Source: Rubripirellula reticaptiva (lineage in GTDB: Bacteria > Planctomycetota > Planctomycetia > Pirellulales > Pirellulaceae). From it: a stretch of DNA of 64,000 nt. Position 1 is the stretch's first letter, and each line of letters begins with the position of its first letter. Made by a program: the position numbers and the translations under genes. The notes under the pieces are model-generated. The model worked only from the letters and a program-made list of their open reading frames with translations, had not been told where the DNA came from and searched no databases. Of this stretch, positions 1 through 64,000 are shown piece by piece. The stretch spans positions 186,001-250,000 of the forward strand of contig NZ_SJPX01000005.1 of the NCBI RefSeq assembly GCF_007860175.1, in the 5' to 3' direction.

Positions 1-1129
1 CGATGATGCGTCCATCGCTGTCGTGAATCGGAACGATCACAGCCATCACTGGCTGTTCCGCACTGGGATCAAAGCCGGGCAAATCCGCAGCCGGTCGCTC
101 GGGGCCATAGATGACCGTTTCGCCCGCCATCACTCGCGCCAAATTGGCGGCACCGGACGGATGCACGGGTTTTCCGATGTCGGCGCGATCCTCGGACCAG
201 CTGGCCAGAGTGCGAAACGAGTCATTCCAAACGATGAACTTGACGTCTTCGACGCCCGATAGCTGCTTGAGCTGCTGATGGATTCTGCCAATCTGTTTCG
301 AACTGCGAAGTTCGTCGATCGATTGACCGGTTTCAGCAAGTTCGTTCAGTTCAATCACAGCAGCACGAAGGTTCGGCTCGCGAGACCACGATTCCACCAA
401 CGTGGCTTTATCGCCAAGGAAACGATCCGCCGAAATCGCGACGCTGTTGATCACGCCTCGCAGTTCGGTTCGAATCGATTGCTCGATCATCGACTCGACT
501 TCGCGGTAAGTCCACCAACCAATCAAGGCAGTTGGCAATAACGCCGCCAACCACAACCAACCCGAGTTCCGGCGGCGACTGTTGCGAGTCCGCCGGGCCC
601 AAATCTGATTGCTGGTCGATTGGTGCTTTCGGCGTTCTTCTTGTTTGACGCGTGGCGAAGCGTGAGTCCGGTTGGCGCCGTGTCGGGTGACCGCTGCCGA
701 TCCGCCCGAACGACCGCGCCCCGGCAATGCCTCGATCTCACCGCGGCGAGTCTGATTCTGTGAATCACCGCGTCGCGTCGTATCGCCGCTTCGTTTGGAA
801 ACAGGTCCGCTTTTGGTGCCAGGCCCACTTTTCGTACCAGGGTCGGTTTCGCGCGTTAAATCAGAACCTGCAGGGCCGGTCTTTGTGATCTCACCAAACG
901 CGCTGCCGATCTGGGTGGGACTCGAGATCGGCGCTGACACCGGCGTTGCCGATTCGCCTTCGATCTTGGCAAACTCGGCATCATGTTCGGCCAACAACGA
1001 CATCACTTCGTCGAACAGCGAATCATCACCATTGCAATGCGAACGCACGAATTTCTGCTGCTGGTCGGCAGGCAATTCTTCCGCGGCCAGAAACAGATCT
1101 CGAATTCTGGCATACCGAGCCGCATCCAT
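1..1129 (-). CDS. Membrane sensor protein coupled to ECF sigma factor (partial)
   Basis: Open reading frame running off the left edge; at least 376 codons are present. The N-terminus (about residues 1-60, MDAARYARIRDLFLAAEELP) is the acidic helical leader that planctomycete Ser/Thr kinase-like proteins carry next to ECF sigma factors. A basic, Gly/Ser/Thr-rich low-complexity linker follows (about 75-185), then one membrane helix (about 191-207, WLWLAALLPTALIGWW), then an extracytoplasmic region resembling a PDC/dCACHE sensor. The missing C-terminus probably holds the output domain (kinase, cyclase or other), which cannot be seen. It starts 3 nt after the sigma factor stop (TGA CGA ATG), so the two are very likely co-translated. 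No kinase domain lies before the membrane helix, unlike the usual partner of this sigma family. The frame is clear; the function is inferred. Confidence 0.72.
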   Translation of the reverse strand, partial: MDAARYARIRDLFLAAEELPADQQQKFVRSHCNGDDSLFDEVMSLLAEHDAEFAKIEGESATPVSAPISSPTQIGSAFGEITKTGPAGSDLTRETDPGTKSGPGTKSGPVSKRSGDTTRRGDSQNQTRRGEIEALPGRGRSGGSAAVTRHGANRTHASPRVKQEERRKHQSTSNQIWARRTRNSRRRNSGWLWLAALLPTALIGWWTYREVESMIEQSIRTELRGVINSVAISADRFLGDKATLVESWSREPNLRAAVIELNELAETGQSIDELRSSKQIGRIHQQLKQLSGVEDVKFIVWNDSFRTLASWSEDRADIGKPVHPSGAANLARVMAGETVIYGPERPAADLPGFDPSAEQPVMAVIVPIHDSDGRII

Positions 1130-1132
1130 TCG

Positions 1133-1786
1133 TCAAACGTCTCCAGGTGATATCGCACCTGAGCCTTCTTCGGTTTCGATCACGCCAGCTTGTTCGTCAA
1201 CAGCTTCGTCGGAAGCAGCGTCGTCCGAAAAGTCTTCGCTCCGCAATTCACGACGCATCCAAGCCCGCGACATTGCCCATTCTTTCTCGACCGTGCGGAG
1301 ACCCAAATTCATTTCGGTTGCGATCTCTCGCATCGTCATGCCGCCGAAGAACCGCAGTTCGACGATCTTGGCTTGCCGAGGATTCAGTTCGGCGAGTGTT
1401 TTCAACAAATCGTCCAACGCAACCACGTCGTCGTCGTCGCTCAGCTTGAAAGTGACATCGTCGGTCAGTTGGCGCCGTTCCCAGCCACCACCGCGTTTTA
1501 GTGAACGAACCTTGCGAGCATGATCGACCAGAATCCGTCGCATCACAGTCGCACCGATCGCAAAGAAGTGCGTCTTGCCCTGCCAATTGATCCGCGATTG
1601 GTCGACCATTCGAACGTACGCTTGGTGGACCAACGATGACGAACTCAATCGATTCCGCAGAGGCTCATTTTGCAAAAAACGCCCCGCCAAACGACAAAGA
1701 TCTTCGTACATCAACGTGAAGAGCTGGTCGGTTTTACCCGATTCACCCTTCGTGCTTTTCGACAGGAGATCAGTGATCGAATTCAT
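1133..1786 (-). CDS. ECF-type RNA polymerase sigma factor
   Basis: A 217-residue sigma-70 family protein of the planctomycete/verrucomicrobial ECF group. Region 2 spans about residues 20-95 (DQLFTLMYEDLCRLAGRFL ... VMRRILVDHARK). Region 4 spans about 133-182 with a clear helix-turn-helix (NPRQAKIVELRFFGGMTMRE, then IATEMNLGLRTVEKEW). A poly-Asp stretch (117-121) separates them, and there is an acidic Asp/Glu-rich tail of about 35 residues after region 4. The start is taken at MNSITDLL because this is the conserved beginning; the frame continues upstream for 41 codons without family-like sequence. It should direct polymerase to a set of target promoters. The coupled downstream membrane sensor may control its activity. 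Confidence 0.9.
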   Translation of the reverse strand: MNSITDLLSKSTKGESGKTDQLFTLMYEDLCRLAGRFLQNEPLRNRLSSSSLVHQAYVRMVDQSRINWQGKTHFFAIGATVMRRILVDHARKVRSLKRGGGWERRQLTDDVTFKLSDDDDVVALDDLLKTLAELNPRQAKIVELRFFGGMTMREIATEMNLGLRTVEKEWAMSRAWMRRELRSEDFSDDAASDEAVDEQAGVIETEEGSGAISPGDV

Positions 1787-2097
1787 GGGCAACCGCCAGG
1801 CCAACGTTCGAAACAATAAATAATTAAAGGCATACGGGCAAAGCCCCTGGCCTGAAATGCCACAATGTTGAAGGCATTGAGTATAGCAGGCCCAAAGCTG
1901 ACCACTCAAACAGACGACACTTTGTCATCGCATCTCTTGGACCTGTGCACCCCCCCATTGTATAGGTTCCCAGCGAACCGCAATGTGTTATCGCTCGGAT
2001 TCTCGAGCGAATTGCAAAGCAGCGACTCGCCTTGGCGGGTGAAACGTGGTGGTGACGCCGTGGTGGTGGCTGGTGGCTGGTGGCTTGGGGGTGGTGG
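1787..2097. other. Intergenic region with a TGGTGGC simple repeat
   Basis: 311 nt between the stop of the phosphohexomutase and the sigma factor start. No gene is supported. The stretch 2045-2100 is a degenerate GTGGTGGC/TGGTGGC direct repeat that ends at the phosphohexomutase stop codon. The remainder should contain the promoter of the sigma/sensor pair, but no convincing -35/-10 pair could be picked by eye. Confidence 0.5.
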
Positions 2098-3438
2098 CTA
2101 GGCGAGTAGCTTTGCCGCCGCACACATGCCCTCGGCCTCGGCCTGCGATTCCGCTTCGGCGATGAACCGGACGATCGGCTCGGTATTGCTGCCGCGGACC
2201 AATAACCACTTGTCGTCCCAAGCAAGCCGCAGCCCGTCCCCGGTTTGCACTTTCGCGTCCGGGTATTGATCGGTCAGTTTCTTGAACAAGTCGGGCAGTC
2301 GATCGGCCGAAACCGTCGCTTTGTCTTTGTGGATGTGCAGCTTGGGCAGTCCATCGGCAAGCGTCGCGACCGATTTGCCCGTCGCGGTCATCAAATCCAA
2401 GATTTGCGCCATCCCGACAAAGCTGTCGCGGACATAACCGACTCGCGGGTCAATCGGACCGCCGTTGCCCTCGCCGCCGTACGCTGCTTTCTTGTCGATC
2501 ATCATGTCGGCGACGTTCGCTTCGCCAACCGAACTTCGATAGGATTCGACACCCGCGTCGCGAGCGATCCGTTCGCTCATCCCGCTGGTGGCTCCATTGA
2601 TCACGATCGGCCCCCGAGTCGCCTCGTCCGACATCGCTCGCAACACACATAGCGCCAACGTGTACTCTTCGCCCACGTACCGCCCGTCCGCGTCAACCAG
2701 CGCCAATCGGTCTGCATCCGGATCTTGGCAGAACCCAACGACGCATTTCTCGTCACGCACTCGCTTGGCAATCGCAGTCAAATTGGCGGCCGTCGGCTCG
2801 GGCTCGTGCGAGAACTTGCCATCGGGCGTGTCACCGACTGCGACGATTTGGCAACCGAGTGCTTTCAACAACCGCACGCCCAGCAGACTGCCCGCACCGT
2901 GATTGCTGTCGATCAGCACTCGATGGCCGGCTGCTCGGATCGCCAGCGTATCGACGGTCTCTAGAACCGCGCAAAGATGAGGTTCGTGCGGATCGGATTC
3001 TTCTGAGATCCGGCCAATCTGGTTGAACGGTTTGTAATCTGCTTCGCCAGCAAAGTAGGCATCACGAATCGCCGCCCCGGTGACCGCATCGAGCACTCGT
3101 CCGGTCGAACCAAACAACTTGATCCCATTGTAAGGCGGTGGATTGTGGCTGGCCGAGATCTGTACGGCACCGGCGGCCCCCCGTTGTCGCACCAAAACTC
3201 CGATCGTTGGCGTCGCCGCAACGTCGACATCAATACAGTCGCGCCCACACGCCGAAAGTGCCGCGATGATCGCGCGGCTAAGCATCGGCCCGGTATTACG
3301 CCCGTCGCGGCCGACGATGATCGGGCCGTCAGGCAATTTGCTGGCGAAAGCGGCGACGAACCGCATCGCGACTTCGGGAGTCAAGGTTTCGCCAACGATT
3401 CCACGCAGACCGCTAACGCTGATGATCAATTCGCTCAT
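2098..3438 (-). CDS. Phosphoglucosamine mutase / phosphohexomutase (GlmM-like)
   Basis: A 446-residue alpha-D-phosphohexomutase that interconverts sugar 6- and 1-phosphates in cell-wall and nucleotide-sugar synthesis. All family sites are visible: N-terminal SVSGLRGIVGETLTPE (8-23), the phosphoserine loop SASHNPPPYNG with catalytic Ser97, the Mg2+ loop DPDADR (239-244), the sugar-binding GGEGNGG segment, and the C-terminal phosphate-binding RGSNTEPIVR. The length is typical. It is transcribed away from a second, distantly related phosphohexomutase at 3560, with 121 nt of shared upstream DNA. Assignment to glucosamine, mannose or glucose phosphate cannot be settled from sequence alone. The TPEVAMRF N-terminus fits the GlmM/archaeal PMM branch. 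Confidence 0.9.
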   Translation of the reverse strand: MSELIISVSGLRGIVGETLTPEVAMRFVAAFASKLPDGPIIVGRDGRNTGPMLSRAIIAALSACGRDCIDVDVAATPTIGVLVRQRGAAGAVQISASHNPPPYNGIKLFGSTGRVLDAVTGAAIRDAYFAGEADYKPFNQIGRISEESDPHEPHLCAVLETVDTLAIRAAGHRVLIDSNHGAGSLLGVRLLKALGCQIVAVGDTPDGKFSHEPEPTAANLTAIAKRVRDEKCVVGFCQDPDADRLALVDADGRYVGEEYTLALCVLRAMSDEATRGPIVINGATSGMSERIARDAGVESYRSSVGEANVADMMIDKKAAYGGEGNGGPIDPRVGYVRDSFVGMAQILDLMTATGKSVATLADGLPKLHIHKDKATVSADRLPDLFKKLTDQYPDAKVQTGDGLRLAWDDKWLLVRGSNTEPIVRFIAEAESQAEAEGMCAAAKLLA

Positions 3439-3559
3439 GTTTTCGATACTTTCGAGTCACTTTGGGTGCCTTGGTTGCGACGACCGGCAGACTGCAAATA
3501 GAATCGCATCACTGCAACGTAACAAGGTCAGCGCAGCATCCCCCAATCTTGAAGATTCT

Positions 3560-5386
3560 ATGAGTATTGACGCAACCGTGCCCTCCTCTCTGTCCGCCGT
3601 CCAACAAGCCGTCACCGATGGCAAGCTGACTGCCGCCGCCGCCAAAAATATCGAAGCCTGGCTGACCGAAGACCGCTATGCCGAATATCGCGACGAAGTG
3701 ATCGAGCACATTGTCGCCGGCAAATGGCAAAAACTGGACGACGTTTTCTGGACGATCATCCCGTTCGGGACCGGTGGTCGCCGAGGCCGGATGTATTCGA
3801 TCGGGTCCAACGCGATCAACGATCGAACGATCGGGGAAAGTGCACAAGGATTGGCCGACTACGTGGTCGAATTCCACAAAGGCAAGAAAGACCTTTCCTG
3901 CGCGATCGCTTATGACACTCGGCACAAGTCACGTCACTTCACCGAATTGTGCGCCGGCATCATGGCCGCCGCTGGCATCAAGGTGTACTTGCTTGACGAC
4001 TATCGCGCGACGCCGCAATTGTCGTTCGCTGTCCGTTATAAAAAATGCGACTGTGGCATCATGGTCACGGCCAGCCACAATCCGCCCAGCGACAATGCCG
4101 TCAAGGTTTACTGGTCCAGCGGTGCCCAAGTCTTGCCGCCGCACGACAAAGCCATCATCGGCAAAGTCATGAACTGTCAACAAATTCGGTCGATGCCGTT
4201 CGACGAAGCCGTTGCCAAGGGGATGGTCGAAGTCGTCACCGAAGAAGTCGACAAGGCGTACTTCGATGCCGCCAGCAAGTGTGCATTCGAAGGTCCTCGC
4301 GACGTCAAGTTGCTGTACACACCGCTGCACGGTGTCGGCGCCGCAGCCGTTGTTCCGCTAGCGAAACGCGATGGATTCACCGACATCGAAATCTATGGAC
4401 CGCACGCCGAAAAGAGCGGTGACTTTCCGAACGTTCCTGGCCATGTCTCGAACCCCGAGAACGCTGCGATCTTTGACGAACCGATCAAGCACGCCCAAGC
4501 CCACGGCCAAAACTTGATTCTGGCAACCGACCCCGACTGTGACCGCATCGGTGTTGCCGCGCCCAAAACGATGGACACGGCGGGCCCGTGGCGAACATTT
4601 AACGGCAACGAAATCGGCGCAATTCTGGCCGAGTACGTGCTCAGCAAACGAAAGGCCGCCGGCACGCTGTCGCCACAGCACTACATCGTCAAGACGTTGG
4701 TAACAACCGAACTGACCCGCCGGATCGCCGAAGAGTACGGCGTTCGATGCGTCGGCGACCTGTTGGTCGGATTCAAGTACATCGCCGAAGTGATCGACCG
4801 CGAAGGTCCGGACCAGTTTGTCTACGGCACCGAAGAATCGCACGGATACTTGGTCGGCCAGTATTGCCGCGACAAGGACGGTGCGGTGGCGGCGATGTTG
4901 ATGTTCGAATTGGCTGCCGAATTGAAGGCACAGAACATTTCGATGCACGACTACCTGTGCGATCTGTTTCGCAAGCATGGCTATCACCGCGAAACGCTGA
5001 TCAACTTGGTGATGGAAGGCAGCGAAGGCATGGCCGCGATGCAGCGTCTGATGAAGTCGTTCCGAACCTCGCCGCCCGAATCGGTCGCCGGGATCAAGAT
5101 CGCGAAAGTACGCGATTATGCAGCGGGAACGATCACAGACACGGCAACCGGCAAGTCCGAAAAACTGGATGGCCCGACCGGTGACCTGATCATTCTGGAT
5201 CTGGCCGAAGAAGGAAATTACGTCGCCGTCCGGCCTAGCGGTACCGAACCGAAGATCAAACTTTACGTCTTCACGCGTTTGGAACCAGCCAAGTCGCAAG
5301 ATTTAGACGCCGCCGATTCTGTCCTAGGATCCCGGATCCAAACGCTCGAAAAAGACGTCCGCGCATACGCGGCAAAGAACGCGTAG
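3560..5386 (+). CDS. Phospho-sugar mutase (phosphoglucomutase/phosphomannomutase, PgcA-like)
   Basis: A 608-residue member of the alpha-D-phosphohexomutase superfamily, of the longer type with an N-terminal helical extension. Catalytic serine loop TASHNPPSDNAVKVY, metal loop DPDCDRIGVA, substrate loop GTEESHGYLVG and phosphate loop RPSGTEPKIKLYV are all present, so it should be active. The start is the ATG of MSIDATV; the frame extends upstream but there it only overlaps the divergent neighbour. It probably supplies glucose-1-phosphate or mannose-1-phosphate for polysaccharide or nucleotide-sugar synthesis. The other phosphohexomutase is divergent, so the 3439-3559 gap must hold both promoters. 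Confidence 0.92.
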   Translation: MSIDATVPSSLSAVQQAVTDGKLTAAAAKNIEAWLTEDRYAEYRDEVIEHIVAGKWQKLDDVFWTIIPFGTGGRRGRMYSIGSNAINDRTIGESAQGLADYVVEFHKGKKDLSCAIAYDTRHKSRHFTELCAGIMAAAGIKVYLLDDYRATPQLSFAVRYKKCDCGIMVTASHNPPSDNAVKVYWSSGAQVLPPHDKAIIGKVMNCQQIRSMPFDEAVAKGMVEVVTEEVDKAYFDAASKCAFEGPRDVKLLYTPLHGVGAAAVVPLAKRDGFTDIEIYGPHAEKSGDFPNVPGHVSNPENAAIFDEPIKHAQAHGQNLILATDPDCDRIGVAAPKTMDTAGPWRTFNGNEIGAILAEYVLSKRKAAGTLSPQHYIVKTLVTTELTRRIAEEYGVRCVGDLLVGFKYIAEVIDREGPDQFVYGTEESHGYLVGQYCRDKDGAVAAMLMFELAAELKAQNISMHDYLCDLFRKHGYHRETLINLVMEGSEGMAAMQRLMKSFRTSPPESVAGIKIAKVRDYAAGTITDTATGKSEKLDGPTGDLIILDLAEEGNYVAVRPSGTEPKIKLYVFTRLEPAKSQDLDAADSVLGSRIQTLEKDVRAYAAKNA

Positions 5387-5400
5387 CGGCAAGTTCGGGA

Positions 5401-5480
5401 ATAACTCCGGCATTCGCAAGCCCAAGATCACCTTCCCGCCCCGCGGGAGGGTAGATTCCCAACACTACTTCCGCATGATC
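5401..5480 (+). repeat. Dispersed 80-bp stem-loop repeat, copy A
   Basis: Begins ATAACTCCGGCATTCGCAAG. It contains a 9-bp stem (5431-5439 with 5443-5451, CCTTCCCGC/GCGGGAGGG, loop CCC) and ends TTCCGCATGATC. It matches the copy at 46410-46489 at about 46 of the first 52 positions by hand count, and the spacing from the stem to the end is identical (37 nt) in copies A, B and C. It lies between the phospho-sugar mutase stop and the convergent beta-propeller gene. Confidence 0.7.
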
Positions 5481-5524
5481 TCGTAGGAGCCCGTTCGCCT
5501 GCATCTGGCCAACGAATTAGACAA

Positions 5525-6757
5525 TCAGTCGACAGCGATGCAAGCGGCTTGTTCGGTGCTGCGCACAAACACCTTTCCATCACTGATCGCTGGCATCGAC
5601 CAGCACTTGCCGGTCAAAACGTCCTTGCGAGCGAGTTCGTGGTATCCCGATGGATCTGCTTTGACAATCGCGACTTCGCCGGCGTCTGAAAGCACCACCA
5701 ACTTGTCGCCTGCCAGGATACAGTTGCCCGGTCCAAACCCACGCTCGGCCCACTTGATTTCGCCGGTTGCCAATTCAACACATTGCAGCGGAGCGGTCCC
5801 GTACTTCTTGAATTCAAAGAGACCGTACAGGTGACCGTCGTGAACGACCGGCGTGCTCCAGTGATTCATCAACTCGTTTGACTTGAACCAGACTTCGTCC
5901 GCAATCGCGGTGCCGTTTTTCTTGAAAACGCCTGCGCCGACGCCGTAACCGGCTGAGCAGTAGACAAGATCACCATCGGTTACCGGCGAAGCTGCTGTCG
6001 ATGTACTGAACGGGAACTGCGCCCGCCACAGTTCTTTGCCCGAATTGGCGTCGACCGACACCAAACCCGATTTAGCAAAGAAGATCACCTCATCACCGCC
6101 ATCACCTTTAGCAACCGTGGGAGTTGCGTGCGTGATCGTTTCGTCACCCGATTCCCAGACATTCTTTCCGGTCGTCTTTTCAAACGCTAGAAACGACTTA
6201 CCCGCTCCGCCGCCGCCTACAATCACCAAGTCGCCAGCGATCACCGGTGATGTCGCGTTCAACCACGAAATGTTTCGGCCATCATATTCCTTGATGACGT
6301 CGCGTTTCCAAACGAGCTTGCCTGTCGCGGCATCAAAACACTGCAACAACATGTACGAATCGTAAACATAGACTCGGCCGTCATCGACCAAAGGTGTCGA
6401 GCGAGGTCCGTCGCCGCCACGGTTGTCTTTCGTGCCCGCACCGCCGCCGCCCTGCTCGTAAGCACTGCTACCCATCGGCACAGCCCACAACTCTTTCCCG
6501 TTGCTGGCGTCCATCGCCACCAGCGTTTCTTTTTCGTCGCGTCCGATGACCGTGAACGCACGACCGTCAGCGATCGCAAACGAACTGAACCCCAACGGAG
6601 CCGGCACGGTCCAAACGACGTTCAACGAATCACCGATCGACTCTGTTGATTTTCCATCGCCTTGGTTACCACGATACTGATGCCAATCTTCGGCTCTGGC
6701 GAACGACGCAGCCACGGCAACGGCGGTAGCTGCACAAGCAAAACGGAACAATTTCAT
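5525..6757 (-). CDS. Exported PQQ-like beta-propeller repeat protein
   Basis: 410 residues starting at MKLFRFACAATAVAVAASFA, a clear signal peptide cleaved after about ARA. The mature part begins DWHQYRGNQGDG, the usual start of planctomycete outer-membrane/periplasmic BamB-like or PQQ-like propellers. It has repeated blade motifs of the form A.D..TGK..W (for example CFDAATGKLVWKRD, AFEKTTGKNVWESG, SVDANSGKELWRAQ, CVELATGEIKWAE). The frame extends 17 codons upstream, but without a signal-like start. It could be a scaffold or an uncharacterised dehydrogenase-like protein; no catalytic residues are evident and no PQQ genes are nearby. The function is unknown beyond the fold. Confidence 0.82.
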   Translation of the reverse strand: MKLFRFACAATAVAVAASFARAEDWHQYRGNQGDGKSTESIGDSLNVVWTVPAPLGFSSFAIADGRAFTVIGRDEKETLVAMDASNGKELWAVPMGSSAYEQGGGGAGTKDNRGGDGPRSTPLVDDGRVYVYDSYMLLQCFDAATGKLVWKRDVIKEYDGRNISWLNATSPVIAGDLVIVGGGGAGKSFLAFEKTTGKNVWESGDETITHATPTVAKGDGGDEVIFFAKSGLVSVDANSGKELWRAQFPFSTSTAASPVTDGDLVYCSAGYGVGAGVFKKNGTAIADEVWFKSNELMNHWSTPVVHDGHLYGLFEFKKYGTAPLQCVELATGEIKWAERGFGPGNCILAGDKLVVLSDAGEVAIVKADPSGYHELARKDVLTGKCWSMPAISDGKVFVRSTEQAACIAVD

Positions 6758-6928
6758 GGTCAAAGCCTTTTCGGCGCTGGGCGAAAATGGTGGGAGACTT
6801 GAAAACACTCGGCTCGATCGATTTCAAGCTCTGTGGTTTCGGGCTCCGTAGTTTAGTAAAACCAGCCCGTCTTGGTTAGCCGTTTCGCGGCACCCCAAAC
6901 AATGAATCTCCACCAAGGAAACTGCCGC

Positions 6929-7372
6929 ATGGATCCGTTTTTAGAAGCCGCCATCGACGAAGCCCGCCAAGGACTTAGCGAAGAAGGCATCCCTATCGGC
7001 TCGGTGCTCGTCATCGATGGCGAAATCGTCGCCCGCGGCCACAACCGACGCATCCAAAAAGGCAGCGTGATCTTGCACGCCGAAATGGACTGTCTGGAAA
7101 AAGCCGGTCGACGAACCGCTGCGGATTACTCGCGGTCCATCCTGTACTCGACGCTGTCGCCGTGCGACATGTGCAGCGGCGCCGCCCTGCTGTACAAGAT
7201 CCCCAAAATCGTGGTCGGCGAAAACCGAACTTTCCAAGGCCCCGAATCCTACGTCCGCAGCCGAGGCGTGGACCTAGAGATCCTCGACGATCCTGACTGC
7301 ATCGCCATGATGCAGTCTTTCATCGCCGAGCGACCGGAACTGTGGAACGAAGACATCGGGCTGCCGAACTAG
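6929..7372 (+). CDS. Cytosine deaminase, fungal (Fcy1) type
   Basis: A 147-residue zinc-dependent CDA-superfamily deaminase. The HAE motif (LHAEMDCLEKAGR) supplies the zinc His and catalytic Glu, and the PCxxC motif (TLSPCDMCSGA) the two Cys ligands. From memory, the sequence resembles yeast cytosine deaminase Fcy1 far more than bacterial CodA or TadA: GHNRRIQKGS, LSPCDMC, VVGEN, and the C-terminal ERPELWNEDIG all have close counterparts in Fcy1. The length is close to the yeast enzyme (about 158). The start at 6929 is preceded by AAGGA at about 9 nt; an in-frame ATG at 6902 is also possible. It likely converts cytosine to uracil for pyrimidine salvage. The stop lies 3 nt from the convergent next gene. 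Confidence 0.88.
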   Translation: MDPFLEAAIDEARQGLSEEGIPIGSVLVIDGEIVARGHNRRIQKGSVILHAEMDCLEKAGRRTAADYSRSILYSTLSPCDMCSGAALLYKIPKIVVGENRTFQGPESYVRSRGVDLEILDDPDCIAMMQSFIAERPELWNEDIGLPN

Positions 7373-7375
7373 AGC

Positions 7376-7624
7376 CTATCGGGCGTTCTTCGCTCGCAGT
7401 TGTTCCAAGTAATCACAGCCCTTCCAGGTCAGAACCAACGGGCCTTTGTCGGCGAGCGTTTGGGAACCAAGTTCGACGAAGCCTGCATCGGCTAGCAGAT
7501 AGACGTGATCGACAACCGCATCACGTTCGTACCCTTCGATCGGAATCGTTCCTTTAAACATACGGTGGCCCTTGCTCTCGACAAACAACAGCAACTTGTA
7601 AACCAAAACCATGTCTCGCTTCAT
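7376..7624 (-). CDS. DUF2513-like small winged-helix protein
   Basis: 82 residues starting MKRDMVLVYKLLLFVESKGH, the start pattern of DUF2513 proteins, followed by an HVYLLADAGFVE segment resembling the recognition part of a winged helix, and an LTWKGCDYLEQLR wing-like end. The family is small, cytoplasmic and of unknown role, often phage- or island-associated. No mobile element is visible next to it here. It is convergent with the deaminase gene, with almost no spacer. Confidence 0.65.
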   Translation of the reverse strand: MKRDMVLVYKLLLFVESKGHRMFKGTIPIEGYERDAVVDHVYLLADAGFVELGSQTLADKGPLVLTWKGCDYLEQLRAKNAR

Positions 7625-8039
7625 CGAACGTCTTTCCAGTCAGGGCATCGCTCAGCATCAGACACGCGAAATCGCCATGTCTCAGGCCCCCTAGAGTCGG
7701 CCGGCACCAACAATCCCGCAAGTGCAATCACGACCGCCCATGACATCGACTCTACTCTTATCGTCACTCTTGTAGTCACGAACCTGCTATCCGCCTTGGC
7801 TCATTAGACACGGTCCGCGTCCTTGGCATGCCCCCCACCTAATTAGCAGCGACCTACAAGATCGCACTCAAAACAGCCTAAACAGGCCTTCCAAGCCCCC
7901 CCCCAGAAGTGACGCAACACGCGATTATTGTCGTAAATCGATGCCAATATCGTTGTTAACTCACGCAGCCTACGTAGACTGGGAGCTCTGTCGTCGATTG
8001 ACATCTGCCCACCTCACGGCCCCTTCGTGGAATTCAGTA
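7625..8039. other. Intergenic region without recognised gene
   Basis: 415 nt with no supported coding frame. It has several C-rich runs (around 7831-7837 and 7897-7904) and an AT-richer end before the PEP-CTERM gene. It presumably contains the divergent promoters of the flanking genes. No hairpin or repeat family member was recognised. Confidence 0.4.
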
Positions 8040-8735
8040 ATGCTTCGGACTTTGATTTGCTTTGGCTTGCTCGCTTGTTTTGCTTCGACTCAAGCATCCG
8101 CTGCGTTTGTTTTGGATTTCACATCCTCGACGGAGGGCTTTACGGCAAGCAGCGCTGCATCTGTCGGTTTTGCCGGCGGTGTATTGCAAGTCGTCGACGC
8201 GCCGGGCGGTGGTGAGTTCTTCGAAGACTCTTCCCGAGCAACGAGACTTGATTTTTCGTTTGCTTCACCGCTGGGGGTCGAGCTCAATGCCGCGGCAGCC
8301 AATGGTGGAACGATTTCATTCGATATCTCCATTGCCGAAAGCGACATCACTTGGGCCGGAGCTGGACGCCCTGGCCTGCTGGAAATGCAACTTACCCTCG
8401 ACAGTCCTGGTCGCGATACGGAAGTGGAGTTGTTATCCGTTCCTTCCGTTGGCGGAACAACAACGAGAACTTTTTCCGCGAATATCGTTCCTGGAATCGG
8501 CCAGCAGTTCAACGGCACCAACGACAGCATCAACTTCAATACGAGTCCGGGTTCTCTATACATCGGCCTCAAAGATCAAGGCGACTTTATAACGACTGCA
8601 ACCTTCTCGATCGACAACTTTACAGTCTCGGCGAATGCCGTCGCCGTGCCCGAACCTTCATCGCTTGCTCTGGTTGCCATCGGTGGCGTCGCAGTCGCTG
8701 CCCGTCGTCGCAAGTCAGTCAAAGCGTCCGTTTAA
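8040..8735 (+). CDS. PEP-CTERM sorting domain protein
   Basis: 231 residues. The N-terminal signal peptide starts MLRTLICFGLLACFASTQA; the middle is a beta-rich secreted region (FVLDFTSSTEGFTASSAASV..., probably jelly-roll or lectin-like). The C-terminus has the tripartite sorting signal VPEPSSLALVAIGGVAVAA followed by RRRK. Such signals are recognised by an exosortase, which is not encoded in this window. The frame is open for 33 codons upstream, but the signal peptide fixes the start. The ligand or function of the mature domain is unknown. Confidence 0.88.
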   Translation: MLRTLICFGLLACFASTQASAAFVLDFTSSTEGFTASSAASVGFAGGVLQVVDAPGGGEFFEDSSRATRLDFSFASPLGVELNAAAANGGTISFDISIAESDITWAGAGRPGLLEMQLTLDSPGRDTEVELLSVPSVGGTTTRTFSANIVPGIGQQFNGTNDSINFNTSPGSLYIGLKDQGDFITTATFSIDNFTVSANAVAVPEPSSLALVAIGGVAVAARRRKSVKASV

Positions 8736-8782
8736 TCAGCTAACTGAATACAGTCCTGAATCCGCTCCAGCGCCGGACCCTC

Positions 8783-10009
8783 ATGAAATCTTTGCTATCG
8801 GGCATCATCGCGACCGCGGTGATGCCCTTTCTTTTTGGTGCCTCGTCGCTCGTCATCGCTGACGAAACACCCACCATTTCAAATCGATCCGCGAAGGCTC
8901 GGTTTGATTACGAGTTGATTTTCGACAGCGACTTTTCGAAGCCACAGTCGATCGATCCCAAAGTAGGACAATGGCGCCGCGAGACGATGCGGGACAGCAA
9001 CAATTCCGGCCAACATCGTCAAGGGGAAGGTCGTCGACACGCTGCTTGGTATGACAAGTTCGCGGACGAAACGGCATCGGTTGAAGACGGTGTCCTGGTC
9101 CAACGCGGGTTCGTTGCCGATTCGGAACTAGACAATTTCACCAGCCGCGATTCCGGTGCAAAACCTCGCAACCATCTCTACACCGATCCCGATCCGAAAG
9201 ACGCGGCGCTCGGGGAAGTGAATTTCGCGGACTTCGAAATCCACACTTCCTGGTTCGATACGTTCGCCGCCAAGTCAGTCGATGGAAAGCAAGTTCCCGT
9301 CCTACGCACTGACGAACTGCTGCCGAAAGACAAGTTCTGGGGACAAGACGGAAAGACAGACACTCTGTCGCCCAACATCACTTTCGAGCCAGGGACGTTC
9401 TTCGAAATCACAGTCAATTTCGAAGACATGGAAGCACTCGCTCACCGTCATTCGTTTTGGCTGATGCCGGCGAGCGAACAGGGACTCGCCTACGACAACG
9501 ATCCAGCAAACGGACTGGAAATCGACATTTACGAACACGAAATGGTCGTGGCGAAAGACCAAGTTCCGGCCGGCGGCGACAATCCCAACGAAGTGATGCT
9601 GATGAAGTGCATCGGCGGAAAAACCACACCGCCTTCGACCTTCAATGAACTGCACCCCGACGGAAAAACATCGATTCATTCGCCGGGGATCAATCGAGGT
9701 TGGCACAAAATCGGATTTCTGTGGACCAACGAGGTGGTGATGTGGTTCATCGATGGACAAGCTGTCGTGCGAGATCGCAAGTTAGTACCGCAAGTGCCGA
9801 TGTACTTGATTCTCTCACGCGAGGCGAACACGGGTGCCGGACAATCCGGCGACGCACAAAACTTGAAAGCCGATGGTGACAAAATCCCCATCGATGCCGG
9901 CCTGTATGGTCGCAACGTTGCCACGCCAGCCAATCGCGACCTGATCAAACAAGGCCGTGACGAAGTGAAGGTAAGAAGCGTGAAAGCATGGAAACTGACA
10001 ACACGCTAA
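8783..10009 (+). CDS. Secreted GH16-like glycoside hydrolase
   Basis: 408 residues with a signal peptide (MKSLLSGIIATAVMPFLFGA...VIA). The middle carries the GH16 active-site signature ExDxxE as LEIDIYEHE, with nucleophile Glu, auxiliary Asp and acid/base Glu in the expected spacing, preceded by HRHSFWLMPAS. The C-terminal WHKIGFLWTNEVVMWFIDGQ block is the usual concanavalin-A-type beta-sandwich end. It probably cleaves an algal or bacterial beta-glucan-type polysaccharide (laminarin, agar or carrageenan class); substrate cannot be assigned. It lies 47 nt downstream of the PEP-CTERM gene on the same strand. Confidence 0.85.
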   Translation: MKSLLSGIIATAVMPFLFGASSLVIADETPTISNRSAKARFDYELIFDSDFSKPQSIDPKVGQWRRETMRDSNNSGQHRQGEGRRHAAWYDKFADETASVEDGVLVQRGFVADSELDNFTSRDSGAKPRNHLYTDPDPKDAALGEVNFADFEIHTSWFDTFAAKSVDGKQVPVLRTDELLPKDKFWGQDGKTDTLSPNITFEPGTFFEITVNFEDMEALAHRHSFWLMPASEQGLAYDNDPANGLEIDIYEHEMVVAKDQVPAGGDNPNEVMLMKCIGGKTTPPSTFNELHPDGKTSIHSPGINRGWHKIGFLWTNEVVMWFIDGQAVVRDRKLVPQVPMYLILSREANTGAGQSGDAQNLKADGDKIPIDAGLYGRNVATPANRDLIKQGRDEVKVRSVKAWKLTTR

Positions 10010-10071
10010 GAAAATAGTCGTTGCAACGCAAACTCGCAGGCTGCTTTTACGAGATCCGTCACTGCAAGTTC

Positions 10072-10998
10072 CTAAAACGCCGAGATCACTTCAAGTTCGG
10101 CTTTAGTAATCAACGACGCATAGACTTCGATGTCGATTTGTTCCGAGATGAAGTGAGTGCTGCCGTCGGCCAGATTGATTTGCAACCCGCCGGGGTGAAA
10201 CGAGTACGCTTCGTTGTTGTTGGTTTTGTTGATTGCCCATGGTCCCGAACAGCTCAAACCATCGTCGCTGAATCCATGCAGTGGGATAAAGTTCTGAGGG
10301 TCAGCCCAACCGCCACCCTTCGCTCGCCCATTGGCGACGTTCAGATTGCCGCAACCGTTGTCGTTCGTCGACGGTCCTAACCGGCCATTGACATAGAACT
10401 GGGGTCGACCGGCATCCTCGGTCAACAGCATCGTGTTTGACAATCCGTCGAAAACATCACGCATTCGCGTGACACTTCGGTTGATCAAACCAAATGGTTT
10501 CTTTCTCCGTTTGACGAACCCCGCGTTCATGATCGTCGACGTGACCACACCATGGGGAACATAATCCGTTGTGGCAGTCATGACTCCGCCACCCGCACGA
10601 TCGAGCAGCCCACTAATCGGCGTACTCGGGCACGTGTACGTCGACACCTTTTTATCAATCGTGTCATGGTTGCGACTGTTATTCCAATCGACACTGAAAT
10701 CATAGCTACTAAAAAGGTCAACACGTTCAAGAAACGGCATGATGGCAACAGCCCAAGTATGGCCGCGATTGGGCAAGGCTTGACGCGGAAACATCTTGTA
10801 CAGCGAATGGTAGTTCTGGGCGGCAAGGCCGATCTGTCGCATGTTGTTCGAACATGACATGCGACGCGTAGCTTCACGGGCCGCCTGAACAGCCGGCAAC
10901 AACAGCCCAATGAGCACTGCGATGATCGCAATCACCACCAGCAATTCGATCAGAGTGAATCCCACGCGTCGACTTCGAACGAGATTGCCAATCACCAA
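10072..10998 (-). CDS. DUF1559 prepilin-like protein with H-X9-DG C-terminus
   Basis: 308 residues. The N-terminus is type IV prepilin-like: [20 protein letters not shown] after a short basic leader, then [24 protein letters not shown], the DUF1559 signature. The C-terminal motif [12 protein letters not shown] matches H-X9-DG. Planctomycetes have large families of these pseudopilins, exported through a PilD-type peptidase. The translation start is TTG at 10998 or GTG at 10995; a GAGG sequence lies just upstream. No partner genes are adjacent, so it stands alone. Confidence 0.88.
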
Positions 10999-11143
10999 AA
11001 CCGTGCCTCACTCTACCGGTGAACCGAAGAACCCAGCCCAACAGTCTAACGCATCCGCGAACCGCTTTCGCGCAGCGAGTGCCTGAATAGCAGGAACCAC
11101 AAAGCTCGCCGAATGATTCGGTTAACACCGCATCATTGAAACG

Positions 11144-11755
11144 TCAATCCTGCACAGACGTCATTTGCATCGTATCAGCGATTCCATAAAAACGGTTCGC
11201 GCTGCGGCATCGTGGGATCGCGTACCACTGATCACCCAACTGTCCCACAACGATTCGAGATCCGTACTCGCGACCGTCGTATCCTTCTGCCACCACAGCA
11301 ACGCACATAAACTTTTCAGCGTAGTAAGTGCTCACCATTTCCAAACGCAAAGCGACAACTCGTCTGTCGTCGGGATCAAAGGCTTCACTTGCGACGACGC
11401 GCACAGGTCGATTCGGATTCATTCGCTTTGGCAATTCGTAGACCGTAAACGATTCCTCGCCGTGACTGAATTTGGTTTCATGCAGACACTGGGCAAACTT
11501 CTGCAGCGTGTCGACCGAACCGTCACATACACCCAAAAGCAGATGTCGAACAAAGTCTTTGGGTGATTCCATTGCACAGCCACGAAACAGAGCGGAGGCA
11601 GCATCTTCGGGGCTGGACGCGCCTTCGCGATCGAACGTAAACGGAGCGAGAATCGGGTCTGCGACTGCGGCATTCAAGCGAACCCCGTAGGTCATCGTGG
11701 CAGCAACAATCACGGCCATCACCGTGCATGCGATGGAAAAACTGCGGCGCTTCAT
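11144..11755 (-). CDS. Hypothetical exported protein
   Basis: 203 residues; not a family I recognise. The N-terminus MKRRSFSIACTVMAVIVAA is a signal peptide or membrane anchor, followed by the mature segment DPILAPFTFDREGASSPEDA. The rest is a soluble alpha/beta-like region with four cysteines or more (RGCAMES, GVCDG, QCLHE, MCVAV, PRCRS) that might form disulfides outside the cytoplasm. The start at MKRRSF is chosen because a 24-codon upstream extension lacks signal features. It neighbours a DUF1559 gene on the same strand with 145 nt between. Confidence 0.65.
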   Translation of the reverse strand: MKRRSFSIACTVMAVIVAATMTYGVRLNAAVADPILAPFTFDREGASSPEDAASALFRGCAMESPKDFVRHLLLGVCDGSVDTLQKFAQCLHETKFSHGEESFTVYELPKRMNPNRPVRVVASEAFDPDDRRVVALRLEMVSTYYAEKFMCVAVVAEGYDGREYGSRIVVGQLGDQWYAIPRCRSANRFYGIADTMQMTSVQD

Positions 11756-11976
11756 GGTTGTGATGCCCTTAAAAAAGTGAACAAACGACGCTTGTGTTCG
11801 CCCGACCGAAGCGAGCGACGATACCACGGAACTTTAACCGACAAGTGAACTCAAATGGGACAATTCAAAGTGTAAAGCAAAGATCAGACAATCGTGGCTT
11901 GGCGAACTGATGGGTATATTGATCGCTTCGCCGAAAATTTTCGGATGTGGTGGACCCTAGGAAGACCGAGAAATTG

Positions 11977-14900
11977 ATGCCAATCCCGAAGTGTTTGATT
12001 CGAAGCGCCGTTGGTTTCGGACTGTGGTTGGGAGTGATCGGTTGCTCAACATCTACCGTACCAACGCCCGACAAGGACTCCGCTGCTGCAAAAGTCAAAA
12101 CGCCGACTATCGAAAAGTCGGAATCCGTTGCCCCGCCACTCGGCGATCAGCCCCCATCAATCGACGTACTGATCCAATCGGCGGAAGAAGCTTTGGCCGC
12201 CGGCCAGTGGGACAAGGCCAGAGAATCGCTGCGGCGCGGACTACTGATCCAACCGGACAGTTCGCGGCTACGATTCTTGTCTGCTCAAGCCGAGGCGAAC
12301 GACGGAAACCTTGACGAAGCGATCGCGATTCTGGCTTCGATTGACAATAGCGATCCCGATTTTGGCATCGCCTCCCTGGGGCAAGCGGCACAGTGGTTGG
12401 CATCTGCAGGACGCGCGACCGAAGCCAGAAACATGTACGAAAAAACGCTCGAGTTAGCACCCGATGTCGACTTCCTGCGTCACCAGTACGCTGCGTTCCT
12501 GAACTTTGTCGGCTGGCGATACCGTGCCCGCGACGTGCTCGAGCCGCTTGTGAAGTCCGGGCAAGCTAACACGGCCGAACTTCGGTCTCTTTTGGACGTT
12601 TCGAATTCGTTTGCCGCGACCCAGGCGACTAGCACGAGCGGAACCGCCAACCGCGAGGGGCCGCTCAGCGAATCACTCGGACGGCTAAGCCATCGCCAGC
12701 CTCGGATCGCCATTGAGATTCTGCAAGCGATGTTGAAGCAAGGGTTGATGGATCGCGAATCGACAACCGACGCGGCAATCGCAGCCGGGTTTGCCGAGCT
12801 TCAACAGTTTGACGAAATGGCACAATGGCTCGACGACTCGTCACCGGACGTCACCAACAATCCGATGTACTGGCGAACGATCGGCGACCAGCGTTTCTTT
12901 GACGGCCGCGCTGACGAGGCCGTTGCGTGCTATCTGAAATCGATCGATGGCGACTGTACCAACCCGATTGTCTACGAACGCCTGACGGCCGCAATGCTGC
13001 GACTGGGCGACGATCCGTCCGCGCGACGCATCGACGGACATCGCGAATTGTTGCTGTCGATTTCACAAGTTGCCGAAGCGATCGTGACTCAAACACCAAG
13101 CGACGACAGCCTTGCCGTTGAATTGGCGGACAAGTTGGAACAAGCAGGCCAACCAGACCAGGCGGCCGCTTGGTTGTCGTGGTTTCGCACTGAGTATCCC
13201 GAGTTGGTGAATTCGGCTGCGTTCGATCGCGAGATCCTGCGGTTGAGGAGTATCGATGCCAACACTATCGAGACGCAGCGGTTTGTCGGAATCTCGCCGA
13301 AGGCCTATCCAGAACCGTCGGCGATCAAGCTACCTACAAACGATGGCTCTGCAACGAAAGAGTCTTTGGCAAATACCGACAAACGTCCATTCGTTCGGCA
13401 ACCAACGCTCGCCACCTTCGTCGATGTTGCTGAAAGCACCGGTTTAGTTCATGAGTATAAGAACGCCAATCCAAAACGCCTCTACAACTTCCGCATCTTC
13501 GAAGGCTTGGGTGGCGGCATCGCAGCGTTTGACTTTGACCGCGACGGACGCGTCGATTTCTATTGCAGCCAGGCCGGTTGCGAGCCGCCGTTAGGTCTTA
13601 GCAGCGAGTCCAATCAACTCTACCGAAACCTTGACGGACACTTCCGCAATGCCACCGAAATCGCCTCACTCGTCGACCGAAACTACACCCAGTGCGTAAC
13701 GACGGGCGACATCAACCAAGACGGTTTTGATGACGTGCTTGTTGGAAATTTGGGTTTCAATCGCATGTTGATCAACCAAGGTGACGGCACCTTTCGCGAC
13801 ATCAGCGAGTCGGTTGGCTGGACAAACCCCGATACGGCCCATTGCACGATGGGGCTAGCAATCGCGGACATCACAGGCGATGCGATTGCCGATGTAGTCG
13901 AAGTCAACTACGTCAATTCGCCGTTGATGTACGAACCGTCGCCAGTCGGGCCTGATGGTGGGCTCGTTAAAATACCAGGGCCACTGCACTTTCCCGCCGA
14001 GGTGGACCGTCTTTGGATTCAAACACACGATGGCAAGTTTGAGCCAATGAATTTGGGCGAGACCGCTACGTCGGCCGGCCACGCACGAGCGGCCGAGTTT
14101 GGTGACTCTGCGAATCCAGGACTGGGAATGATCATCAGCAACTTTGACGACGATCCAGCCAATGAAATTTTCGTCGCCAATGACGCGCGGCCCAACCAAT
14201 TGTGGAAGCAGCAGCAATCGGCGAAGCAGCTAAGTGCTGACGACAACGAGTTGTCCTTCGAAGACATCGCCGTTGCCCGCGGTTGTGCCGTCAGTTCGCG
14301 AGGCGAGGCGTGTGCCTGCATGGGTGTGGCGTGGGCCGACTTTGATCGCAACGGATCGCCAGACATGATCATCACCAATTGGTTCGACGAATGGCTGAAT
14401 TTCTACCTGGGTGACTCAAGCGGCAACTTTCGTGATGTCGCACCGCGATTCGGCTTAGACAAACTAAGCGAAAACTTACTCGGGTTTGGTTGCCAGGCAA
14501 TCGACTTTGACAACGACGCGACCGTTGATGTCTTTGTCGCCAATGGTCATATCGACAACGTCGCGGGCGCTAAAACTGCGTTGGCGATGCCTGCTCAATT
14601 GATCCAAAACCTTGGTGATCGATTCTTGTTAGCCGAGCAGTCGGCCGAAACGTTTTGGCAGCAAAACCATGTGGGACGGGCTGCGATCACCGCCGACCAC
14701 AATCGCGACGGACAAATGGACATCGCGGTGGTCGACCTGCTGGCGCCGGTCGCCTTGTTAGAAAACCAAACACAAACCAACAACCACTGGATCCAGTTCG
14801 TGATTGTCGGCGTCGAAAGCGAACGTGGGGCGATCGGCACACGAATCGAAGTGTCGCAGGGAACCGAAAAACAAGTTGCCGTCACGGCAACCGGCGACGG

Positions 14901-15078
14901 GTACCAGGGACGCAGCGAGGCCGTTGTACCGTTCGGCCTTGGCTCGTCCGAGGCGCCGGTTGGAGTCAAGGTTATATGGCCGTCGGGAGTGGAAAGTTAT
15001 TTGCCAAGCTTGCGCCCCGACACGCGATACTTGATCGTCGAAGGGCAATCCGAACCATGGGCCGACCACCTACGCTGA
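11977..15078 (+). CDS. TPR / FG-GAP / ASPIC-UnbV (CRTAC1-like) lipoprotein
   Basis: 1033 residues. The signal peptide ends in a lipobox (LGVIGCS). About residues 45-420 form TPR-like helical repeats (LIQSAEEALAAGQWDKARES, QPDSSRLRFLSAQAEANDG). About 480-900 form a beta-propeller of FG-GAP/VCBS units with calcium-loop motifs DFDRDGRVDFY, DINQDGFDDVLVG, DFDRNGSPDMII and DHNRDGQMDIAV. The C-terminus is an ASPIC/UnbV domain (GAIGTRIEVSQG ... VIWPSGVESY). It is likely anchored to the outer surface of a membrane and involved in binding or assembly. The family is abundant in planctomycetes, but its molecular role is unknown. Confidence 0.88.
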   Translation: MPIPKCLIRSAVGFGLWLGVIGCSTSTVPTPDKDSAAAKVKTPTIEKSESVAPPLGDQPPSIDVLIQSAEEALAAGQWDKARESLRRGLLIQPDSSRLRFLSAQAEANDGNLDEAIAILASIDNSDPDFGIASLGQAAQWLASAGRATEARNMYEKTLELAPDVDFLRHQYAAFLNFVGWRYRARDVLEPLVKSGQANTAELRSLLDVSNSFAATQATSTSGTANREGPLSESLGRLSHRQPRIAIEILQAMLKQGLMDRESTTDAAIAAGFAELQQFDEMAQWLDDSSPDVTNNPMYWRTIGDQRFFDGRADEAVACYLKSIDGDCTNPIVYERLTAAMLRLGDDPSARRIDGHRELLLSISQVAEAIVTQTPSDDSLAVELADKLEQAGQPDQAAAWLSWFRTEYPELVNSAAFDREILRLRSIDANTIETQRFVGISPKAYPEPSAIKLPTNDGSATKESLANTDKRPFVRQPTLATFVDVAESTGLVHEYKNANPKRLYNFRIFEGLGGGIAAFDFDRDGRVDFYCSQAGCEPPLGLSSESNQLYRNLDGHFRNATEIASLVDRNYTQCVTTGDINQDGFDDVLVGNLGFNRMLINQGDGTFRDISESVGWTNPDTAHCTMGLAIADITGDAIADVVEVNYVNSPLMYEPSPVGPDGGLVKIPGPLHFPAEVDRLWIQTHDGKFEPMNLGETATSAGHARAAEFGDSANPGLGMIISNFDDDPANEIFVANDARPNQLWKQQQSAKQLSADDNELSFEDIAVARGCAVSSRGEACACMGVAWADFDRNGSPDMIITNWFDEWLNFYLGDSSGNFRDVAPRFGLDKLSENLLGFGCQAIDFDNDATVDVFVANGHIDNVAGAKTALAMPAQLIQNLGDRFLLAEQSAETFWQQNHVGRAAITADHNRDGQMDIAVVDLLAPVALLENQTQTNNHWIQFVIVGVESERGAIGTRIEVSQGTEKQVAVTATGDGYQGRSEAVVPFGLGSSEAPVGVKVIWPSGVESYLPSLRPDTRYLIVEGQSEPWADHLR

Positions 15079-15182
15079 TCGTTTTTGACTTAGCTTGAAT
15101 GAGCTTCGGCAAGTGGGATGCTCCGAACGCGCAATCGCTTTGTTCACGCCGCATGGAAGGATATTTGGTCGGCGGATTTTAT

Positions 15183-15198
15183 TTCAAATATATTTGAA
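15183..15198. promoter_or_regulatory. Perfect 16-bp palindrome TTCAAATATATTTGAA
   Basis: Perfect inverted repeat without spacer, in a local AT-rich patch 300 nt upstream of the DUF1559 start. The size and symmetry suit a dimeric regulator or an intrinsically bent/melting site. There is no sequence evidence for a specific binding protein. Confidence 0.4.
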
Positions 15199-15337
15199 GA
15201 TTCCGTCAAACGAGCCGCTACCTAGAAAGCAGACTGCTGTTTACTATTCATGAATGACGACTCGATCACGCTGAACGGGTCTCACTTGGAACAATCTTAC
15301 AATAGTGAATGCCCAGAGCGCGGACAATCATTCGATG

Positions 15338-15377
15338 AAGTCTCTTTCTGCCTTTTGCTGAAACAGCAATGAGACTT
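15338..15377 (+). promoter_or_regulatory. Nested stem-loop in DUF1559 leader
   Basis: Outer stem AAGTCTC (15338-15344) pairs with GAGACTT (15371-15377). Inner stem TTGCTG (15355-15360) pairs with CAGCAA (15364-15369) around an AAA loop. The two arms are separated by an asymmetric internal loop. It lies about 120 nt before the start codon, so it could be a 5'-UTR structure or a processing signal. This rests on hand pairing only. Confidence 0.35.
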
Positions 15378-15498
15378 TCCGGTTGTCGCCTTGCTCACTC
15401 TGTAGATTCCGTTCGCGATTAGCCAAATAAAACGATCCCGGTTGTCGGGCTCTTCTGGTTAAGTTTCTGTTTCATCTTTTACTATTTTGGAGAAGTGT

Positions 15499-16779
15499 AT
15501 GGTTCAAACTGCGCGCCGCCGTTCGCACGGCGGTTTTACCCTGGTCGAGCTACTAGTGGTCATCGCCATCATTGGCGTCTTGGTTGGTCTCCTGTTGCCT
15601 GCGGTTCAGGCCGCTCGTGAAGCTGCACGCCGCATGAGCTGCAGTAACAATTTCAAGCAAATCGGGCTTGGTCTTCACAACTACCACTCGGCATTCAACC
15701 AGCTTCCTGCGCAATGTGCTGGCCCGCACGTCGCTGGTCTTGCCTACACTTCTGATAGCGTCTTGGCTGCCAACAACAAGCTTAGCTTTTTGGTTGGCTT
15801 GACCCCGTTCCTTGAACAACAAGCCATTTGGGAACAAATCTCGAATCCCGGCGGCATTGGCTTGGCGTTAAACGGAAACCTCACTGGCTTGTTCCCAGCA
15901 ATGGGACCGTCGCCCGACACCGACCCAGGTGCGAACAACACCGGTGGCCGCAACTACACGCCTTGGTTCAACGAGCTGCCAACGCTTCGCTGCCCAAGCG
16001 ACCCAGGCGTCGGTCTGCCGGCCCAAGGTCGTACGAACTACGCCGCCTGTCTTGGTGATGCAATCGACAAGACTCACGAAGGTGCCGGCGTTCAGCAAGC
16101 AAACGGCGTTTGGCCACTCAACGCGACCACTGCTGAACAAGCTCGTGCTGCTTGCCGTGGTGTGTTCATCCCCTACCAAAACACCAAGTTCCGCGACATC
16201 CTTGACGGACTGTCGAACACGTTGGCCTGTGCCGAAATCGCAACCAACTTGGGTGACCGAGACGTTCGAACCGACCCTGTTGTGAACACCGGTGTTCGCA
16301 ACCGAAGCGGACAAGCTGGTGAACTAGGAAACCTGCTCGCCTGTGACGTCAGCATCGACCCGCTGCGTCCAAATTTCTGGGTCTCGACCGTCGACACTCT
16401 TTCGATCAACGCCGCCGGAACCGAAACTTGGCGTTCACGTAGCGCTCGCGGTTACATGTGGGCCTATGGTGGTCCAGTAACAACCGGCTTCAACACAATG
16501 CGTCCACCAAACAAAGCAACTTGCTTGGGATGGCGTGGACTGCGTGAAACGGGTGCTTTGCCACCATCAAGCTATCACCAAGGTGGCTGCCACGTTTTGT
16601 TCGCTGACGGTGCTGTCAAGTTCCTGACCGACTCGATCGAAGCAGGCAACCAAAGCTCACAACCGGTCAAGTTGGGCAACGTTGCACCAGCTCCTGTACC
16701 TGGTGCTCAAAGCCCCTACGGCTTGTGGGGTGCTTTGGGTACTCGAGCAAGCAAAGAAACGATCTCAGAAGAACTATAG
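15499..16779 (+). CDS. DUF1559 prepilin-like protein, probably abundant
   Basis: 426 residues. The start ATG has a good GGAGAAG ribosome-binding site 3-9 nt upstream. It has a prepilin-type N-terminus ([20 protein letters not shown]), then [20 protein letters not shown] and the H-X9-DG end ([12 protein letters not shown]). Codon choice differs from neighbours, with many GGT, GCT and CGT codons, as expected of a highly expressed gene. Together with the long leader, the strong Shine-Dalgarno and the following terminator, this suggests an abundant pseudopilin. The small lipoprotein gene lies just after the terminator. Confidence 0.92.
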
Positions 16780-16811
16780 TCTCGGACGACCGTTCATCAC
16801 TTCGCCAATCC

Positions 16812-16856
16812 GCATGCCCCGCCGATCACTTGGTCGTCGGGGCATGCTTCTTCGTT
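16812..16856 (+). terminator. Rho-independent terminator-like hairpin after DUF1559 gene
   Basis: Perfect 10-bp stem GCATGCCCCG (16812-16821) / CGGGGCATGC (16838-16847), with further pairing inside the loop (CCGATCA/TGGTCG), followed by TTCTTCGTT. It is about 30 nt after the DUF1559 stop and 35 nt before the small lipoprotein start, so it may terminate or attenuate transcription between them. Confidence 0.75.
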
Positions 16857-16882
16857 AACATCAACCTGCAAGTAGTTTAAAC

Positions 16883-17053
16883 GTGAAAAAGTTAGTATTG
16901 CTAAACGCCCTGTTCGTGGTCATGTTCGCATCAATCACCGGATGCTCGGAACCGAAAGCCGGCGTTGTCGCTGATCCAGCAGAAATGGACCAGTACATCA
17001 CACCCGAAGGTGTTGATTTGTCGGCCGAACAAAGCCCCACCACCAGCAAGTAG
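16883..17053 (+). CDS. Small lipoprotein (56 aa)
   Basis: A 56-residue frame starting GTG: MKKLVLLNALFVVMFASITG precedes Cys21 (lipobox ITGC), and the mature tail SEPKAGVVADPAEMDQYIT continues for 35 residues, polar and acidic. It is short, but has a near-ideal lipoprotein signal (KK, hydrophobic core, lipobox). The position directly after a DUF1559 gene fits similar small lipoproteins that I recall beside DUF1559 genes in planctomycetes. A longer opposite-strand frame overlaps it, but looks non-biological. No function is known. Confidence 0.72.
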   Translation: MKKLVLLNALFVVMFASITGCSEPKAGVVADPAEMDQYITPEGVDLSAEQSPTTSK

Positions 17054-17375
17054 TCGGCGTGTGCTGCGAGCAACCGCAAGGTGTCTGATTTGAATTCCAT
17101 TGACATCGATGCCATGGACTCAGTTTGCTCGTTCGACGAATGACTCTGCAATCGCTTAGCCAGCCAAACGGAATTCCCGAGGTCAAATCCTCGAAAGCTC
17201 CGCTCGGCTTGGCCGGATGCCAGCCCACAGGGATCGGCCAACCATAGCCCGTGCATCAACATGAATGGTGTCGGCGAACTTGTGACCGAACGCAATTCAA
17301 TTCCGCCATTGCGAAAACGAAACAGCGTCTCTTCGCCTTTCTAACGAAGCAATCAACCTCGCTTAGCGATCAGCG
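17054..17375. other. Intergenic region without recognised gene
   Basis: 322 nt between the small lipoprotein and the 3' end of the PEP-CTERM protease gene. No credible coding frame, repeat family member or strong terminator was seen. Confidence 0.4.
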
Positions 17376-18431
17376 TTACGCCTTGCGACGACGACGGACA
17401 AACACCGCAACGCCGCTTGCCAGAACAAATGCCAGTGAACCGGGTTCAGGAACCGCACTGATATTCGTGTATCCGATGTCCCTAAGGATGCCGACTTCGA
17501 TGGCACTGATCACACGAGTATCTAAGCCCGAAGCAACGGCGCCCTCGTGATTCATCATTTTCAACGCATTGCCATTGGTACCGTTGAAGAAATCCGTATC
17601 AAGGTGCGAGCCCGACGATCCGCCCAACCACGTCGCTGGCGAATAAAGCGGCACCGGGTTTCCACCGTTAGCCAGTACAGCGTTGGGGCCGTTGAACAAC
17701 AGCCCGTCAACGGGCCCTGCGCCGCCTACCGACGCAGCGTTCCAACGGGCAGTGTCCAGTGCAAACGTTCCATCGATCAACGCGCCCGTGGAGTCGGCAA
17801 CAAATTGATCAAACGTTGTCCAAGCGGTTGGTGCGCCGATAGGATCGCTGAACCCACTGCTGCCGTCTTGCCCGATGCTGGACGCAAAGCCGACGGCGTG
17901 CAGCAATTCGTGGACGGCTGTCGAAAACAAGTCCAACTCGCCGGGCTGAAAATCATCAAACGGCTCCCACTGAAAGTTGGCAAAGTTCCAATTGACCGTT
18001 CCGTCGGCCAACGCTGGCGATGGGTCCGCTGCATCACCACCAAGAATCTTGGTCCTAACATCGCCAGACGAGACGAATCCGTTGGTAGCAACCGACGCGC
18101 TAAAGTTCGAGCCCGCCGAGGCGAGTGTATTCGGCCCTGTTTCGCTGCCGTTGACGTCCATGTTGATGGTTGCGGTGTAGTTTTTGAAAAAACCGGCTAG
18201 ATAGTTCCCCGCATTGGTCAGCCCCTGGCGACGATCGCTGCCCGTCTGTCCATTCGCGTTGAATCCCACGCCCAAAGCATCAGTGAAGTTGAAGTCAAAA
18301 ATGACTTCAGCTTGCGCCGGTTCCGGCGTATTCATCAGAAACCCAGCGGCAATCAGCATGAAAAGCCGCTTGCGCAATTTTGAAACAACTGCCTTCTTAT
18401 GACACATCATTTGACCCTGAGAAAAAGCCAT
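17376..18431 (-). CDS. PEP-CTERM zinc metalloprotease-like protein
   Basis: About 351 residues. There is a signal peptide (KLRKRLFMLIAAGFLMNTPE...AQA). The centre has the metzincin-like motif HELLHAVGFAS (HExxHxxGF) and a downstream Met-containing MMNHEGAV segment; the third zinc ligand may be a Ser, Asp or other residue. The C-terminus is a PEP-CTERM signal (VPEPGSLAFVLASGVAVF, then RRRRK). It resembles the NF038122-type PEP-CTERM metalloproteases. It is exported and perhaps anchored by exosortase. The start could be ATG 18431 or the ATG pair at 18410, which has AGGG 5-8 nt upstream. Confidence 0.8.
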   Translation of the reverse strand: MAFSQGQMMCHKKAVVSKLRKRLFMLIAAGFLMNTPEPAQAEVIFDFNFTDALGVGFNANGQTGSDRRQGLTNAGNYLAGFFKNYTATINMDVNGSETGPNTLASAGSNFSASVATNGFVSSGDVRTKILGGDAADPSPALADGTVNWNFANFQWEPFDDFQPGELDLFSTAVHELLHAVGFASSIGQDGSSGFSDPIGAPTAWTTFDQFVADSTGALIDGTFALDTARWNAASVGGAGPVDGLLFNGPNAVLANGGNPVPLYSPATWLGGSSGSHLDTDFFNGTNGNALKMMNHEGAVASGLDTRVISAIEVGILRDIGYTNISAVPEPGSLAFVLASGVAVFVRRRRKA

Positions 18432-18743
18432 TTAAAAACGGGAGCCTTGGCGAAAGCCAAGTAAGACGCACCGGTCGTGTCAGCAGCGAAGAAAGTGCGT
18501 GCTAGGCAAGATGCGGAGCGATAATATGCACCGGACTGCCGGTAAAAGCAACTACGCAAATTCGTTCATTTGACGCGGTTTTTACGGAAGTAAAGAGCAG
18601 TTCAGGCTTATTAGCGGCGTTGCCAACAAGCCTGAAATAGCATCGGAAATGCGTCCTTTGCCAATTCTGCCTTTATGGATCCCGCCAGCCATCCGCGGCC
18701 GATCGGTTCAAGGAACTCGCGATCGTCTTCCCCATCAACCGCG
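18432..18743. other. Intergenic region with a stem-loop
   Basis: 312 nt between the protease gene start and the 3' end of a small membrane gene, both on the minus strand. It contains the hairpin at 18601-18636; otherwise no gene was seen. Confidence 0.4.
18601..18636 (-). terminator. Stem-loop, possible terminator of the membrane gene run
   Basis: Perfect 9-bp stem TTCAGGCTT/AAGCCTGAA with further GGC/GCC pairing in the loop. It is about 110 nt beyond the stop at 18744 in the minus-strand direction. A short CTCTTT follows on that strand but no long U tract, so termination is plausible, not certain. Confidence 0.4.
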
Positions 18744-19034
18744 CTAGTCCGAAGTGACCGGTAATTTCAGCACAGGCTCAGTCCGCACAAATTCAACAAC
18801 TTCCTCAAGTCTCTCGCTCGTCTGCTCGTTCCAGGCGTTCAGGTGTTTAATTTGCAATCTAAGCGTTTCCATTCGACGCTTCAACTCCCGATTCTGTTGG
18901 TGCTGGTTCAACGAAACAAAAACGAGTGCCGCAAATGCGATCAGCAACAACAGCGACCGAATCGAAAAGTGTTTCTTTACGAGCGGCGTATCGGCAACGA
19001 TCAGTACTGCAGCTTGCGTTTGGTTTCGATTCAT
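18744..19034 (-). CDS. Small single-pass membrane protein with coiled coil
   Basis: 96 residues, family unknown. About 1-24 are polar, a membrane helix covers about 26-42 (IRSLLLLIAFAALVFVSL), and 43-80 is a heptad-like helical region (NRELKRRMETLRLQIKHLNA). The tail ends in a short hydrophobic/acidic segment. This is the topology of a bitopic protein with an external or cytoplasmic coiled coil. It is 9 nt downstream of the next membrane gene, so the two are probably one operon. Confidence 0.6.
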   Translation of the reverse strand: MNRNQTQAAVLIVADTPLVKKHFSIRSLLLLIAFAALVFVSLNQHQQNRELKRRMETLRLQIKHLNAWNEQTSERLEEVVEFVRTEPVLKLPVTSD

Positions 19035-19043
19035 AGAAGTGTT

Positions 19044-19559
19044 TCAGATGGTAGGCGGTCGTCCTGACCAAGAACGTAGGCTTTCAAAGTCTGTGCCGTC
19101 CGCCATGGGATGATAGAGCCGTCCGCGTTCGGCTAGCTTTCCGCCCAGCAACGCCAGTGGCACGATTAGAACACAGCTCATCACGTGAGTCCAAAAATAT
19201 GGGGCATCGACCAGCCAAGGAACTGACATTGCAACATCAGCGACCAGATAAATGCAACCGGCATAGAACGCGTGGGCGATGCACCTGTATCCAGCCAAGC
19301 GCCCGGCAAGATAGCCGCACAACAGAAACGGCGGCCACACAAATGCAGGAAAGAAAATGGCGTTGAACAAGATCGTCGAGCCTTCGTTGCGATCAAACAG
19401 CAACATCCAATAAATAAAAATAAACAGGCCCGCCATTGCCGCGAGAACCAAGGAAATCGCCAGCGTGGCGACAGGTGCGAACAGCACCGCAGGAATAGAA
19501 ATCGCTGCGGAAACAGTTCCTTGAACGTTCGATCCGAACGGGCGATACGGATTTTGCAT
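19044..19559 (-). CDS. Multi-pass membrane protein, unknown function
   Basis: 171 residues starting MQNPYRPFGSNVQ, a start pattern often seen in short planctomycete membrane proteins. Four or five hydrophobic helices follow (around ISIPAVLFAPVATLAISLVL, FIFIYWMLLF, FNAIFFPAFVWPPFLLCGYL, FYAGCIYLVADVAM, VMSCVLIVPLALLGG). No conserved motif is recognised. It is 9 nt upstream of the small coiled-coil membrane protein. Confidence 0.6.
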   Translation of the reverse strand: MQNPYRPFGSNVQGTVSAAISIPAVLFAPVATLAISLVLAAMAGLFIFIYWMLLFDRNEGSTILFNAIFFPAFVWPPFLLCGYLAGRLAGYRCIAHAFYAGCIYLVADVAMSVPWLVDAPYFWTHVMSCVLIVPLALLGGKLAERGRLYHPMADGTDFESLRSWSGRPPTI

Positions 19560-19803
19560 AACAAGTACACCGGTGGAAGGAAAACAGCGCAGCCTTGGAA
19601 AACGCCAAACATGAGACGCTTCGAAATAGGCTGGATTTACCTAAACGATGGGCGTGTAAAATCGCCAACTCGAACAGAAGCTCGCTACAACTGCTGCATT
19701 TCGAACAATGGCAGTGACAGTTTTAAATCGAGTGTTCCGATGCTTAATCAACCGAGCATCACCGGGGATCTCGTTAAAGAAAAGAACTGTCGCGTAAAAA
19801 ACT

Positions 19804-20973
19804 TTACTGCTGGCTTTCGCCGAAATAAGTTGCCAGCACGTCGTTCCATTTGGGGCTGGACGTTTGACGCAGCAAGACTTGATTGATGGGTTCGCGCAGC
19901 GGACTGTCGCTCGGCAATGCGAACGCGTAACTCTGCCGCTCGAATGTGGTTGGCAACACGTAGGCGTCGCCCGACCATTTTCGATAGGTCTCGTGCTGCA
20001 AGATCGGCGCGTCGTAAACGACGGCGTCACATTGGTTGGCCACCAGACTGGTCAGTGCCGAGTCAACGTTGGGAAATCCGGCGAACAAGATATGCCGAGA
20101 CCGCAGATAATCGGCCGACGTGGAACCGTTGACTGTTGCGACTTTCACTCGCGACAAATCGGCGGGGCCGCTGATGCGTGATCTCAACTCCGTCAACGTC
20201 AGTGCCGACGTGACCGCCGCGGTGAAACCAGCGATGATGAACAGACCGGCGAACATCCAAATCAATCCGATCAATCGACCGCCCAGCGTCCTGGGTACTT
20301 TGTCACCATAGCCGACGGTCGTGATCGTCACCGCCGCCCACCACATGCCGGCAGCGATACCTCGAACCCAACCTTTGTCGAACTGCTCGCGATTCGCCTT
20401 ACGCTCGAACAGGTAGATTCCCACCGCGCTGACAAACATTGCCAAAACCAACCCAGCAACAATGCGGATGAACGTCGGTGAGAAGACTGCGTCTAGGATT
20501 CCGAACCATCCGGATCTGCGTTGCTTCGCACCGACCGCAATGCCCAAACCCGAGGTGTGAAACGAGTGCGTGAAGTCCATGCGTTTTTCACGTTCATAGT
20601 TGACCGTGATCGCAGCGGCGGCCAAGTCGACTTCCGCCGCCTCGACGGCGTCAAGCATCTCGCCAAGCGACAATGGCCGGAAGTCGATTTCAATGGTGTG
20701 GCCAGATTCGATTTCCAGTTCGGCTTTGACCTCACGCATCAAATCGACGCTGATGCCGGTCCATTGACCGTCGTCGCTAAGCATCGCAAACGGAGGGACC
20801 TCGCGGACAGCGACACGTAGCGTTTCTGGTACTCCCAACCGGACCGGATCATCAGTAGGACCGTTGTCGCGAATGTTATCCTGAGCCAGCCCGATCGCCT
20901 GCGCAAAAAGGACTACGCCTAAAAACGTAATACAGACGCTTACGGTGTTCGCCTCGATTGGACTGCCTCGCAT
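19804..20973 (-). CDS. Ionotropic glutamate receptor-like channel with K+ filter
   Basis: 389 residues with GluR0-like order: signal peptide (1-30), ligand-binding lobe S1 (50-150), membrane helix M1 (169-189), pore loop with filter TTVGYG (218-223), M2 (232-255), then lobe S2 (262-389). Likely ligand residues: Arg128 in YEREK (the alpha-carboxyl-binding Arg of iGluRs), the GSTSADY segment (283-289), and Asp321 in VVYDAPIL (aligned with the amino-group-binding acid). It should form a ligand-gated potassium channel with an extracytoplasmic amino-acid-binding domain. The stop of the upstream paralogue is 4 nt before its ATG. The ligand is not predictable. Confidence 0.88.
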   Translation of the reverse strand: MRGSPIEANTVSVCITFLGVVLFAQAIGLAQDNIRDNGPTDDPVRLGVPETLRVAVREVPPFAMLSDDGQWTGISVDLMREVKAELEIESGHTIEIDFRPLSLGEMLDAVEAAEVDLAAAAITVNYEREKRMDFTHSFHTSGLGIAVGAKQRRSGWFGILDAVFSPTFIRIVAGLVLAMFVSAVGIYLFERKANREQFDKGWVRGIAAGMWWAAVTITTVGYGDKVPRTLGGRLIGLIWMFAGLFIIAGFTAAVTSALTLTELRSRISGPADLSRVKVATVNGSTSADYLRSRHILFAGFPNVDSALTSLVANQCDAVVYDAPILQHETYRKWSGDAYVLPTTFERQSYAFALPSDSPLREPINQVLLRQTSSPKWNDVLATYFGESQQ

Positions 20974-20977
20974 CGAT

Positions 20978-22144
20978 TCATTCTCCTAGATAGCGATAGA
21001 CAAGTTCATCCCATGAATCGCTCTCGCGAAAACGCAGCAACTCTTCGTTGAAGCGTTTCCGCAGCTCGCTATCCCTCGGCAGCGCGATCGCATACTCCTG
21101 GACATTGAATAAGACGGGCAAAACGTCGATTCGGTTTGCGAACTCGTCACTTGCCAAATACTTTAACAGCGCGGCGTCATAAACCACGGCATCGGCGTTG
21201 CCAGAATCGACCGCACCGATTGCAGCACGAGGTGACTCGTAAGCACGAAAGAAGATGCGACGTTGACGAAGATAATCAGCACTCGTGCTCGCATCGACCG
21301 TCGCCACTCGCACATGATGCAGGTCCGTCGACCGATTGATTCCAACATCGAGCTGCCCGACCGTCAGCACAGATGTGATCACGCCCGTCAGAATCGATAG
21401 CACGATCAAACTGGCGAACATCGCCAGCGTCGCCAGCAAACGCCCCATCATGCTAACTGGAATGATGCTCTTGTTTCCGAGCAGCAAAATGATCGACCAC
21501 CAAATGCCCATGCTTAGGCCTTGTCGGCGCTTGCCACCGAACATCGACGTGTTGGACTTGCGTTCGAACACCCAAAACAGAAATCCGCAAACCGCAACGG
21601 TCAAAACCATTGCGGCGACAATCTTCAACAAGCGACTTGAGACAATGCGTTTGAGCACGTTCCAAGGGCTCGAATGATCGCGCGTGCTGATCGCGATCCC
21701 CAGCCCGGTCGAGTAATGCGGATGGCAAAAATCGACGTGTTCGAGTCGTTCCGACGTGACGCTAATCGCTGCGACGGCAGCATCCAATTGCCCCTCTTCC
21801 AATCCCTGCAACATTTCGCCAAGCGTCAGCTCCTGAAACTCGTATTCCAGTTTCAGTTCATGGGCCAAGTGTTCCCAAAGTTCGATGCTGATTCCAGCCC
21901 ACGAACCGTCAGAGTTCTTGATCGCAAACGGAGGACTTTGCTTGGTGCCAACTCGCAAGACGACAGGTTCGCCAACCTTTTCTGAGACAACGATCGACTC
22001 GGTTGCTTCTTGGGCGCCGGCTTCGATGCAACTACCGAACGCTCCGATTAGCAACGTCGCAATTAGCAACGTCGCAATTGGAAGCCAACGCAGCTTGGAC
22101 AGGATCATTGCAGTCTCTGGCATGGTAGTGAAATCGACGAGCAT
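20978..22144 (-). CDS. Ionotropic glutamate receptor-like protein with altered pore
   Basis: 388 residues, same order as its downstream paralogue: signal peptide, S1 lobe (60-155), M1 (174-193), pore loop, M2 (235-260), S2 lobe. Ligand residues are kept (Arg133 in SERLE, DASTSADY at 284-291, Asp323 in VVYDAALL). The pore loop reads WWSIILLLGNKSIIP: the TVGYG potassium filter is gone and the loop is two residues shorter, which resembles eukaryotic iGluR pore loops in lacking the signature. It may be a non-K+ channel subunit, a heteromer partner or a non-conducting sensor. The start is uncertain: ATG at 22144, 22123 or 22108 all give a signal peptide. Confidence 0.82.
   Translation of the reverse strand: MLVDFTTMPETAMILSKLRWLPIATLLIATLLIGAFGSCIEAGAQEATESIVVSEKVGEPVVLRVGTKQSPPFAIKNSDGSWAGISIELWEHLAHELKLEYEFQELTLGEMLQGLEEGQLDAAVAAISVTSERLEHVDFCHPHYSTGLGIAISTRDHSSPWNVLKRIVSSRLLKIVAAMVLTVAVCGFLFWVFERKSNTSMFGGKRRQGLSMGIWWSIILLLGNKSIIPVSMMGRLLATLAMFASLIVLSILTGVITSVLTVGQLDVGINRSTDLHHVRVATVDASTSADYLRQRRIFFRAYESPRAAIGAVDSGNADAVVYDAALLKYLASDEFANRIDVLPVLFNVQEYAIALPRDSELRKRFNEELLRFRESDSWDELVYRYLGE
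22047..22076 (-). repeat. Tandem 15-bp duplication in signal peptide
   Basis: Two exact copies of ATTAGCAACGTCGCA (22047-22061, 22062-22076). It encodes the repeated ATLLI in the hydrophobic core (LPIATLLIATLLIG) of the altered-pore receptor's signal peptide. It is in frame, so it only lengthens the core. Confidence 0.8.
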
Positions 22145-22322
22145 CTCCAGTCACACGATCGTCCGCGGCGAATGATTGGTCGCCGGAGTGTAACAGAATC
22201 TCGCAGTCAATCGAAATCGATGACGATCGCATCATCTAATTCACGGCGAAACGGAAATCGCAACCGTGGATCCGAACACGACCTCCCCTTCGTCTGTTCC
22301 TCAACACGCGTGCAGCGAATTG

Positions 22323-22919
22323 CTACCCGTCGTTTTCCGCTGCAACGCAAACGCGGACACACGGCAACCCATTTCGATAGGAAGTCACGATCACATCCGT
22401 ACCTGCAACTAGCAAACTTCCATCATCCGAAGTCACCGAAACGAGATTTCCGTCGATGATCGCATCACCGATTGGACGCAGCGGAGAGGATGTTGTGCCA
22501 GTCTTGCCGACGAGCTGGTGTTTTGGCACGCCAAACGAAGTCGGTCCATCGTCAACAAGCGGATGAAGAACGATTTGAGGAAAACCGAATGACCATTCAC
22601 GTACCAAATAGGCGGCAGCCCAAAGCCCAGACACCCCGCCATCTAACTCGCCACCAATGACGAGAGCGAGTGCTAAACCAGCCCCAAGCAGCAACGCAAA
22701 AACTCCCCAAACCGCAAAATTGAAGTACCAGCAAAGCAACAGTACGCCAGCCATCAACGCCAACACTCGGCGGCGAGCAGACGGAAGCCGAGCGGCGACG
22801 TCCAGATTGGTTTCAAGGTCGCTGCGGGAAGCCCAACGATTGAAATGCCAAATGAACAACGCCAGCGCAACGGCGACCAAAGGTAAATCAACGAACGGTG
22901 CAAATGCGAATCGGTTCAT
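22323..22919 (-). CDS. NfeD-like membrane protein
   Basis: 198 residues. There is an N-terminal hydrophobic helix (LPLVAVALALFIWHF), two more (RVLALMAGVLLLCWYFNFAV, FALLLGAGLALALVIGG), then a C-terminal OB-fold NfeD domain: VGKTGTTSSPLRPIGDAIID, then VTSDDGSLLVAGTDVIV. NfeD proteins usually stand next to SPFH/flotillin or ClpP-like protease genes; none is adjacent here. It overlaps the upstream gene by ATGA (22916-22919), so it is translated with it. Confidence 0.78.
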   Translation of the reverse strand: MNRFAFAPFVDLPLVAVALALFIWHFNRWASRSDLETNLDVAARLPSARRRVLALMAGVLLLCWYFNFAVWGVFALLLGAGLALALVIGGELDGGVSGLWAAAYLVREWSFGFPQIVLHPLVDDGPTSFGVPKHQLVGKTGTTSSPLRPIGDAIIDGNLVSVTSDDGSLLVAGTDVIVTSYRNGLPCVRVCVAAENDG

Positions 22920-23332
22920 TGCGTCATCTGCTGTCGGTGAGTTGTTTCGTGATAGTCACGACGCAAACGCAAGGTTTCGGCTTCCGAAACCGGCATGAAA
23001 CGGCGACAAACGACAAGATGCCCGTCCCGAAACAGCAACGCTAACATTGCCAATAGCCCAACCGCCGTCACGACGAGAGATAGCGCAATAACACTCGCAG
23101 GTCCGGCCGAAGCCCACAGCACCAGCGGAACGCCAATGAAGTACATAACGATCAGCGTTATCCGAGACCGCAGTGGCCACTTTACACCGAGCGTGTTACC
23201 GCAGGTCTCGCATGCTCGCAGCCCAGACCAATAACGCAACATCGAAACACGGTCTTCGCATATTGGGCATCCACCACGGCATTTTGCGTCAGGCGATTCG
23301 GCACACGTGGTTGGCGGTGAGTAAGGATTCAC
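22916..23332 (-). CDS. Zinc-ribbon membrane protein, unknown function
   Basis: 138 residues. The N-terminus has two CxxC pairs (CPIC and CETC, about residues 22-45) that suggest a zinc ribbon. Two membrane helices follow (RITLIVMYFIGVPLVLWA, VIALSLVVTAVGLLAMLAL), then a basic, charged C-terminus. This is the plan of planctomycete CPBP/zinc-ribbon membrane proteins, but no named family is recognised. The ATGA overlap with the NfeD-like gene suggests a functional link at the membrane. Confidence 0.65.
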   Translation of the reverse strand: MNPYSPPTTCAESPDAKCRGGCPICEDRVSMLRYWSGLRACETCGNTLGVKWPLRSRITLIVMYFIGVPLVLWASAGPASVIALSLVVTAVGLLAMLALLFRDGHLVVCRRFMPVSEAETLRLRRDYHETTHRQQMTQ

Positions 23333-23361
23333 GATGATTCAATTGCCTGCTCGCGAAACGG

Positions 23362-23703
23362 CTAGTACAGCGTCGATCCACAGTAGTAGCGTCGAATAAC
23401 GATCCGGCGAACAACGAATAGTTGCAAAACGTTGAAAATCTTCAGCCAAATCAACCACGAGGTCAACGCATATGATTCCAGAAAATCGGTCACACCGAAG
23501 GCAAGGAAGAGGATCGAGTATGCGATTTCAAGCCGACTGTTGCGGTGCATCCAATAGCGCCGGATCACCAGCCACGAAAGCACAAACCAGACCGTCCCTT
23601 CGGCAATGTTGAACCAGTGGTAAAGCTCGTTAAAAAGATTGTTGCCGCTAGGTGGGTAACGCCACCAAGTTCGCTGAACCAATAAGTCGATGAGATCGGT
23701 CAT
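23362..23703 (-). CDS. Small membrane protein, unknown function
   Basis: 113 residues with three hydrophobic segments (IAEGTVWFVLSWLVI, LEIAYSILFLAFGVTDFLES, WLIWLKIFNVLQLFVV), ending in a basic, Tyr-rich tail. An N-terminal amphipathic section carries many aromatic residues (QRTWWRYPPSGNNLFNELYH). Not a family I can name. It is 29 nt upstream of the zinc-ribbon membrane gene, so these three may be one transcription unit. Confidence 0.6.
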   Translation of the reverse strand: MTDLIDLLVQRTWWRYPPSGNNLFNELYHWFNIAEGTVWFVLSWLVIRRYWMHRNSRLEIAYSILFLAFGVTDFLESYALTSWLIWLKIFNVLQLFVVRRIVIRRYYCGSTLY

Positions 23704-23775
23704 GAAGCCAAGCTTACCGTGGGCACACCGGCGTTGCGCAGGCTGTCATTGGCTACGGAAACCGCCGCATGGCCA

Positions 23776-23813
23776 TAAAAAAAGCCCGCGAGCTGGATGC
23801 TTGCGGGCTTTTG
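23776..23813. terminator. Bidirectional Rho-independent terminator
   Basis: AAAGCCCGC (23781-23789) pairs with GCGGGCTTT (23803-23811) around a 13-nt loop, flanked by A7 on the left and T4 on the right. It is oriented so that it can stop transcription from the secreted protein gene at 23849 (minus strand, reading into the A-run as U) and from the plus strand. Confidence 0.85.
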
Positions 23814-23848
23814 CGTTGACGACGTTTGTTTGGTTCGCCCCGGGCGGA

Positions 23849-24322
23849 TTAGGCTTCGGTCTTTTGAGCGCTGGCAATTCGGTCGGTTGAATCGACGAAG
23901 GGGTTCGACTGGATCGCGCCGAGCTTTGCGGGATTTGGCTTGGCACCACTGTGGTGCACGCACGGGTTGCCGCATGGCTGGCTGAACGATGGGCTCGGCG
24001 TTGGCACGATCGGTTCAGCGAACTCGGTACGCAAGCGGCTGTTGTAGTTCGGGCCAGCTTGGACCATTGGCGGCGAGGCGAACGGGCTCAGGCCGTACGG
24101 ACGAGCGTGACGGGCGCCATAATAGACGGGGGGGTTGGTGGCAAAGTAGGGTGGTGTACGGATCGAAGTGGAGTACCGAGCTCCGAATGGTTGATAGAAT
24201 CCATAGGGAGCGAATCCGAACTCGCCGAAACCTTGAGCCGATGCGGTTCCTGACTGCAGGACGCTTGAGCCCAAAAGAGAAGCGGCAACCACCGCAAGTG
24301 CTGCCACGAAATGCTTGTTCAT
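23849..24322 (-). CDS. Secreted Pro/Tyr-rich hypothetical protein
   Basis: 157 residues. The signal peptide MNKHFVAALAVVAASLLGS is cleaved before about QGFGEFGFA. The mature part is rich in Pro, Tyr, Phe, Gly and Asn (YGFYQPFG, TPPYFATNPPVYYGA, PYGLSPFASPPMVQAG), low-complexity and probably unfolded. One CGNPC pair near the C-terminus could form a disulfide. The start at MNKHF is fixed by the signal peptide. I recall similar small secreted proteins in Rhodopirellula-type genomes, possibly envelope-associated; function unknown. Confidence 0.7.
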   Translation of the reverse strand: MNKHFVAALAVVAASLLGSSVLQSGTASAQGFGEFGFAPYGFYQPFGARYSTSIRTPPYFATNPPVYYGARHARPYGLSPFASPPMVQAGPNYNSRLRTEFAEPIVPTPSPSFSQPCGNPCVHHSGAKPNPAKLGAIQSNPFVDSTDRIASAQKTEA

Positions 24323-24547
24323 CAAAAAACCTTTTGCGTACCAAAATGGGATGGAGCGATCACGTTTGGCCAAAACCGTTTTTGACGTTCACGTCCCCAC
24401 GCGACTGATCAGAATGCGACTAACCACAATTAAGGCTAGTTACCCCCTCTAACTGTTTCAACCATCACTGGCCGAGAATCCGTTGTTTTCGTCGCCATCG
24501 CTGCCACACCGCCGCTCGCCGCACAATCTCGATCGAAATATTCAGTT

Positions 24548-25663
24548 TTGAACATCACCTGTCTGATTCATTCTCTCGACGGCGGGGGAGCCGAACGCGT
24601 CATGGCGGGTTTGTCGTCTCGCTTGGCAGGTCGCGGGCATGCGGTGACGCTGTTGACGCTGGACAGAGGAGAATCCGACCGCCACTTGGTCGATCCGTCC
24701 GTCAGTCGGCGAATGCTTGGCGTGATGGGCGAGACCCGGTCATTGATCTCGGCGGTGGCAAATCTGCGCCGGCGCGTTCGCGTGATCCGCGCGGCGATGG
24801 TGGACTCATCGCCCGACGTGGTGCTGTCGTTTTGTGACCGCACCAACATTTTGGCTGTGATGGCGGCGCGTCCGACCGGCATCCCGATCGTGATCAGCGA
24901 ACGCAGCGATCCGTCGGCCCAGTCGCTTGGCCGAGCGTACGGTTGGCTAAGAAATCGGATGTATCCAAAAGCCAATCGCATCATCGCGCAGACCGTGGAC
25001 TCGGCCGAGTATATCGAGACGCTACTGATATCGGCTGGCCGCCGCCGAGTGACTGGCCCGGTCGACGTGATCCCGTCGGCGGTTGATACACCATGTGCAA
25101 CGTCCGACCGAAGTGTGGCTGTTGCCAATCGCCAGGTCGTGTCGGTTGGACGACTTGAGATCGAAAAGGGATTCGACCGATTGATCGATGCGTTCGCGCC
25201 GGTCGTGAAGCGATACCCGGACTGGAAATTGCAAATCATCGGCGAAGGCTCACAGCGCGGCCCGCTGGAAAATCAGATCCGGCAACTGGGACTGACATCG
25301 TCGGTTTCGCTGGCGGGTTGGATCCAGCCCGTCTGGCAACCGCTTGCCGCGGCCACCATTTTCGTATCGTCCAGCCACTACGAAGGATTCCCGTCGGCGC
25401 TGATGGAAGCGATGGCGGCGGGCGTCCCAAGCGTTAGCGTGGATTGCCCCAGCGGGCCCCGCCAAATCATCTGCGACACCCTGAACGGGTTATTGGTGCC
25501 CAATGACTTGGCCGGAATCACGGCTGGAATCGAGCGAATGATTGTGGACTCGACCATGCGTGAAGAAATCGGCGAGGCCGGCCGCGACGTCCTGACCCAC
25601 TTCGGCTGGCCCACGATGGTCGACCACTACGAACGCGTGCTGGCGGAAGAATCAGGACGCTAA
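24548..25663 (+). CDS. GT4-family glycosyltransferase
   Basis: 371 residues, TTG start. GT-B fold: N-terminal Rossmann motif ITCLIHSLDGGGAERVM with the GGAE donor/acceptor loop, C-terminal VVSVGRLEIEKGFDRLIDAF, and the EGFPSALMEAMAAGVPSV donor-binding signature (Glu-x7-Glu) plus DCPSGPRQII. It transfers a sugar from a nucleotide sugar in capsule, LPS or exopolysaccharide synthesis, retaining stereochemistry. The TTG start is accepted because MNITCLIH is the conserved beginning. No other polysaccharide genes are adjacent, so the product pathway is open. Confidence 0.9.
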   Translation: MNITCLIHSLDGGGAERVMAGLSSRLAGRGHAVTLLTLDRGESDRHLVDPSVSRRMLGVMGETRSLISAVANLRRRVRVIRAAMVDSSPDVVLSFCDRTNILAVMAARPTGIPIVISERSDPSAQSLGRAYGWLRNRMYPKANRIIAQTVDSAEYIETLLISAGRRRVTGPVDVIPSAVDTPCATSDRSVAVANRQVVSVGRLEIEKGFDRLIDAFAPVVKRYPDWKLQIIGEGSQRGPLENQIRQLGLTSSVSLAGWIQPVWQPLAAATIFVSSSHYEGFPSALMEAMAAGVPSVSVDCPSGPRQIICDTLNGLLVPNDLAGITAGIERMIVDSTMREEIGEAGRDVLTHFGWPTMVDHYERVLAEESGR

Positions 25664-25753
25664 CGAGTCTGGCCGGCTTGCGTTAGAATAATAGAGTCGG
25701 CGTTATGACACATTGCTGACAGAACTGACCGCTTCGAACCGCTGCGCAGGATT

Positions 25754-26962
25754 TTGAAATTGACCGTGACGCCACGCTACCTTGTCATTCCCAAAGCGAT
25801 CGCGGCCTGCACCGTGCTGTTGCTTGCCCATGCCTTGACGGCCAATGTCGTGACGGCTGGAAATGCCATGACGGTGACGACTCAATCGGGCGAGTCGTTC
25901 GGCGGCGACTTTGCTGGCATCGGTGACGATTCGATGTTGATCATCGTCGATGGTGCCGAACGCGCGATTCCGTTTAGCGAACTGCAAAGCTTGACGCCCG
26001 ACGACGTGGCATCCGAAACCGGTCCGGCGTTTCGAGTCACGTTGGTCGATGGTTCCCGGATCGCCGCTCAGGATATTTCGCTTGACGAGTCCGGCGTTGT
26101 GATCGAGCCGCGCCGGCAACGGACCATTCGAGCCGACTTGCGGAAGGTCAAAGCGATCCGGTTCCGTGCTTCCGCAACGACAACAGATGCCCAGTGGTTG
26201 GGACTGCTTGAAAAAGAGTCTCGCGGTGACGTGATGGTGATTCGACGCCCGGGCGACAAACTGGATCCGACATCAGGCATCGTAGAGGCGATCGCAGATG
26301 CGAAGGTGACGTTTAACTTGGACGGTGACACGGTGGCGGCGCCGATGGACAAACTTGAAGGCGTCATCTTCGGGTCCACTGCCAGCGTTTCCGATGATGC
26401 CGAAATTCGGATCGTTGACGTTTACGGTTCACAGTGGTCGGTCCAATCATTGTCGCCCAGCGAGCCCGGTCAACCGCTGAAGTTGACGTTGTCATCGGGA
26501 CTGCAACACGAGCTTCCACTCGGCCAGATCGCGTCGATGAAACTTAGCAGCGGCATGATGATGCTGGCCACCGAGAAGCCGGCTGCGGCTTCGATGACGA
26601 CCTACATTGAAACCAACGTCGACGCAGGTTTGATCGATGCGTTTTTGGGTCCAGCCGCGTCCGGCGATGCTGACTTGGCGATCAACGGCGGCGGCAAAAT
26701 CGAGTACCGAGTGGCCGAAGGATTCGAAACGATCAGCGGAACGGTTGTCCGTTCGAACAAGACAAAGATTGCCAGCGGTGTGACGGTACGAGTCACGCTT
26801 GATGGCAAAACCGTTTGGGAAGAATCGCTGACTGATACCGAGCCGCGTGGTTTCGAAATCCCGATCGCGTCGGCACGCCGAGTTGCGATCGAAGTGGACT
26901 GTCAAGACGACGGCGACTTGGGTGACATGGTCACAATTCTGAGACCGCGGCTGTTGAAGTAA
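25754..26962 (+). CDS. Exported protein with NPCBM-like C-terminal domain
   Basis: 402 residues, TTG start. The N-terminus has a signal peptide (IPKAIAACTVLLLAHALTA). The middle has two or more beta-rich modules with repeated VTLVDGSRIAAQDISLDESG and KLTLSSGLQHELPLGQIASM patterns. The C-terminus (about 265-402) reads like NPCBM/NEW2: VDAGLIDAFLGPAASGDADL then VRVTLDGKTVWEESLTDTE and RVAIEVDCQDDGDLGDMVTI. NPCBM domains bind carbohydrate or cap glycoside hydrolases. It directly precedes the HtrA-like operon (70 nt to its first start), so it may be cargo or partner. Confidence 0.72.
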   Translation: MKLTVTPRYLVIPKAIAACTVLLLAHALTANVVTAGNAMTVTTQSGESFGGDFAGIGDDSMLIIVDGAERAIPFSELQSLTPDDVASETGPAFRVTLVDGSRIAAQDISLDESGVVIEPRRQRTIRADLRKVKAIRFRASATTTDAQWLGLLEKESRGDVMVIRRPGDKLDPTSGIVEAIADAKVTFNLDGDTVAAPMDKLEGVIFGSTASVSDDAEIRIVDVYGSQWSVQSLSPSEPGQPLKLTLSSGLQHELPLGQIASMKLSSGMMMLATEKPAAASMTTYIETNVDAGLIDAFLGPAASGDADLAINGGGKIEYRVAEGFETISGTVVRSNKTKIASGVTVRVTLDGKTVWEESLTDTEPRGFEIPIASARRVAIEVDCQDDGDLGDMVTILRPRLLK

Positions 26963-27032
26963 CCGGAGTTTGGTTTTGCGAGTGTGTAGAAAGCGTAGGT
27001 CGTGGGTACTCCGTCTTGGGAATCTGTATTTG

Positions 27033-28877
27033 ATGACAATGATTGCTCGTTGCGTCGCGTCGGCGATGACGTTGATCGCCTGTATCGTGACACACGCCGA
27101 AGGACCGGTCCAGATTCCGGCCTCGTTGCAGGCGGCCGAACAGTCTCGCATTGATGCGATCGCGCGAGCGATGCCTTCGGCGGTCTGCGTCTTTGTGCCG
27201 GGCGGAGGCGGAGGTGGCAGCGGCATGCTGATCTCGCCCGACGGTTTCGCGCTGACCAACTTTCACGTCACCAGTCCAGCCGGCACGTTCATGCGATGCG
27301 GGCTATCGGACGGCAATGTTTACGACGCCGTGATTGTCGGCATCGACCCGGTCGGCGACTTGGCAATGATCCGCTTGATCGGACTGGACGGCAAAACCAA
27401 GAATGACTTCCCCGTTGCGACATTCGGCAGCAGCCGGACCGCCCAACCAGGCGACTGGTGCATGGTGATCGGCAATCCGTTCTTGTTGGCAACCAACCTG
27501 CAACCCACGGTGACTTACGGCATCCTCAGCGGCGTCGGCCGGTATCAGTATCCGTCGGGAACACTGCTTGAATACGGCGATTGTTTGCAAACCGATGCAT
27601 CGATCAATCCCGGCAACTCAGGCGGACCGATCTATGACGCCGAAGGCAAACTGCTGGGTATCGTCGGACGCTGCTCGTTCGAAAAACGCGGCCGAGTCAA
27701 CGTCGGTGTCGGCTATGCGATCTCGATCAATCAAGCTGAAAATTTCCTAGGTGTGCTGCGGTCCGGGCGCATCGTCGACCATGCGACATTAGGTGCGACG
27801 GTTGCCACGGATCCCGACGGCGGCGTTCGAGTCACCAACATCTTGGAATCCAGCGACGCCTACCGTCGCGGTTTGCGATACGGTGCCGAGATTCTTGAAA
27901 TTGACGGCCGAGTGGTTCAAACCGCCAACGATTTGCAGAACGTGCTGGCAACTTTCCCGGCCGGCTGGCGAATCCCGATTCGCTTTCGCATCGACGGCAA
28001 CAGTCGCGACACGCTAGTACGACTTGCAAGCGTCCACGGGCCGGACGAATTGCTTGAAAAGATGGCCGGTGCCTTGCCGCCGCCACCGCCTCGCGAAGAA
28101 CCAAAGCCAGAGGACAATGAGGACAACGAAGGCGATGATAGCGACGGCGAACAAGAATCGGCACCGGAGGACCAAGAGCCGGATTCGCCGCACGGCAAGA
28201 GCCCGATTCCCAAGTCGGTGACGGACCAGTTGATCGAGCGAAAGGGTTATGCGAACTACCATTTCAACGAACGAGAACAAGACGACTTCATCGCCGAAGT
28301 GCGGAACCAATACCCGGCACAAGAATCCAGCGAAAGCAATGAACCGACCGGATGGATCATCGAGGGTGAAACGGCCGATGGAGACGCGAGTCCGGTGATG
28401 ATCCGCGTCACATCTGGCAAGATGGCAATGATCGTTGGTGAACGCCCGGTCCAGATCGAAACCAAAGGTGAACTCTACGAAGCCGTCACGCGTCGATCGC
28501 CTGTCGGAATGTTAGCGGCATTGGATGCTTGGCGACGCATGCTGGCGACGGGACCAAAGCAGTTCGGCGAAACGTTTTACTGGGGCACCATGCCGCTAGG
28601 TGGCCAGCGGCCCTTGCGAGACTGTGTCGTGGGCATCGACGGTGAGATGGAAACACGGTGGCTGTCGCACCCTGATTCTCATGCACTCGAAGCCGTCGAA
28701 GTCTTTGCCGATCGCGACGAAGACCCAGCCGAACTTTGGCTGTTGCGTGATGGTGCTGACGCCAAAGCGATGCCCACGTTCTTGGATCTGCGATACGGCA
28801 CTGAATCGCTGTTGAAGGTGAAAGTGAAGTCGTGGAAGTTAGTCCCCGAATCGGAACTGGACGCCGAAAACCAATGA
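27033..28877 (+). CDS. HtrA/trypsin-like serine protease with PDZ, apparently active
   Basis: 614 residues. There is a signal peptide, then a glycine run at 57-64 and the trypsin-like domain with a full triad: His78 (ALTNFHVT), Asp109 (VGDLAMIR) and Ser196 (NPGNSGGPI). A PDZ domain follows at about 265-345 (TNILESSDAYRRGLRYGAEI), then a very acidic linker (about 352-385) and a C-terminal domain of unknown family, ending WKLVPESELDAENQ. The start is ATG at 27033, with an alternative at 27039. Periplasmic quality-control protease is the likely role. It overlaps the next gene by ATGATGA. Confidence 0.88.
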   Translation: MTMIARCVASAMTLIACIVTHAEGPVQIPASLQAAEQSRIDAIARAMPSAVCVFVPGGGGGGSGMLISPDGFALTNFHVTSPAGTFMRCGLSDGNVYDAVIVGIDPVGDLAMIRLIGLDGKTKNDFPVATFGSSRTAQPGDWCMVIGNPFLLATNLQPTVTYGILSGVGRYQYPSGTLLEYGDCLQTDASINPGNSGGPIYDAEGKLLGIVGRCSFEKRGRVNVGVGYAISINQAENFLGVLRSGRIVDHATLGATVATDPDGGVRVTNILESSDAYRRGLRYGAEILEIDGRVVQTANDLQNVLATFPAGWRIPIRFRIDGNSRDTLVRLASVHGPDELLEKMAGALPPPPPREEPKPEDNEDNEGDDSDGEQESAPEDQEPDSPHGKSPIPKSVTDQLIERKGYANYHFNEREQDDFIAEVRNQYPAQESSESNEPTGWIIEGETADGDASPVMIRVTSGKMAMIVGERPVQIETKGELYEAVTRRSPVGMLAALDAWRRMLATGPKQFGETFYWGTMPLGGQRPLRDCVVGIDGEMETRWLSHPDSHALEAVEVFADRDEDPAELWLLRDGADAKAMPTFLDLRYGTESLLKVKVKSWKLVPESELDAENQ

Positions 28878-29893
28878 TGAACATTCAAAAACTAGCCGTG
28901 CTGGTTGTTGCGTGCGCGGCAATGAATCTCGCAGCGATGAACATCACAGCGGCACAAGACTCACTTGCCCCGTCGTCTCGTGATGCCCAGCGTCGTGTGG
29001 CCAAGGTTTACGGCGCCGGCGGACTGAAAGGACTGGAAGCCTATCAAAGCGGGTTCCTGGTTTCGCCGGACGGACACATCGCAACGGCTTGGAGTTACGT
29101 ATTGGACGTGGATCCGATCGTGCAGCTTGATGACGGCCGTCGATTCGAATCGAAGATCGTTGGCTTCGAACCGGCACTTGAATTAGCGGTGCTAAAGATT
29201 GACGCATCGGATCTGCCGTACTTTCCAGTCCCCGCGGATACGTCGGTTCAGTGGGGTGACCCAGTCATCGCGATCAGTAATCTGTTCAATATCGCGACCG
29301 GCGACGAACCGGCTAGCGTGATGCAAGGCAGTGTCGCTGCGGTGACTCAGCTAGACGCTCGACGTGGAACATTCAAAACGCCCTACCGTGGTGATGTCCT
29401 GATTTTGGATTTGATCGCCAACAATCCCGGCGCAGCCGGCGGCGCGGTCGTCGACGCCAACGGTAATTTGGTCGGCATGTTGGGCAAAGAACTTCGCGAC
29501 ACCGCCACCGGCGTTTGGCTCAATTACGCGTTGCCCGCGTCGGCTCTGCGAGCAACCATCGGCGACATCATCGCAGGCCGCAAGACGACGGCTCCGGTTG
29601 AATCGACGCCAATGCTGCCGAGGAACGATTCGCATAACTTCACAACCATGGGCGTCATCATGGTTCCTGATGTTCTGGAAACGACGCCCGCGTACATCGA
29701 TGAAGTGATGCACGCGTCGGCAGCGGATCGTGCAGGCATGCGGCCGGATGACTTGATTTTGCTAGTCGATGGCCAGCGAATCGAAAGTCAACGCAGCTTT
29801 CGCCGCATTCTCAGAACAATCGATCGGCGCGACAACCTAAACCTGACTGTGCAACGCAACAGCGAAATTTTGAACTTGGTGCTGAAACCATGA
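28874..29893 (+). CDS. HtrA-like pseudoprotease with PDZ
   Basis: 339 residues: signal peptide (MNIQKLAVLVVACAAMN), trypsin-like fold (FLVSPDGHIATAWSY ... GDPVIAISNLFN ... NPGAAGGAVVD), then one PDZ (HASAADRAGMRPDDLILLVDG). All three catalytic positions are replaced in my alignment: His by Ser74, Asp by Glu103, Ser by Ala188. The surrounding framework motifs are kept, so it is a degenerate homologue rather than a frame error. It probably binds peptides or regulates the active protease. The start overlaps the upstream stop; ATG 28877 is also possible. Confidence 0.85.
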   Translation: MMNIQKLAVLVVACAAMNLAAMNITAAQDSLAPSSRDAQRRVAKVYGAGGLKGLEAYQSGFLVSPDGHIATAWSYVLDVDPIVQLDDGRRFESKIVGFEPALELAVLKIDASDLPYFPVPADTSVQWGDPVIAISNLFNIATGDEPASVMQGSVAAVTQLDARRGTFKTPYRGDVLILDLIANNPGAAGGAVVDANGNLVGMLGKELRDTATGVWLNYALPASALRATIGDIIAGRKTTAPVESTPMLPRNDSHNFTTMGVIMVPDVLETTPAYIDEVMHASAADRAGMRPDDLILLVDGQRIESQRSFRRILRTIDRRDNLNLTVQRNSEILNLVLKP

Positions 29894-31881
29894 GTGTGTG
29901 TAAAACTATCATCGCGCTGATGTTGACGATCGCGTTCGCGACGCAAGCACTGGCGGATGATCTCGATCAGCAACGCGCCGCGCACCAACACGCGTTAGCG
30001 CAAGCGGTTCGTGCCGCCGCAGAACACGTGTTGCCGTCGGTGGTGATGATCGAAATCATCGGAACGAGCCAGGGCAGCCAAGGGGAAGTCGAACAGGATG
30101 CGCCGACGTCGGGCGTAATCGTAGCGGTCGAGCCCGAAAACGCGTCGGGAAACAACGAGAACGAATCGCGAAAAGCCTATGTGATCGCCGCCAGCTTGGT
30201 CGTGGCGAAACCGGCGGCCAGCATTCTGGTTGTGATGGGCGATGGTACACGCAACTCGGCGAAGGTCGTCGCCAAAGACGATCACCGCGATTTGGTACTG
30301 CTTGAATTCAAGACGGACCAAGCAATTTCTGCCGTTTCGCTGACTTCGGATGCTCGCCGCCAAGTGGGACAAACCACAATCGCAATCGGGCGTTACGGCA
30401 GCAACGCGGCACCGATCGTTAGCACTGGAATCCTTAGCGGCGAAGGCCGTCTTGATGGCATCGCCCTGCAAACCGACGCCCGAGTATCGGCGTCTCATTA
30501 TGGCGCGCCGCTGATCGATTTGTACGGCAATGTCCTGGGGATTCTGATCCCCGCAGTCGCCGAAGGCGGCGCTGAAACGTCGACCGACTGGTACGACTCG
30601 GGCGTTGCATTCGCGATCCCTGCGGACGTGATCGCCAAAAAACTGGACCGACTGAAGGCTGGCAAGGATATCAAAAAAGGCCTGTTGGGCATCGTCGGCA
30701 AGAGCAAGGATTTGAACGACGCGAACACCGAAATCGCAGCCGTGCGATCGCGATCGCCTGCCGAAGAAGCCGGAATCAAAGCGGGCGACCAAGTTCTTGC
30801 GGTCGACGGCGTTCCGGTAAAACGTCATCAAGAGATCCGACAAGTTCTGGGCAGCTTTGATGCTGGCGAAGTCGTGAACGTCAAAATCGAACGTGATGGA
30901 ACCCCCTTGGACATCGACGTGACGCTGGCCGAAACCATCCCACCGCTTCAACCTCAGAGAATTGGTTTGGTCGTCAGCGACGAAAACGAACAAGCGGTTG
31001 TGTCGGAGATCATTCCCGAATCACCGGCTAGCGAATCGCTAAAGACGGGCGACGTGGTCTTGAAGATCAACGAAACGGAAGTCGATGGCGCGGATGCACT
31101 GCGCCGGCAACTGATCGCGGCCCAGCCGGATAAAGAACTGCTGATTTCCTATCGCCGCGGTGAAGAGGAACAACAAGCGAAGATCACTCCCGAGACGATC
31201 GCAGGCAAGTTCACGAATCAGGTTCCAAAAAGCTGGCGCCGCGACAAAGCCGAACCTTGGACGACCACTGAAATCAAGCTTCCTGAATCTCCCAACATTG
31301 CATTCTATGTTGCCCCCAACGCGAAAGACAATGTCGCAAGTGACGAAGCGTGGCAAGACCTTGGTTTGCTGGTACTGCTGCTTGGGCCTGGTGAGGGCAC
31401 ACCGGAATCGACCGCTGAAAAATGGAAGAAAGCGGCCGAAGAATGTGGCGTAGTCGTTTGTGTAATCGCTCCGGAAGATGCTACGAAATGGCAACCCAAG
31501 GAACTAGAAGTGACGGCGAACTTTGCGGCGGCGATCATTAAAAAGGCAAATATCAACGCGACCGCAGTCGCCGTTGCTTCGGCCGGTAGCATCGATGACG
31601 CCGACGCGACAGCCGCTGACACCATGGCTTTGGCCGCTGCAATCTCGCAAAGCAAGACGTTTTTCGGTGTCGCGGTATCGCCCGATGCGAAGCCACCCGC
31701 AGTTCGACTGCGTGAAAACGAACCGGCGGCGTCACTGCAACTGATGATCCCGGTCGAGTCGGCGACCGATCTGCCGGATTGGTCGAAAGCGATCGAGGCT
31801 GCTGGCTATCCCGTCATTGTTGGCGGAAAGTTGGACCAGAACGGTTTACTGAATTGGGTTCGGTTGCTGCAAGCGATCTAA
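29890..31881 (+). CDS. HtrA-like pseudoprotease with two PDZ domains
   Basis: 663 residues. Signal peptide (IIALMLTIAFATQALA), a trypsin-like region with His lost (VIAASLVV), Asp134 kept (DHRDLVLLEF) and the serine loop altered (ASHYGAPLID, Tyr204 in place of Ser), then two PDZ domains (about 255-335 and 350-430). The C-terminal 200 residues are an alpha/beta region (LGLLVLLLGPGEGTPES, INATAVAVASAGSIDDADAT, YPVIVGGKLDQNG) of unrecognised type, possibly esterase- or lipase-like in outline. ATGA overlap with the preceding pseudoprotease. Binding or scaffolding is more likely than proteolysis. Confidence 0.82.
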   Translation: MSVCKTIIALMLTIAFATQALADDLDQQRAAHQHALAQAVRAAAEHVLPSVVMIEIIGTSQGSQGEVEQDAPTSGVIVAVEPENASGNNENESRKAYVIAASLVVAKPAASILVVMGDGTRNSAKVVAKDDHRDLVLLEFKTDQAISAVSLTSDARRQVGQTTIAIGRYGSNAAPIVSTGILSGEGRLDGIALQTDARVSASHYGAPLIDLYGNVLGILIPAVAEGGAETSTDWYDSGVAFAIPADVIAKKLDRLKAGKDIKKGLLGIVGKSKDLNDANTEIAAVRSRSPAEEAGIKAGDQVLAVDGVPVKRHQEIRQVLGSFDAGEVVNVKIERDGTPLDIDVTLAETIPPLQPQRIGLVVSDENEQAVVSEIIPESPASESLKTGDVVLKINETEVDGADALRRQLIAAQPDKELLISYRRGEEEQQAKITPETIAGKFTNQVPKSWRRDKAEPWTTTEIKLPESPNIAFYVAPNAKDNVASDEAWQDLGLLVLLLGPGEGTPESTAEKWKKAAEECGVVVCVIAPEDATKWQPKELEVTANFAAAIIKKANINATAVAVASAGSIDDADATAADTMALAAAISQSKTFFGVAVSPDAKPPAVRLRENEPAASLQLMIPVESATDLPDWSKAIEAAGYPVIVGGKLDQNGLLNWVRLLQAI

Positions 31882-31999
31882 ATGAACTCAAACGATCGTC
31901 CACCAACGCTTTAATGAGTTGCCTCAAGTTAACGAAACGGTGCTGGCACCGCGGTAGCGGTCTGGCCTTCCCAAACTCTTGCCAATGGACCTGTTCCGC

Positions 32000-32995
32000 A
32001 TGTCGACCAAACCAAACACTTCGGCGCCACAACCGGGCACTTCATTGACACGGCGTTCGGCGATCGCGGCGGCGGCCAGTTCGATCGCGGTGCTTGGGAT
32101 GCCCCGAACAACCAATGCCGCCGAAACCGCGTCATCCGCAAAGATTGATCGCCGTCCCAATCCGATCGCGATCTCGACTTATTCGTATTGGCGTTACCGA
32201 GACGACAGCAAGCTGACGATTGAAAAGTGTGTCGACTTGGCAGCCGAGGCGGGCTTTGATGCAGTCGAAGTTTTGCATGTGCAAATGGAAGACAAATCCA
32301 ATGTCGCCGCACAGCGGATCAAGCAGCGAGCGTTCCGCAACGGAATGAGTTTGTGTGGACTCTCGACGCACCAATCGTTTGTCTCACCAGACGCAAAGTT
32401 TCGCCAAGACAACGTCGACCACACGATCGAGTGCATCGAACTGGCGTACTCGATGGGCATTCCGACGATCCGAGTCAACACAGGCCGATGGGGAACGTCC
32501 GGCGACTTTGACACGCTGATGGCCAACAAAGGCATCGAACCGAACTTGGAAGGCTACACCGACGACGACGGATTCGCGTGGGTCAAAGAAGGCATCGAAA
32601 AGTGTTTGCCGATCGCGGAAAAATGCGGCGTCGTGCTCGGTCTGGAAAACCACTGGGGACTCGGGCGAACCGCCGCCGGAGTGCTTCGTGTGCTCGATGA
32701 AGTCAAGTCGCCTTGGCTAAAGGCGACGCTGGACACGGGCAACTTCTTAGAAAACCAATACGGCCAGTACGAGAAGATGGCACCGCATGCGGCCTACGTT
32801 CAAGCGAAAACGTATTACGGAGGAGGCACTTGGTACACGCTGGATATCGACTACGACCGTGTCGCCAAGATTCTTCGCGACGTTGATTATCGCGGATACA
32901 TCTCGCTGGAATTCGAAGGCAAAGAGTCTCACGAAACTGCGATTCCGAAGAGCTTGGCGATGTTGCGAAAAGCGTTTGCATCGACCGAAGCTTAA
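32000..32995 (+). CDS. Tat-exported TIM-barrel sugar isomerase/epimerase-like protein
   Basis: 331 residues from ATG 32000 (an ATG at 31985 is also possible). The Tat-type signal has TRRSAIAAAASSIAVLG. The rest is an AP-endonuclease-2/xylose-isomerase-like TIM barrel: AISTYSYWRYRDD, AAEAGFDAVEVLHVQ, GIPTIRVNTGRWG, VVLGLENHWGLG, KATLDTGNF and YISLEFEGKES. Glu in LEN and LEFEG and the HW and DTGNF residues would form the metal site. It may isomerise or epimerise a keto-sugar, or act like a 3-ketoglycoside lyase partner. It ends in a TTAA that also supplies the stop of the convergent gene. Confidence 0.82.
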   Translation: MSTKPNTSAPQPGTSLTRRSAIAAAASSIAVLGMPRTTNAAETASSAKIDRRPNPIAISTYSYWRYRDDSKLTIEKCVDLAAEAGFDAVEVLHVQMEDKSNVAAQRIKQRAFRNGMSLCGLSTHQSFVSPDAKFRQDNVDHTIECIELAYSMGIPTIRVNTGRWGTSGDFDTLMANKGIEPNLEGYTDDDGFAWVKEGIEKCLPIAEKCGVVLGLENHWGLGRTAAGVLRVLDEVKSPWLKATLDTGNFLENQYGQYEKMAPHAAYVQAKTYYGGGTWYTLDIDYDRVAKILRDVDYRGYISLEFEGKESHETAIPKSLAMLRKAFASTEA

Positions 32996-34197
32996 CGGAC
33001 GCCGACGATTCCCATCGATCGCAACAGGCCGGCCAACCTTTGCACTTGGTCTAAATCGTTGTAAGCCTGCAAAGCGATTCGCATCAATTGCGTGCCAGAC
33101 TTGAGGCTGGGATAGATCGGAAACTCGAATCGGTGCTTGGTGCGAAACACTTGTTGCAGCTTTTCGTCGGACGATTGGATTGGCAGTGCGATCAAGCTGC
33201 CGATCATCGAATCGGGCGCCGGTGCATCAACATGCAGCGCTTCGCACAACACGCCACGCGACTCGATCGCCAACTCGCGATTGGACTGCATCAGCGAAAC
33301 GATTCCACCAGGCAATAGACTGTCGAGAAAGTTGATCGCGGCCGCCGTGGCTAGCAGCGGCGATGGATCGAACGTGCCAGTCCAATCGAACTCGCTGGTG
33401 TATCGCGAACGTCCGTCGACCGGGCGATTCGCCGCATGGCTGATCACGGTCGGACGAACCTCGCTTTGCCATTCGGGACGTGTCCATAAAAAACCGGAAA
33501 CCTTGGGACCGCACAACCACTTGTGATGGTTGGCGGTGTAGTAGTCCGCGTCGATCTCGCGAAGATCCACTGGTACCATTCCCGGTGCGTGGGCACCGTC
33601 AATCAGCACTCGAGCGCCGCGGCAATGCGCTAGGTCCACGATGTCTTTGACCGGAAAGACCAATCCTGTGGGGCTAGTGACGTGATCGACCAGTAACAAC
33701 CGAGTCGACGAATCAATCACCTGATCGATCGCATCGACGACCTCGGTGGGACCGGAAATCGGAAAGGGTACTTCGACAACTCTCACTTCGACGCCCGATC
33801 GATCGGCCACATACCGGATCGCGTTCGTGCAAGCGTTGTAACCATGGTTGGTCACCACAACGTTGTCGCCGCTTCGAAATGGGAATGAACGCACGACGGC
33901 GTTGACGCCATCGGTTGCGTTTCGCACCCATGCGATGTCCGCCTCGTCGGCGCCGACGAGGCGGGCAACCTGTGCCCGGACCGCATCTAACCTTGGTAAT
34001 AGGCTGCGTTCGGGTGCCAGAAACTCGATCGGATCTCGTTCCAACTGATCACGGATTCGGCGTTGCTCTTCTAGCACGACTGTGGGCGTGGCACCGAACG
34101 ACCCATGATTTAGAAAGTCGAGATTCGGGTCAAGTTGCCAGTGGCTTCGCCAGGCAGTCGGTCGTCGGAAAATGGACTGTGTCACGAGTTCTTTCAA
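32992..34197 (-). CDS. Class V aminotransferase, isopenicillin-N-epimerase-like
   Basis: 401 residues. A PLP-dependent fold type I enzyme: N-terminal FLNHGSFGATP, active-site lysine in TANHHKWLCGPK, PLP-binding Asp/His in LIDGAHAPG, and TSPTGLVFPV. It resembles isopenicillin N epimerase and bacterial cysteine-desulfurase-like proteins. The most likely reactions are racemisation, epimerisation or lyase chemistry on an amino acid; substrate unknown. The frame starts at TTG 34197 with an internal GTG at 34185. Shares a TTAA stop palindrome with the convergent gene. Confidence 0.82.
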   Translation of the reverse strand: MKELVTQSIFRRPTAWRSHWQLDPNLDFLNHGSFGATPTVVLEEQRRIRDQLERDPIEFLAPERSLLPRLDAVRAQVARLVGADEADIAWVRNATDGVNAVVRSFPFRSGDNVVVTNHGYNACTNAIRYVADRSGVEVRVVEVPFPISGPTEVVDAIDQVIDSSTRLLLVDHVTSPTGLVFPVKDIVDLAHCRGARVLIDGAHAPGMVPVDLREIDADYYTANHHKWLCGPKVSGFLWTRPEWQSEVRPTVISHAANRPVDGRSRYTSEFDWTGTFDPSPLLATAAAINFLDSLLPGGIVSLMQSNRELAIESRGVLCEALHVDAPAPDSMIGSLIALPIQSSDEKLQQVFRTKHRFEFPIYPSLKSGTQLMRIALQAYNDLDQVQRLAGLLRSMGIVGVR

Positions 34198-34394
34198 AAT
34201 AGTTGATGTCGAGTTGGTTCACATTCAAAACGCCCATCGCACCCGGGGGGCACGATGATTGGTCCAGGCCGGTTGGTGACGAAAGATCCTAAGTCGCTAT
34301 CATGACATACGTTCAACTGCGCGGTGCGTCCGGACGACCGAATCCATCAGTGCATCAGCAGTAACACTGACTCTAAATTTCGCGAGCCACGACG

Positions 34395-34814
34395 ATGCTT
34401 TCCAAGACTGCTGAGTACGCACTTCGATCCGTGGTTTGCATGGGTGCCCAGATGGGCCAACCCGCCTCGGCGGACGCACTAGCGGAAACGACTCAGGTAC
34501 CGCGTCGCTATTTGACACGAGTTTTACAAGACCTTGCCTCGGCTGGATTGGTTCAATCGCGTCCTGGTCCCGGTGGCGGTTACGAACTGATTCAGCCCGT
34601 ATCGAAGTTGACGATTTTGGACATCGTTAACGCCGTCTCGCCGCTGCAGCGCATTCGATCATGCCCGCTCGGACTGAAATCCCACACGAAACTTTGTCCG
34701 CTGCATGCCGAACTCGACAAAGCGTACGCGGCGACCGAAAAGGCATTCCGCGGCGTCACGGTCGAATCGATGATCGGGTCGACCAACCCGATCGTCCCAC
34801 TGTGTGAGTCATGA
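34395..34814 (+). CDS. Rrf2-family transcriptional regulator
   Basis: 139 residues: winged-helix start [39 protein letters not shown]-like recognition part ([18 protein letters not shown]), the GPGGGYEL wing, and a C-terminal cysteine cluster ([16 protein letters not shown]). The two CPL cysteines plus a third or fourth ligand suggest an Fe-S cluster as in IscR/NsrR. It is probably a redox, NO or iron sensor acting as repressor. It faces away from the class V aminotransferase with 197 nt of shared upstream DNA, so it may regulate it. The downstream esterase follows by 81 nt. Confidence 0.85.
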
Positions 34815-34895
34815 GGTTAGAATACGTCCCTTGTACTTTTGGTTGCGTCCTTTCCGATGGGGCGAACAACGACGATTCCTTGGGAGTTCGACCTG

Positions 34896-35762
34896 ATGGC
34901 CAGCGTTAAATCTTTAGCTTGTACCTTCGCAGTGTCCGTTTGTGTTTGCATCGCGTTTGCTGGTTCCGTGTCGGCCGAAGAAGCCGCTCCCACCGAACAC
35001 ACCTTGAATTACAAGACGGTGTCGGTCAAAGGCAAAGACGTTGAATTGAAGATCGATTGGACTCGACCTGCCGATTGGAAGGCGACTGATTCGCGACCGG
35101 CGGTTGTGTTCTTTCACGGTGGCGGTTGGACGGGCGGAGCGCCGGGCCAGTTTGCCGAACACAGTATCGAACTGGCAAAGCTGGGCATGGTTTGCTTCCG
35201 TGGCCAGTACCGATTGCTGGACAAGAAGAACAAAGACGCACCAGACATCTGTGTCGAAGATGCTTCCGACGCGTTTGAATACGTCCGCAGTCATGCATCC
35301 GAGTTCGGAATCGATCCGGAACGCATCGCGGCCGGCGGCGGATCCGCGGGCGGTCACTTGGCTGCATACTTGGGGATGATGGACGACACCAAGTCCGACG
35401 TATCACGCAAACCGGCGGCACTGTTGCTGTTCAATCCTGTCTATGACAACGGGCCGGGCGGATGGGGCACCGCACGCGTCGGCGACCAGTACGCGAAGTA
35501 CTCGCCCGCCCACAACATCACTGCCGATGATCCGCCATCAATTGTATTTCTGGGAACCAATGACAAGCTGATTCCCGTCGCCACGGCCGAAAAGTTTCGC
35601 GACGACTGCAAGCGAGTTGGCGTGAACAGCGAGTTGCATTTGTACGAGAAGCAGCCGCATGGATTCTTCAATGCCAAGAAGGGCGGCAAGGACGAGTACT
35701 ATCGCGACACGCTGGCCAAGTCGGTCAATTTCTTGACCGAATTGGGTTGGGTCCAGCCGTAG
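34896..35762 (+). CDS. Exported alpha/beta hydrolase, HSL/acetyl-esterase type
   Basis: 288 residues. Start at ATG 34896 with GGAG about 9 nt upstream; signal peptide SLACTFAVSVCVCIAFAG. Family hallmarks: the oxyanion HGGGW (FFHGGGWTGG), nucleophile GGGSAGGH, Asp in LGTNDKLIP and His in QPHGFF. It should hydrolyse short acyl esters such as acetylated sugars or xylan side groups in the periplasm. The stop lies 5 nt from the convergent TIM-barrel gene. Confidence 0.87.
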   Translation: MASVKSLACTFAVSVCVCIAFAGSVSAEEAAPTEHTLNYKTVSVKGKDVELKIDWTRPADWKATDSRPAVVFFHGGGWTGGAPGQFAEHSIELAKLGMVCFRGQYRLLDKKNKDAPDICVEDASDAFEYVRSHASEFGIDPERIAAGGGSAGGHLAAYLGMMDDTKSDVSRKPAALLLFNPVYDNGPGGWGTARVGDQYAKYSPAHNITADDPPSIVFLGTNDKLIPVATAEKFRDDCKRVGVNSELHLYEKQPHGFFNAKKGGKDEYYRDTLAKSVNFLTELGWVQP

Positions 35763-35767
35763 ACTGG

Positions 35768-36715
35768 CTACAGCGAAATCGCTTTTGCAACCACTTGCTT
35801 CGACTTTTCAAGCCCCTCGGTTGCGACGTCGCCGGCGTCGCGTTTCCAGTACTCGGGATTGAACAATTCAAGCGAAAACGTGCCGGTGAATCCGCGGTCG
35901 ATCAACCCTCGGATGATCACCGGCAAATCGCAAACACCGTCGCCGGGGAACACGCGATCCTTGTCGGCAATCTTGTCGACGCCTGGCGTAGCGGGATAGT
36001 CATTGATGTGAAAGCAGTGCATTCGCGAGGCTTCGATCATCTTTAGCGACTCGAAATCGTTGCCGCCTTTGTAAATGTGATAAAAGTCGGGCAGTACGCA
36101 AGCATCGGGGTGTGCCGAGCCGGTCGCAACGTACGCAAGTTCGGCCAGTTTCGAAATTGTCGGTGAAAAACCCCAAAGTTCCAGCTGTGGCGTCACGCCC
36201 ATTTCGTGACCGACTTCTAACAGTGCCCGATAGCGATCAGCGATCACTTGCAAGGGCGGCGACACGTGTCCGGCTTGGTGAGCGCCGACGGGCGGCGCGG
36301 CGATGTGAGCACCGCCGATGGAACGAACCAACGCCATTTCTTTCTTGGCGTTTTCAAGCCCTTCGGCGCGAGCAGCATCGTCGTCGACGATCCAGTTAGC
36401 AAAACCGATCGCGCTGGCGACACCCATCCCGGTATCGGCGATTTGTTTTTTCAGGTCAGGAAGGCTGCCGCCATCGTCGACGAATTTTTGGATGTCGCGA
36501 ACCCATGGCTCGATCGAATCATACCCAGCCGTTGCTGCGACCTTGACCTGTTCGGGCAGCGTCAAATTCTGACCGCGCAGCGTGCTCATGTTCAGCGAAA
36601 ACTTGACAGGAAAAGCATCGGTGGCGCGCTCGACCGCGACCAACTTTGTCAAAGGCATTGCGGCGGCGGCCGTGGCGGCAGTCGCAGCAAGAAATAAGTC
36701 GCGGCGATCAATCAT
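35768..36715 (-). CDS. Tat-exported TIM-barrel protein, hydroxypyruvate-isomerase-like
   Basis: 315 residues. Tat motif at the start: MIDRRDLFLAATAATAAA. A xylose-isomerase-like TIM barrel follows: FSLNMSTLRGQNLTLPEQVK, AATAGYDSIEPWVRD, GGAHIAAPPVGAHQ, LELWGFSPTISKL, CVLPDFYHIYKGGNDF, CFHINDYPATPGV, VFPGDG and FSLELFNPEYWKRD. It is close to sugar phosphate isomerase/epimerase family proteins. The frame runs 40 codons upstream without a signal; the Tat motif fixes the start. It probably acts on an extracytoplasmic keto-sugar. Confidence 0.85.
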   Translation of the reverse strand: MIDRRDLFLAATAATAAAAMPLTKLVAVERATDAFPVKFSLNMSTLRGQNLTLPEQVKVAATAGYDSIEPWVRDIQKFVDDGGSLPDLKKQIADTGMGVASAIGFANWIVDDDAARAEGLENAKKEMALVRSIGGAHIAAPPVGAHQAGHVSPPLQVIADRYRALLEVGHEMGVTPQLELWGFSPTISKLAELAYVATGSAHPDACVLPDFYHIYKGGNDFESLKMIEASRMHCFHINDYPATPGVDKIADKDRVFPGDGVCDLPVIIRGLIDRGFTGTFSLELFNPEYWKRDAGDVATEGLEKSKQVVAKAISL

Positions 36716-37053
36716 GTTCGGTGCGTTGGTGGGAAGGTGAGAAAAAGGTGGGAATGATTTGCACGGCCCCGCAGGCAGACGGACCAAGATACACCAACCG
36801 TACGTGAAAATCGTCCACCATCGATGAGGGTGCAAGCCACAACCGGCGCGCCGAACGTGTTTTTGCGTTCCCGGCGGGTGTTTTTTGTCGCTTGAGGGTC
36901 AAACATGGTGTAGATTTGTGATCACGAGATGTCCGGTTGAATCCGGCATAAAAAAGACAGACGCAGGACGCCCACCAAACTCCCCCCCCTTACCTCGCAC
37001 GTGCGTCGGACGCGTTTGCGGTGGCCTCACCTCCCGCCCCGGCAACGCCCGCG
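36716..37053. other. Intergenic divergent promoter region
   Basis: 338 nt between divergent genes; no gene supported. It has an 8-bp palindrome GTGATCAC near 36918 and a CCGG-N6-CCGG element near 36933 followed by an A-run. The carboxypeptidase frame is open through the end of this interval, so its true start may lie up to 33 nt further left. Confidence 0.4.
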
Positions 37054-38298
37054 ATGTTAAACGCCATCATGCCAGGTCGCAAATGCGCGCGATCGTTCGC
37101 TCGCAAGATTTTGACGGCCATTTGGATCGGATACGCGAGTATCTCAATCGCCCATGCCGATCCCAATGCATTGTCACTGGTTTCGACATCGTTTGATTCG
37201 ATCGATAAGAACATCAGGTTCGAAGTCGATTTTCCGGGCGGTAAAATTGATCGCTTGATCGAAAACGGCAGCGACAATTTCGAGATCGTGATTCGTCCTG
37301 AAACCGACACTAGCAACGACAGCGCGTGGTACGCTTTTCGAGTCCACTCGAAAACGAGTCTCGAAATCAAAGTTCGGATTCGTTACGAGGGCGGCTCGCA
37401 CCGATACGCTCCCAAGATTAGTCATGACCGAGTCGAGTGGACACCGGCGAACCACTTGATCGTCAGCCGCCATCCCGGTGGCCGCGAAGTGACACTGAAG
37501 TTGCCGGTCAGCGATAAACCGTTGTGGGTCGCGAGCCAGGAACTGGTCAACAACAAAGACATCGCGAGCTGGATCAACGATTTTGATTCCAAGCCATTCA
37601 TCAGCAACAAAGAGATCGGCACATCGGTCAACGGCAGACCGATTCACAGCATGACGATCGGCGATCCGGACGCATCGGATTCCATCTTCATTCTGTCGCG
37701 CCAGCACCCACCCGAAGTGACCGGTACGATTGGGATGATGCACTTTGTCGAAACGTTATGTGCCGATACTCCCTTGGCAAATCAGTTTCGCAAACTTTTT
37801 CAAACGTCGGTTGTGCCGATCGCCAATCCCGATGGGGTCGCCAAAGGTTACTGGCGTGCGAACGCAAACGGCGTCGACTTGAATCGCGATTGGCTGCACT
37901 TCACTCAGCCCGAAACCAAAGCGATCCACGACGAACTGATCAGCCTGCGTGATCGCGAAGACGGTCGAATGTGGCTGTTCTTAGATTTCCACAGCACGTT
38001 CAACGAAGTCTTCTATACCGCGCCGATTCAGAACAATTTGTTCCCAGCGGGATTCACAAAGGACTGGCTGGCCGCGATCGACGAGCGAATGCCGTCATTC
38101 GATGTGCTTCGCGAAGAAGGCCACAATGCTCACCGAGCGACTAGCAAAGCCTGGGTCGCCCGAGAGTTAGGCATCCACGCGATCACTTACGAATTTGGTG
38201 ACGAAACGGACCGAGAACGCATTCGAGACATCGCAACGCAATCCGCCGAAGAAATGATGAAGCTTTTGATCGCCCGCAAGACGGACGAGTCAAAGTAA
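37054..38298 (+). CDS. Exported M14-family zinc carboxypeptidase
   Basis: About 414 residues. A signal peptide is present (RKILTAIWIGYASISIAHA). The N-terminal beta domain (about 30-170) is followed by the M14 catalytic domain: zinc ligands in RQHPPEVTG (HxxE) and the second His in FLDFHSTFNE, substrate Arg/Asn in NGVDLNRDW, and catalytic Glu in ITYEFGDETD. It probably trims C-terminal residues from peptides or cell-wall peptides. Starts at 37021 (GTG), 37054 (ATG) and 37069 (ATG) are possible. Confidence 0.85.
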   Translation: MLNAIMPGRKCARSFARKILTAIWIGYASISIAHADPNALSLVSTSFDSIDKNIRFEVDFPGGKIDRLIENGSDNFEIVIRPETDTSNDSAWYAFRVHSKTSLEIKVRIRYEGGSHRYAPKISHDRVEWTPANHLIVSRHPGGREVTLKLPVSDKPLWVASQELVNNKDIASWINDFDSKPFISNKEIGTSVNGRPIHSMTIGDPDASDSIFILSRQHPPEVTGTIGMMHFVETLCADTPLANQFRKLFQTSVVPIANPDGVAKGYWRANANGVDLNRDWLHFTQPETKAIHDELISLRDREDGRMWLFLDFHSTFNEVFYTAPIQNNLFPAGFTKDWLAAIDERMPSFDVLREEGHNAHRATSKAWVARELGIHAITYEFGDETDRERIRDIATQSAEEMMKLLIARKTDESK

Positions 38299-38312
38299 CG
38301 GGCTTCGCTCGA

Positions 38313-38825
38313 TCAGTGTGGCGACGGAAGCACTCGTTCGTATTCTGACTTAGCGAGTTGTTTGAGACGACCGTCCAATAACTGAATCGCCATCTGGTAG
38401 CTCATCCGAGCCGCCGCAGCGTTGCCCGACCGATACATCGAACGAGCGTGACGGACCAGCGACTTTCCTTCGGCGGTCGCGTCTTTGTGTGACAGCGAGT
38501 TCTGCGAGTCGGCGGATTTTTGATCATCAAAACGCGACTGACCAAGGATAGCTCGGTCGATCGCTTGGTGATCGATGATCGTCACGTGGACTGCGGCACC
38601 CGCATGCGACGAAGCGCCGGTGAAGTTGCGACCACTGCGATTGGATACCGAACGACGGACACCGCCCAAGGAGGCCGATCCCGAGTCAGGCACCAGGACG
38701 CTGCCGGAATAGGAAAACGTGTGGAAAGAAGGAAGCTGGATCACTTGTGCATCTGCCGACGAAGCGGACAGGCACTCGATCATCGCGACGACCAACGTCC
38801 AACGCAACAGCTTCTTACGATTCAT
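38313..38825 (-). CDS. Secreted hypothetical protein
   Basis: 170 residues. Signal peptide RKKLLRWTLVVAMIECLSA then mature QVIQLPSFHTFSYSGSVLVP, a Ser/Gly-rich beta-like stretch, a conserved-looking LGGVRRSVSNR, and a helical C-terminus (MSYQMAIQLLDGRLKQLAKS). This plan matches a family of small secreted planctomycete proteins that I recall but cannot name. The 3' end is 15 nt from the convergent carboxypeptidase. Function unknown. Confidence 0.7.
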   Translation of the reverse strand: MNRKKLLRWTLVVAMIECLSASSADAQVIQLPSFHTFSYSGSVLVPDSGSASLGGVRRSVSNRSGRNFTGASSHAGAAVHVTIIDHQAIDRAILGQSRFDDQKSADSQNSLSHKDATAEGKSLVRHARSMYRSGNAAAARMSYQMAIQLLDGRLKQLAKSEYERVLPSPH

Positions 38826-38847
38826 CGCTTCGCCTTCGTGACGCTAC

Positions 38848-39540
38848 CTATTTGACTTTGCGTTTGTCCGCAAATTCATGGTCGAACTTTTCGACCTTTG
38901 CCCGCACCACATTTTGACAGTAGCCTGCGTTGGGATTTAAACGAAAATAGTCCTGGTGGTACTCTTCGGCCACATAGAACTTGGTCGCTTCTTCGATTGT
39001 CGTGACGATAGGCCCCGACAATTGCTCCGATGCATCGAGTTGCTCGATGTAGGCTTCCGCGATCCGTTTTTGTTCCGCGTTGTGAACAAAGATGGCGCTT
39101 CGGTACTGAGTGCCGCGATCAGCGCCCTGACGATTCAGCGTGGTTGGGTCGTGCGTCTTGAAAAAGACTTGCAACAGATCTTCGTATTTGACCTTGGCCG
39201 GATCGTAGTGGATCTCGACCGCTTCGGCGTGACCGGTCCGCCCCGTGCAAACTTGATCGTAGTTCGGATTGGCGCTCTTTCCGCCCAGATAGCCCGAGAC
39301 AACGTCGTTGACGCCTTCCATCCGTTCAAACACGGCTTCGGTGCACCAGAAGCAACCACCGGCCAACGTCGCTACTGCTTCTTTGGAATCCCCCGGTTCC
39401 GACGCGTTCTCGCCATCGGGATAGGCGTGGACGACACCGTAAAAGAGTGCAACGACAGCAATGATTGCCGTAACAGGTCGTCGAGTGCTATTGCTTTTTA
39501 GTCCGGAATTTGACCGGAGGTAGTTCAGGAAGTTCAACAT
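38848..39540 (-). CDS. msrA: Peptide-methionine (S)-S-oxide reductase, exported form
   Basis: 230 residues. MsrA motif GGCFWCTEAVFERMEG with catalytic Cys, then GYLGGKSANPNYDQVCTGRT, the DPTTLNRQGADRGTQYRSAI block and the C-terminal GYCQNVV with the resolving Cys. It reduces Met-S-sulfoxide in proteins with thioredoxin-type electrons. An N-terminal basic stretch then a hydrophobic helix (TAIIAVVALFYGVVHA) suggests it is membrane-anchored or exported, so it would repair envelope proteins. The secreted hypothetical gene follows 22 nt downstream on the same strand. Confidence 0.93.
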   Translation of the reverse strand: MLNFLNYLRSNSGLKSNSTRRPVTAIIAVVALFYGVVHAYPDGENASEPGDSKEAVATLAGGCFWCTEAVFERMEGVNDVVSGYLGGKSANPNYDQVCTGRTGHAEAVEIHYDPAKVKYEDLLQVFFKTHDPTTLNRQGADRGTQYRSAIFVHNAEQKRIAEAYIEQLDASEQLSGPIVTTIEEATKFYVAEEYHQDYFRLNPNAGYCQNVVRAKVEKFDHEFADKRKVK

Positions 39541-39695
39541 CTCGTCACCAATGGGGGGAACGTCGGGGCGGGAACTTGGCGGGGGGAACGGCGTTTTTGC
39601 TAGTGCATTCTAAGCCAACGGGCAGGGGAAACCGCAAGCTCATCTCGGAATGTCGTTCGGTTTCACAGTCACAGGCTTTCGCTATCATAGGCCGA

Positions 39696-40130
39696 ATGAC
39701 ACCATTCTATGACTATTACCACACCGTTACCGCCGAGGAAATCGATGCTCAGGCGCATGTCCATAACTTGCGTTATTTGCAGTGGTCGCTGTGGGCGGCG
39801 AGTGCTCATACGGCGGCGATTGGATTTGACAGCAAATCGGCATTAGCGGCTGGATTCGGGTGGGTCGTCCGTCACCACGACGTGACTTACAAGGCTGCGG
39901 CTGTGGCGGGCGATGACGTGGTCGTGCGTACTTGGGTCAGCCAGATCGACCGAATTTCGTCTCGACGACAATACGCGATCACGCGTCCGGCGGATCGGAA
40001 AATGTTGGCTCGAGTTTCAACACGCTGGGTTTACGTCGATTTGCGAGTGCACAAGGTGGTCGCGATCCCAACCGAGGCGACCAAACATATGGAAATTTGC
40101 GAGAATTCGCCGGGAATGCCTTGGGAATGA
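39696..40130 (+). CDS. Hot-dog acyl-CoA thioesterase (4HBT-like)
   Basis: 144 residues of the 4HBT/YbgC hot-dog fold: N-terminal YYHTVTAEEIDAQAHVHNLR in place of the usual DxxGHVNNxxY active-site motif, then LQWSLWAASAHTAAIGFD and the sheet-forming DVTYKAAAVAGDDVVVRTWV. It hydrolyses acyl-CoA thioesters; substrate unknown. The catalytic region keeps D and H (DAQAHV). ATGA overlap with the next membrane gene. The start is the ATG of MTPFYDYY; the frame continues upstream without family sequence. Confidence 0.85.
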   Translation: MTPFYDYYHTVTAEEIDAQAHVHNLRYLQWSLWAASAHTAAIGFDSKSALAAGFGWVVRHHDVTYKAAAVAGDDVVVRTWVSQIDRISSRRQYAITRPADRKMLARVSTRWVYVDLRVHKVVAIPTEATKHMEICENSPGMPWE

Positions 40131-40540
40131 ACGAAATTCAAGTACGCAATCGGAACCGTTTGAAATGGTTGTTGCGACTGGTCGGTGTTTCAGGCCTGTT
40201 TGCATTCGGTGCCGCCGTGATGCCCGAGAAATGGATGATCGAAATTGCCGGGGAGCTTGGCATCGATCCGTTTCCCGACTCGCCGCTGACGTTTTATTTG
40301 GCTCGCAACCTGTCGCTGATGTACGGATTCGTGGGAGTCATGTTTTTGTTGATCGCACGGGACTTGGATCGCTATTTTGAACTGGTCCGAGTCCTGACGT
40401 TTTGCACCGTGGCGTTCGGTACCGGCCAGTGGATTGTCAACTCGATGGCAGGATTGCCGACATGGTGGGTACTCGGCGAATCGTTGTCGACCATCGGCGG
40501 CGGATTGCTGATGGCTTGGTTCGTTCGGGGAAGTCGATAG
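40127..40540 (+). CDS. Four-helix membrane protein, unknown function
   Basis: 137 residues with hydrophobic segments around WLLRLVGVSGLFAFGAAVM, LSLMYGFVGVMFLLIARD, ELVRVLTFCTVAFGTGQWIV and STIGGGLLMAWFV. A short loop with PDSPLTFYLARN sits between the first two. The pattern is like planctomycete DoxX- or DUF4345-type four-helix proteins, but I cannot assign a family. The start codon overlaps the thioesterase stop (ATGA). Confidence 0.68.
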   Translation: MNEIQVRNRNRLKWLLRLVGVSGLFAFGAAVMPEKWMIEIAGELGIDPFPDSPLTFYLARNLSLMYGFVGVMFLLIARDLDRYFELVRVLTFCTVAFGTGQWIVNSMAGLPTWWVLGESLSTIGGGLLMAWFVRGSR

Positions 40541-40615
40541 GATATCGGCTTGTCACTGCGATCGCGATTTCGGTCTCGAACGCGCCACGTCCATCCTGTC
40601 GAAGTCCAATCTGCC

Positions 40616-41518
40616 ATGAACGCTCCTGCCGCCTCCGGCCGTCCTGAATCCTCTGGCCATCCCGCATCCGGCGGCCGTCCTGCATCGACGGGCCGCCCCG
40701 GTTCCGAACCGCTGCCGGAACCATCAACGATTCCTTCAAACGGCTGGCACGTTGGTCACTTCTTTTATCGGTTTCGTCGCGAGACAATGGACGGGCCGAT
40801 GTCACCTGCGATCCAGCAACAATTTCAAGACGCCATTCACCCTGGCGAAGCCGACATGCCACAGCGATTGGCGTCGTACTGGACCAGCGGGCATCGCGCT
40901 GACTTTGGCGTCGTCGTGATGGATCCCGATCCGGCCAAAGTCGACGCGATTCATCAGTCGATCATGGCGCCAGGAATCGGCCGATTCGTCGAACCGGAAT
41001 GGTCGTTCGTTTCGATGAGTGAAGTGAGCGAGTACGTGCCGACGATCGAAGAATTCAAGCGTCGCTTGGTCGCGGGCGGTGAAGACGCGGACTCGCCAAC
41101 GGTCGCTGCAAAAGTATCGGCGTACGAGCGACGGTTGCCGATGATGAATGAGCAACGTTTGCGCCCAGATATTCCGGAGTGGCCATCGGCATGCTTCTAT
41201 CCGATGAACAAGAGCCGAGTGGTCGGCGCGAACTGGTTCACCGAAGCCTTTAGTCACCGTAACGCGATGATGGCCGAACATGCGCAAAGCGGCATGGCTT
41301 TCGCCGGCAAGGTCAGCCAACTGATATCGGTCGGCGTCGGGCTAGACGATTGGGAATGGATGGTGACGCTGTGGGGTCGCAATCCGGAGTACCTTAAAGA
41401 GATCGTCTACAAGATGCGTTTCGACGAAGCGAGCGCAAAGTACGGCGAGTTCGGCCCGTTCTACGTCGGCTATCGAGCCACGGCTGCCGAAATTCTGCAG
41501 CACTGCAAACTGGTTTAG
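40616..41518 (+). CDS. hemQ: Hydrogen peroxide-dependent heme synthase (HemQ-like)
   Basis: 300 residues of the chlorite dismutase superfamily. The catalytic domain (about 45-300) has the heme-binding signatures SACFYPMNKSRVVGANWFTE, RNAMMAEHAQSG (likely axial His), KVSQLISVGVGLDDWEWMVT, VYKMRFDEASAKYGEFGPFY and the VGYRAT end. In Gram-positive and related bacteria it makes protoheme from coproheme with two H2O2-driven decarboxylations. The first 40 residues contain four imperfect six-residue units (SGRPES, SGHPAS, GGRPAS, TGRPGS) not typical of the family. Start ATG 40616. Confidence 0.9.
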   Translation: MNAPAASGRPESSGHPASGGRPASTGRPGSEPLPEPSTIPSNGWHVGHFFYRFRRETMDGPMSPAIQQQFQDAIHPGEADMPQRLASYWTSGHRADFGVVVMDPDPAKVDAIHQSIMAPGIGRFVEPEWSFVSMSEVSEYVPTIEEFKRRLVAGGEDADSPTVAAKVSAYERRLPMMNEQRLRPDIPEWPSACFYPMNKSRVVGANWFTEAFSHRNAMMAEHAQSGMAFAGKVSQLISVGVGLDDWEWMVTLWGRNPEYLKEIVYKMRFDEASAKYGEFGPFYVGYRATAAEILQHCKLV

Positions 41519-41536
41519 CACTCAACCACGCCAAGC

Positions 41537-41590
41537 GATCGTACGGGAATACGTCCCGGGAATAACTCTCCCTTTGAGAGAGTCGGACGC
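41537..41590 (-). repeat. Dispersed stem-loop repeat, copy D (inverted, divergent)
   Basis: On the plus strand it reads GATCGTACGGGAAT ... GGGAATAACTCTCCC TTTGAGAGAG. It corresponds to the reverse complement of copies A-C: the distance from GATCGTACGG to the CTCCC arm is the same as in copies A and C. The hairpin is ACTCTC (41565-41570) with GAGAGT (41578-41583). Confidence 0.5.
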
Positions 41591-41793
41591 GGTAGCGGCC
41601 GGAGAGGGTTTTGCATACGACACTGCCTCTGGGACGTCATGCCGTTTTGCTTCACCCTCGTTTTCAAGGAAGACCTATGCGTCAGCGAGGGGACGATTCC
41701 AGCACTGGCCCTGTCCTCGCGGACGCTCGGCTCTCGGCTCTCCCAGAGGGAGAGTGGAGAAAACGTTTGTGAAATAACGGCTTAAAAAATGCG

Positions 41794-41820
41794 AGACCTC
41801 CGAGCGAGAGGTTTATTTTT
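41794..41820 (+). terminator. Terminator-like hairpin downstream of hemQ
   Basis: AGACCTC (41794-41800) pairs with GAGGTTT (41808-41814, one G-T pair) with a 7-nt loop, followed by ATTTTT. Suitable as an intrinsic terminator for the plus-strand transcript entering from hemQ. Confidence 0.7.
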
Positions 41821-41860
41821 GTGCTTGCGAATGCCTAAGCTTTCGTCGCAAAGCGTTCGC

Positions 41861-42745
41861 CTACTTGCCGGTCAGACGGCGGTAGGCTTCTTCGTATTTG
41901 GCTTTTGTCTTGGCGATGATTTCTGGCGGTAGACTTGGCGGATCCGATTGCTTGTCCCATCCGCACGTCGACAACCATTCGCGAACGAACTGCTTGTCGA
42001 ACGACGGCTGAGCCTGGCCGGGCTGGTAAACATCCGCCGCCCAGAACCGGCTGCTATCCGGCGTTAGCACTTCGTCGATCAGTACCACCTCTTTGCCGAC
42101 CATGCCGAACTCGAACTTTGTGTCAGCGATGATGATGCCTTGTTGGCTGGCATAGGCCGACGCCGTTTTATAAATGTGCAGACTCTTATCGCGAAGGTCC
42201 GTCGCTAGTTCGCTGCCTAGATCGGCGATCATGCGATCGATGGAGACGTTTTCGTCGTGGCCTTCGTCGGCCTTGGTGGCGGGCGTAAAAATCGGTGTTG
42301 GCAGAGCGGCACACTGAACCAAACCAGCTGGCAACTTGTTGCCACAGACTTCACCGGTTTGTTTGTACTCTTGTAGACCGCTGCCTTCCAAGTAGCCGCG
42401 AACGACACATTCAAACGGTATCACGGACGCCTTTTCCGTCACCATCACTCGCCCCACCAACGGTGCCGTATCAAACTGCTTCGCTAACGATTCGGGCACG
42501 TCCGTGGAAATCAGGTGGTGACGGACCCCCAACCGATCGAACCAGAACTTGCTGGTCTTGGTCAGAATCCGGCCTTTGTCGGGGATGCCGCTGGGCAGGA
42601 TATAGTCGAATGCACTGATTCGATCGGTGCTGACAATCAACAACGATTCGCCTAGGTCGTAAACGTCACGGACTTTGCCCGTGCGACGAGGGAACGGCAA
42701 ATCGGTTTTCAGCAGGGCGCCGGCATCATCAAATTCGTAAAGCAT
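41861..42745 (-). CDS. purC: Phosphoribosylaminoimidazole-succinocarboxamide synthase
   Basis: 294 residues, the usual length for the longer SAICAR synthetases. It catalyses the ATP-dependent joining of CAIR and aspartate in purine biosynthesis. Signatures: FPRRTGKVRDVYDLGESLLI (ATP loop), TDRISAFDYILPSGIPDKGR, ECVVRGYLEGSGLQEY, PTPIFTPATKADEGHDENVS, IADTKFEFGM and LIDEVLTPDSSRFW. Starts with ATG in MLYEFDDAG. Convergent with hemQ. No other pur genes are adjacent. Confidence 0.95.
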   Translation of the reverse strand: MLYEFDDAGALLKTDLPFPRRTGKVRDVYDLGESLLIVSTDRISAFDYILPSGIPDKGRILTKTSKFWFDRLGVRHHLISTDVPESLAKQFDTAPLVGRVMVTEKASVIPFECVVRGYLEGSGLQEYKQTGEVCGNKLPAGLVQCAALPTPIFTPATKADEGHDENVSIDRMIADLGSELATDLRDKSLHIYKTASAYASQQGIIIADTKFEFGMVGKEVVLIDEVLTPDSSRFWAADVYQPGQAQPSFDKQFVREWLSTCGWDKQSDPPSLPPEIIAKTKAKYEEAYRRLTGK

Positions 42746-42978
42746 CGTCGTCGCGGGGGGTCAGTGGTTCAGCCTGATTACAATCTGATTTGTGGTCAGA
42801 GCTGTGATTGGAACTAGAGGCTATTCGGATCGTCACGCCCATGCGGATTGTCCAGCCCAAGTGTGTGCCAATGTGGCAAACCGCGCCGATCACAGCAAGC
42901 GTCCAGTCGCAAATCACGGGGCCAGCGATTATGTTACCGGTCCCTTTTTCCCCTTCCACACTCCTTCGGCAAGCCGGC

Positions 42979-44481
42979 ATGGGGCAGTTTTACTACGACG
43001 TGCCCGACTCGGCTCGCGACTTCGTCGAAAAGTCGCTGTGGAATGATGCGTACATTTGCGGAATCGAAGGCGTTCCATTCCAGTCTCGCAGCCAATTCGA
43101 CGGCAACCGATTGACGATCACGCGGCCCGGCATCGACAGTTCAGGCAAACTGTTTTTGGCATGCTTGATCCCCGGAATAGGCTATCGAACACTCAGCACC
43201 TGCAGCCTGAAACCGCTCGAAGACGAAGCCTACATGCTGCTATTGGAACTGGCCCGAGGAAGCTGCTATCGGGCTCGCGTCCAATCGGACAACTGGCAAC
43301 GAGCCGGGCTAACTCTGTCGGCTCAGTTCACGAAGTTGTTGGCCGAGGGCACCGAAGCATTTCTAGAATCAGCAGGTCGTCGAGCCGATCCGCCGCGAAG
43401 CGCGACCGCAGCGAAGCGAGCGATCGAGTTGCTGGAATCAGCAATCGCTGAACTCGGCGAATCGTACGCGGTTCAGTCGATTGCATTTCGCAAACAACGT
43501 GAACCTCAAATCGGCACGCTTTTGGCCGGTACCGTGATCGCACCTTCGCCGACGACGGGCGATGAAGCGACCGAGTTTGTTGAGACGTTCAACGCGGCAG
43601 CAGTCCGGTTGAGTTGGGCTGATATCGAAACGGATTCAGGTCGGTTCGATTTCGAAGCCGCCGAAACATCGATTCAGTTTCTGGCCAGCAAAGGCATCCG
43701 CGTCATCGGCGGACCGTTGATCGATTTTCGCGAACGACTGATGCCACACTGGCTGTACTTGCTAGAAGACAACTTCGAATCGTTCTTGCAGGCGGCCACT
43801 TCCTACGTCGAAAAAACGGTCAGTCATTTTCGTGGTTCGGTCCAGTTATGGAATTGCGCCTGCGGACTCAATACGGCTGGTCCGTTAAAACTCGACGACG
43901 AACAGGCGATGCGATTGGCACTTGAAATTCTTGCCACCGTTCGCCGCACCGATCCGAACACTCCCGCCATCATGTCTTTCGATCAACCGTTCGGCGAACA
44001 CATGGGCAAGAGCCGTGATGCGATCTCGCCGCTGCACTTTGCCGATGCACTGGCGCGAACAGGTTTGCAGATGGCTGGGATCGGGTTGGAGTTCCGTGTG
44101 AATTACAAAACCGGTGCGACCTTGCCGCGATCCGCAGTCGACTTTGGTGGCATGATCGATCGCTGGGCAACGCTAGGCATGCCAATGCTGGTTCAAATCA
44201 CGGTGCCCGGTGGCGTTGGACCTGATGCGAAAGCACAAGCACCGTCGGAAGTGATCACGTATGACTCGCAGATCGCGGACCCAGCGGCGGAACAACTGCG
44301 AATCGCGGGTCCAATGGTGCGCACTCTGTTAGCGAAGCACATTGTCCACGGAATCGTTTGGGACGGATGGAGCGACGCGCAGCCGCACGTTAACAGCCAC
44401 TCGGGCCTGATTGACGCTAACGGACATCCGCGACCGTTGCTTGAGTACTTGAAGCGTCTGCGGAAAGAATTCCTGGCGTAG
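42979..44481 (+). CDS. GH10-like (endo-1,4-beta-xylanase-like) protein with altered active site
   Basis: About 500 residues. The N-terminal domain (about 1-170) is of a type found with planctomycete GH10-like proteins. A TIM barrel follows with VRLSWADIETDSGRFDFEAA (the usual N-F-ENxxK-type start replaced), GIRVIGGPLIDF, the W-containing HFRGSVQLWNCACGLN segment and AGIGLEFRVNY. The canonical acid/base site WDVVNE appears as LWNCACG with no Glu at that place; the nucleophile Glu is in GLEF. If that alignment is right the enzyme is inactive or uses another residue. No signal peptide was found. Starts at 42931, 42979 or further left are possible. Confidence 0.6.
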   Translation: MGQFYYDVPDSARDFVEKSLWNDAYICGIEGVPFQSRSQFDGNRLTITRPGIDSSGKLFLACLIPGIGYRTLSTCSLKPLEDEAYMLLLELARGSCYRARVQSDNWQRAGLTLSAQFTKLLAEGTEAFLESAGRRADPPRSATAAKRAIELLESAIAELGESYAVQSIAFRKQREPQIGTLLAGTVIAPSPTTGDEATEFVETFNAAAVRLSWADIETDSGRFDFEAAETSIQFLASKGIRVIGGPLIDFRERLMPHWLYLLEDNFESFLQAATSYVEKTVSHFRGSVQLWNCACGLNTAGPLKLDDEQAMRLALEILATVRRTDPNTPAIMSFDQPFGEHMGKSRDAISPLHFADALARTGLQMAGIGLEFRVNYKTGATLPRSAVDFGGMIDRWATLGMPMLVQITVPGGVGPDAKAQAPSEVITYDSQIADPAAEQLRIAGPMVRTLLAKHIVHGIVWDGWSDAQPHVNSHSGLIDANGHPRPLLEYLKRLRKEFLA

Positions 44482-44548
44482 CCCTCGAAGGGCCGCCTGT
44501 TTCACGAACTCGACATTTTGATTCCTGGTGATCCCGAACGGTGACGGG

Positions 44549-46366
44549 CTATTTCAGGCGTGCCAGTAACTGACCGCCTGCGACTTGATCGCCGACTTTG
44601 ACACAGATTTCGTCGATCATTCCATCGGCTGGTGAAGCGATTTCGATCTCCATTTTCATCGCTTCCAAAATCAGAATCGTGTCGCCGTCTCGCACCTGGT
44701 CTCCGACATTGGCGACCAGCTTGAAGACCGCGCCAGGCATCTGAGCGGTAACGTCGATTTTGGCGCTCGGCGTTTCTGAGGCCGGCGACGCACTGCCGCT
44801 CGAACGTGGCCGCATTTCGACTCGATAGACCTTGCCATCGACCGTTGCCGTGTTTCCCTCGAACGCCATGAACACTTCTTTGCCGTTGACGGTCACAGTG
44901 TATTCAGCCGGAGTATCAGCCGAACGAGCAGACTCGGCCGCGCTGGCTGCTTCTTTTTCAACCGACTTGTCGATCTTGCGGACTCCGATTTCAGCTTCAC
45001 CCTTCAAGAACTTGATGCCTTTCTCTTTGCACGCCGCCGCGATGAAGATGTTCTCGTCAGTGGTCGGCAAACCTTCGGCTTTCAAGACTTTCTTCGTCGC
45101 TTCAATTCCCTTGGTTGGGTCAGCATCATTGAGTTCGAGCACCGGACGATCGGTGGGTTCCAATTTCAGCTGGCTCTTCGCCAACTCGATGACGTCGGCG
45201 TCCGGGGGGACGGGCGTTTTTCCAAAATAGCCGAGCACCATTTTTCCGTACGGTTCGGCGATCTTCTTCCAAGGGCCAAACATGACATTGTTGAACGCCT
45301 GCTGAAAATAGAACTGCGACACGGGCGTGACCGACGTTCCGTAACCGCCTTTGCGAACGACGTCGCCCATCGCCAAAATGATCTCGGGATATTTTTCCAT
45401 GATCCCATTATCACGCAACATTTGCGTGTTGGCCGTCAACGCGCCACCCGGCATCGGACTCCATGGGATCAACGGCTCGACCGCCGTCGCTTCGGGCGGA
45501 AGGAAATAATCTTTCATGCAATCCTTGAAGACCTCTTCGGCCTCGCGAACCTTTTCGACATCAATGTCCAACTCGTACTCGGTTCCTCGCAGCGCATGCC
45601 ACATCACCAAAATGTCCGGCTGGCAAGTTCCGCCGCTGCACGGCGCCATCGACAAATCGATCGCGTCGGCGCCGGCATCGATTGCGGCCTTGTTGGCCAG
45701 CACGGACACGCCGGCGGTCTCGTGAGTGTGAAAGTGAATGAAGGTTCCGGCCGGCAACATTTTGCGCGCGGCACGGATTGTTTCGTAAACCTTCGATGGC
45801 ACCGCCGTTCCCGAAGCATCTTTGAAACAGACTGCATCGAACGGAATCTCTGCGTCCAAAATCTGCTGCAACGTGCTTGCATAGAACGCTGCGTCATGAG
45901 CGCCGGTACATCCCGGCGGCAACTCCATCAACGTCACGCAAACCTGGTGCTTCAATCCAGCGTCAACGATGCACTGACCGCTGTAGACCAAGTTGTTGAC
46001 GTCATTGAGCGCATCGAAGTTGCGGATCGTCGTCATGCCGTGTTTCTTGAACAGATCGGCATGCAGTTTGACGATATCGCTGGACTGTGAATCCAAACCG
46101 ACAACGTTGACGCCGCGAGCGAGCGTTTGCAAGTTTGCATCTGGCCCTGCGGTTGCTCGAAACGCGTCCATCATGTCGAACGCGTCTTCGTTGCAATAGA
46201 AATACAACGATTGAAACCGAGCACCACCGCCGGCTTCTAGCCAGTCGATCCCCGCATCCCGAGCAGCTTCGACCGCCGGCAGAAAGTCTTTCGTAAACAC
46301 GCGGGCACCGTAAACGGATTGAAATCCGTCACGAAACGCGGTGCACATGAAGCGAATCTTTTTCAT
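44549..46366 (-). CDS. oadA: Na+-pumping oxaloacetate decarboxylase alpha subunit / PycB-like carboxyltransferase with biotin domain
   Basis: 605 residues. Carboxyltransferase TIM barrel: MCTAFRDGFQSVYGARVFTK, CFKDASGTAVP with the catalytic Lys, and FIHFHTHETAG with metal-binding His pair. The C-terminal biotinyl domain carries EAMKMEIEI with the biotin Lys. Between them lies an OadA-type linker rich in Ala/Glu/Ser. It transfers CO2 from oxaloacetate (or a related acid) to biotin. A separate biotin carboxylase gene is not adjacent, so with OadB next door decarboxylation is more likely than carboxylation. The start at MKKIRFM is chosen over an upstream extension of 55 codons. Confidence 0.9.
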   Translation of the reverse strand: MKKIRFMCTAFRDGFQSVYGARVFTKDFLPAVEAARDAGIDWLEAGGGARFQSLYFYCNEDAFDMMDAFRATAGPDANLQTLARGVNVVGLDSQSSDIVKLHADLFKKHGMTTIRNFDALNDVNNLVYSGQCIVDAGLKHQVCVTLMELPPGCTGAHDAAFYASTLQQILDAEIPFDAVCFKDASGTAVPSKVYETIRAARKMLPAGTFIHFHTHETAGVSVLANKAAIDAGADAIDLSMAPCSGGTCQPDILVMWHALRGTEYELDIDVEKVREAEEVFKDCMKDYFLPPEATAVEPLIPWSPMPGGALTANTQMLRDNGIMEKYPEIILAMGDVVRKGGYGTSVTPVSQFYFQQAFNNVMFGPWKKIAEPYGKMVLGYFGKTPVPPDADVIELAKSQLKLEPTDRPVLELNDADPTKGIEATKKVLKAEGLPTTDENIFIAAACKEKGIKFLKGEAEIGVRKIDKSVEKEAASAAESARSADTPAEYTVTVNGKEVFMAFEGNTATVDGKVYRVEMRPRSSGSASPASETPSAKIDVTAQMPGAVFKLVANVGDQVRDGDTILILEAMKMEIEIASPADGMIDEICVKVGDQVAGGQLLARLK

Positions 46367-46409
46367 GGAGAGTCGGCTTGAGCGATTGGGTTTAAGGATT
46401 TGATTGAAA

Positions 46410-46489
46410 ACAACTCCGGCATTCACAAGCACAAAATCACCCGCCCGCCCCGCGGGAGGGTGAAATTCCGAACTCATTTCCATACAAGG
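46410..46489 (+). repeat. Dispersed 80-bp stem-loop repeat, copy B
   Basis: Begins ACAACTCCGGCATTCACAAG, has the hairpin CCCGCcccGCGGG and ends TTCCATACAAGG. Same length and internal spacing as copy A. It sits in the 146-nt gap between oadB and oadA, within the presumed operon. Confidence 0.7.
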
Positions 46490-46512
46490 TTTAAGCGAAC
46501 AAGTTTCAACAT

Positions 46513-47679
46513 CTATTTCAGGACCGACCACAGCACACCGGCCGCGATCGCACTACCGACGACGCCGGCAACATTAGGGGCCATCGCGTGCATCAGCAAA
46601 AAGTTTTGCGGATCTTCTTTTTGGCCGACCATGTGGACCACGCGAGCAGAGTCGGGGACCGCCGAGACGCCGGCGGCACCGATCAGCGGATTGATTTTGT
46701 CAGTCAAAAACAGGTTCATGAACTTCGCGAACAACACGCCGCCCGCGGTCGCAACAGCGAACGATGCAGCACCAAGTCCAAAGATCAACAGCGACTGAGG
46801 ATTCAGAAACGTATCCGCCTGAGTACTGGCGCCGACGGTAAAGCCCAACAAGATTGTGATGATGTCGATCAGCGCGGTTCGAGCCGTGTTCGCCAATCGT
46901 TCGGTAACCGTGCTTTCTTTTAGCAAGTTGCCGAAGAACAGCATCCCAAGCAAAACGATCGCACCGGGCGCGATCAAGGTCGTGATCAAAAACGCAACGA
47001 CAGGGAACAGCATTCGTTCGCGCCGCGATACTTGACGTGGCGGCGCCATTCGAATCAAACGTTCTTTGCGAGTCGTCAACAGCTTCATGATCGGCGGCTG
47101 AATCACCGGCACCAAGGCCATGTACGAATAAGCGGCGATCGCAATCGCGCCCAATAAATGCGGCGCCAAGATCGACGACAAGAAAATCGCGGTCGGTCCG
47201 TCGGCACCACCGATGATGCCAATCGCGCCGGCCTCTTGAACGGTGAAGTCCAAAAACAGCGCGCCAAAAAAAGTCAGAAACACTCCGATCTGAGCCGCCG
47301 CGCCCAATAACACCAACTTTGGATTCGACAACATGGTCGAAAAATCGGTCATCGCACCGATACCCAAGAAGATAAGCGGCGGATAAAGCCCCTGCTTCAC
47401 GCCAAAGTACAGATAGCTAAGCACACTGCCTGGCACGTATTTGACTTCATTGCCTTCTAGGATCCATCTCGCTTCGTCATACACGCTAAGCGACATGCCT
47501 TCGATCATCGGAATGTTGCCCACGATCGCTCCCATCCCAATCGGCACCAACAACAGCGGCTCGTAGTCCTTGCGGATCGCCAGGGTGACGAAGCCGATGC
47601 CGATCAAAATCATGATCGCGTTGCCAAGCGTCATCGACGCGAAGCCGGTCGTTTTCAAGAACTCGATCAGAATGTCCAT
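46513..47679 (-). CDS. oadB: Sodium ion-translocating decarboxylase beta subunit
   Basis: 388 residues of an integral membrane protein with about nine helices. Diagnostic sequence: FDFTVQEAGAIGIIGGADGP-type region (here FTVQEAGAIGIIGGADGPTA), where the conserved Asp of GGADGPT is the Na+-binding and decarboxylation site. N-terminal FLKTTGFASMTLGNAIMI and C-terminal APNVAGVVGSAIAAG are typical. It decarboxylates carboxybiotin and exports Na+. It shares one nucleotide with the gamma subunit stop (TGATG). Confidence 0.93.
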   Translation of the reverse strand: MDILIEFLKTTGFASMTLGNAIMILIGIGFVTLAIRKDYEPLLLVPIGMGAIVGNIPMIEGMSLSVYDEARWILEGNEVKYVPGSVLSYLYFGVKQGLYPPLIFLGIGAMTDFSTMLSNPKLVLLGAAAQIGVFLTFFGALFLDFTVQEAGAIGIIGGADGPTAIFLSSILAPHLLGAIAIAAYSYMALVPVIQPPIMKLLTTRKERLIRMAPPRQVSRRERMLFPVVAFLITTLIAPGAIVLLGMLFFGNLLKESTVTERLANTARTALIDIITILLGFTVGASTQADTFLNPQSLLIFGLGAASFAVATAGGVLFAKFMNLFLTDKINPLIGAAGVSAVPDSARVVHMVGQKEDPQNFLLMHAMAPNVAGVVGSAIAAGVLWSVLK

Positions 47680-47978
47680 CAGCTCGACGTCTTGTTCTTG
47701 GATTCGCGAATGTTTTTTTCGTACTCGTGATGCAACACAAACCCGATCGCGGCCAAAACGGGTCCGTCATCGGGAACTTGGCTTTCCGGGTGCACCGACG
47801 GCGATCGCGAATGATCATGAGCCGGGAAATAACGGTCTAGAATCGAGGTTAGCCACGGCATCGCCGAGATGAACAGGGTCAGCACGAAAAGGGCAAAGAA
47901 CACGATCGCCAGCCCAGCGACTGCGATCGCAAAACCTTGGTCGTAAACCGACTCGGCGACCAGAACGAAATTCGGCAT
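47679..47978 (-). CDS. oadG: Oxaloacetate decarboxylase gamma-like subunit
   Basis: 99 residues. One membrane helix after a short start (FAIAVAGLAIVFFALFVLTL), then a charged, His- and Pro-containing tail (FPAHDHSRSPSVHPESQVPD), like OadG proteins that bind zinc and hold alpha to beta. Start ATG at MPNFVLVAE; the frame is open 27 codons upstream without a family signal. One-nucleotide overlap with oadB. Confidence 0.85.
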   Translation of the reverse strand: MPNFVLVAESVYDQGFAIAVAGLAIVFFALFVLTLFISAMPWLTSILDRYFPAHDHSRSPSVHPESQVPDDGPVLAAIGFVLHHEYEKNIRESKNKTSS

Positions 47979-48226
47979 GCCTCTATCTACCCAAGCGTAC
48001 GAAAGGCGGCTTGACTCACAAAAAAAGCCATGGGAGGGAGGAATGTATACCAACACCACGGCTGGAACATCCCCAGGGACTCCTCAAATGGTCCCGATTT
48101 TTTGTTCGAACATTCAGCGTTTGCGGTCCACGGTTTTCAGTTAACGTAGGAGGAAACCGCGTGACGCGCGGTGCACTCAATTTCTCAGCCGTCAAGTTTT
48201 CAGTTCACGTTTTAAAACCCAAAAAC

Positions 48227-50356
48227 ATGTTGCAGCCACGCGCGCTATCGATCGCTCTGATGTTCCTCGTTGGCATGTCGATTTCTACACCCATGTTCGG
48301 CCCCAGCCCAGCCAATGCTGATGAAACGAGGAAGCCGAACGTGATCTTTATCCTCTGTGACGATCTTGGGTTTGGCGATTACGGTGTCTTTTTCCAAAAT
48401 CTAAGACGTCAAAACGCCAACCGTGCTGAGCCTTGGCATTTGACGCCGCAGATGGATTTGATGGCGGCCCAAGGCATTCAACTGCCGCACCACTATTGCC
48501 CAGCGCCAGTCTGCGCTCCATCGCGTGCGTCGCTGATGTTGGGTGTTCACCAAGGGCACAGCAACATTCGCGACAACCAATTCGACAAAGAATTGGCCAA
48601 CAATCACACGCTCGGCACCGTGATGCAGGGTGCGGGCTATCACACCGCTGCCGTCGGTAAGTGGGGACTGCAAGGCAACTCGGCGGCCAGCGAAAAGACG
48701 CCGAACAAGCAAGCTAAACAATCCAAACCGAAAGATGAAGGCAGTCCCAAGTCGTGGCCCGGCTATCCCACGAATCGCGGTTTCGATGACTACTTTGGCT
48801 ACGTCCGTCACCGCGACGGTCACGCCCACTATCCCAAGGAAGATGGCAAACAAATCTGGGCGAATGACGAAGAAGTCGCCGACGAATTAGCCGGCTGCTA
48901 CACGGCTGACTTGTTCACCGCGCGATCCAAGAAATGGATCGTCGATCACCACTCGGCGAGTCCCGACCAACCCTTCTTTCTGTACCTCGCCTTTGATACT
49001 CCGCACGCCGTCTTGCAGTTGCCGTCCGCACCGTATCCGGCGGACGGTGGACTCGATGGCGGTATCCAGTGGACCGGGACGCCGGGCCAGATGATCAACA
49101 CGGCCGGCGGCAAACCAGATTCGTACATGCACCCGGACTATGCGGACCAGACCTGGGACCATGATCAAGATCCAAGCACTGCCGAACAAGCTTGGCCCGA
49201 TGTTCAGAAACGATACGCCACCGATGTCCGCCGCATCGATGACTGTGTTGGCGACCTGTTGAATTTGCTGGCCGACTTGGCGATCGACGACAATACGCTG
49301 GTCGTATTCACGACCGACAACGGCCCAAGTCGGGAATCTTATTTACCAGAGAAGTATGAACCCGATTTTTTCAATTCGTTCGGCCCCTTTGACGGTATCA
49401 AACGCGATCTTTGGGAAGGCGGCATTCGTGTCGGAGCAATTGCCCGCTGGCCCGGCGGCGTGGCAGGCAATCGGATCAGCCAATCGCCAAGCCAATTCCA
49501 CGACTGGATGCCTACCTTCACGGAACTTGCTGGCGTCGCTGCACCGGCTCGATGCGACGGAACTTCGTTGGTTCCGACGCTAACGGGAAAAGGCGAACAG
49601 ACGCCATCGCAGATTTACGTCGAGTATTTCAACGGACAAAAGACGCCGGATTATCCGGAGTTCAAAAAGTCTCGTCGCGGCCAAGTTCGCAAACAAATGC
49701 AAGCGATTCAAATCGGTGACCTGGTCGGAGTTCGATACAACGTGAAATCGCACAACGATCCGTTCGAGATTTACAACGTCGATGACGATCCCCAACAGAT
49801 GAAGAACCTAGCCGCACGGTTCCCGGACGTTCAGCGGCAAATGCACGACAAAGTGTTGCGGATGCGTTACCCCGACAAATCGGCGCCGCGGCCATACGAT
49901 GACGAGCTGATTCCCGGAATCGGGGACTCCGATTCAGCGGCAGGCGTCAAGTGGCAGACCTACGCCAACGACACACCCTGGCTAGGTCGACTTGACGACC
50001 TCGTTGCGGACGAGAGTGGCGAAGCCAAAACGGTCGAGTCGTGCCCGAAAACGAGCGTCTCGAAATCGTTACTCGTCAGTGGGATAATCGACATCCCCGC
50101 CAACGGACGATACACGTTCGCGGTTCCGGATAACGCGACGGCCGTCCTGCGGATCCACGATGCAACCGTGATCGACGCTGGATTCGAAGCTGGCAGTAAT
50201 CCAAGAACGGGAACTGTGATGCTGGCCGCTGGAAAACACCCGTTTCGGTTGTACTGGAAAGGGTCAACCGTTGCACCGGAGTTAGCCGTCGAAGGACCAG
50301 CGATCGACCGCCAAAAGTTGCGATCGAGCATGCTGTTTCAGCCGACGCAGGATTAA
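48227..50356 (+). CDS. Secreted arylsulfatase-type sulfatase
   Basis: 709 residues. Signal peptide MLQPRALSIALMFLVGMSIS; the start is a clear ATG after an upstream frame of 72 codons without signal. S1 sulfatase: metal ligands in VIFILCDDLGFGDYG, formylglycine motif CAPSRASLMLG (Cys-type), GYHTAAVGKWGLQ, TDNGPSRES and the FFLYLAFDTPHA segment. It needs a formylglycine-generating enzyme not in this window. The last about 130 residues (RYTFAVPDNATAVLRIHDAT ... VMLAAGKHPFRLYWKGS) look like a PA14-type or fibronectin-type carbohydrate-binding end. Probably removes sulfate from algal polysaccharides. Confidence 0.9.
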   Translation: MLQPRALSIALMFLVGMSISTPMFGPSPANADETRKPNVIFILCDDLGFGDYGVFFQNLRRQNANRAEPWHLTPQMDLMAAQGIQLPHHYCPAPVCAPSRASLMLGVHQGHSNIRDNQFDKELANNHTLGTVMQGAGYHTAAVGKWGLQGNSAASEKTPNKQAKQSKPKDEGSPKSWPGYPTNRGFDDYFGYVRHRDGHAHYPKEDGKQIWANDEEVADELAGCYTADLFTARSKKWIVDHHSASPDQPFFLYLAFDTPHAVLQLPSAPYPADGGLDGGIQWTGTPGQMINTAGGKPDSYMHPDYADQTWDHDQDPSTAEQAWPDVQKRYATDVRRIDDCVGDLLNLLADLAIDDNTLVVFTTDNGPSRESYLPEKYEPDFFNSFGPFDGIKRDLWEGGIRVGAIARWPGGVAGNRISQSPSQFHDWMPTFTELAGVAAPARCDGTSLVPTLTGKGEQTPSQIYVEYFNGQKTPDYPEFKKSRRGQVRKQMQAIQIGDLVGVRYNVKSHNDPFEIYNVDDDPQQMKNLAARFPDVQRQMHDKVLRMRYPDKSAPRPYDDELIPGIGDSDSAAGVKWQTYANDTPWLGRLDDLVADESGEAKTVESCPKTSVSKSLLVSGIIDIPANGRYTFAVPDNATAVLRIHDATVIDAGFEAGSNPRTGTVMLAAGKHPFRLYWKGSTVAPELAVEGPAIDRQKLRSSMLFQPTQD

Positions 50357-50385
50357 GGGTCTGCCGAAATCTCAGCAAGATTTCT

Positions 50386-50416
50386 TTGCCCGTGGCTAAC
50401 CGGGCAATAAAATAAT
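50386..50416 (+). terminator. Terminator-like hairpin after sulfatase
   Basis: TTGCCCG (50386-50392) pairs with CGGGCAA (50401-50407) around an 8-nt loop, followed by TAAAATAATT. It lies 30 nt after the sulfatase stop. The tail is AT-rich rather than a pure U-run. Confidence 0.6.
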
Positions 50417-50528
50417 TGAAACTGGCATAAAAAACAGGCGTTGGCGGGTGACACAGCGACAACGACGCTTCAGTTTGGCATAAGCTAAACCGGCTTGTCA
50501 GTTCTTTTCTTTTACACCGAGCCCGCCT

Positions 50529-50855
50529 GTGAAGACGCCTTCATTTGAACCGGTCCAGCAAAGCCGGATGCTGCCGCGAGTTTCGTTTCGGTGGATGTTT
50601 GGGTTGATGACGCTGGGTGCGGTGCTTGCGGCAATCGCAAAAGCGGCCGGCAGCGGTGCGGCGGTCGCGATGGCGGTGATGATGGCGTTGGGTTTCATCG
50701 TCGCCTGCTTTGCCATGTTTGCGATCCTGTTTTTGATTTCGTGGTGCATTTCATCGCTGTGGTATCAACCGAAAGACGACACGTTGCAAGGCAGCCCGTT
50801 TTCGGCGGACCAGTTGCCGCCGCAAATTCTGCCGCCGCGGGAGAATCGATCGTGA
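50529..50855 (+). CDS. Small two-helix membrane protein
   Basis: 108 residues, GTG start (KTPSFEPVQQSRMLPRVSFR). Two hydrophobic segments (WMFGLMTLGAVLAAIAKAAG and VAMAVMMALGFIVACFAMFA / ILFLISWCISSL), then a cytoplasmic or periplasmic polar tail. Not a named family. It overlaps the next gene by GTGA (50852-50855), and that gene overlaps the ABC ATPase, so all three form one translation unit. Confidence 0.6.
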   Translation: MKTPSFEPVQQSRMLPRVSFRWMFGLMTLGAVLAAIAKAAGSGAAVAMAVMMALGFIVACFAMFAILFLISWCISSLWYQPKDDTLQGSPFSADQLPPQILPPRENRS

Positions 50856-53329
50856 ATCGTCGCTTAATCGTGTTGGTATTCTCGACGTTGATTGCGTTGA
50901 CGTTTGGCGTCATCGCAACCACCGCTGATGCGTCCGCCGCGGACACTGTCGTAGGCAGCCAGCTACCGACGATCTCGTTGCCCAATGCGGGCGGCAAGGG
51001 CGCTGGTTTCCGGTGCGACATTGTCATTGGCGAAGTCCAAGGCGCAGGTTATGTGCCGTTTGAAATTGCCCTGCGCAGTTTCAACACGTTCTCGGCAGAT
51101 CGCAATTTCATCCTCCGCGTCGTCACCGAAAAAACGGGCCAAGCGCCACCACGAAACGGGTTCTCGATCGACTTGCCCATTACGGCTCAGCAGGGCAACA
51201 AGGTTGCCCTGTTCAAACGCTACTTGCCCAAGTGGGCAGCCGGTTATTCGGCAAAAATATCGATCATCGAGGACGGCCGCGCGTTACCTGATTATGAAGC
51301 GATTGTGGGCAAGCCCTTGCCACCCAACGGATATCGGTTCAAGCAATTGGACCTCGGCGAACAACAACTCAATTGGATCTTCATCAGCGATCAGGCCACC
51401 GTCGATCCGGCCACGATGCCTGACATTCGTCCAGTCGTGACCAACAGTAACAATTTCTTATTGTGGGAAGCCAACGGGTTCCCGAGCCAAGAAGCGAACC
51501 CCCAGTTCTGGAAGGAGATGATCGACCAAAACTGGTTTTCCGCGATCGGCCAATCGGAATTACCGACCGACTGGCGTGCCTACAACCAGCACGACGCGGT
51601 TGTGATTGGGCCGCAATCGCTAGAGAAATTGCGAAAGAACGCAGACGCCTTTGCTGCGTTGCGGGACTGGCTGTTGGTAGGCGGAACGATTGTCATTTAC
51701 GAAGCGACGACGCCAACCGAAACGATGAAGTTGATCGATACGGCGTGGACGGCGGACGAGGAAACCAAGAAGCAAGTTGCCCGCTACGTTGAAAGTGGGA
51801 TCGCAGAAAACAAACAACTGCTGAACGAGAATCGTTTGTCGATCTTGGCAATTGACGCCTACATCAAAACTCTAAAATCCAAACCCACTGCATCATCCCC
51901 CGAGTCTGGCCAAATCGTTAACGATCCAACCAGCATGGGTATGGGGATGGGCATGGGGATGGGGATGATCCCGAACAGCATGTTCAGTTTCAGGGGCCAA
52001 GACTATTACTTTCCCACCGACATCAAGGACGCCCAACTTGATCGCACCGCGATGAAGAAATTGGTCGATCAACACATCGACATTAAGTCGCCAAGAATTT
52101 CAGGGACGAATCCAGACCTCTTTGCTCAGCCGGTTGGCGCTGGCATGGTGATTGGGATCACTGCATCCCCAGACGATCGTCTGAATTCGATTGCTTGGAG
52201 TGCGGTGCGTTCGCTGTTTGTGTTTCGTATTTCGCCGATGCTGCGTCGGGGCGTTGACCCGATGCTTGGTGATCGACGATTCGACCGCTGGTTGATTCCC
52301 GGCGTTGCCCAGCCACCGGTTTACACGTTCATGGGATTGCTGGTCGGGTTCGTGATTCTGGTCGGCCCGATCGCGTATCGAAAGACATCGAAGGCCGGTC
52401 GCAGCTATTTGATGTTCGGGATCGCGCCGGCATTGGCGATGTTGACGACGATCGCAATGTTTACCTACGGCATCGTGTCGGACGGTTTCGGAACGATGAC
52501 GCGGATTCGCCAGTTGACGTTCATCGACGGAACGTCGGGCGATGCCGGCGAACGGTACCGAGCCACTTACTTTGCCGGCGTGCGACCGAGCGGCGGGATC
52601 AAGTTTCCGGCCGAGGCCGAGGTGATGCAGTATCCCGAAGGCGGCGACGAATCCTGGCAAGAGCACTATTTCAAACAGCCCGCGATCATGGGCAACATCA
52701 CCATTGACGATCAATCACAACGATTTGACTCGTCATTTTTGCCCTCACGGACTCAGCGTCAGTTCGTTGTCCATCTGCCGCGGCGTGGCATCGGACGAGT
52801 CAACCTAGTGCCGGCCACTGATACCGAACTGGCCAAGGTCGAGAGCACGCTGGCGTTTCCGCTGCTCTCGATCGTGCTGCGAGACCACGATGGTGATTAC
52901 TGGACGACCGACGATTTGGCAGCCAACGGTTCGTCCACGGTGACGGAGGTTAAGACAACAACGCTGCCGAAAATGATTGGCAAAATGTACAACGATTTCA
53001 GGCCGGTCTCAGCAATTGGTCGTGCCAATTCATCCGGGCGATCAAACCGAAACTATTCGAATCAAGCGTACGACTTGATCAACGAAACGGCTGAAGGAAT
53101 CTCTGGCATCAACCTGTTCAGCGAAGGCACGTTCGAACAGATTTTGCAGCAACAATTACAATCCAACGGCGAACTTCCTAATGGTTACTTCATCGCGACA
53201 GCAACTCCCAGCTCGGACGTGATGGCGGTCGAAACGGCTGAGGTGATCGACAGCGTTCGGTATTTGTACGGGACGCTTCCCAAACCAGAAACAAGTTCCG
53301 CATCGAAAGCATTGGACTCGGCCCCATGA
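50852..53329 (+). CDS. Large membrane-anchored exported protein of an ABC-linked operon
   Basis: 825 residues, GTG start in frame with the overlap. Signal anchor (RRLIVLVFSTLIALTFGVIA), a large extracytoplasmic beta-rich region with a GMGMGMGMGM run at about 360-370, then two membrane helices near 485-545 (VYTFMGLLVGFVILVGPIAY, IAPALAMLTTIAMFTYGIV) and a C-terminal extracytoplasmic domain. No catalytic motif is recognised. It lies between a small membrane protein and an ABC ATPase and overlaps both by 4 nt, so it may be a gliding-type (GldG-like) or DUF4350-like exporter partner. That function is an inference from context. Confidence 0.65.
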   Translation: MNRRLIVLVFSTLIALTFGVIATTADASAADTVVGSQLPTISLPNAGGKGAGFRCDIVIGEVQGAGYVPFEIALRSFNTFSADRNFILRVVTEKTGQAPPRNGFSIDLPITAQQGNKVALFKRYLPKWAAGYSAKISIIEDGRALPDYEAIVGKPLPPNGYRFKQLDLGEQQLNWIFISDQATVDPATMPDIRPVVTNSNNFLLWEANGFPSQEANPQFWKEMIDQNWFSAIGQSELPTDWRAYNQHDAVVIGPQSLEKLRKNADAFAALRDWLLVGGTIVIYEATTPTETMKLIDTAWTADEETKKQVARYVESGIAENKQLLNENRLSILAIDAYIKTLKSKPTASSPESGQIVNDPTSMGMGMGMGMGMIPNSMFSFRGQDYYFPTDIKDAQLDRTAMKKLVDQHIDIKSPRISGTNPDLFAQPVGAGMVIGITASPDDRLNSIAWSAVRSLFVFRISPMLRRGVDPMLGDRRFDRWLIPGVAQPPVYTFMGLLVGFVILVGPIAYRKTSKAGRSYLMFGIAPALAMLTTIAMFTYGIVSDGFGTMTRIRQLTFIDGTSGDAGERYRATYFAGVRPSGGIKFPAEAEVMQYPEGGDESWQEHYFKQPAIMGNITIDDQSQRFDSSFLPSRTQRQFVVHLPRRGIGRVNLVPATDTELAKVESTLAFPLLSIVLRDHDGDYWTTDDLAANGSSTVTEVKTTTLPKMIGKMYNDFRPVSAIGRANSSGRSNRNYSNQAYDLINETAEGISGINLFSEGTFEQILQQQLQSNGELPNGYFIATATPSSDVMAVETAEVIDSVRYLYGTLPKPETSSASKALDSAP

Positions 53330-54324
53330 ACTCGATTCCCAACGATTTAGCAGTCCCCCGAATGAATGTACCGGCGGTCCACGGTGCGGATGACGACTGC
53401 ATCGAACTGCGCCGTCTGCACCGGTTCTTTGGCAAAACCAAAGCGGTCACCGACATTTCGTTCACTGTCCGGCGCGGGCATGTGTTCGGTTACATCGGTC
53501 CCAACGGAGCTGGAAAAACAACGTCGATGCGGATCTTGGCAACCTTGGATTTGCCGAGCTATGGCGACGCTTTCGTCGATGGTTTTTCGGTCGTCAACGA
53601 TCCGGAACTGGTCCGCCGCCGCTTGGGATTCATGCCGGACTCGTTTGGTACGTACCGCGACGTGAACTGCAAAGAGTATCTGGACTTTTTTGCTCGCGCG
53701 TACGGGCTTGTCGGTCGCGAGCGCACCAAGCGACTCGATTGGGTGCTGAACTTTACGGGCACCGAAGGCATGGCAGAAAAGCCGATCCGCGGCCTGAGCA
53801 AAGGAATGAAACAGCGAGTGTGTTTGGGCCGAGCACTGATTCACGACCCGGCCGTCATGATCTTGGACGAACCGGCGGCGGGACTCGATCCGCGTGCGCG
53901 GATTCAATTGCGAAAGATGATTCGCGAGCTCGCAGACCGCGGAAAGACGGTACTGATCAGCAGCCATATTTTGACCGAGTTGGCCGAAATGTGTGACAGC
54001 GTCGGTATCATCGAACAAGGCAAATTGTTGGCGACAGGCAGCGTCGAACAGATCCAACATCAACGCGAAACGCATCGCGAGTTGAAGATCCGAGTTCTGC
54101 AAAACACCGAGGCGGCGGGCGAGAGCCTCCGCTCGATCGAGACGGTGTCGAATCTGGTTGTTGATGGCGAGTTGCTGAAATTCGAGTTCGCCGGCAACAT
54201 CGACGCTCAAGCCGGCTTGGTCGCCCACTTAGTGAATGACGGCTACGCGGTCGCGGAAGTCGAATCGCACAAGAAAAGTTTGGAAGACGTGTTCCTGCAG
54301 GTCACCGAAGGTCTCGTGCAGTAA
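53326..54324 (+). CDS. ABC transporter ATP-binding protein
   Basis: 332 residues. Walker A GPNGAGKTTSMR, signature LSKGMKQRVCLGRAL, Walker B VMILDEPAAGLD, and the H-loop ISSHILTEL. A C-terminal extension of about 70 residues (RVLQNTEAAGESLRSIET) is like ABC-2 type exporters. It would power export or a membrane process. It overlaps the preceding gene by ATGA. No classical permease gene follows in this window, so the membrane partner must be the upstream proteins or a gene elsewhere. Confidence 0.9.
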   Translation: MNSIPNDLAVPRMNVPAVHGADDDCIELRRLHRFFGKTKAVTDISFTVRRGHVFGYIGPNGAGKTTSMRILATLDLPSYGDAFVDGFSVVNDPELVRRRLGFMPDSFGTYRDVNCKEYLDFFARAYGLVGRERTKRLDWVLNFTGTEGMAEKPIRGLSKGMKQRVCLGRALIHDPAVMILDEPAAGLDPRARIQLRKMIRELADRGKTVLISSHILTELAEMCDSVGIIEQGKLLATGSVEQIQHQRETHRELKIRVLQNTEAAGESLRSIETVSNLVVDGELLKFEFAGNIDAQAGLVAHLVNDGYAVAEVESHKKSLEDVFLQVTEGLVQ

Positions 54325-54352
54325 TGTTCAGTTTCGCTTCGCTTTTAGCACG

Positions 54353-54381
54353 CCAGCCAATTTGTCACCATTTTTGGCTGG
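54353..54381 (+). terminator. Stem-loop after ABC ATPase gene
   Basis: Perfect 8-bp stem CCAGCCAA (54353-54360) / TTGGCTGG (54374-54381), 13-nt loop containing a T-run. About 30 nt after the stop. No U-tract follows the stem, so it may be a processing or stability element rather than a terminator. Confidence 0.45.
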
Positions 54382-54481
54382 AGCGGTCGCGTCGATTGTG
54401 CCGATTATTCCGGTCGGAGGGCAATTCGATTGCTCTCTTAGCATAGCTCTAAGATTGCAAACGCGAACGACGGATTGAACC

Positions 54482-55510
54482 ATGCGCTTACCGATCACTC
54501 GGATTCTAACCGCGGCCGCCATGCTGGCATTCGGCACGGCAGCACTCTCAAGCGCACAGGCTCAACAGATTCCTCGCGGTGCTCGCCCGGTGGTTCCCGG
54601 CACCGGTAGCGAGATCGTGGGGGTGGCTGACGACTTCGAGGATCCAAGCTGGGACTATATCCCACGCGATCCAAAGAGCACCGAGGACATCGACGAAAAC
54701 CAACGTGCCCCGATGGGGCGCAGTACGAACGGTCGATGGTACGAGGGCATCAAACGCGGCCACCCCGACATCGTCAAACGCGTCGCCACACCGAGCGGCG
54801 GATTGCCCGGCAGCACCGGTGCACTGTTGCTAAAGAGCATGCAGACCGGCATTCCCGGCCAGCCGTCCAACACGATGCACCAAGACGACTTCATCGCCAA
54901 CGTCCAGTACAAACTGAAACGGACGCTGAGCGTTTCCGAAGCACCGAACGTGACAACTCGCGTCTATTTGCCAGCCGTCGATACCTGGGAAAACCGCAGC
55001 GGACCTCACTTTGGCTTCCGTTTGGCCCTGGAAACGACCGCGATGGTCGATAAGGAAGTTGGCTTCGGAATCTTCAAACGAACCAAGGAAGAAATGGGCA
55101 ACGAGGTCTATTGGCCTGGGATGTTCGTCGAGTTCGAAAGCAAAAGCGATTCGGGCAAGGACTCGGACTTTGCGTACCTGCGAATTCGCAGCAATTCGCG
55201 AGGCGGCGATTTCCGCGGTCCTCAAATCACCACCACCGGCTGGTGGACGATGGGCATCAGCGTGACGCCAGACGGAATGGTCCACTACTACGCGTCACCC
55301 GGCGTGGATGAGTTGACCGAAGAGGACTACATCACCAGCCAATATCCGTACGATTACCGGTGCGAACGGTTCCGCACGTTCTTTTATAACGTGTGCAGTG
55401 CGGACGACGGACGGCGTTGGAGCACGGCGTTCATCGTGGACGATCCCAAGGTGTACGTGCTGCGTCCGCAAGGACAAATGGCGACCCGAAACACCCGTTC
55501 ACAGCGTTAA
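54482..55510 (+). CDS. Secreted protein, unknown function
   Basis: 342 residues with a signal peptide (ILTAAAMLAFGTAALSSAQA). The mature part has VADDFEDPSWDYIPRDPKST, then a beta-sandwich-like region (QYKLKRTLSVSEAPNVTTRV, HFGFRLALETTAMVDKEVGF, VEFESKSDSGKDSDFAYLRI, TTTGWWTMGISVTPDGMVHY) and a Cys pair near the C-terminus. The pattern of a ligand-free lectin/glucanase-like fold without the ExDxxE site fits a structural or binding protein. It is downstream of the ABC operon on the same strand with 157 nt between. Function unknown. Confidence 0.68.
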   Translation: MRLPITRILTAAAMLAFGTAALSSAQAQQIPRGARPVVPGTGSEIVGVADDFEDPSWDYIPRDPKSTEDIDENQRAPMGRSTNGRWYEGIKRGHPDIVKRVATPSGGLPGSTGALLLKSMQTGIPGQPSNTMHQDDFIANVQYKLKRTLSVSEAPNVTTRVYLPAVDTWENRSGPHFGFRLALETTAMVDKEVGFGIFKRTKEEMGNEVYWPGMFVEFESKSDSGKDSDFAYLRIRSNSRGGDFRGPQITTTGWWTMGISVTPDGMVHYYASPGVDELTEEDYITSQYPYDYRCERFRTFFYNVCSADDGRRWSTAFIVDDPKVYVLRPQGQMATRNTRSQR

Positions 55511-55543
55511 ACGAGCCAGCGATTTTAGATCGGCTAGTTGAAG

Positions 55544-56161
55544 TTAGCCGAGCGCGGCCTCGATGGCGTCTTGGTATTCGGCGTCCGTCATGCCCAGCAG
55601 CTCTTGCATTTTTGCGAGCGTTTTGACCTTCTTGTCGGTCATTTCGCCTTCGGCCGTGGCGGCCAAGAACATCGCTTGCAATGCCTGCCGTTTCTGTTTT
55701 TGGTTCCACCGGATTGAGACCGTTAGAACGTAGTTGACGGCTTCGATCTTGTTTTGCTGAGCGATACTGCAGAGATGCCCGATTTCGTCGCGATCGACGT
55801 CTCGATCTTGCATGTACGAAGCAATCTCAATCAGCGACTGAATCTCGGGTTCGCTGATCGTACCATCGACCAGCGTGACCAGAATGGCCGCCCGCAGCGC
55901 TTCGTCCAAGAATTTGACTGCCTCGGCAGCCTCATGTGTTTCTTGGTCCATGTCCAGCACCGTCGGGTCCCAGGTCTGCTTGCACTGGTCGCATTGGACG
56001 AAGACTTCTGCGTTGCCGATCGGAATGGTGGGGATGAAATACAACGTCAACCACGGGCGGCGAGCTCGCAGCCGATGGGTCTGGGGGACTCGGCATCCCG
56101 GACAGTAAAAGTTACCCCGCTCGCGAGTCCGAGTCAGGTTCATGGTGCCAATCAAAATCAT
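55544..56161 (-). CDS. Zinc-ribbon / TerB-like protein
   Basis: 205 residues. N-terminal zinc-ribbon type segment: GNFYCPGCRVPQTHRLRARR, then FVQCDQCKQTWDP, giving two CxxC pairs. The C-terminal half is an all-helical TerB-like region (LRAAILVTLVDGTISEPEIQ, IASYMQDRDVDRDEIGHLCS, FLAATAEGEMTDKKVKTLAK, ELLGMTDAEYQDAIEAAL). TerB domains are linked to tellurite resistance and metal or stress-related membrane complexes; no ter genes are nearby. Start ATG 56161, alternative ATG 56143. Confidence 0.75.
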   Translation of the reverse strand: MILIGTMNLTRTRERGNFYCPGCRVPQTHRLRARRPWLTLYFIPTIPIGNAEVFVQCDQCKQTWDPTVLDMDQETHEAAEAVKFLDEALRAAILVTLVDGTISEPEIQSLIEIASYMQDRDVDRDEIGHLCSIAQQNKIEAVNYVLTVSIRWNQKQKRQALQAMFLAATAEGEMTDKKVKTLAKMQELLGMTDAEYQDAIEAALG

Positions 56162-56245
56162 GCATCCATGATAAGTGGGTCCGTCACGTCGTGGCAGACC
56201 CAGTTTTTATGAATATCCAGGATGGTGAGCGTCGATTAACTCGAT

Positions 56246-58201
56246 ATGCCACTTCTGCCAATCTCGACGACGCGTACCAGCACGCCACTGACAACTCAGC
56301 GATTGTTGTTCCAATTGAATAACGATCAACTGGCGATCCAGCGGCAATACGACCAGCTAAGTACCGGCCAACGGGTGCTTCGACTTGGCGACGACCCGGC
56401 GGCGGCGAACCGCGCCATTACGTTGCACCGTGGTATTGACCAAGACAACCAATTAGTTCGTAACGCCAATAGTACGGCCAGTTTTTACTCCGCCGCGGAC
56501 GACGCACTTGCTCGCATCGACGACGCACTGATCCAAGCTCGCGGCGTCGCCGTTCAAGGTGCTCAAAACGTGATCTCGGACGACGAACGAGCTGCGCTCG
56601 CCGCCACTCTCGATCAGTCAATCAGTGCCGTCTTTGCCGCCGGTAACTCAATGTTTCGCGATCACGAACTACTGGGAGGATTCCTGAATCCCGGTAATTC
56701 GTTCAACTTTGACGGTAACGACATTGTCTTCAGCGGCAAGACGGCCGTCGGGCGAACCGAGATCGGTGCCGGTCGCCCCGTCGACATCAACGTCAATGCA
56801 GCAGACTCGTTAGGTGCCAATTCGATCATCGTCGAAGGCAAATCGCTCAACGCGTCACTGGACCGTGAAACTCGGCTCGTCGACCTGCGAAAAGGACTTG
56901 GCGTGACGCCCGGCCAAATTCGATTGTCAGGCGGCGGTAACTTCGTTGATCTCGACATGCGATCAGCCTCGACCATTGGTGACGTTGCCGACCTGATTTC
57001 CGATGTGAAATTGGAAGGCCGGCCAATTGTTGCCACCATCACCGACGACGGAATTCGCATCGAGTACCTCGACGGATTAGCAGGTAACCTGGCGATCGAC
57101 GATGGCATCGGCAGCACCATGGCGGAAGAACTATCGATTCTGAATCCGGGCGGGATCATCGCACCACCGGTCATTGGCGACCGCCTTTCACCTCGCGTCA
57201 CCCACGCGACCAAACTTGAAGACTTGGCCGCCGGCGCCGGCGTTAACTTGACGGGCGGAATCCGGATTGAACAGGGCGATCAAGTCTATGACATCACCTT
57301 CGACGGCGCCGAAGACCTCAGCGATGTGGTGATTGCGATCAATCGCAGCGACGCTGACGTGAAAGCCGAACTGGACGAATCGGGCGGCCGGATCGTGCTG
57401 CGATCGCTGCGCAGCGGCGTAGACTACTCAATTGGCGAGAACGGTGGCAACGCCGCAGCGGCACTTGGCATTCGCTCAGCCGATGCCGACACCAACTTGT
57501 CGACACTGGGACGCAACCGTGGTCTGACCACGAACACCGGCGGAACCGACCTGACCATCACTCGGCCGGACGGACGCGACATCGCCATTGACGTTGATGG
57601 TGCCGAAACGATCAATGACATCATCGACTTGATCCGCAATCACCCGCAAAACCAGGACACTCGGCGGGTTTTGGTTAGCTTGAACGATGTCGGCAATGGG
57701 CTGCAATTGAAGGCGCCACCGGGGGCCGGGACGCTGACCGTGACTCAGTCCGGCGTGTCCAATGTGGGCAATCGGTTGGGACTGATTCCGGATGGCCAGC
57801 ACACCAATTCCGGTGGCGTGGTTGGCTCGGTCGACACAATCATTGGCACCGACTATGCCACGCGCGACGCCGGCGGAACGCTGGACACCCTTCTGCGAAT
57901 GCGGGACGCCGTGGCGAGTGGCGATGGTGAGGAAATCGAGCGATTGCAGGCAAAATTGGACGTCGATTTGGACCGTGCCAGCCGCACGCGAGGCAAGGTT
58001 GGCGTTTGGACGCAAAACCTAGATTCGCTCAAAGCTGCGTCCGAACAGCGGGTCATCCAATTGAAAAGCCAGTTGTCGGACGAGGTCGATGCCGACCTAA
58101 CCACCGTGATCAGCGACCTGAGCCAACGCCAAATTGCCCTCGAAGCGTCGATGCGAGTCATCGGACAAGCGTCTCAAATGACGGTCCTGAACTACTTGTA
58201 A
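56246..58201 (+). CDS. flgL: Flagellar hook-associated protein FlgL, enlarged
   Basis: 651 residues, about twice the length of E. coli FlgL (317). The N-terminal D0/D1 helix is present (LLFQLNNDQLAIQRQYDQLS, TGQRVLRLGDDPAAANRAI), as is the C-terminal one (SQRQIALEASMRVIGQASQM). Between lie three flagellin-IN-like modules of about 60-80 residues each (RLVDLRKGLGVTPGQIRLSG; KLEDLAAGAGVNLTGGIRIE; GGTDLTITRPDGRDIAIDVD). It joins the hook to the filament. The extra modules suggest a thicker or decorated junction. It is followed by fliW and csrA. Confidence 0.88.
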   Translation: MPLLPISTTRTSTPLTTQRLLFQLNNDQLAIQRQYDQLSTGQRVLRLGDDPAAANRAITLHRGIDQDNQLVRNANSTASFYSAADDALARIDDALIQARGVAVQGAQNVISDDERAALAATLDQSISAVFAAGNSMFRDHELLGGFLNPGNSFNFDGNDIVFSGKTAVGRTEIGAGRPVDINVNAADSLGANSIIVEGKSLNASLDRETRLVDLRKGLGVTPGQIRLSGGGNFVDLDMRSASTIGDVADLISDVKLEGRPIVATITDDGIRIEYLDGLAGNLAIDDGIGSTMAEELSILNPGGIIAPPVIGDRLSPRVTHATKLEDLAAGAGVNLTGGIRIEQGDQVYDITFDGAEDLSDVVIAINRSDADVKAELDESGGRIVLRSLRSGVDYSIGENGGNAAAALGIRSADADTNLSTLGRNRGLTTNTGGTDLTITRPDGRDIAIDVDGAETINDIIDLIRNHPQNQDTRRVLVSLNDVGNGLQLKAPPGAGTLTVTQSGVSNVGNRLGLIPDGQHTNSGGVVGSVDTIIGTDYATRDAGGTLDTLLRMRDAVASGDGEEIERLQAKLDVDLDRASRTRGKVGVWTQNLDSLKAASEQRVIQLKSQLSDEVDADLTTVISDLSQRQIALEASMRVIGQASQMTVLNYL

Positions 58202-58306
58202 CGATTTTGTCGATTCTGCGTCCCAACCCGCCGATGAAAGAAGTACTGAAGTGTCATCACTTCGGTTTTTCGAGCGAGTCCGTTAACAGACGATTGGGAA
58301 AAGACC

Positions 58307-58765
58307 ATGCGGATCGACACGCAGCGTTTCGGCACATTGCGACTCAACGCGAATCAACTGTTCCTGTTTCCGCAGGGATTAATTGGCATGGAAACCCTTC
58401 GTCAGTGGGCGTTACTGCCTGATCCTCAGAACGAGTCCGTGGCGTGGTTGCAAAGTGCGTCGCGCGGCGACCGAGCCATTGCACTGGTCAGCCCGCGAGC
58501 GTTCTTCGAAGACTACCGCGTTCACGTCACTCGCCGCGAACTTGCATGCTTGCATATGCAACCCGGAGCCGAGATGTACGTAATGACGACCGTCTCGGGA
58601 CACGTCGGTAAATTAACCACCAACTTACGGTCACCGTTGCTCTTGAACCTTAGCCGTCGACTCGGTTGCCAGGTCATCACCAGCGACGATCAACCGATCC
58701 AACGCCCACTGCCGCTGGCAAGCCAAGCCGCAGCATCGATGGCCGAAGTCCTGCGGGCAGCGTAA
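58307..58765 (+). CDS. fliW: Flagellar assembly factor FliW
   Basis: 152 residues. FliW signature: [74 protein letters not shown] and [18 protein letters not shown]. FliW binds CsrA and flagellin so that CsrA repression is relieved when flagellin is exported. It is 105 nt downstream of flgL and 361 nt upstream of csrA, with repeat copy C between. Confidence 0.9.
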
Positions 58766-59126
58766 GTTCACAGTGAACTGCGGCAAACACACGGATACAC
58801 TCACTCTCCCGCTCGCGGGAGAGTGACAATCTGAAATTGCTTCCGTACGATCCCCACGTTCCCGTCTAGTCCGCTGAACCCCATCTGAGGTCGCGGCGTG
58901 CGACTAATTGGAACGTAGGCTAGTCCGCACGACCGACACCAGCGGACTTTGGCACGCGTGGTTCAATTTAGCACAGTAGGTGGTCGATGAATCCCTTGTC
59001 GAGACGTTGCTGCTCTTGCCTCTAAAGCGGATGCGAGCCTGCGGTCGAAAACAACCATCATTCTCGGGGCGATTGTCCGCTTCCCGAACTAGACCCCATC
59101 CCCACATAGATCACCACGAGGACAAC
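58766..59126. other. csrA upstream region with repeat copy C
   Basis: 361 nt between fliW and csrA. It contains repeat copy C and then about 270 nt with no recognised gene. An AGGAC sequence 9-10 nt before the csrA ATG (CACGAGGACAAC) is the likely ribosome-binding site and includes the GGA core that CsrA binds. Confidence 0.5.
58773..58852 (+). repeat. Dispersed 80-bp stem-loop repeat, copy C
   Basis: GTGAACTGCGGCAAACACAC at the start, the stem ACTCTCCCGC/GCGGGAGAGT in the middle (CTC loop), and TTCCGTACGATC at the end. The distance from the GCGGG arm to the end (37 nt) is the same as in copies A and B; the left arm differs by one nucleotide in spacing. Confidence 0.6.
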
Positions 59127-59351
59127 ATGCTCGTCCTTTCCAGGCACCGCGACGAAAGCATCATGATTGGCGACGATGTCGTGGTGACCATCGTTGACAT
59201 TCGAGGCGACAAAGTTCGTCTCGGTATCGAAGCACCACAATCGATCCCCGTACACCGTCAAGAAGTGTATGACGCGATCCAGCGTGAAAACCGCCGGGCC
59301 ACTCAAACTGGCACCGGCGCCACAAAGGACGTTCAACCGCCAAAGAACTAA
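59127..59351 (+). CDS. csrA: Carbon storage regulator CsrA
   Basis: 74 residues: [20 protein letters not shown], then [20 protein letters not shown] and [16 protein letters not shown], all standard CsrA/RsmA. The C-terminal tail ([17 protein letters not shown]) is a short extension. It is an RNA-binding dimer that recognises GGA in leader RNAs and blocks translation or changes stability. fliW upstream is its antagonist. The frame extends 49 codons upstream with no family match. Confidence 0.93.
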
Positions 59352-59442
59352 CGTTCACGACGGTTCCAGACGTTACGCATAGCGAAACTCGCAGGCAATC
59401 TTTTGTTGCGCCGCCAGCAACTAAAAGCCTCTGCGACTTTCG

Positions 59443-61080
59443 CTATCGTTTTAGGTGGACAGAACTTCGCGTCGGTCCCACAACTTGGGGCGGCCGCGAT
59501 TCGTTGGCATCCGCAACCATCGCCACTTTGTGGGATTTGCGAAACTGACAGAATCGAAAGGAATGTCCGTCGCTTTCTTTTCCGTATCGATACGGCAATC
59601 TCGTTTCGTAAGATTGCAATTCCATCGGTGCGTGCCCGATTTGCAAGCGGGCGTCTGCGGTGTAATCCGCAGACTCAAAGATCAACAGCACGATTCCAGA
59701 TTCTACGGCTTCTTGTAGCCGTGAATCCGTTTTCAGATCGGCGATGGTAGCCACGGGCGTGTTGCCGACGTGGGCTTTTAAGTTGCCCGCAAACCGCACG
59801 TTCGTCGCCACAATCAACTGCGGTGCATCCGGAAGCGCCGCAACCTGGTCTGCCACACGATCAAATGGCATGTTCAACCACGAATAGTCGCCACGCACCG
59901 ACGCTGACATCGTGCGTCCGACCAGAACGGTCAAGACCGACGCCGCAAAAATCCCAGCCGTGGTCAGAATCCTCGCACCACCGATCTGCGAAACGACACT
60001 ACGGTTTGAATCGCCAATTCGCGTATCACCAAACGGTGTCAATCGCAGCACCAGGTAGGCTGGCAACAAGAATAAAAACGGTTGCAGCCAGTGGTTTTTT
60101 GTTTCAACGGCGTTACCCGACATCACCAACATCAACAGAACCGCAGCGATACCGATCATCGACCGCTCGACGAGTTTCGTAGTGGCCAACAATTCTTTGG
60201 ACACCAAGGCGTTTGGTTTAGTGGTCGATGCCGGCTTCCACACCCACTTCAACCAATGATCACGAAACGCAATTGCAAAGACCGCGATCGTCACGCTGCA
60301 ACACGAAAAGGTCGAACCGGCCAGTCGTATCAATCCGGTGCTGACACGGTCACCCAGCGTCATTGCTTCGCGAGGCAACAATTGGGTCAGTGCTTTCGAC
60401 GATGCCGTATCCAAGTTCTGGATTGCCCACCAAAAATGGGGACCAACCAAAACCGCCGCGATCACGATGCTGAACAGAATTCGCGGATCGAGAATGCGTT
60501 TGCGAAAGTCTTCGATCGACAGTGCAGCAGCAATGAAAGCAACCAAAACGATGGCAAAGTTGTACTTAAACAACAATCCTGCCGCGGTTGCCAATCCGAT
60601 CACGGCGTAGTTCGCCAGCGTTGGCCGTTTGTAAACGTTGACGATCGCCAACATCAACCATGACGCGGCAAACAGTGCGGCAACCGTGTGCGAGAGATCG
60701 CGATGACTTTCCCAAGCGATCTGCGGCATCGTCAACATTGCAGCGGACGCGACAATACCGGCGAACCGATTCGCTGTGGCGCGAGCGATGGAAAAGTAAA
60801 CGCAAACGTAAGTCAGAAGCAGAAAAAAGTTTTTCAACAGCGGCAGCGCGAACGAAGCTTTTCCGACGATCGTCAGCAATGGGATTTGCAGCCACGTGTA
60901 CAGCGGCGGTTGACCGTTGTAGCCGATCTGCCAGCCTTGTGACAAATAGACCTGTTCGGCCTCGTCATACGTCAGCGACGATGACAACATCCCGCGCACG
61001 ATCACGTGCATTGCAAAATAGACGATCAATACAAGCGGAAAACGGATATCGTTTTCGGCGAGCCAGCGCAATGGTTTCAT
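59443..61080 (-). CDS. GT39-like (ArnT/PMT-type) membrane glycosyltransferase
   Basis: 545 residues, about 11 membrane helices in the N-terminal two thirds (PLVLIVYFAMHVIVRGML, ALPLLKNFFLLLTYVCVYF, FAGIVASAAMLTMPQIAW and others) and a soluble C-terminal domain. The first outer loop carries TYDEAEQVYLSQGWQIGYNG, containing the catalytic acidic pair (DE) of GT-C enzymes, and QPPLYTWLQIPL. It transfers a sugar from a polyprenyl-phosphate donor to protein, lipid A or polysaccharide. The upstream GT2 gene overlaps by ATGA and probably makes the donor. Confidence 0.88.
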   Translation of the reverse strand: MKPLRWLAENDIRFPLVLIVYFAMHVIVRGMLSSSLTYDEAEQVYLSQGWQIGYNGQPPLYTWLQIPLLTIVGKASFALPLLKNFFLLLTYVCVYFSIARATANRFAGIVASAAMLTMPQIAWESHRDLSHTVAALFAASWLMLAIVNVYKRPTLANYAVIGLATAAGLLFKYNFAIVLVAFIAAALSIEDFRKRILDPRILFSIVIAAVLVGPHFWWAIQNLDTASSKALTQLLPREAMTLGDRVSTGLIRLAGSTFSCCSVTIAVFAIAFRDHWLKWVWKPASTTKPNALVSKELLATTKLVERSMIGIAAVLLMLVMSGNAVETKNHWLQPFLFLLPAYLVLRLTPFGDTRIGDSNRSVVSQIGGARILTTAGIFAASVLTVLVGRTMSASVRGDYSWLNMPFDRVADQVAALPDAPQLIVATNVRFAGNLKAHVGNTPVATIADLKTDSRLQEAVESGIVLLIFESADYTADARLQIGHAPMELQSYETRLPYRYGKESDGHSFRFCQFRKSHKVAMVADANESRPPQVVGPTRSSVHLKR

Positions 61081-62168
61081 GCTGCGTTTCTACGTGGCGT
61101 ATCAATGTCGGTTGACGTGAAAATTTTGGGCGACGAGTTACGGCTGACTGCACCGCTTTGCTGAGACTGATGAATCACATAGTTACCTTGGCCCGGCAGT
61201 TCCATGTAGATCCGAGACACCATTTCGGCCAAGATGCCAATCGCAATCAACTGCACCGCCGTGCATAACGCAAAGGCACCCACGATCAACATTGGTCGGT
61301 TGCCAATGTCTTGGCCCAAGCCAAACTTCGCAAATCCAACGATCGACAACATCGCCGTTCCGATCGCAGCCAGCACCAAACCAATCGAGCCGAAAAAGTG
61401 GCCGGGTCGCGCTCGGTAACGCATGAAAAACAGCACCGACAACAAGTCCAACACGACGCGAAACGTGCGTGAGATGCCGTACTTTGATTGACCGAACTGA
61501 CGTGCGTGATGTCGAACGCCGATCTCACCAATGCGATCCGGCGATGTGATCTTGGCAACCCAGGCGGGGATGAACCGATGCATCTCGCCGACAAGCTTGA
61601 CGTCGCGAATGACTTCGCCGCGATAGACTTTGAGGCTGCATCCGTAATCGTGAATCTTGACGCCGGTCACATGACCGATCAAACGGTTGGCAATCCAAGA
61701 CGGAATCTTACGAAGGATGAATGCGTCCTGGCGTCGCTCGCGACGACCGCACAATAGATCCAAGTCGTTGTCTTTCAGATGACGAACCATCCGAGGAATA
61801 TCGGCGGGGTCGTTTTGCAGGTCACCGTCGATTGTGGCAACAAATCGGCCGCGTGACGCGTCAATGCCGGCTTGCATGGCGGCAGTCTGACCGAAATTTC
61901 GCCGCAATGAGATGACGTTTGTGGGGATGGATGACGTCTGGCACGCCTTCACTGCGGCGGCGTAAGTCCCATCCAAGCTGCCATCATCGACCAATACGAT
62001 CTCGCATGTTTCAGCAGCGTACGGTTCACCAGCGGACTTTTCAGCAGCATTCTGGACGCCGACAAGAGCCGATTCGATTTGCGCAACCAACGGTCCAACA
62101 GATTCGGATTCGTTGTACAGCGGGACGACAATCGACAGTTCGACGCACCCCGGATCGGAGTTCGACAT
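61077..62168 (-). CDS. GT2 polyprenyl-phosphate sugar synthase (DPM/ArnC-like)
   Basis: 363 residues. GT-A domain: ELSIVVPLYNESESVGPLVA, EIVLVDDGSLDGTY, RRNFGQTAAMQAGIDASRG, TIDGDLQNDPADIPRMV (metal-binding DxD) and GCSLKVYRGEVI. Two C-terminal membrane helices (FFGSIGLVLAAIGTAMLSIV, MLIVGAFALCTAVQLIAIGI) as in GtrB/ArnC-type enzymes. It transfers sugar from a nucleotide sugar to undecaprenyl phosphate, donor for the overlapping GT-C gene. ATG at 62168 is preferred over a TTG at 62174. Confidence 0.9.
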   Translation of the reverse strand: MSNSDPGCVELSIVVPLYNESESVGPLVAQIESALVGVQNAAEKSAGEPYAAETCEIVLVDDGSLDGTYAAAVKACQTSSIPTNVISLRRNFGQTAAMQAGIDASRGRFVATIDGDLQNDPADIPRMVRHLKDNDLDLLCGRRERRQDAFILRKIPSWIANRLIGHVTGVKIHDYGCSLKVYRGEVIRDVKLVGEMHRFIPAWVAKITSPDRIGEIGVRHHARQFGQSKYGISRTFRVVLDLLSVLFFMRYRARPGHFFGSIGLVLAAIGTAMLSIVGFAKFGLGQDIGNRPMLIVGAFALCTAVQLIAIGILAEMVSRIYMELPGQGNYVIHQSQQSGAVSRNSSPKIFTSTDIDTPRRNAA

Positions 62169-62280
62169 TCGCAAGGCTCGGGCGCGAGGGAGAAACTAAA
62201 AGCTTTCGCACCCGCGTCGTTAACAAATCTTCACTGCAACCAGCAATAGGAATCAAAAAATCGCCAATCCCCAAAAACGG

Positions 62281-63240
62281 TTAGCGAGGAAACAGCGGCG
62301 AGACTTCCTGGCCAAGGTCTTTGATGTCGGTGTCTCCGATGAAGATGTAGCCCGCATTGGGGCACGCATCACAATCGGCGGGCGAGAAATTTTCTACTGC
62401 CGTGGTGATCACCAACTTCAACTGGCCTTCGAAGGGCATCAGGGCAGGACAGGTGTTCTGAGGCGACCCGGGGGTTTGCCAAGTGCAACGAAGTTCGCCG
62501 GAATTCAGATCGTACAACCGAGTCTGACCGAACGGGGCAACGCCAGGATGGAACATTGCCACGATGATGCCAGTCCCGTCGGGCGTCACGATCATGCCAT
62601 CGGGAACGGCCGGGTCACCTTCGAAATCGATCACGGTGGTGGGGTCGCCCAACGTACCAGCGGCAATATCCAAATCGTAACGGACAATTTTGCGAGTGGG
62701 CGAGTCGATATCCAGCAGTGATAGCTTGCCGTCTTCGCCTTTTAGGATCGCCTTGCCGTTGCTGCAGATCTGGTCATCACGCAACCGGATCAGCTTTTCG
62801 TCACTGCCGCGATACAGATACAGGCCGGCCTTTTTAGTCGCAAATTCCAGGTCTTTGGTTCCAAAGATCAAATTGTCTTCGTAAACCAAACCGTCATTGA
62901 TAATCGTGTTGGTAACATCGGCGTCGATGCCTTCGCAAAACGGTTGCCACTGACCGGTGTAGGTTTGAAAAATCCCAAGCGTTCGTTCACAACCGACGAC
63001 AAATGCGCCAGCGGTTTGACATTCGAACGCGAATCCCGGGCGACCGGGCAACTGGAACGACTGGTTCTTTTTTGCGCCCACATCGTAAATGTTAATGCTG
63101 CCGACGGTGGAATCGCTGCCGTGCTGAATTCCAACCCAACTGAATTGCCCCTCGCCCATCGCAATCGGTCCCTCGGGCAAGAATCTTAGAGCGTCGGAGT
63201 CAGGAATCCGCAAGGAACGGGCTTGGCGTGTTTCAGTCAT
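62281..63240 (-). CDS. SMP-30/gluconolactonase-like beta-propeller protein
   Basis: 319 residues. Six-bladed propeller features: FNDG-type DGLVYEDNLIFGTKDLEF, VPDGMIVTPDGTGIIVAMFH and FGQTRLYDLNSGELRCTW, as in SMP-30/lactonase proteins with a divalent-metal site. The start at MTETRQARSL is chosen because an upstream extension of 42 codons lacks similarity. No signal peptide was found. Possible role: lactone or sugar-acid hydrolysis, unconfirmed. It is transcribed away from queD. Confidence 0.75.
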   Translation of the reverse strand: MTETRQARSLRIPDSDALRFLPEGPIAMGEGQFSWVGIQHGSDSTVGSINIYDVGAKKNQSFQLPGRPGFAFECQTAGAFVVGCERTLGIFQTYTGQWQPFCEGIDADVTNTIINDGLVYEDNLIFGTKDLEFATKKAGLYLYRGSDEKLIRLRDDQICSNGKAILKGEDGKLSLLDIDSPTRKIVRYDLDIAAGTLGDPTTVIDFEGDPAVPDGMIVTPDGTGIIVAMFHPGVAPFGQTRLYDLNSGELRCTWQTPGSPQNTCPALMPFEGQLKLVITTAVENFSPADCDACPNAGYIFIGDTDIKDLGQEVSPLFPR

Positions 63241-63442
63241 GAGATCGATGGTTCGCGAGAGGAACTTGAAAGGGATCAGCCAAAGTTTTAGAACGTCAGG
63301 CAGTCGAGAGGTAGCCGCTATGATACGGTTCCTTACGATTCCACTCTCGATTTCTCGTTCGATCACTCGTTCGGATCAAGTGTTGGAAGTTTCAATTTCG
63401 GATGTCCACGTTTCGCACTCCTGTATTTAGGTTCGCTGCTCG

Positions 63443-63880
63443 ATGTCGTCACTTTCCATCATGCGTCGGTTCAGTTTCTGTGCCGGGCACCGTTTGGTCG
63501 GCCACGAAGGCAAATGCCAAAACCTTCATGGCCACAACTATGTGGTCGAGATCTACGTCACTGGCCAAGAACAAGACTCGGTTGGCCGAATTCTGGACTT
63601 CAAGCAGTTGAAGGTTTCGGTCAACGGTTGGTTGGATGACAATTGGGACCATGCGTTCATCCTGTGGGACCAAGACGAAAACGGCTTGGCCGCGATCCGT
63701 TCGTCAAAGCCTCATCGAATTTACGAACTCGACTGCAACCCGACAGCCGAAAACATGGCGTTGCATCTGCTGAACGTCGTATGTCCCCAAGTGCTTGAGG
63801 GAAGCGGCGCGACGGCGTTCAAGGTTCGATTGTGGGAGAGCGAAGAAACCTGTGCCGAGGTAACAAATTCAGACCGATGA
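63443..63880 (+). CDS. queD: 6-pyruvoyl-tetrahydropterin synthase / QueD
   Basis: 145 residues. FSFCAGHRLVGHEGKCQNLH followed by GHNYVVEIYV: zinc His residues (GHR, LHGH) and catalytic Cys (GKC). The DNWDHAFIL and NPTAENMALHLL segments match QueD/PTPS proteins. It converts dihydroneopterin triphosphate to carboxy-tetrahydropterin for queuosine or a deazapurine. It overlaps the next gene by ATGA. Confidence 0.9.
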   Translation: MSSLSIMRRFSFCAGHRLVGHEGKCQNLHGHNYVVEIYVTGQEQDSVGRILDFKQLKVSVNGWLDDNWDHAFILWDQDENGLAAIRSSKPHRIYELDCNPTAENMALHLLNVVCPQVLEGSGATAFKVRLWESEETCAEVTNSDR

Positions 63881-64000
63881 AAGTTTGCCAACTCAACCAT
63901 GTCGCTTTGCATGTGGCAGATGTCGCGCGAAGTGCAGAATTTTACCGAGACACGCTGAACCTGCCTGTCATGCCTCGGCCGGCATTCGACTTTCCCGGCG
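63877..64000 (+). CDS. VOC/glyoxalase-like protein (partial)
   Basis: Cut by the right edge: MKVCQLNHVALHVADVARSA then EFYRDTLNLPVMPRPAFDF is the start of a vicinal-oxygen-chelate fold, where the His in NHVALHV would be a metal ligand. ATGA overlap with queD suggests co-expression. Function (isomerase, lyase or dioxygenase) cannot be told from 41 residues. Confidence 0.75.
   Translation, partial: MKVCQLNHVALHVADVARSAEFYRDTLNLPVMPRPAFDFPG

Follow-up and report, generated by a model that had tools for sequence, protein, structure and literature searches.

Prokaryotic ionotropic glutamate receptors have been divided into Group 1, which has a K+ filter, and Group 2, which has none (Ger et al. 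2010, PMC2950845). GluR0 of Synechocystis (Slr1257), of the Group 1 kind, is reported as a K+ channel of inverted topology and was assayed by the growth of an E. coli strain deficient in K+ uptake (PMC13099474). In such receptors an Arg in the S1 part of the binding domain contacts the alpha-carboxyl of the ligand and an Asp in S2 contacts its alpha-amino group (PMC2950845). By a word search, Ger et al. make no mention of a partner gene for the Group 2 receptors, nor of planctomycetes, Rhodopirellula, tandem or adjacent genes, an operon or a heteromer (PMC2950845). No paper on a receptor pair of the kind described below was found in searches of open-access papers, and we therefore take the receptor type to be known and its two-subunit arrangement to be new. 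The locus bears on an open question, the step from a K+-selective prokaryotic receptor to the cation-permeable, often heteromeric glutamate receptors.

The window is the whole stretch of 64,000 nucleotides of Rubripirellula reticaptiva that was analysed. It carries two receptor genes, A followed by B, on the minus strand, with 4 nt (20974-20977) between the TGA of A and the ATG of B; the tandem pair and its 4-nt gap had been called in an earlier note on this DNA, and coordinates, strand and gap were all confirmed. The two products are 38% identical across 342 alignment columns. When the window's genome was searched with B, A and B were found together with one weak pore-only match. The features of the pair are as follows.

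20978-22144, minus strand: gene A, receptor subunit without a K+ filter, 388 aa (P0001)
21746-21748, minus strand: R133 of A, expected alpha-carboxyl contact, conserved in both types (role from PMC2950845)
21467-21487, minus strand: pore loop of A, residues 220-226, LLLGNKS (from sequence and alignment)
21176-21178, minus strand: D323 of A (VVYD), expected alpha-amino contact, conserved in both types (role from PMC2950845)
20983-20987, minus strand: AGGAG inside the last codons of A, likely ribosome-binding site of B (from sequence)
19804-20973, minus strand: gene B, receptor subunit with a K+ filter, 389 aa (P0002)
20590-20592, minus strand: R128 of B, expected alpha-carboxyl contact, conserved in both types (role from PMC2950845)
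20302-20322, minus strand: K+ selectivity filter of B, residues 218-224, TTVGYGD (from sequence; identical in the 18 B rows aligned)
20011-20013, minus strand: D321 of B (VVYD), expected alpha-amino contact, conserved in both types (role from PMC2950845)

Both genes had been assigned the GluR0-type build S1-M1-pore-M2-S2, and domain searches, structure models and fold comparison bear this out. The Pfam families SBP_bac_3, Lig_chan and Lig_chan-Glu_bd score above cut-off in A and B, and in the AlphaFold2 models of the single chains (mean pLDDT of 82.4 for A and 87.4 for B) the two halves of each binding domain flank M1, the pore helix and M2. A helix of low confidence is predicted at both N-termini, where the earlier note had placed signal peptides. 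In Foldseek the top PDB matches of A and B are AMPA-receptor chains, aligned over the ligand-binding domain (LBD) and the transmembrane domain at a TM-score of about 0.5; by sequence, the best PDB match for each is the binding domain of a Nostoc receptor (2pyy). Judged from protein length and the models, neither protein has a domain ahead of S1 or another long helix behind S2, i.e. the N-terminal domain (NTD) and M4 are absent in both. The ligand-holding pair of S1 Arg and S2 Asp, said earlier to be kept in both genes, is found in A (R133 and D323) and in B (R128 and D321), and the Arg and the VVYD Asp are kept in at least 95% of the 23 A rows and 29 B rows of the alignment.

The two genes part company in the pore, where the earlier note had described them as unlike: B has a K+ filter and A has none at all. 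B reads TTVGYGDKVP where A reads LLLGNKSIIPVS, and the TVGYG filter of GluR0 and Group 1 is present in B and missing from A. The K+-type pore family Ion_trans_2 is recognised in B only, at 53.3 bits, and gave no match in A at E <= 0.1 (Pfam). The pore loop of A is two residues shorter than that of B, and its K225 aligns with G223 of B, the second Gly of GYG, each being conserved in at least 95% of rows (23 A and 29 B). The motif L-[LF]-G-[NH]-K occurs in 23 out of 23 A genes; together with the missing filter, this constancy indicates that the filter was lost in A and a constant replacement kept. A and its K+-filter partner are under purifying selection: dN/dS lies at 0.045-0.090 for A and 0.061-0.156 for the partner in five genome comparisons, which are partly non-independent (three genomes come from one group) and of which G000-G001 is near saturation (dS 1.7). 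A sixth comparison (G354-G797, A only) was saturated. Receptor-like genes of another planctomycete family, f8 (L074:4450-8034 and L072:2313-5660, both minus strand), have pore motifs such as ITGGCENK and share a single reading frame with preceding ABC-2 membrane and CAAX-protease (Rce1-like) domains, and a receptor-like gene of an alphaproteobacterial MAG (L087:5992-6981, plus strand) reads AQAAAADKAP where the K+ filter is expected.

Sets of 40 relatives and of 396 genomes of the order, 392 of the phylum, 241 of the family and 397 of the class were searched for the pair. The sets overlap, so that 1505 genome searches represent fewer distinct genomes; the order, phylum and class sets are samples of larger groups, and in these and the family set 4 to 9 candidates were scored per genome, so that second copies may be missed. 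A is present in 23 distinct planctomycete genomes. In 20 of them a K+-filter receptor gene adjoins it, 18 in the order of the window (G000, the window's own genome, and G001, G048, G082, G117, G204, G306, G354, G391, G393, G559, G695, G821, G854, G887, G888, G889 and G890) and two with the K+-filter gene upstream of A (G1047 and G1129). Two further genomes (G373 and G625) have a K+-filter receptor elsewhere, unlinked to A. An A-type gene beside a K+-filter gene in 20 genomes indicates that the arrangement in the window is not due to chance, and the pair recurs in other genera and families. Of the checks proposed in the earlier note, most came out in favour of its reading. A one-genome accident is rejected from the searches of the order, phylum, family and class sets. 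A scan of named genomes with two short patterns, by which divergent A genes may be missed, gave 12 loci, ten of them A-type and all ten within the 23 genomes; the carriers are Blastopirellula marina DSM 3645, Stieleria tagensis, Stieleria sedimenti, Roseiconus nitratireducens, Rhodopirellula sp. JC639 and SM50, Botrimarina colliarenosi, strain TBK1r and two MAGs.

The strict B clade comprises 29 rows from 28 genomes, 19 of which also have A, while nine (G102, G330, G348, G149, G141, G072, G786, G874 and G877) are without it by the A profile. Of the 241 family genomes 16 have A, 20 have strict B and 15 have both, a co-occurrence with a hypergeometric probability of 9e-19, relatedness being ignored. 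The pair is present in one of the 21 other genomes of the window's genus; the remaining 20, some of which are incomplete (down to 66%), gave no A-profile match at E <= 1e-50, so that both genes are missing there within the reach of this search. The exception to pairing is G797, whose draft assembly of about 200 contigs has a completeness rating of 99%. In it A stands mid-contig and B is absent; a B-profile search of this genome returned its A only. That gene (L184:5595-6749, plus strand) is an open frame followed by a 763-aa frame, and is the sole A found without B in its genome.

Tight spacing recurs together with the pair. With starts read from the sequence, a possible start of B lies -4 to +4 nt from the stop of A in 15 of the 18 A-B pairs, and a Shine-Dalgarno (SD)-like stretch in the last codons of A precedes the near start, likewise in 15 of 18; the spacing is looser in G048, G082 and G695. 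Of the translational coupling suggested earlier, the tight and recurrent spacing stands, but co-translation is not obligatory, since A and B are non-adjacent in G373 and G625.

The surroundings of the pair are less constant. By families assigned from representative proteins, 11 of the 20 adjacent pairs have CorA beside the K+-filter gene and on its strand. In nine, A is immediately preceded by a PP2C phosphatase with a cNMP-binding domain; an MscS-type large channel stands further upstream in eight, and MgtE after CorA in five. Neither CorA nor PP2C was seen in seven of the 20, the window's pair included (some stretches stop at contig ends), and since A and B stay together in these, the A-B link is the most constant one of the locus. 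The best matches in the window's genome to the linked PP2C (36% identity) and CorA (35%) both lie elsewhere in the genome. CorA also adjoins B in four of the nine genomes with B but no A (G330, G149, G141 and G072), which ties CorA to B rather than to A. The gene order MscS-type large channel, PP2C-cNMP, A, B, CorA, MgtE is seen at L056 (G306, 1945-12000) and recurs in L057, L190, L191 and L192; this resembles an operon for ion balance in which the receptor pair stands mid-way. Such neighbours (CorA, MscS-type channel and PP2C-cNMP) suggest that the pair may serve ion or turgor balance, but they accompany some pairs only and are lacking at the window's pair. G393 carries two loci: L047, with Msc, PP2C, a degraded A (4329-4960), an intact B and CorA, and, elsewhere in the genome, an intact A-B pair.

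A receptor tree was built from 78 rows of 58 loci, leaving out L067, L069, L071, L074, L075, L076, L130 and L197, which hold receptor genes of other types, and many further f8 matches. In it A forms one clade (100/99) among mostly K+-filter planctomycete receptors, and strict B forms another (100/100). The K+-filter partner in G1047 and G1129 belongs to another K+-filter clade outside strict B; as it also lies upstream of A, A adjoins K+-filter receptors in two arrangements, and its partner is not one fixed gene. The partnerless A of G797 has the longest branch (0.40) in its 17-row subclade.

The mirror-tree comparison covered 19 genomes, without G1047, G1129 and G625, whose partner comes from another clade, and without the partnerless G797. 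In tree distances A and B correlate at r 0.86, as against 0.18 (A) and 0.33 (B) with rpoB, and the partial correlation of 0.87 was reached by none of 5000 permutations. Without near-duplicates and G373 the correlation is 0.90 (13 genomes) or 0.92 (10 genomes). G559, labelled as same class only, is separated from G354 by 0.37 in A and 0.34 in B, as against 1.36 in rpoB. The agreement of the A and B trees, set against their poor match to rpoB, indicates that the pair has been transferred between lineages as a unit. The two phylogenies, whose co-evolution the earlier note had proposed to test, co-vary; physical linkage alone would give matching trees, so that they argue only weakly for contact between the proteins. 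For the unlinked genes of G373, distances to other genomes differ between A and B.

We propose, with a probability of roughly 55%, that A and B combine as the subunits of a single cation channel gated by amino acids, in a mixed tetramer whose conduction is altered. From one message and by coupled translation, the two proteins would be made together and assemble, each subunit bringing its own clam-shell binding site. The amino acid bound is probably glutamate or one related to it, and the pore would open when the shells close. B alone would form a K+-selective channel like GluR0. In the mixed pore the shorter loop of A, unable to form the GYG filter, would replace some of the four filter loops, and strict K+ selectivity would probably be lost or conduction changed; as a modifying subunit, A would depend on a partner with a K+ filter. 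We infer co-assembly because a mixed tetramer is the simplest reading of three observations: A depends on such a partner, the two genes are tightly spaced, and the odd loop of A is constant. The dependence is seen in a K+-filter receptor accompanying A in 22 of 23 genomes, adjacent in 20, set beside the occurrence of B without A in nine of 28, and in A adjoining two different K+-filter clades in opposite orders. The near start of B (-4 to +4 nt) and the SD-like site before it in 15 of 18 A-B pairs, the replacement motif in all 23 A genes, the dN/dS of A, the agreeing trees, the constancy of the A-B link within the locus, and the channel frame and ligand contacts that are intact in both proteins point the same way. 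The proposal is weakened by A without B in G797, by the unlinked genes of G373 and G625, by the unequal A and B distances of G373, by a partner that is not fixed, by the looser spacing in G048, G082 and G695, and by linkage as a sufficient explanation of the matching trees.

An operon of two independent homomers would appear much alike, and the same observations could be read as two separate homotetramers encoded together, B4 being an amino-acid-gated K+ channel and A4 a channel not selective for K+, by which one signal would shift the membrane potential differently. Each protein looks complete, with a binding domain, M1, pore helix and M2, G797 retains A without B, and filterless Group 2 receptors are known in bacteria with no partner reported (PMC2950845). 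Separate channels would have no need of the K+-filter partner that goes with A in 22 of 23 genomes, however, and A4 would bring four invariant Lys into the pore loop, which seems unfavourable for a cation channel; we regard this reading as the main rival of the mixed channel, though less likely. It appears more improbable still that A is a dampening or silent subunit that joins B and cuts or tunes K+ flow with no non-selective pore. The observed dependence on a K+-filter partner speaks for this reading too, and K225, aligned with filter residue G223 of B, could block K+ flow, but A has retained ligand contacts of its own, and all that was measured would fit this and the mixed channel alike. 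A reading of A as a K+-filter receptor duplicate in decay, kept beside B by chance, could draw on its lost filter and the degraded copy at L047 of G393, but is rejected as most improbable by the low dN/dS in five comparisons, the single clade (100/99) and the motif constant in 23 of 23, and G393 itself keeps another intact pair.

On the mixed-channel proposal, we suggest more tentatively that a GluR0-like receptor selective for K+ may be turned by a dedicated filterless subunit into a cation channel with another selectivity, a solution that might have arisen independently of animal NMDA receptors and been passed between planctomycete lineages as a two-gene unit, often near genes for CorA, MgtE and mechanosensitive channels. 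It would indicate a planctomycete ligand-gated channel system tied by gene order, in some genomes, to Mg2+ and mechanosensitive transport. A natural pair that is 38% identical, with and without the K+ filter and lacking NTD and M4, would make mixed assembly and selectivity testable in about 390 residues per subunit.

Among known systems, GluR0 and Group 1 share their build with A and B, and B also has their K+ filter and both ligand contacts. The GluR0 binding domain (1iit, 1ii5) is among the PDB sequence matches of A; membership of A in Group 1 is rejected, as it has LLLGNKS instead of a K+ filter. GluR0 is described as a single K+ channel (PMC13099474), whereas here a filterless second subunit is encoded alongside. 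The Nostoc punctiforme entry 2pyy holds the binding domain only and is silent on pore and pairing. Group 2 of Ger et al. shares with A the build, the missing K+ filter and the kept Arg and Asp (PMC2950845); A fits this group by its filterless build, and sits among planctomycete K+-filter genes in a tree made without cyanobacterial or proteobacterial Group 2 sequences. The likeness to animal NMDA receptors drawn in the earlier note holds as an analogy: animal NMDA and AMPA receptors have the fold of LBD and pore domain in common with A and B, which lack their NTD and M4, and B, unlike them, has a true K+ filter. The pair is therefore rejected as NMDA receptors proper and offers at most a likeness of working, in that unlike subunits with unlike pore loops would be combined here too if the heteromer reading is right.
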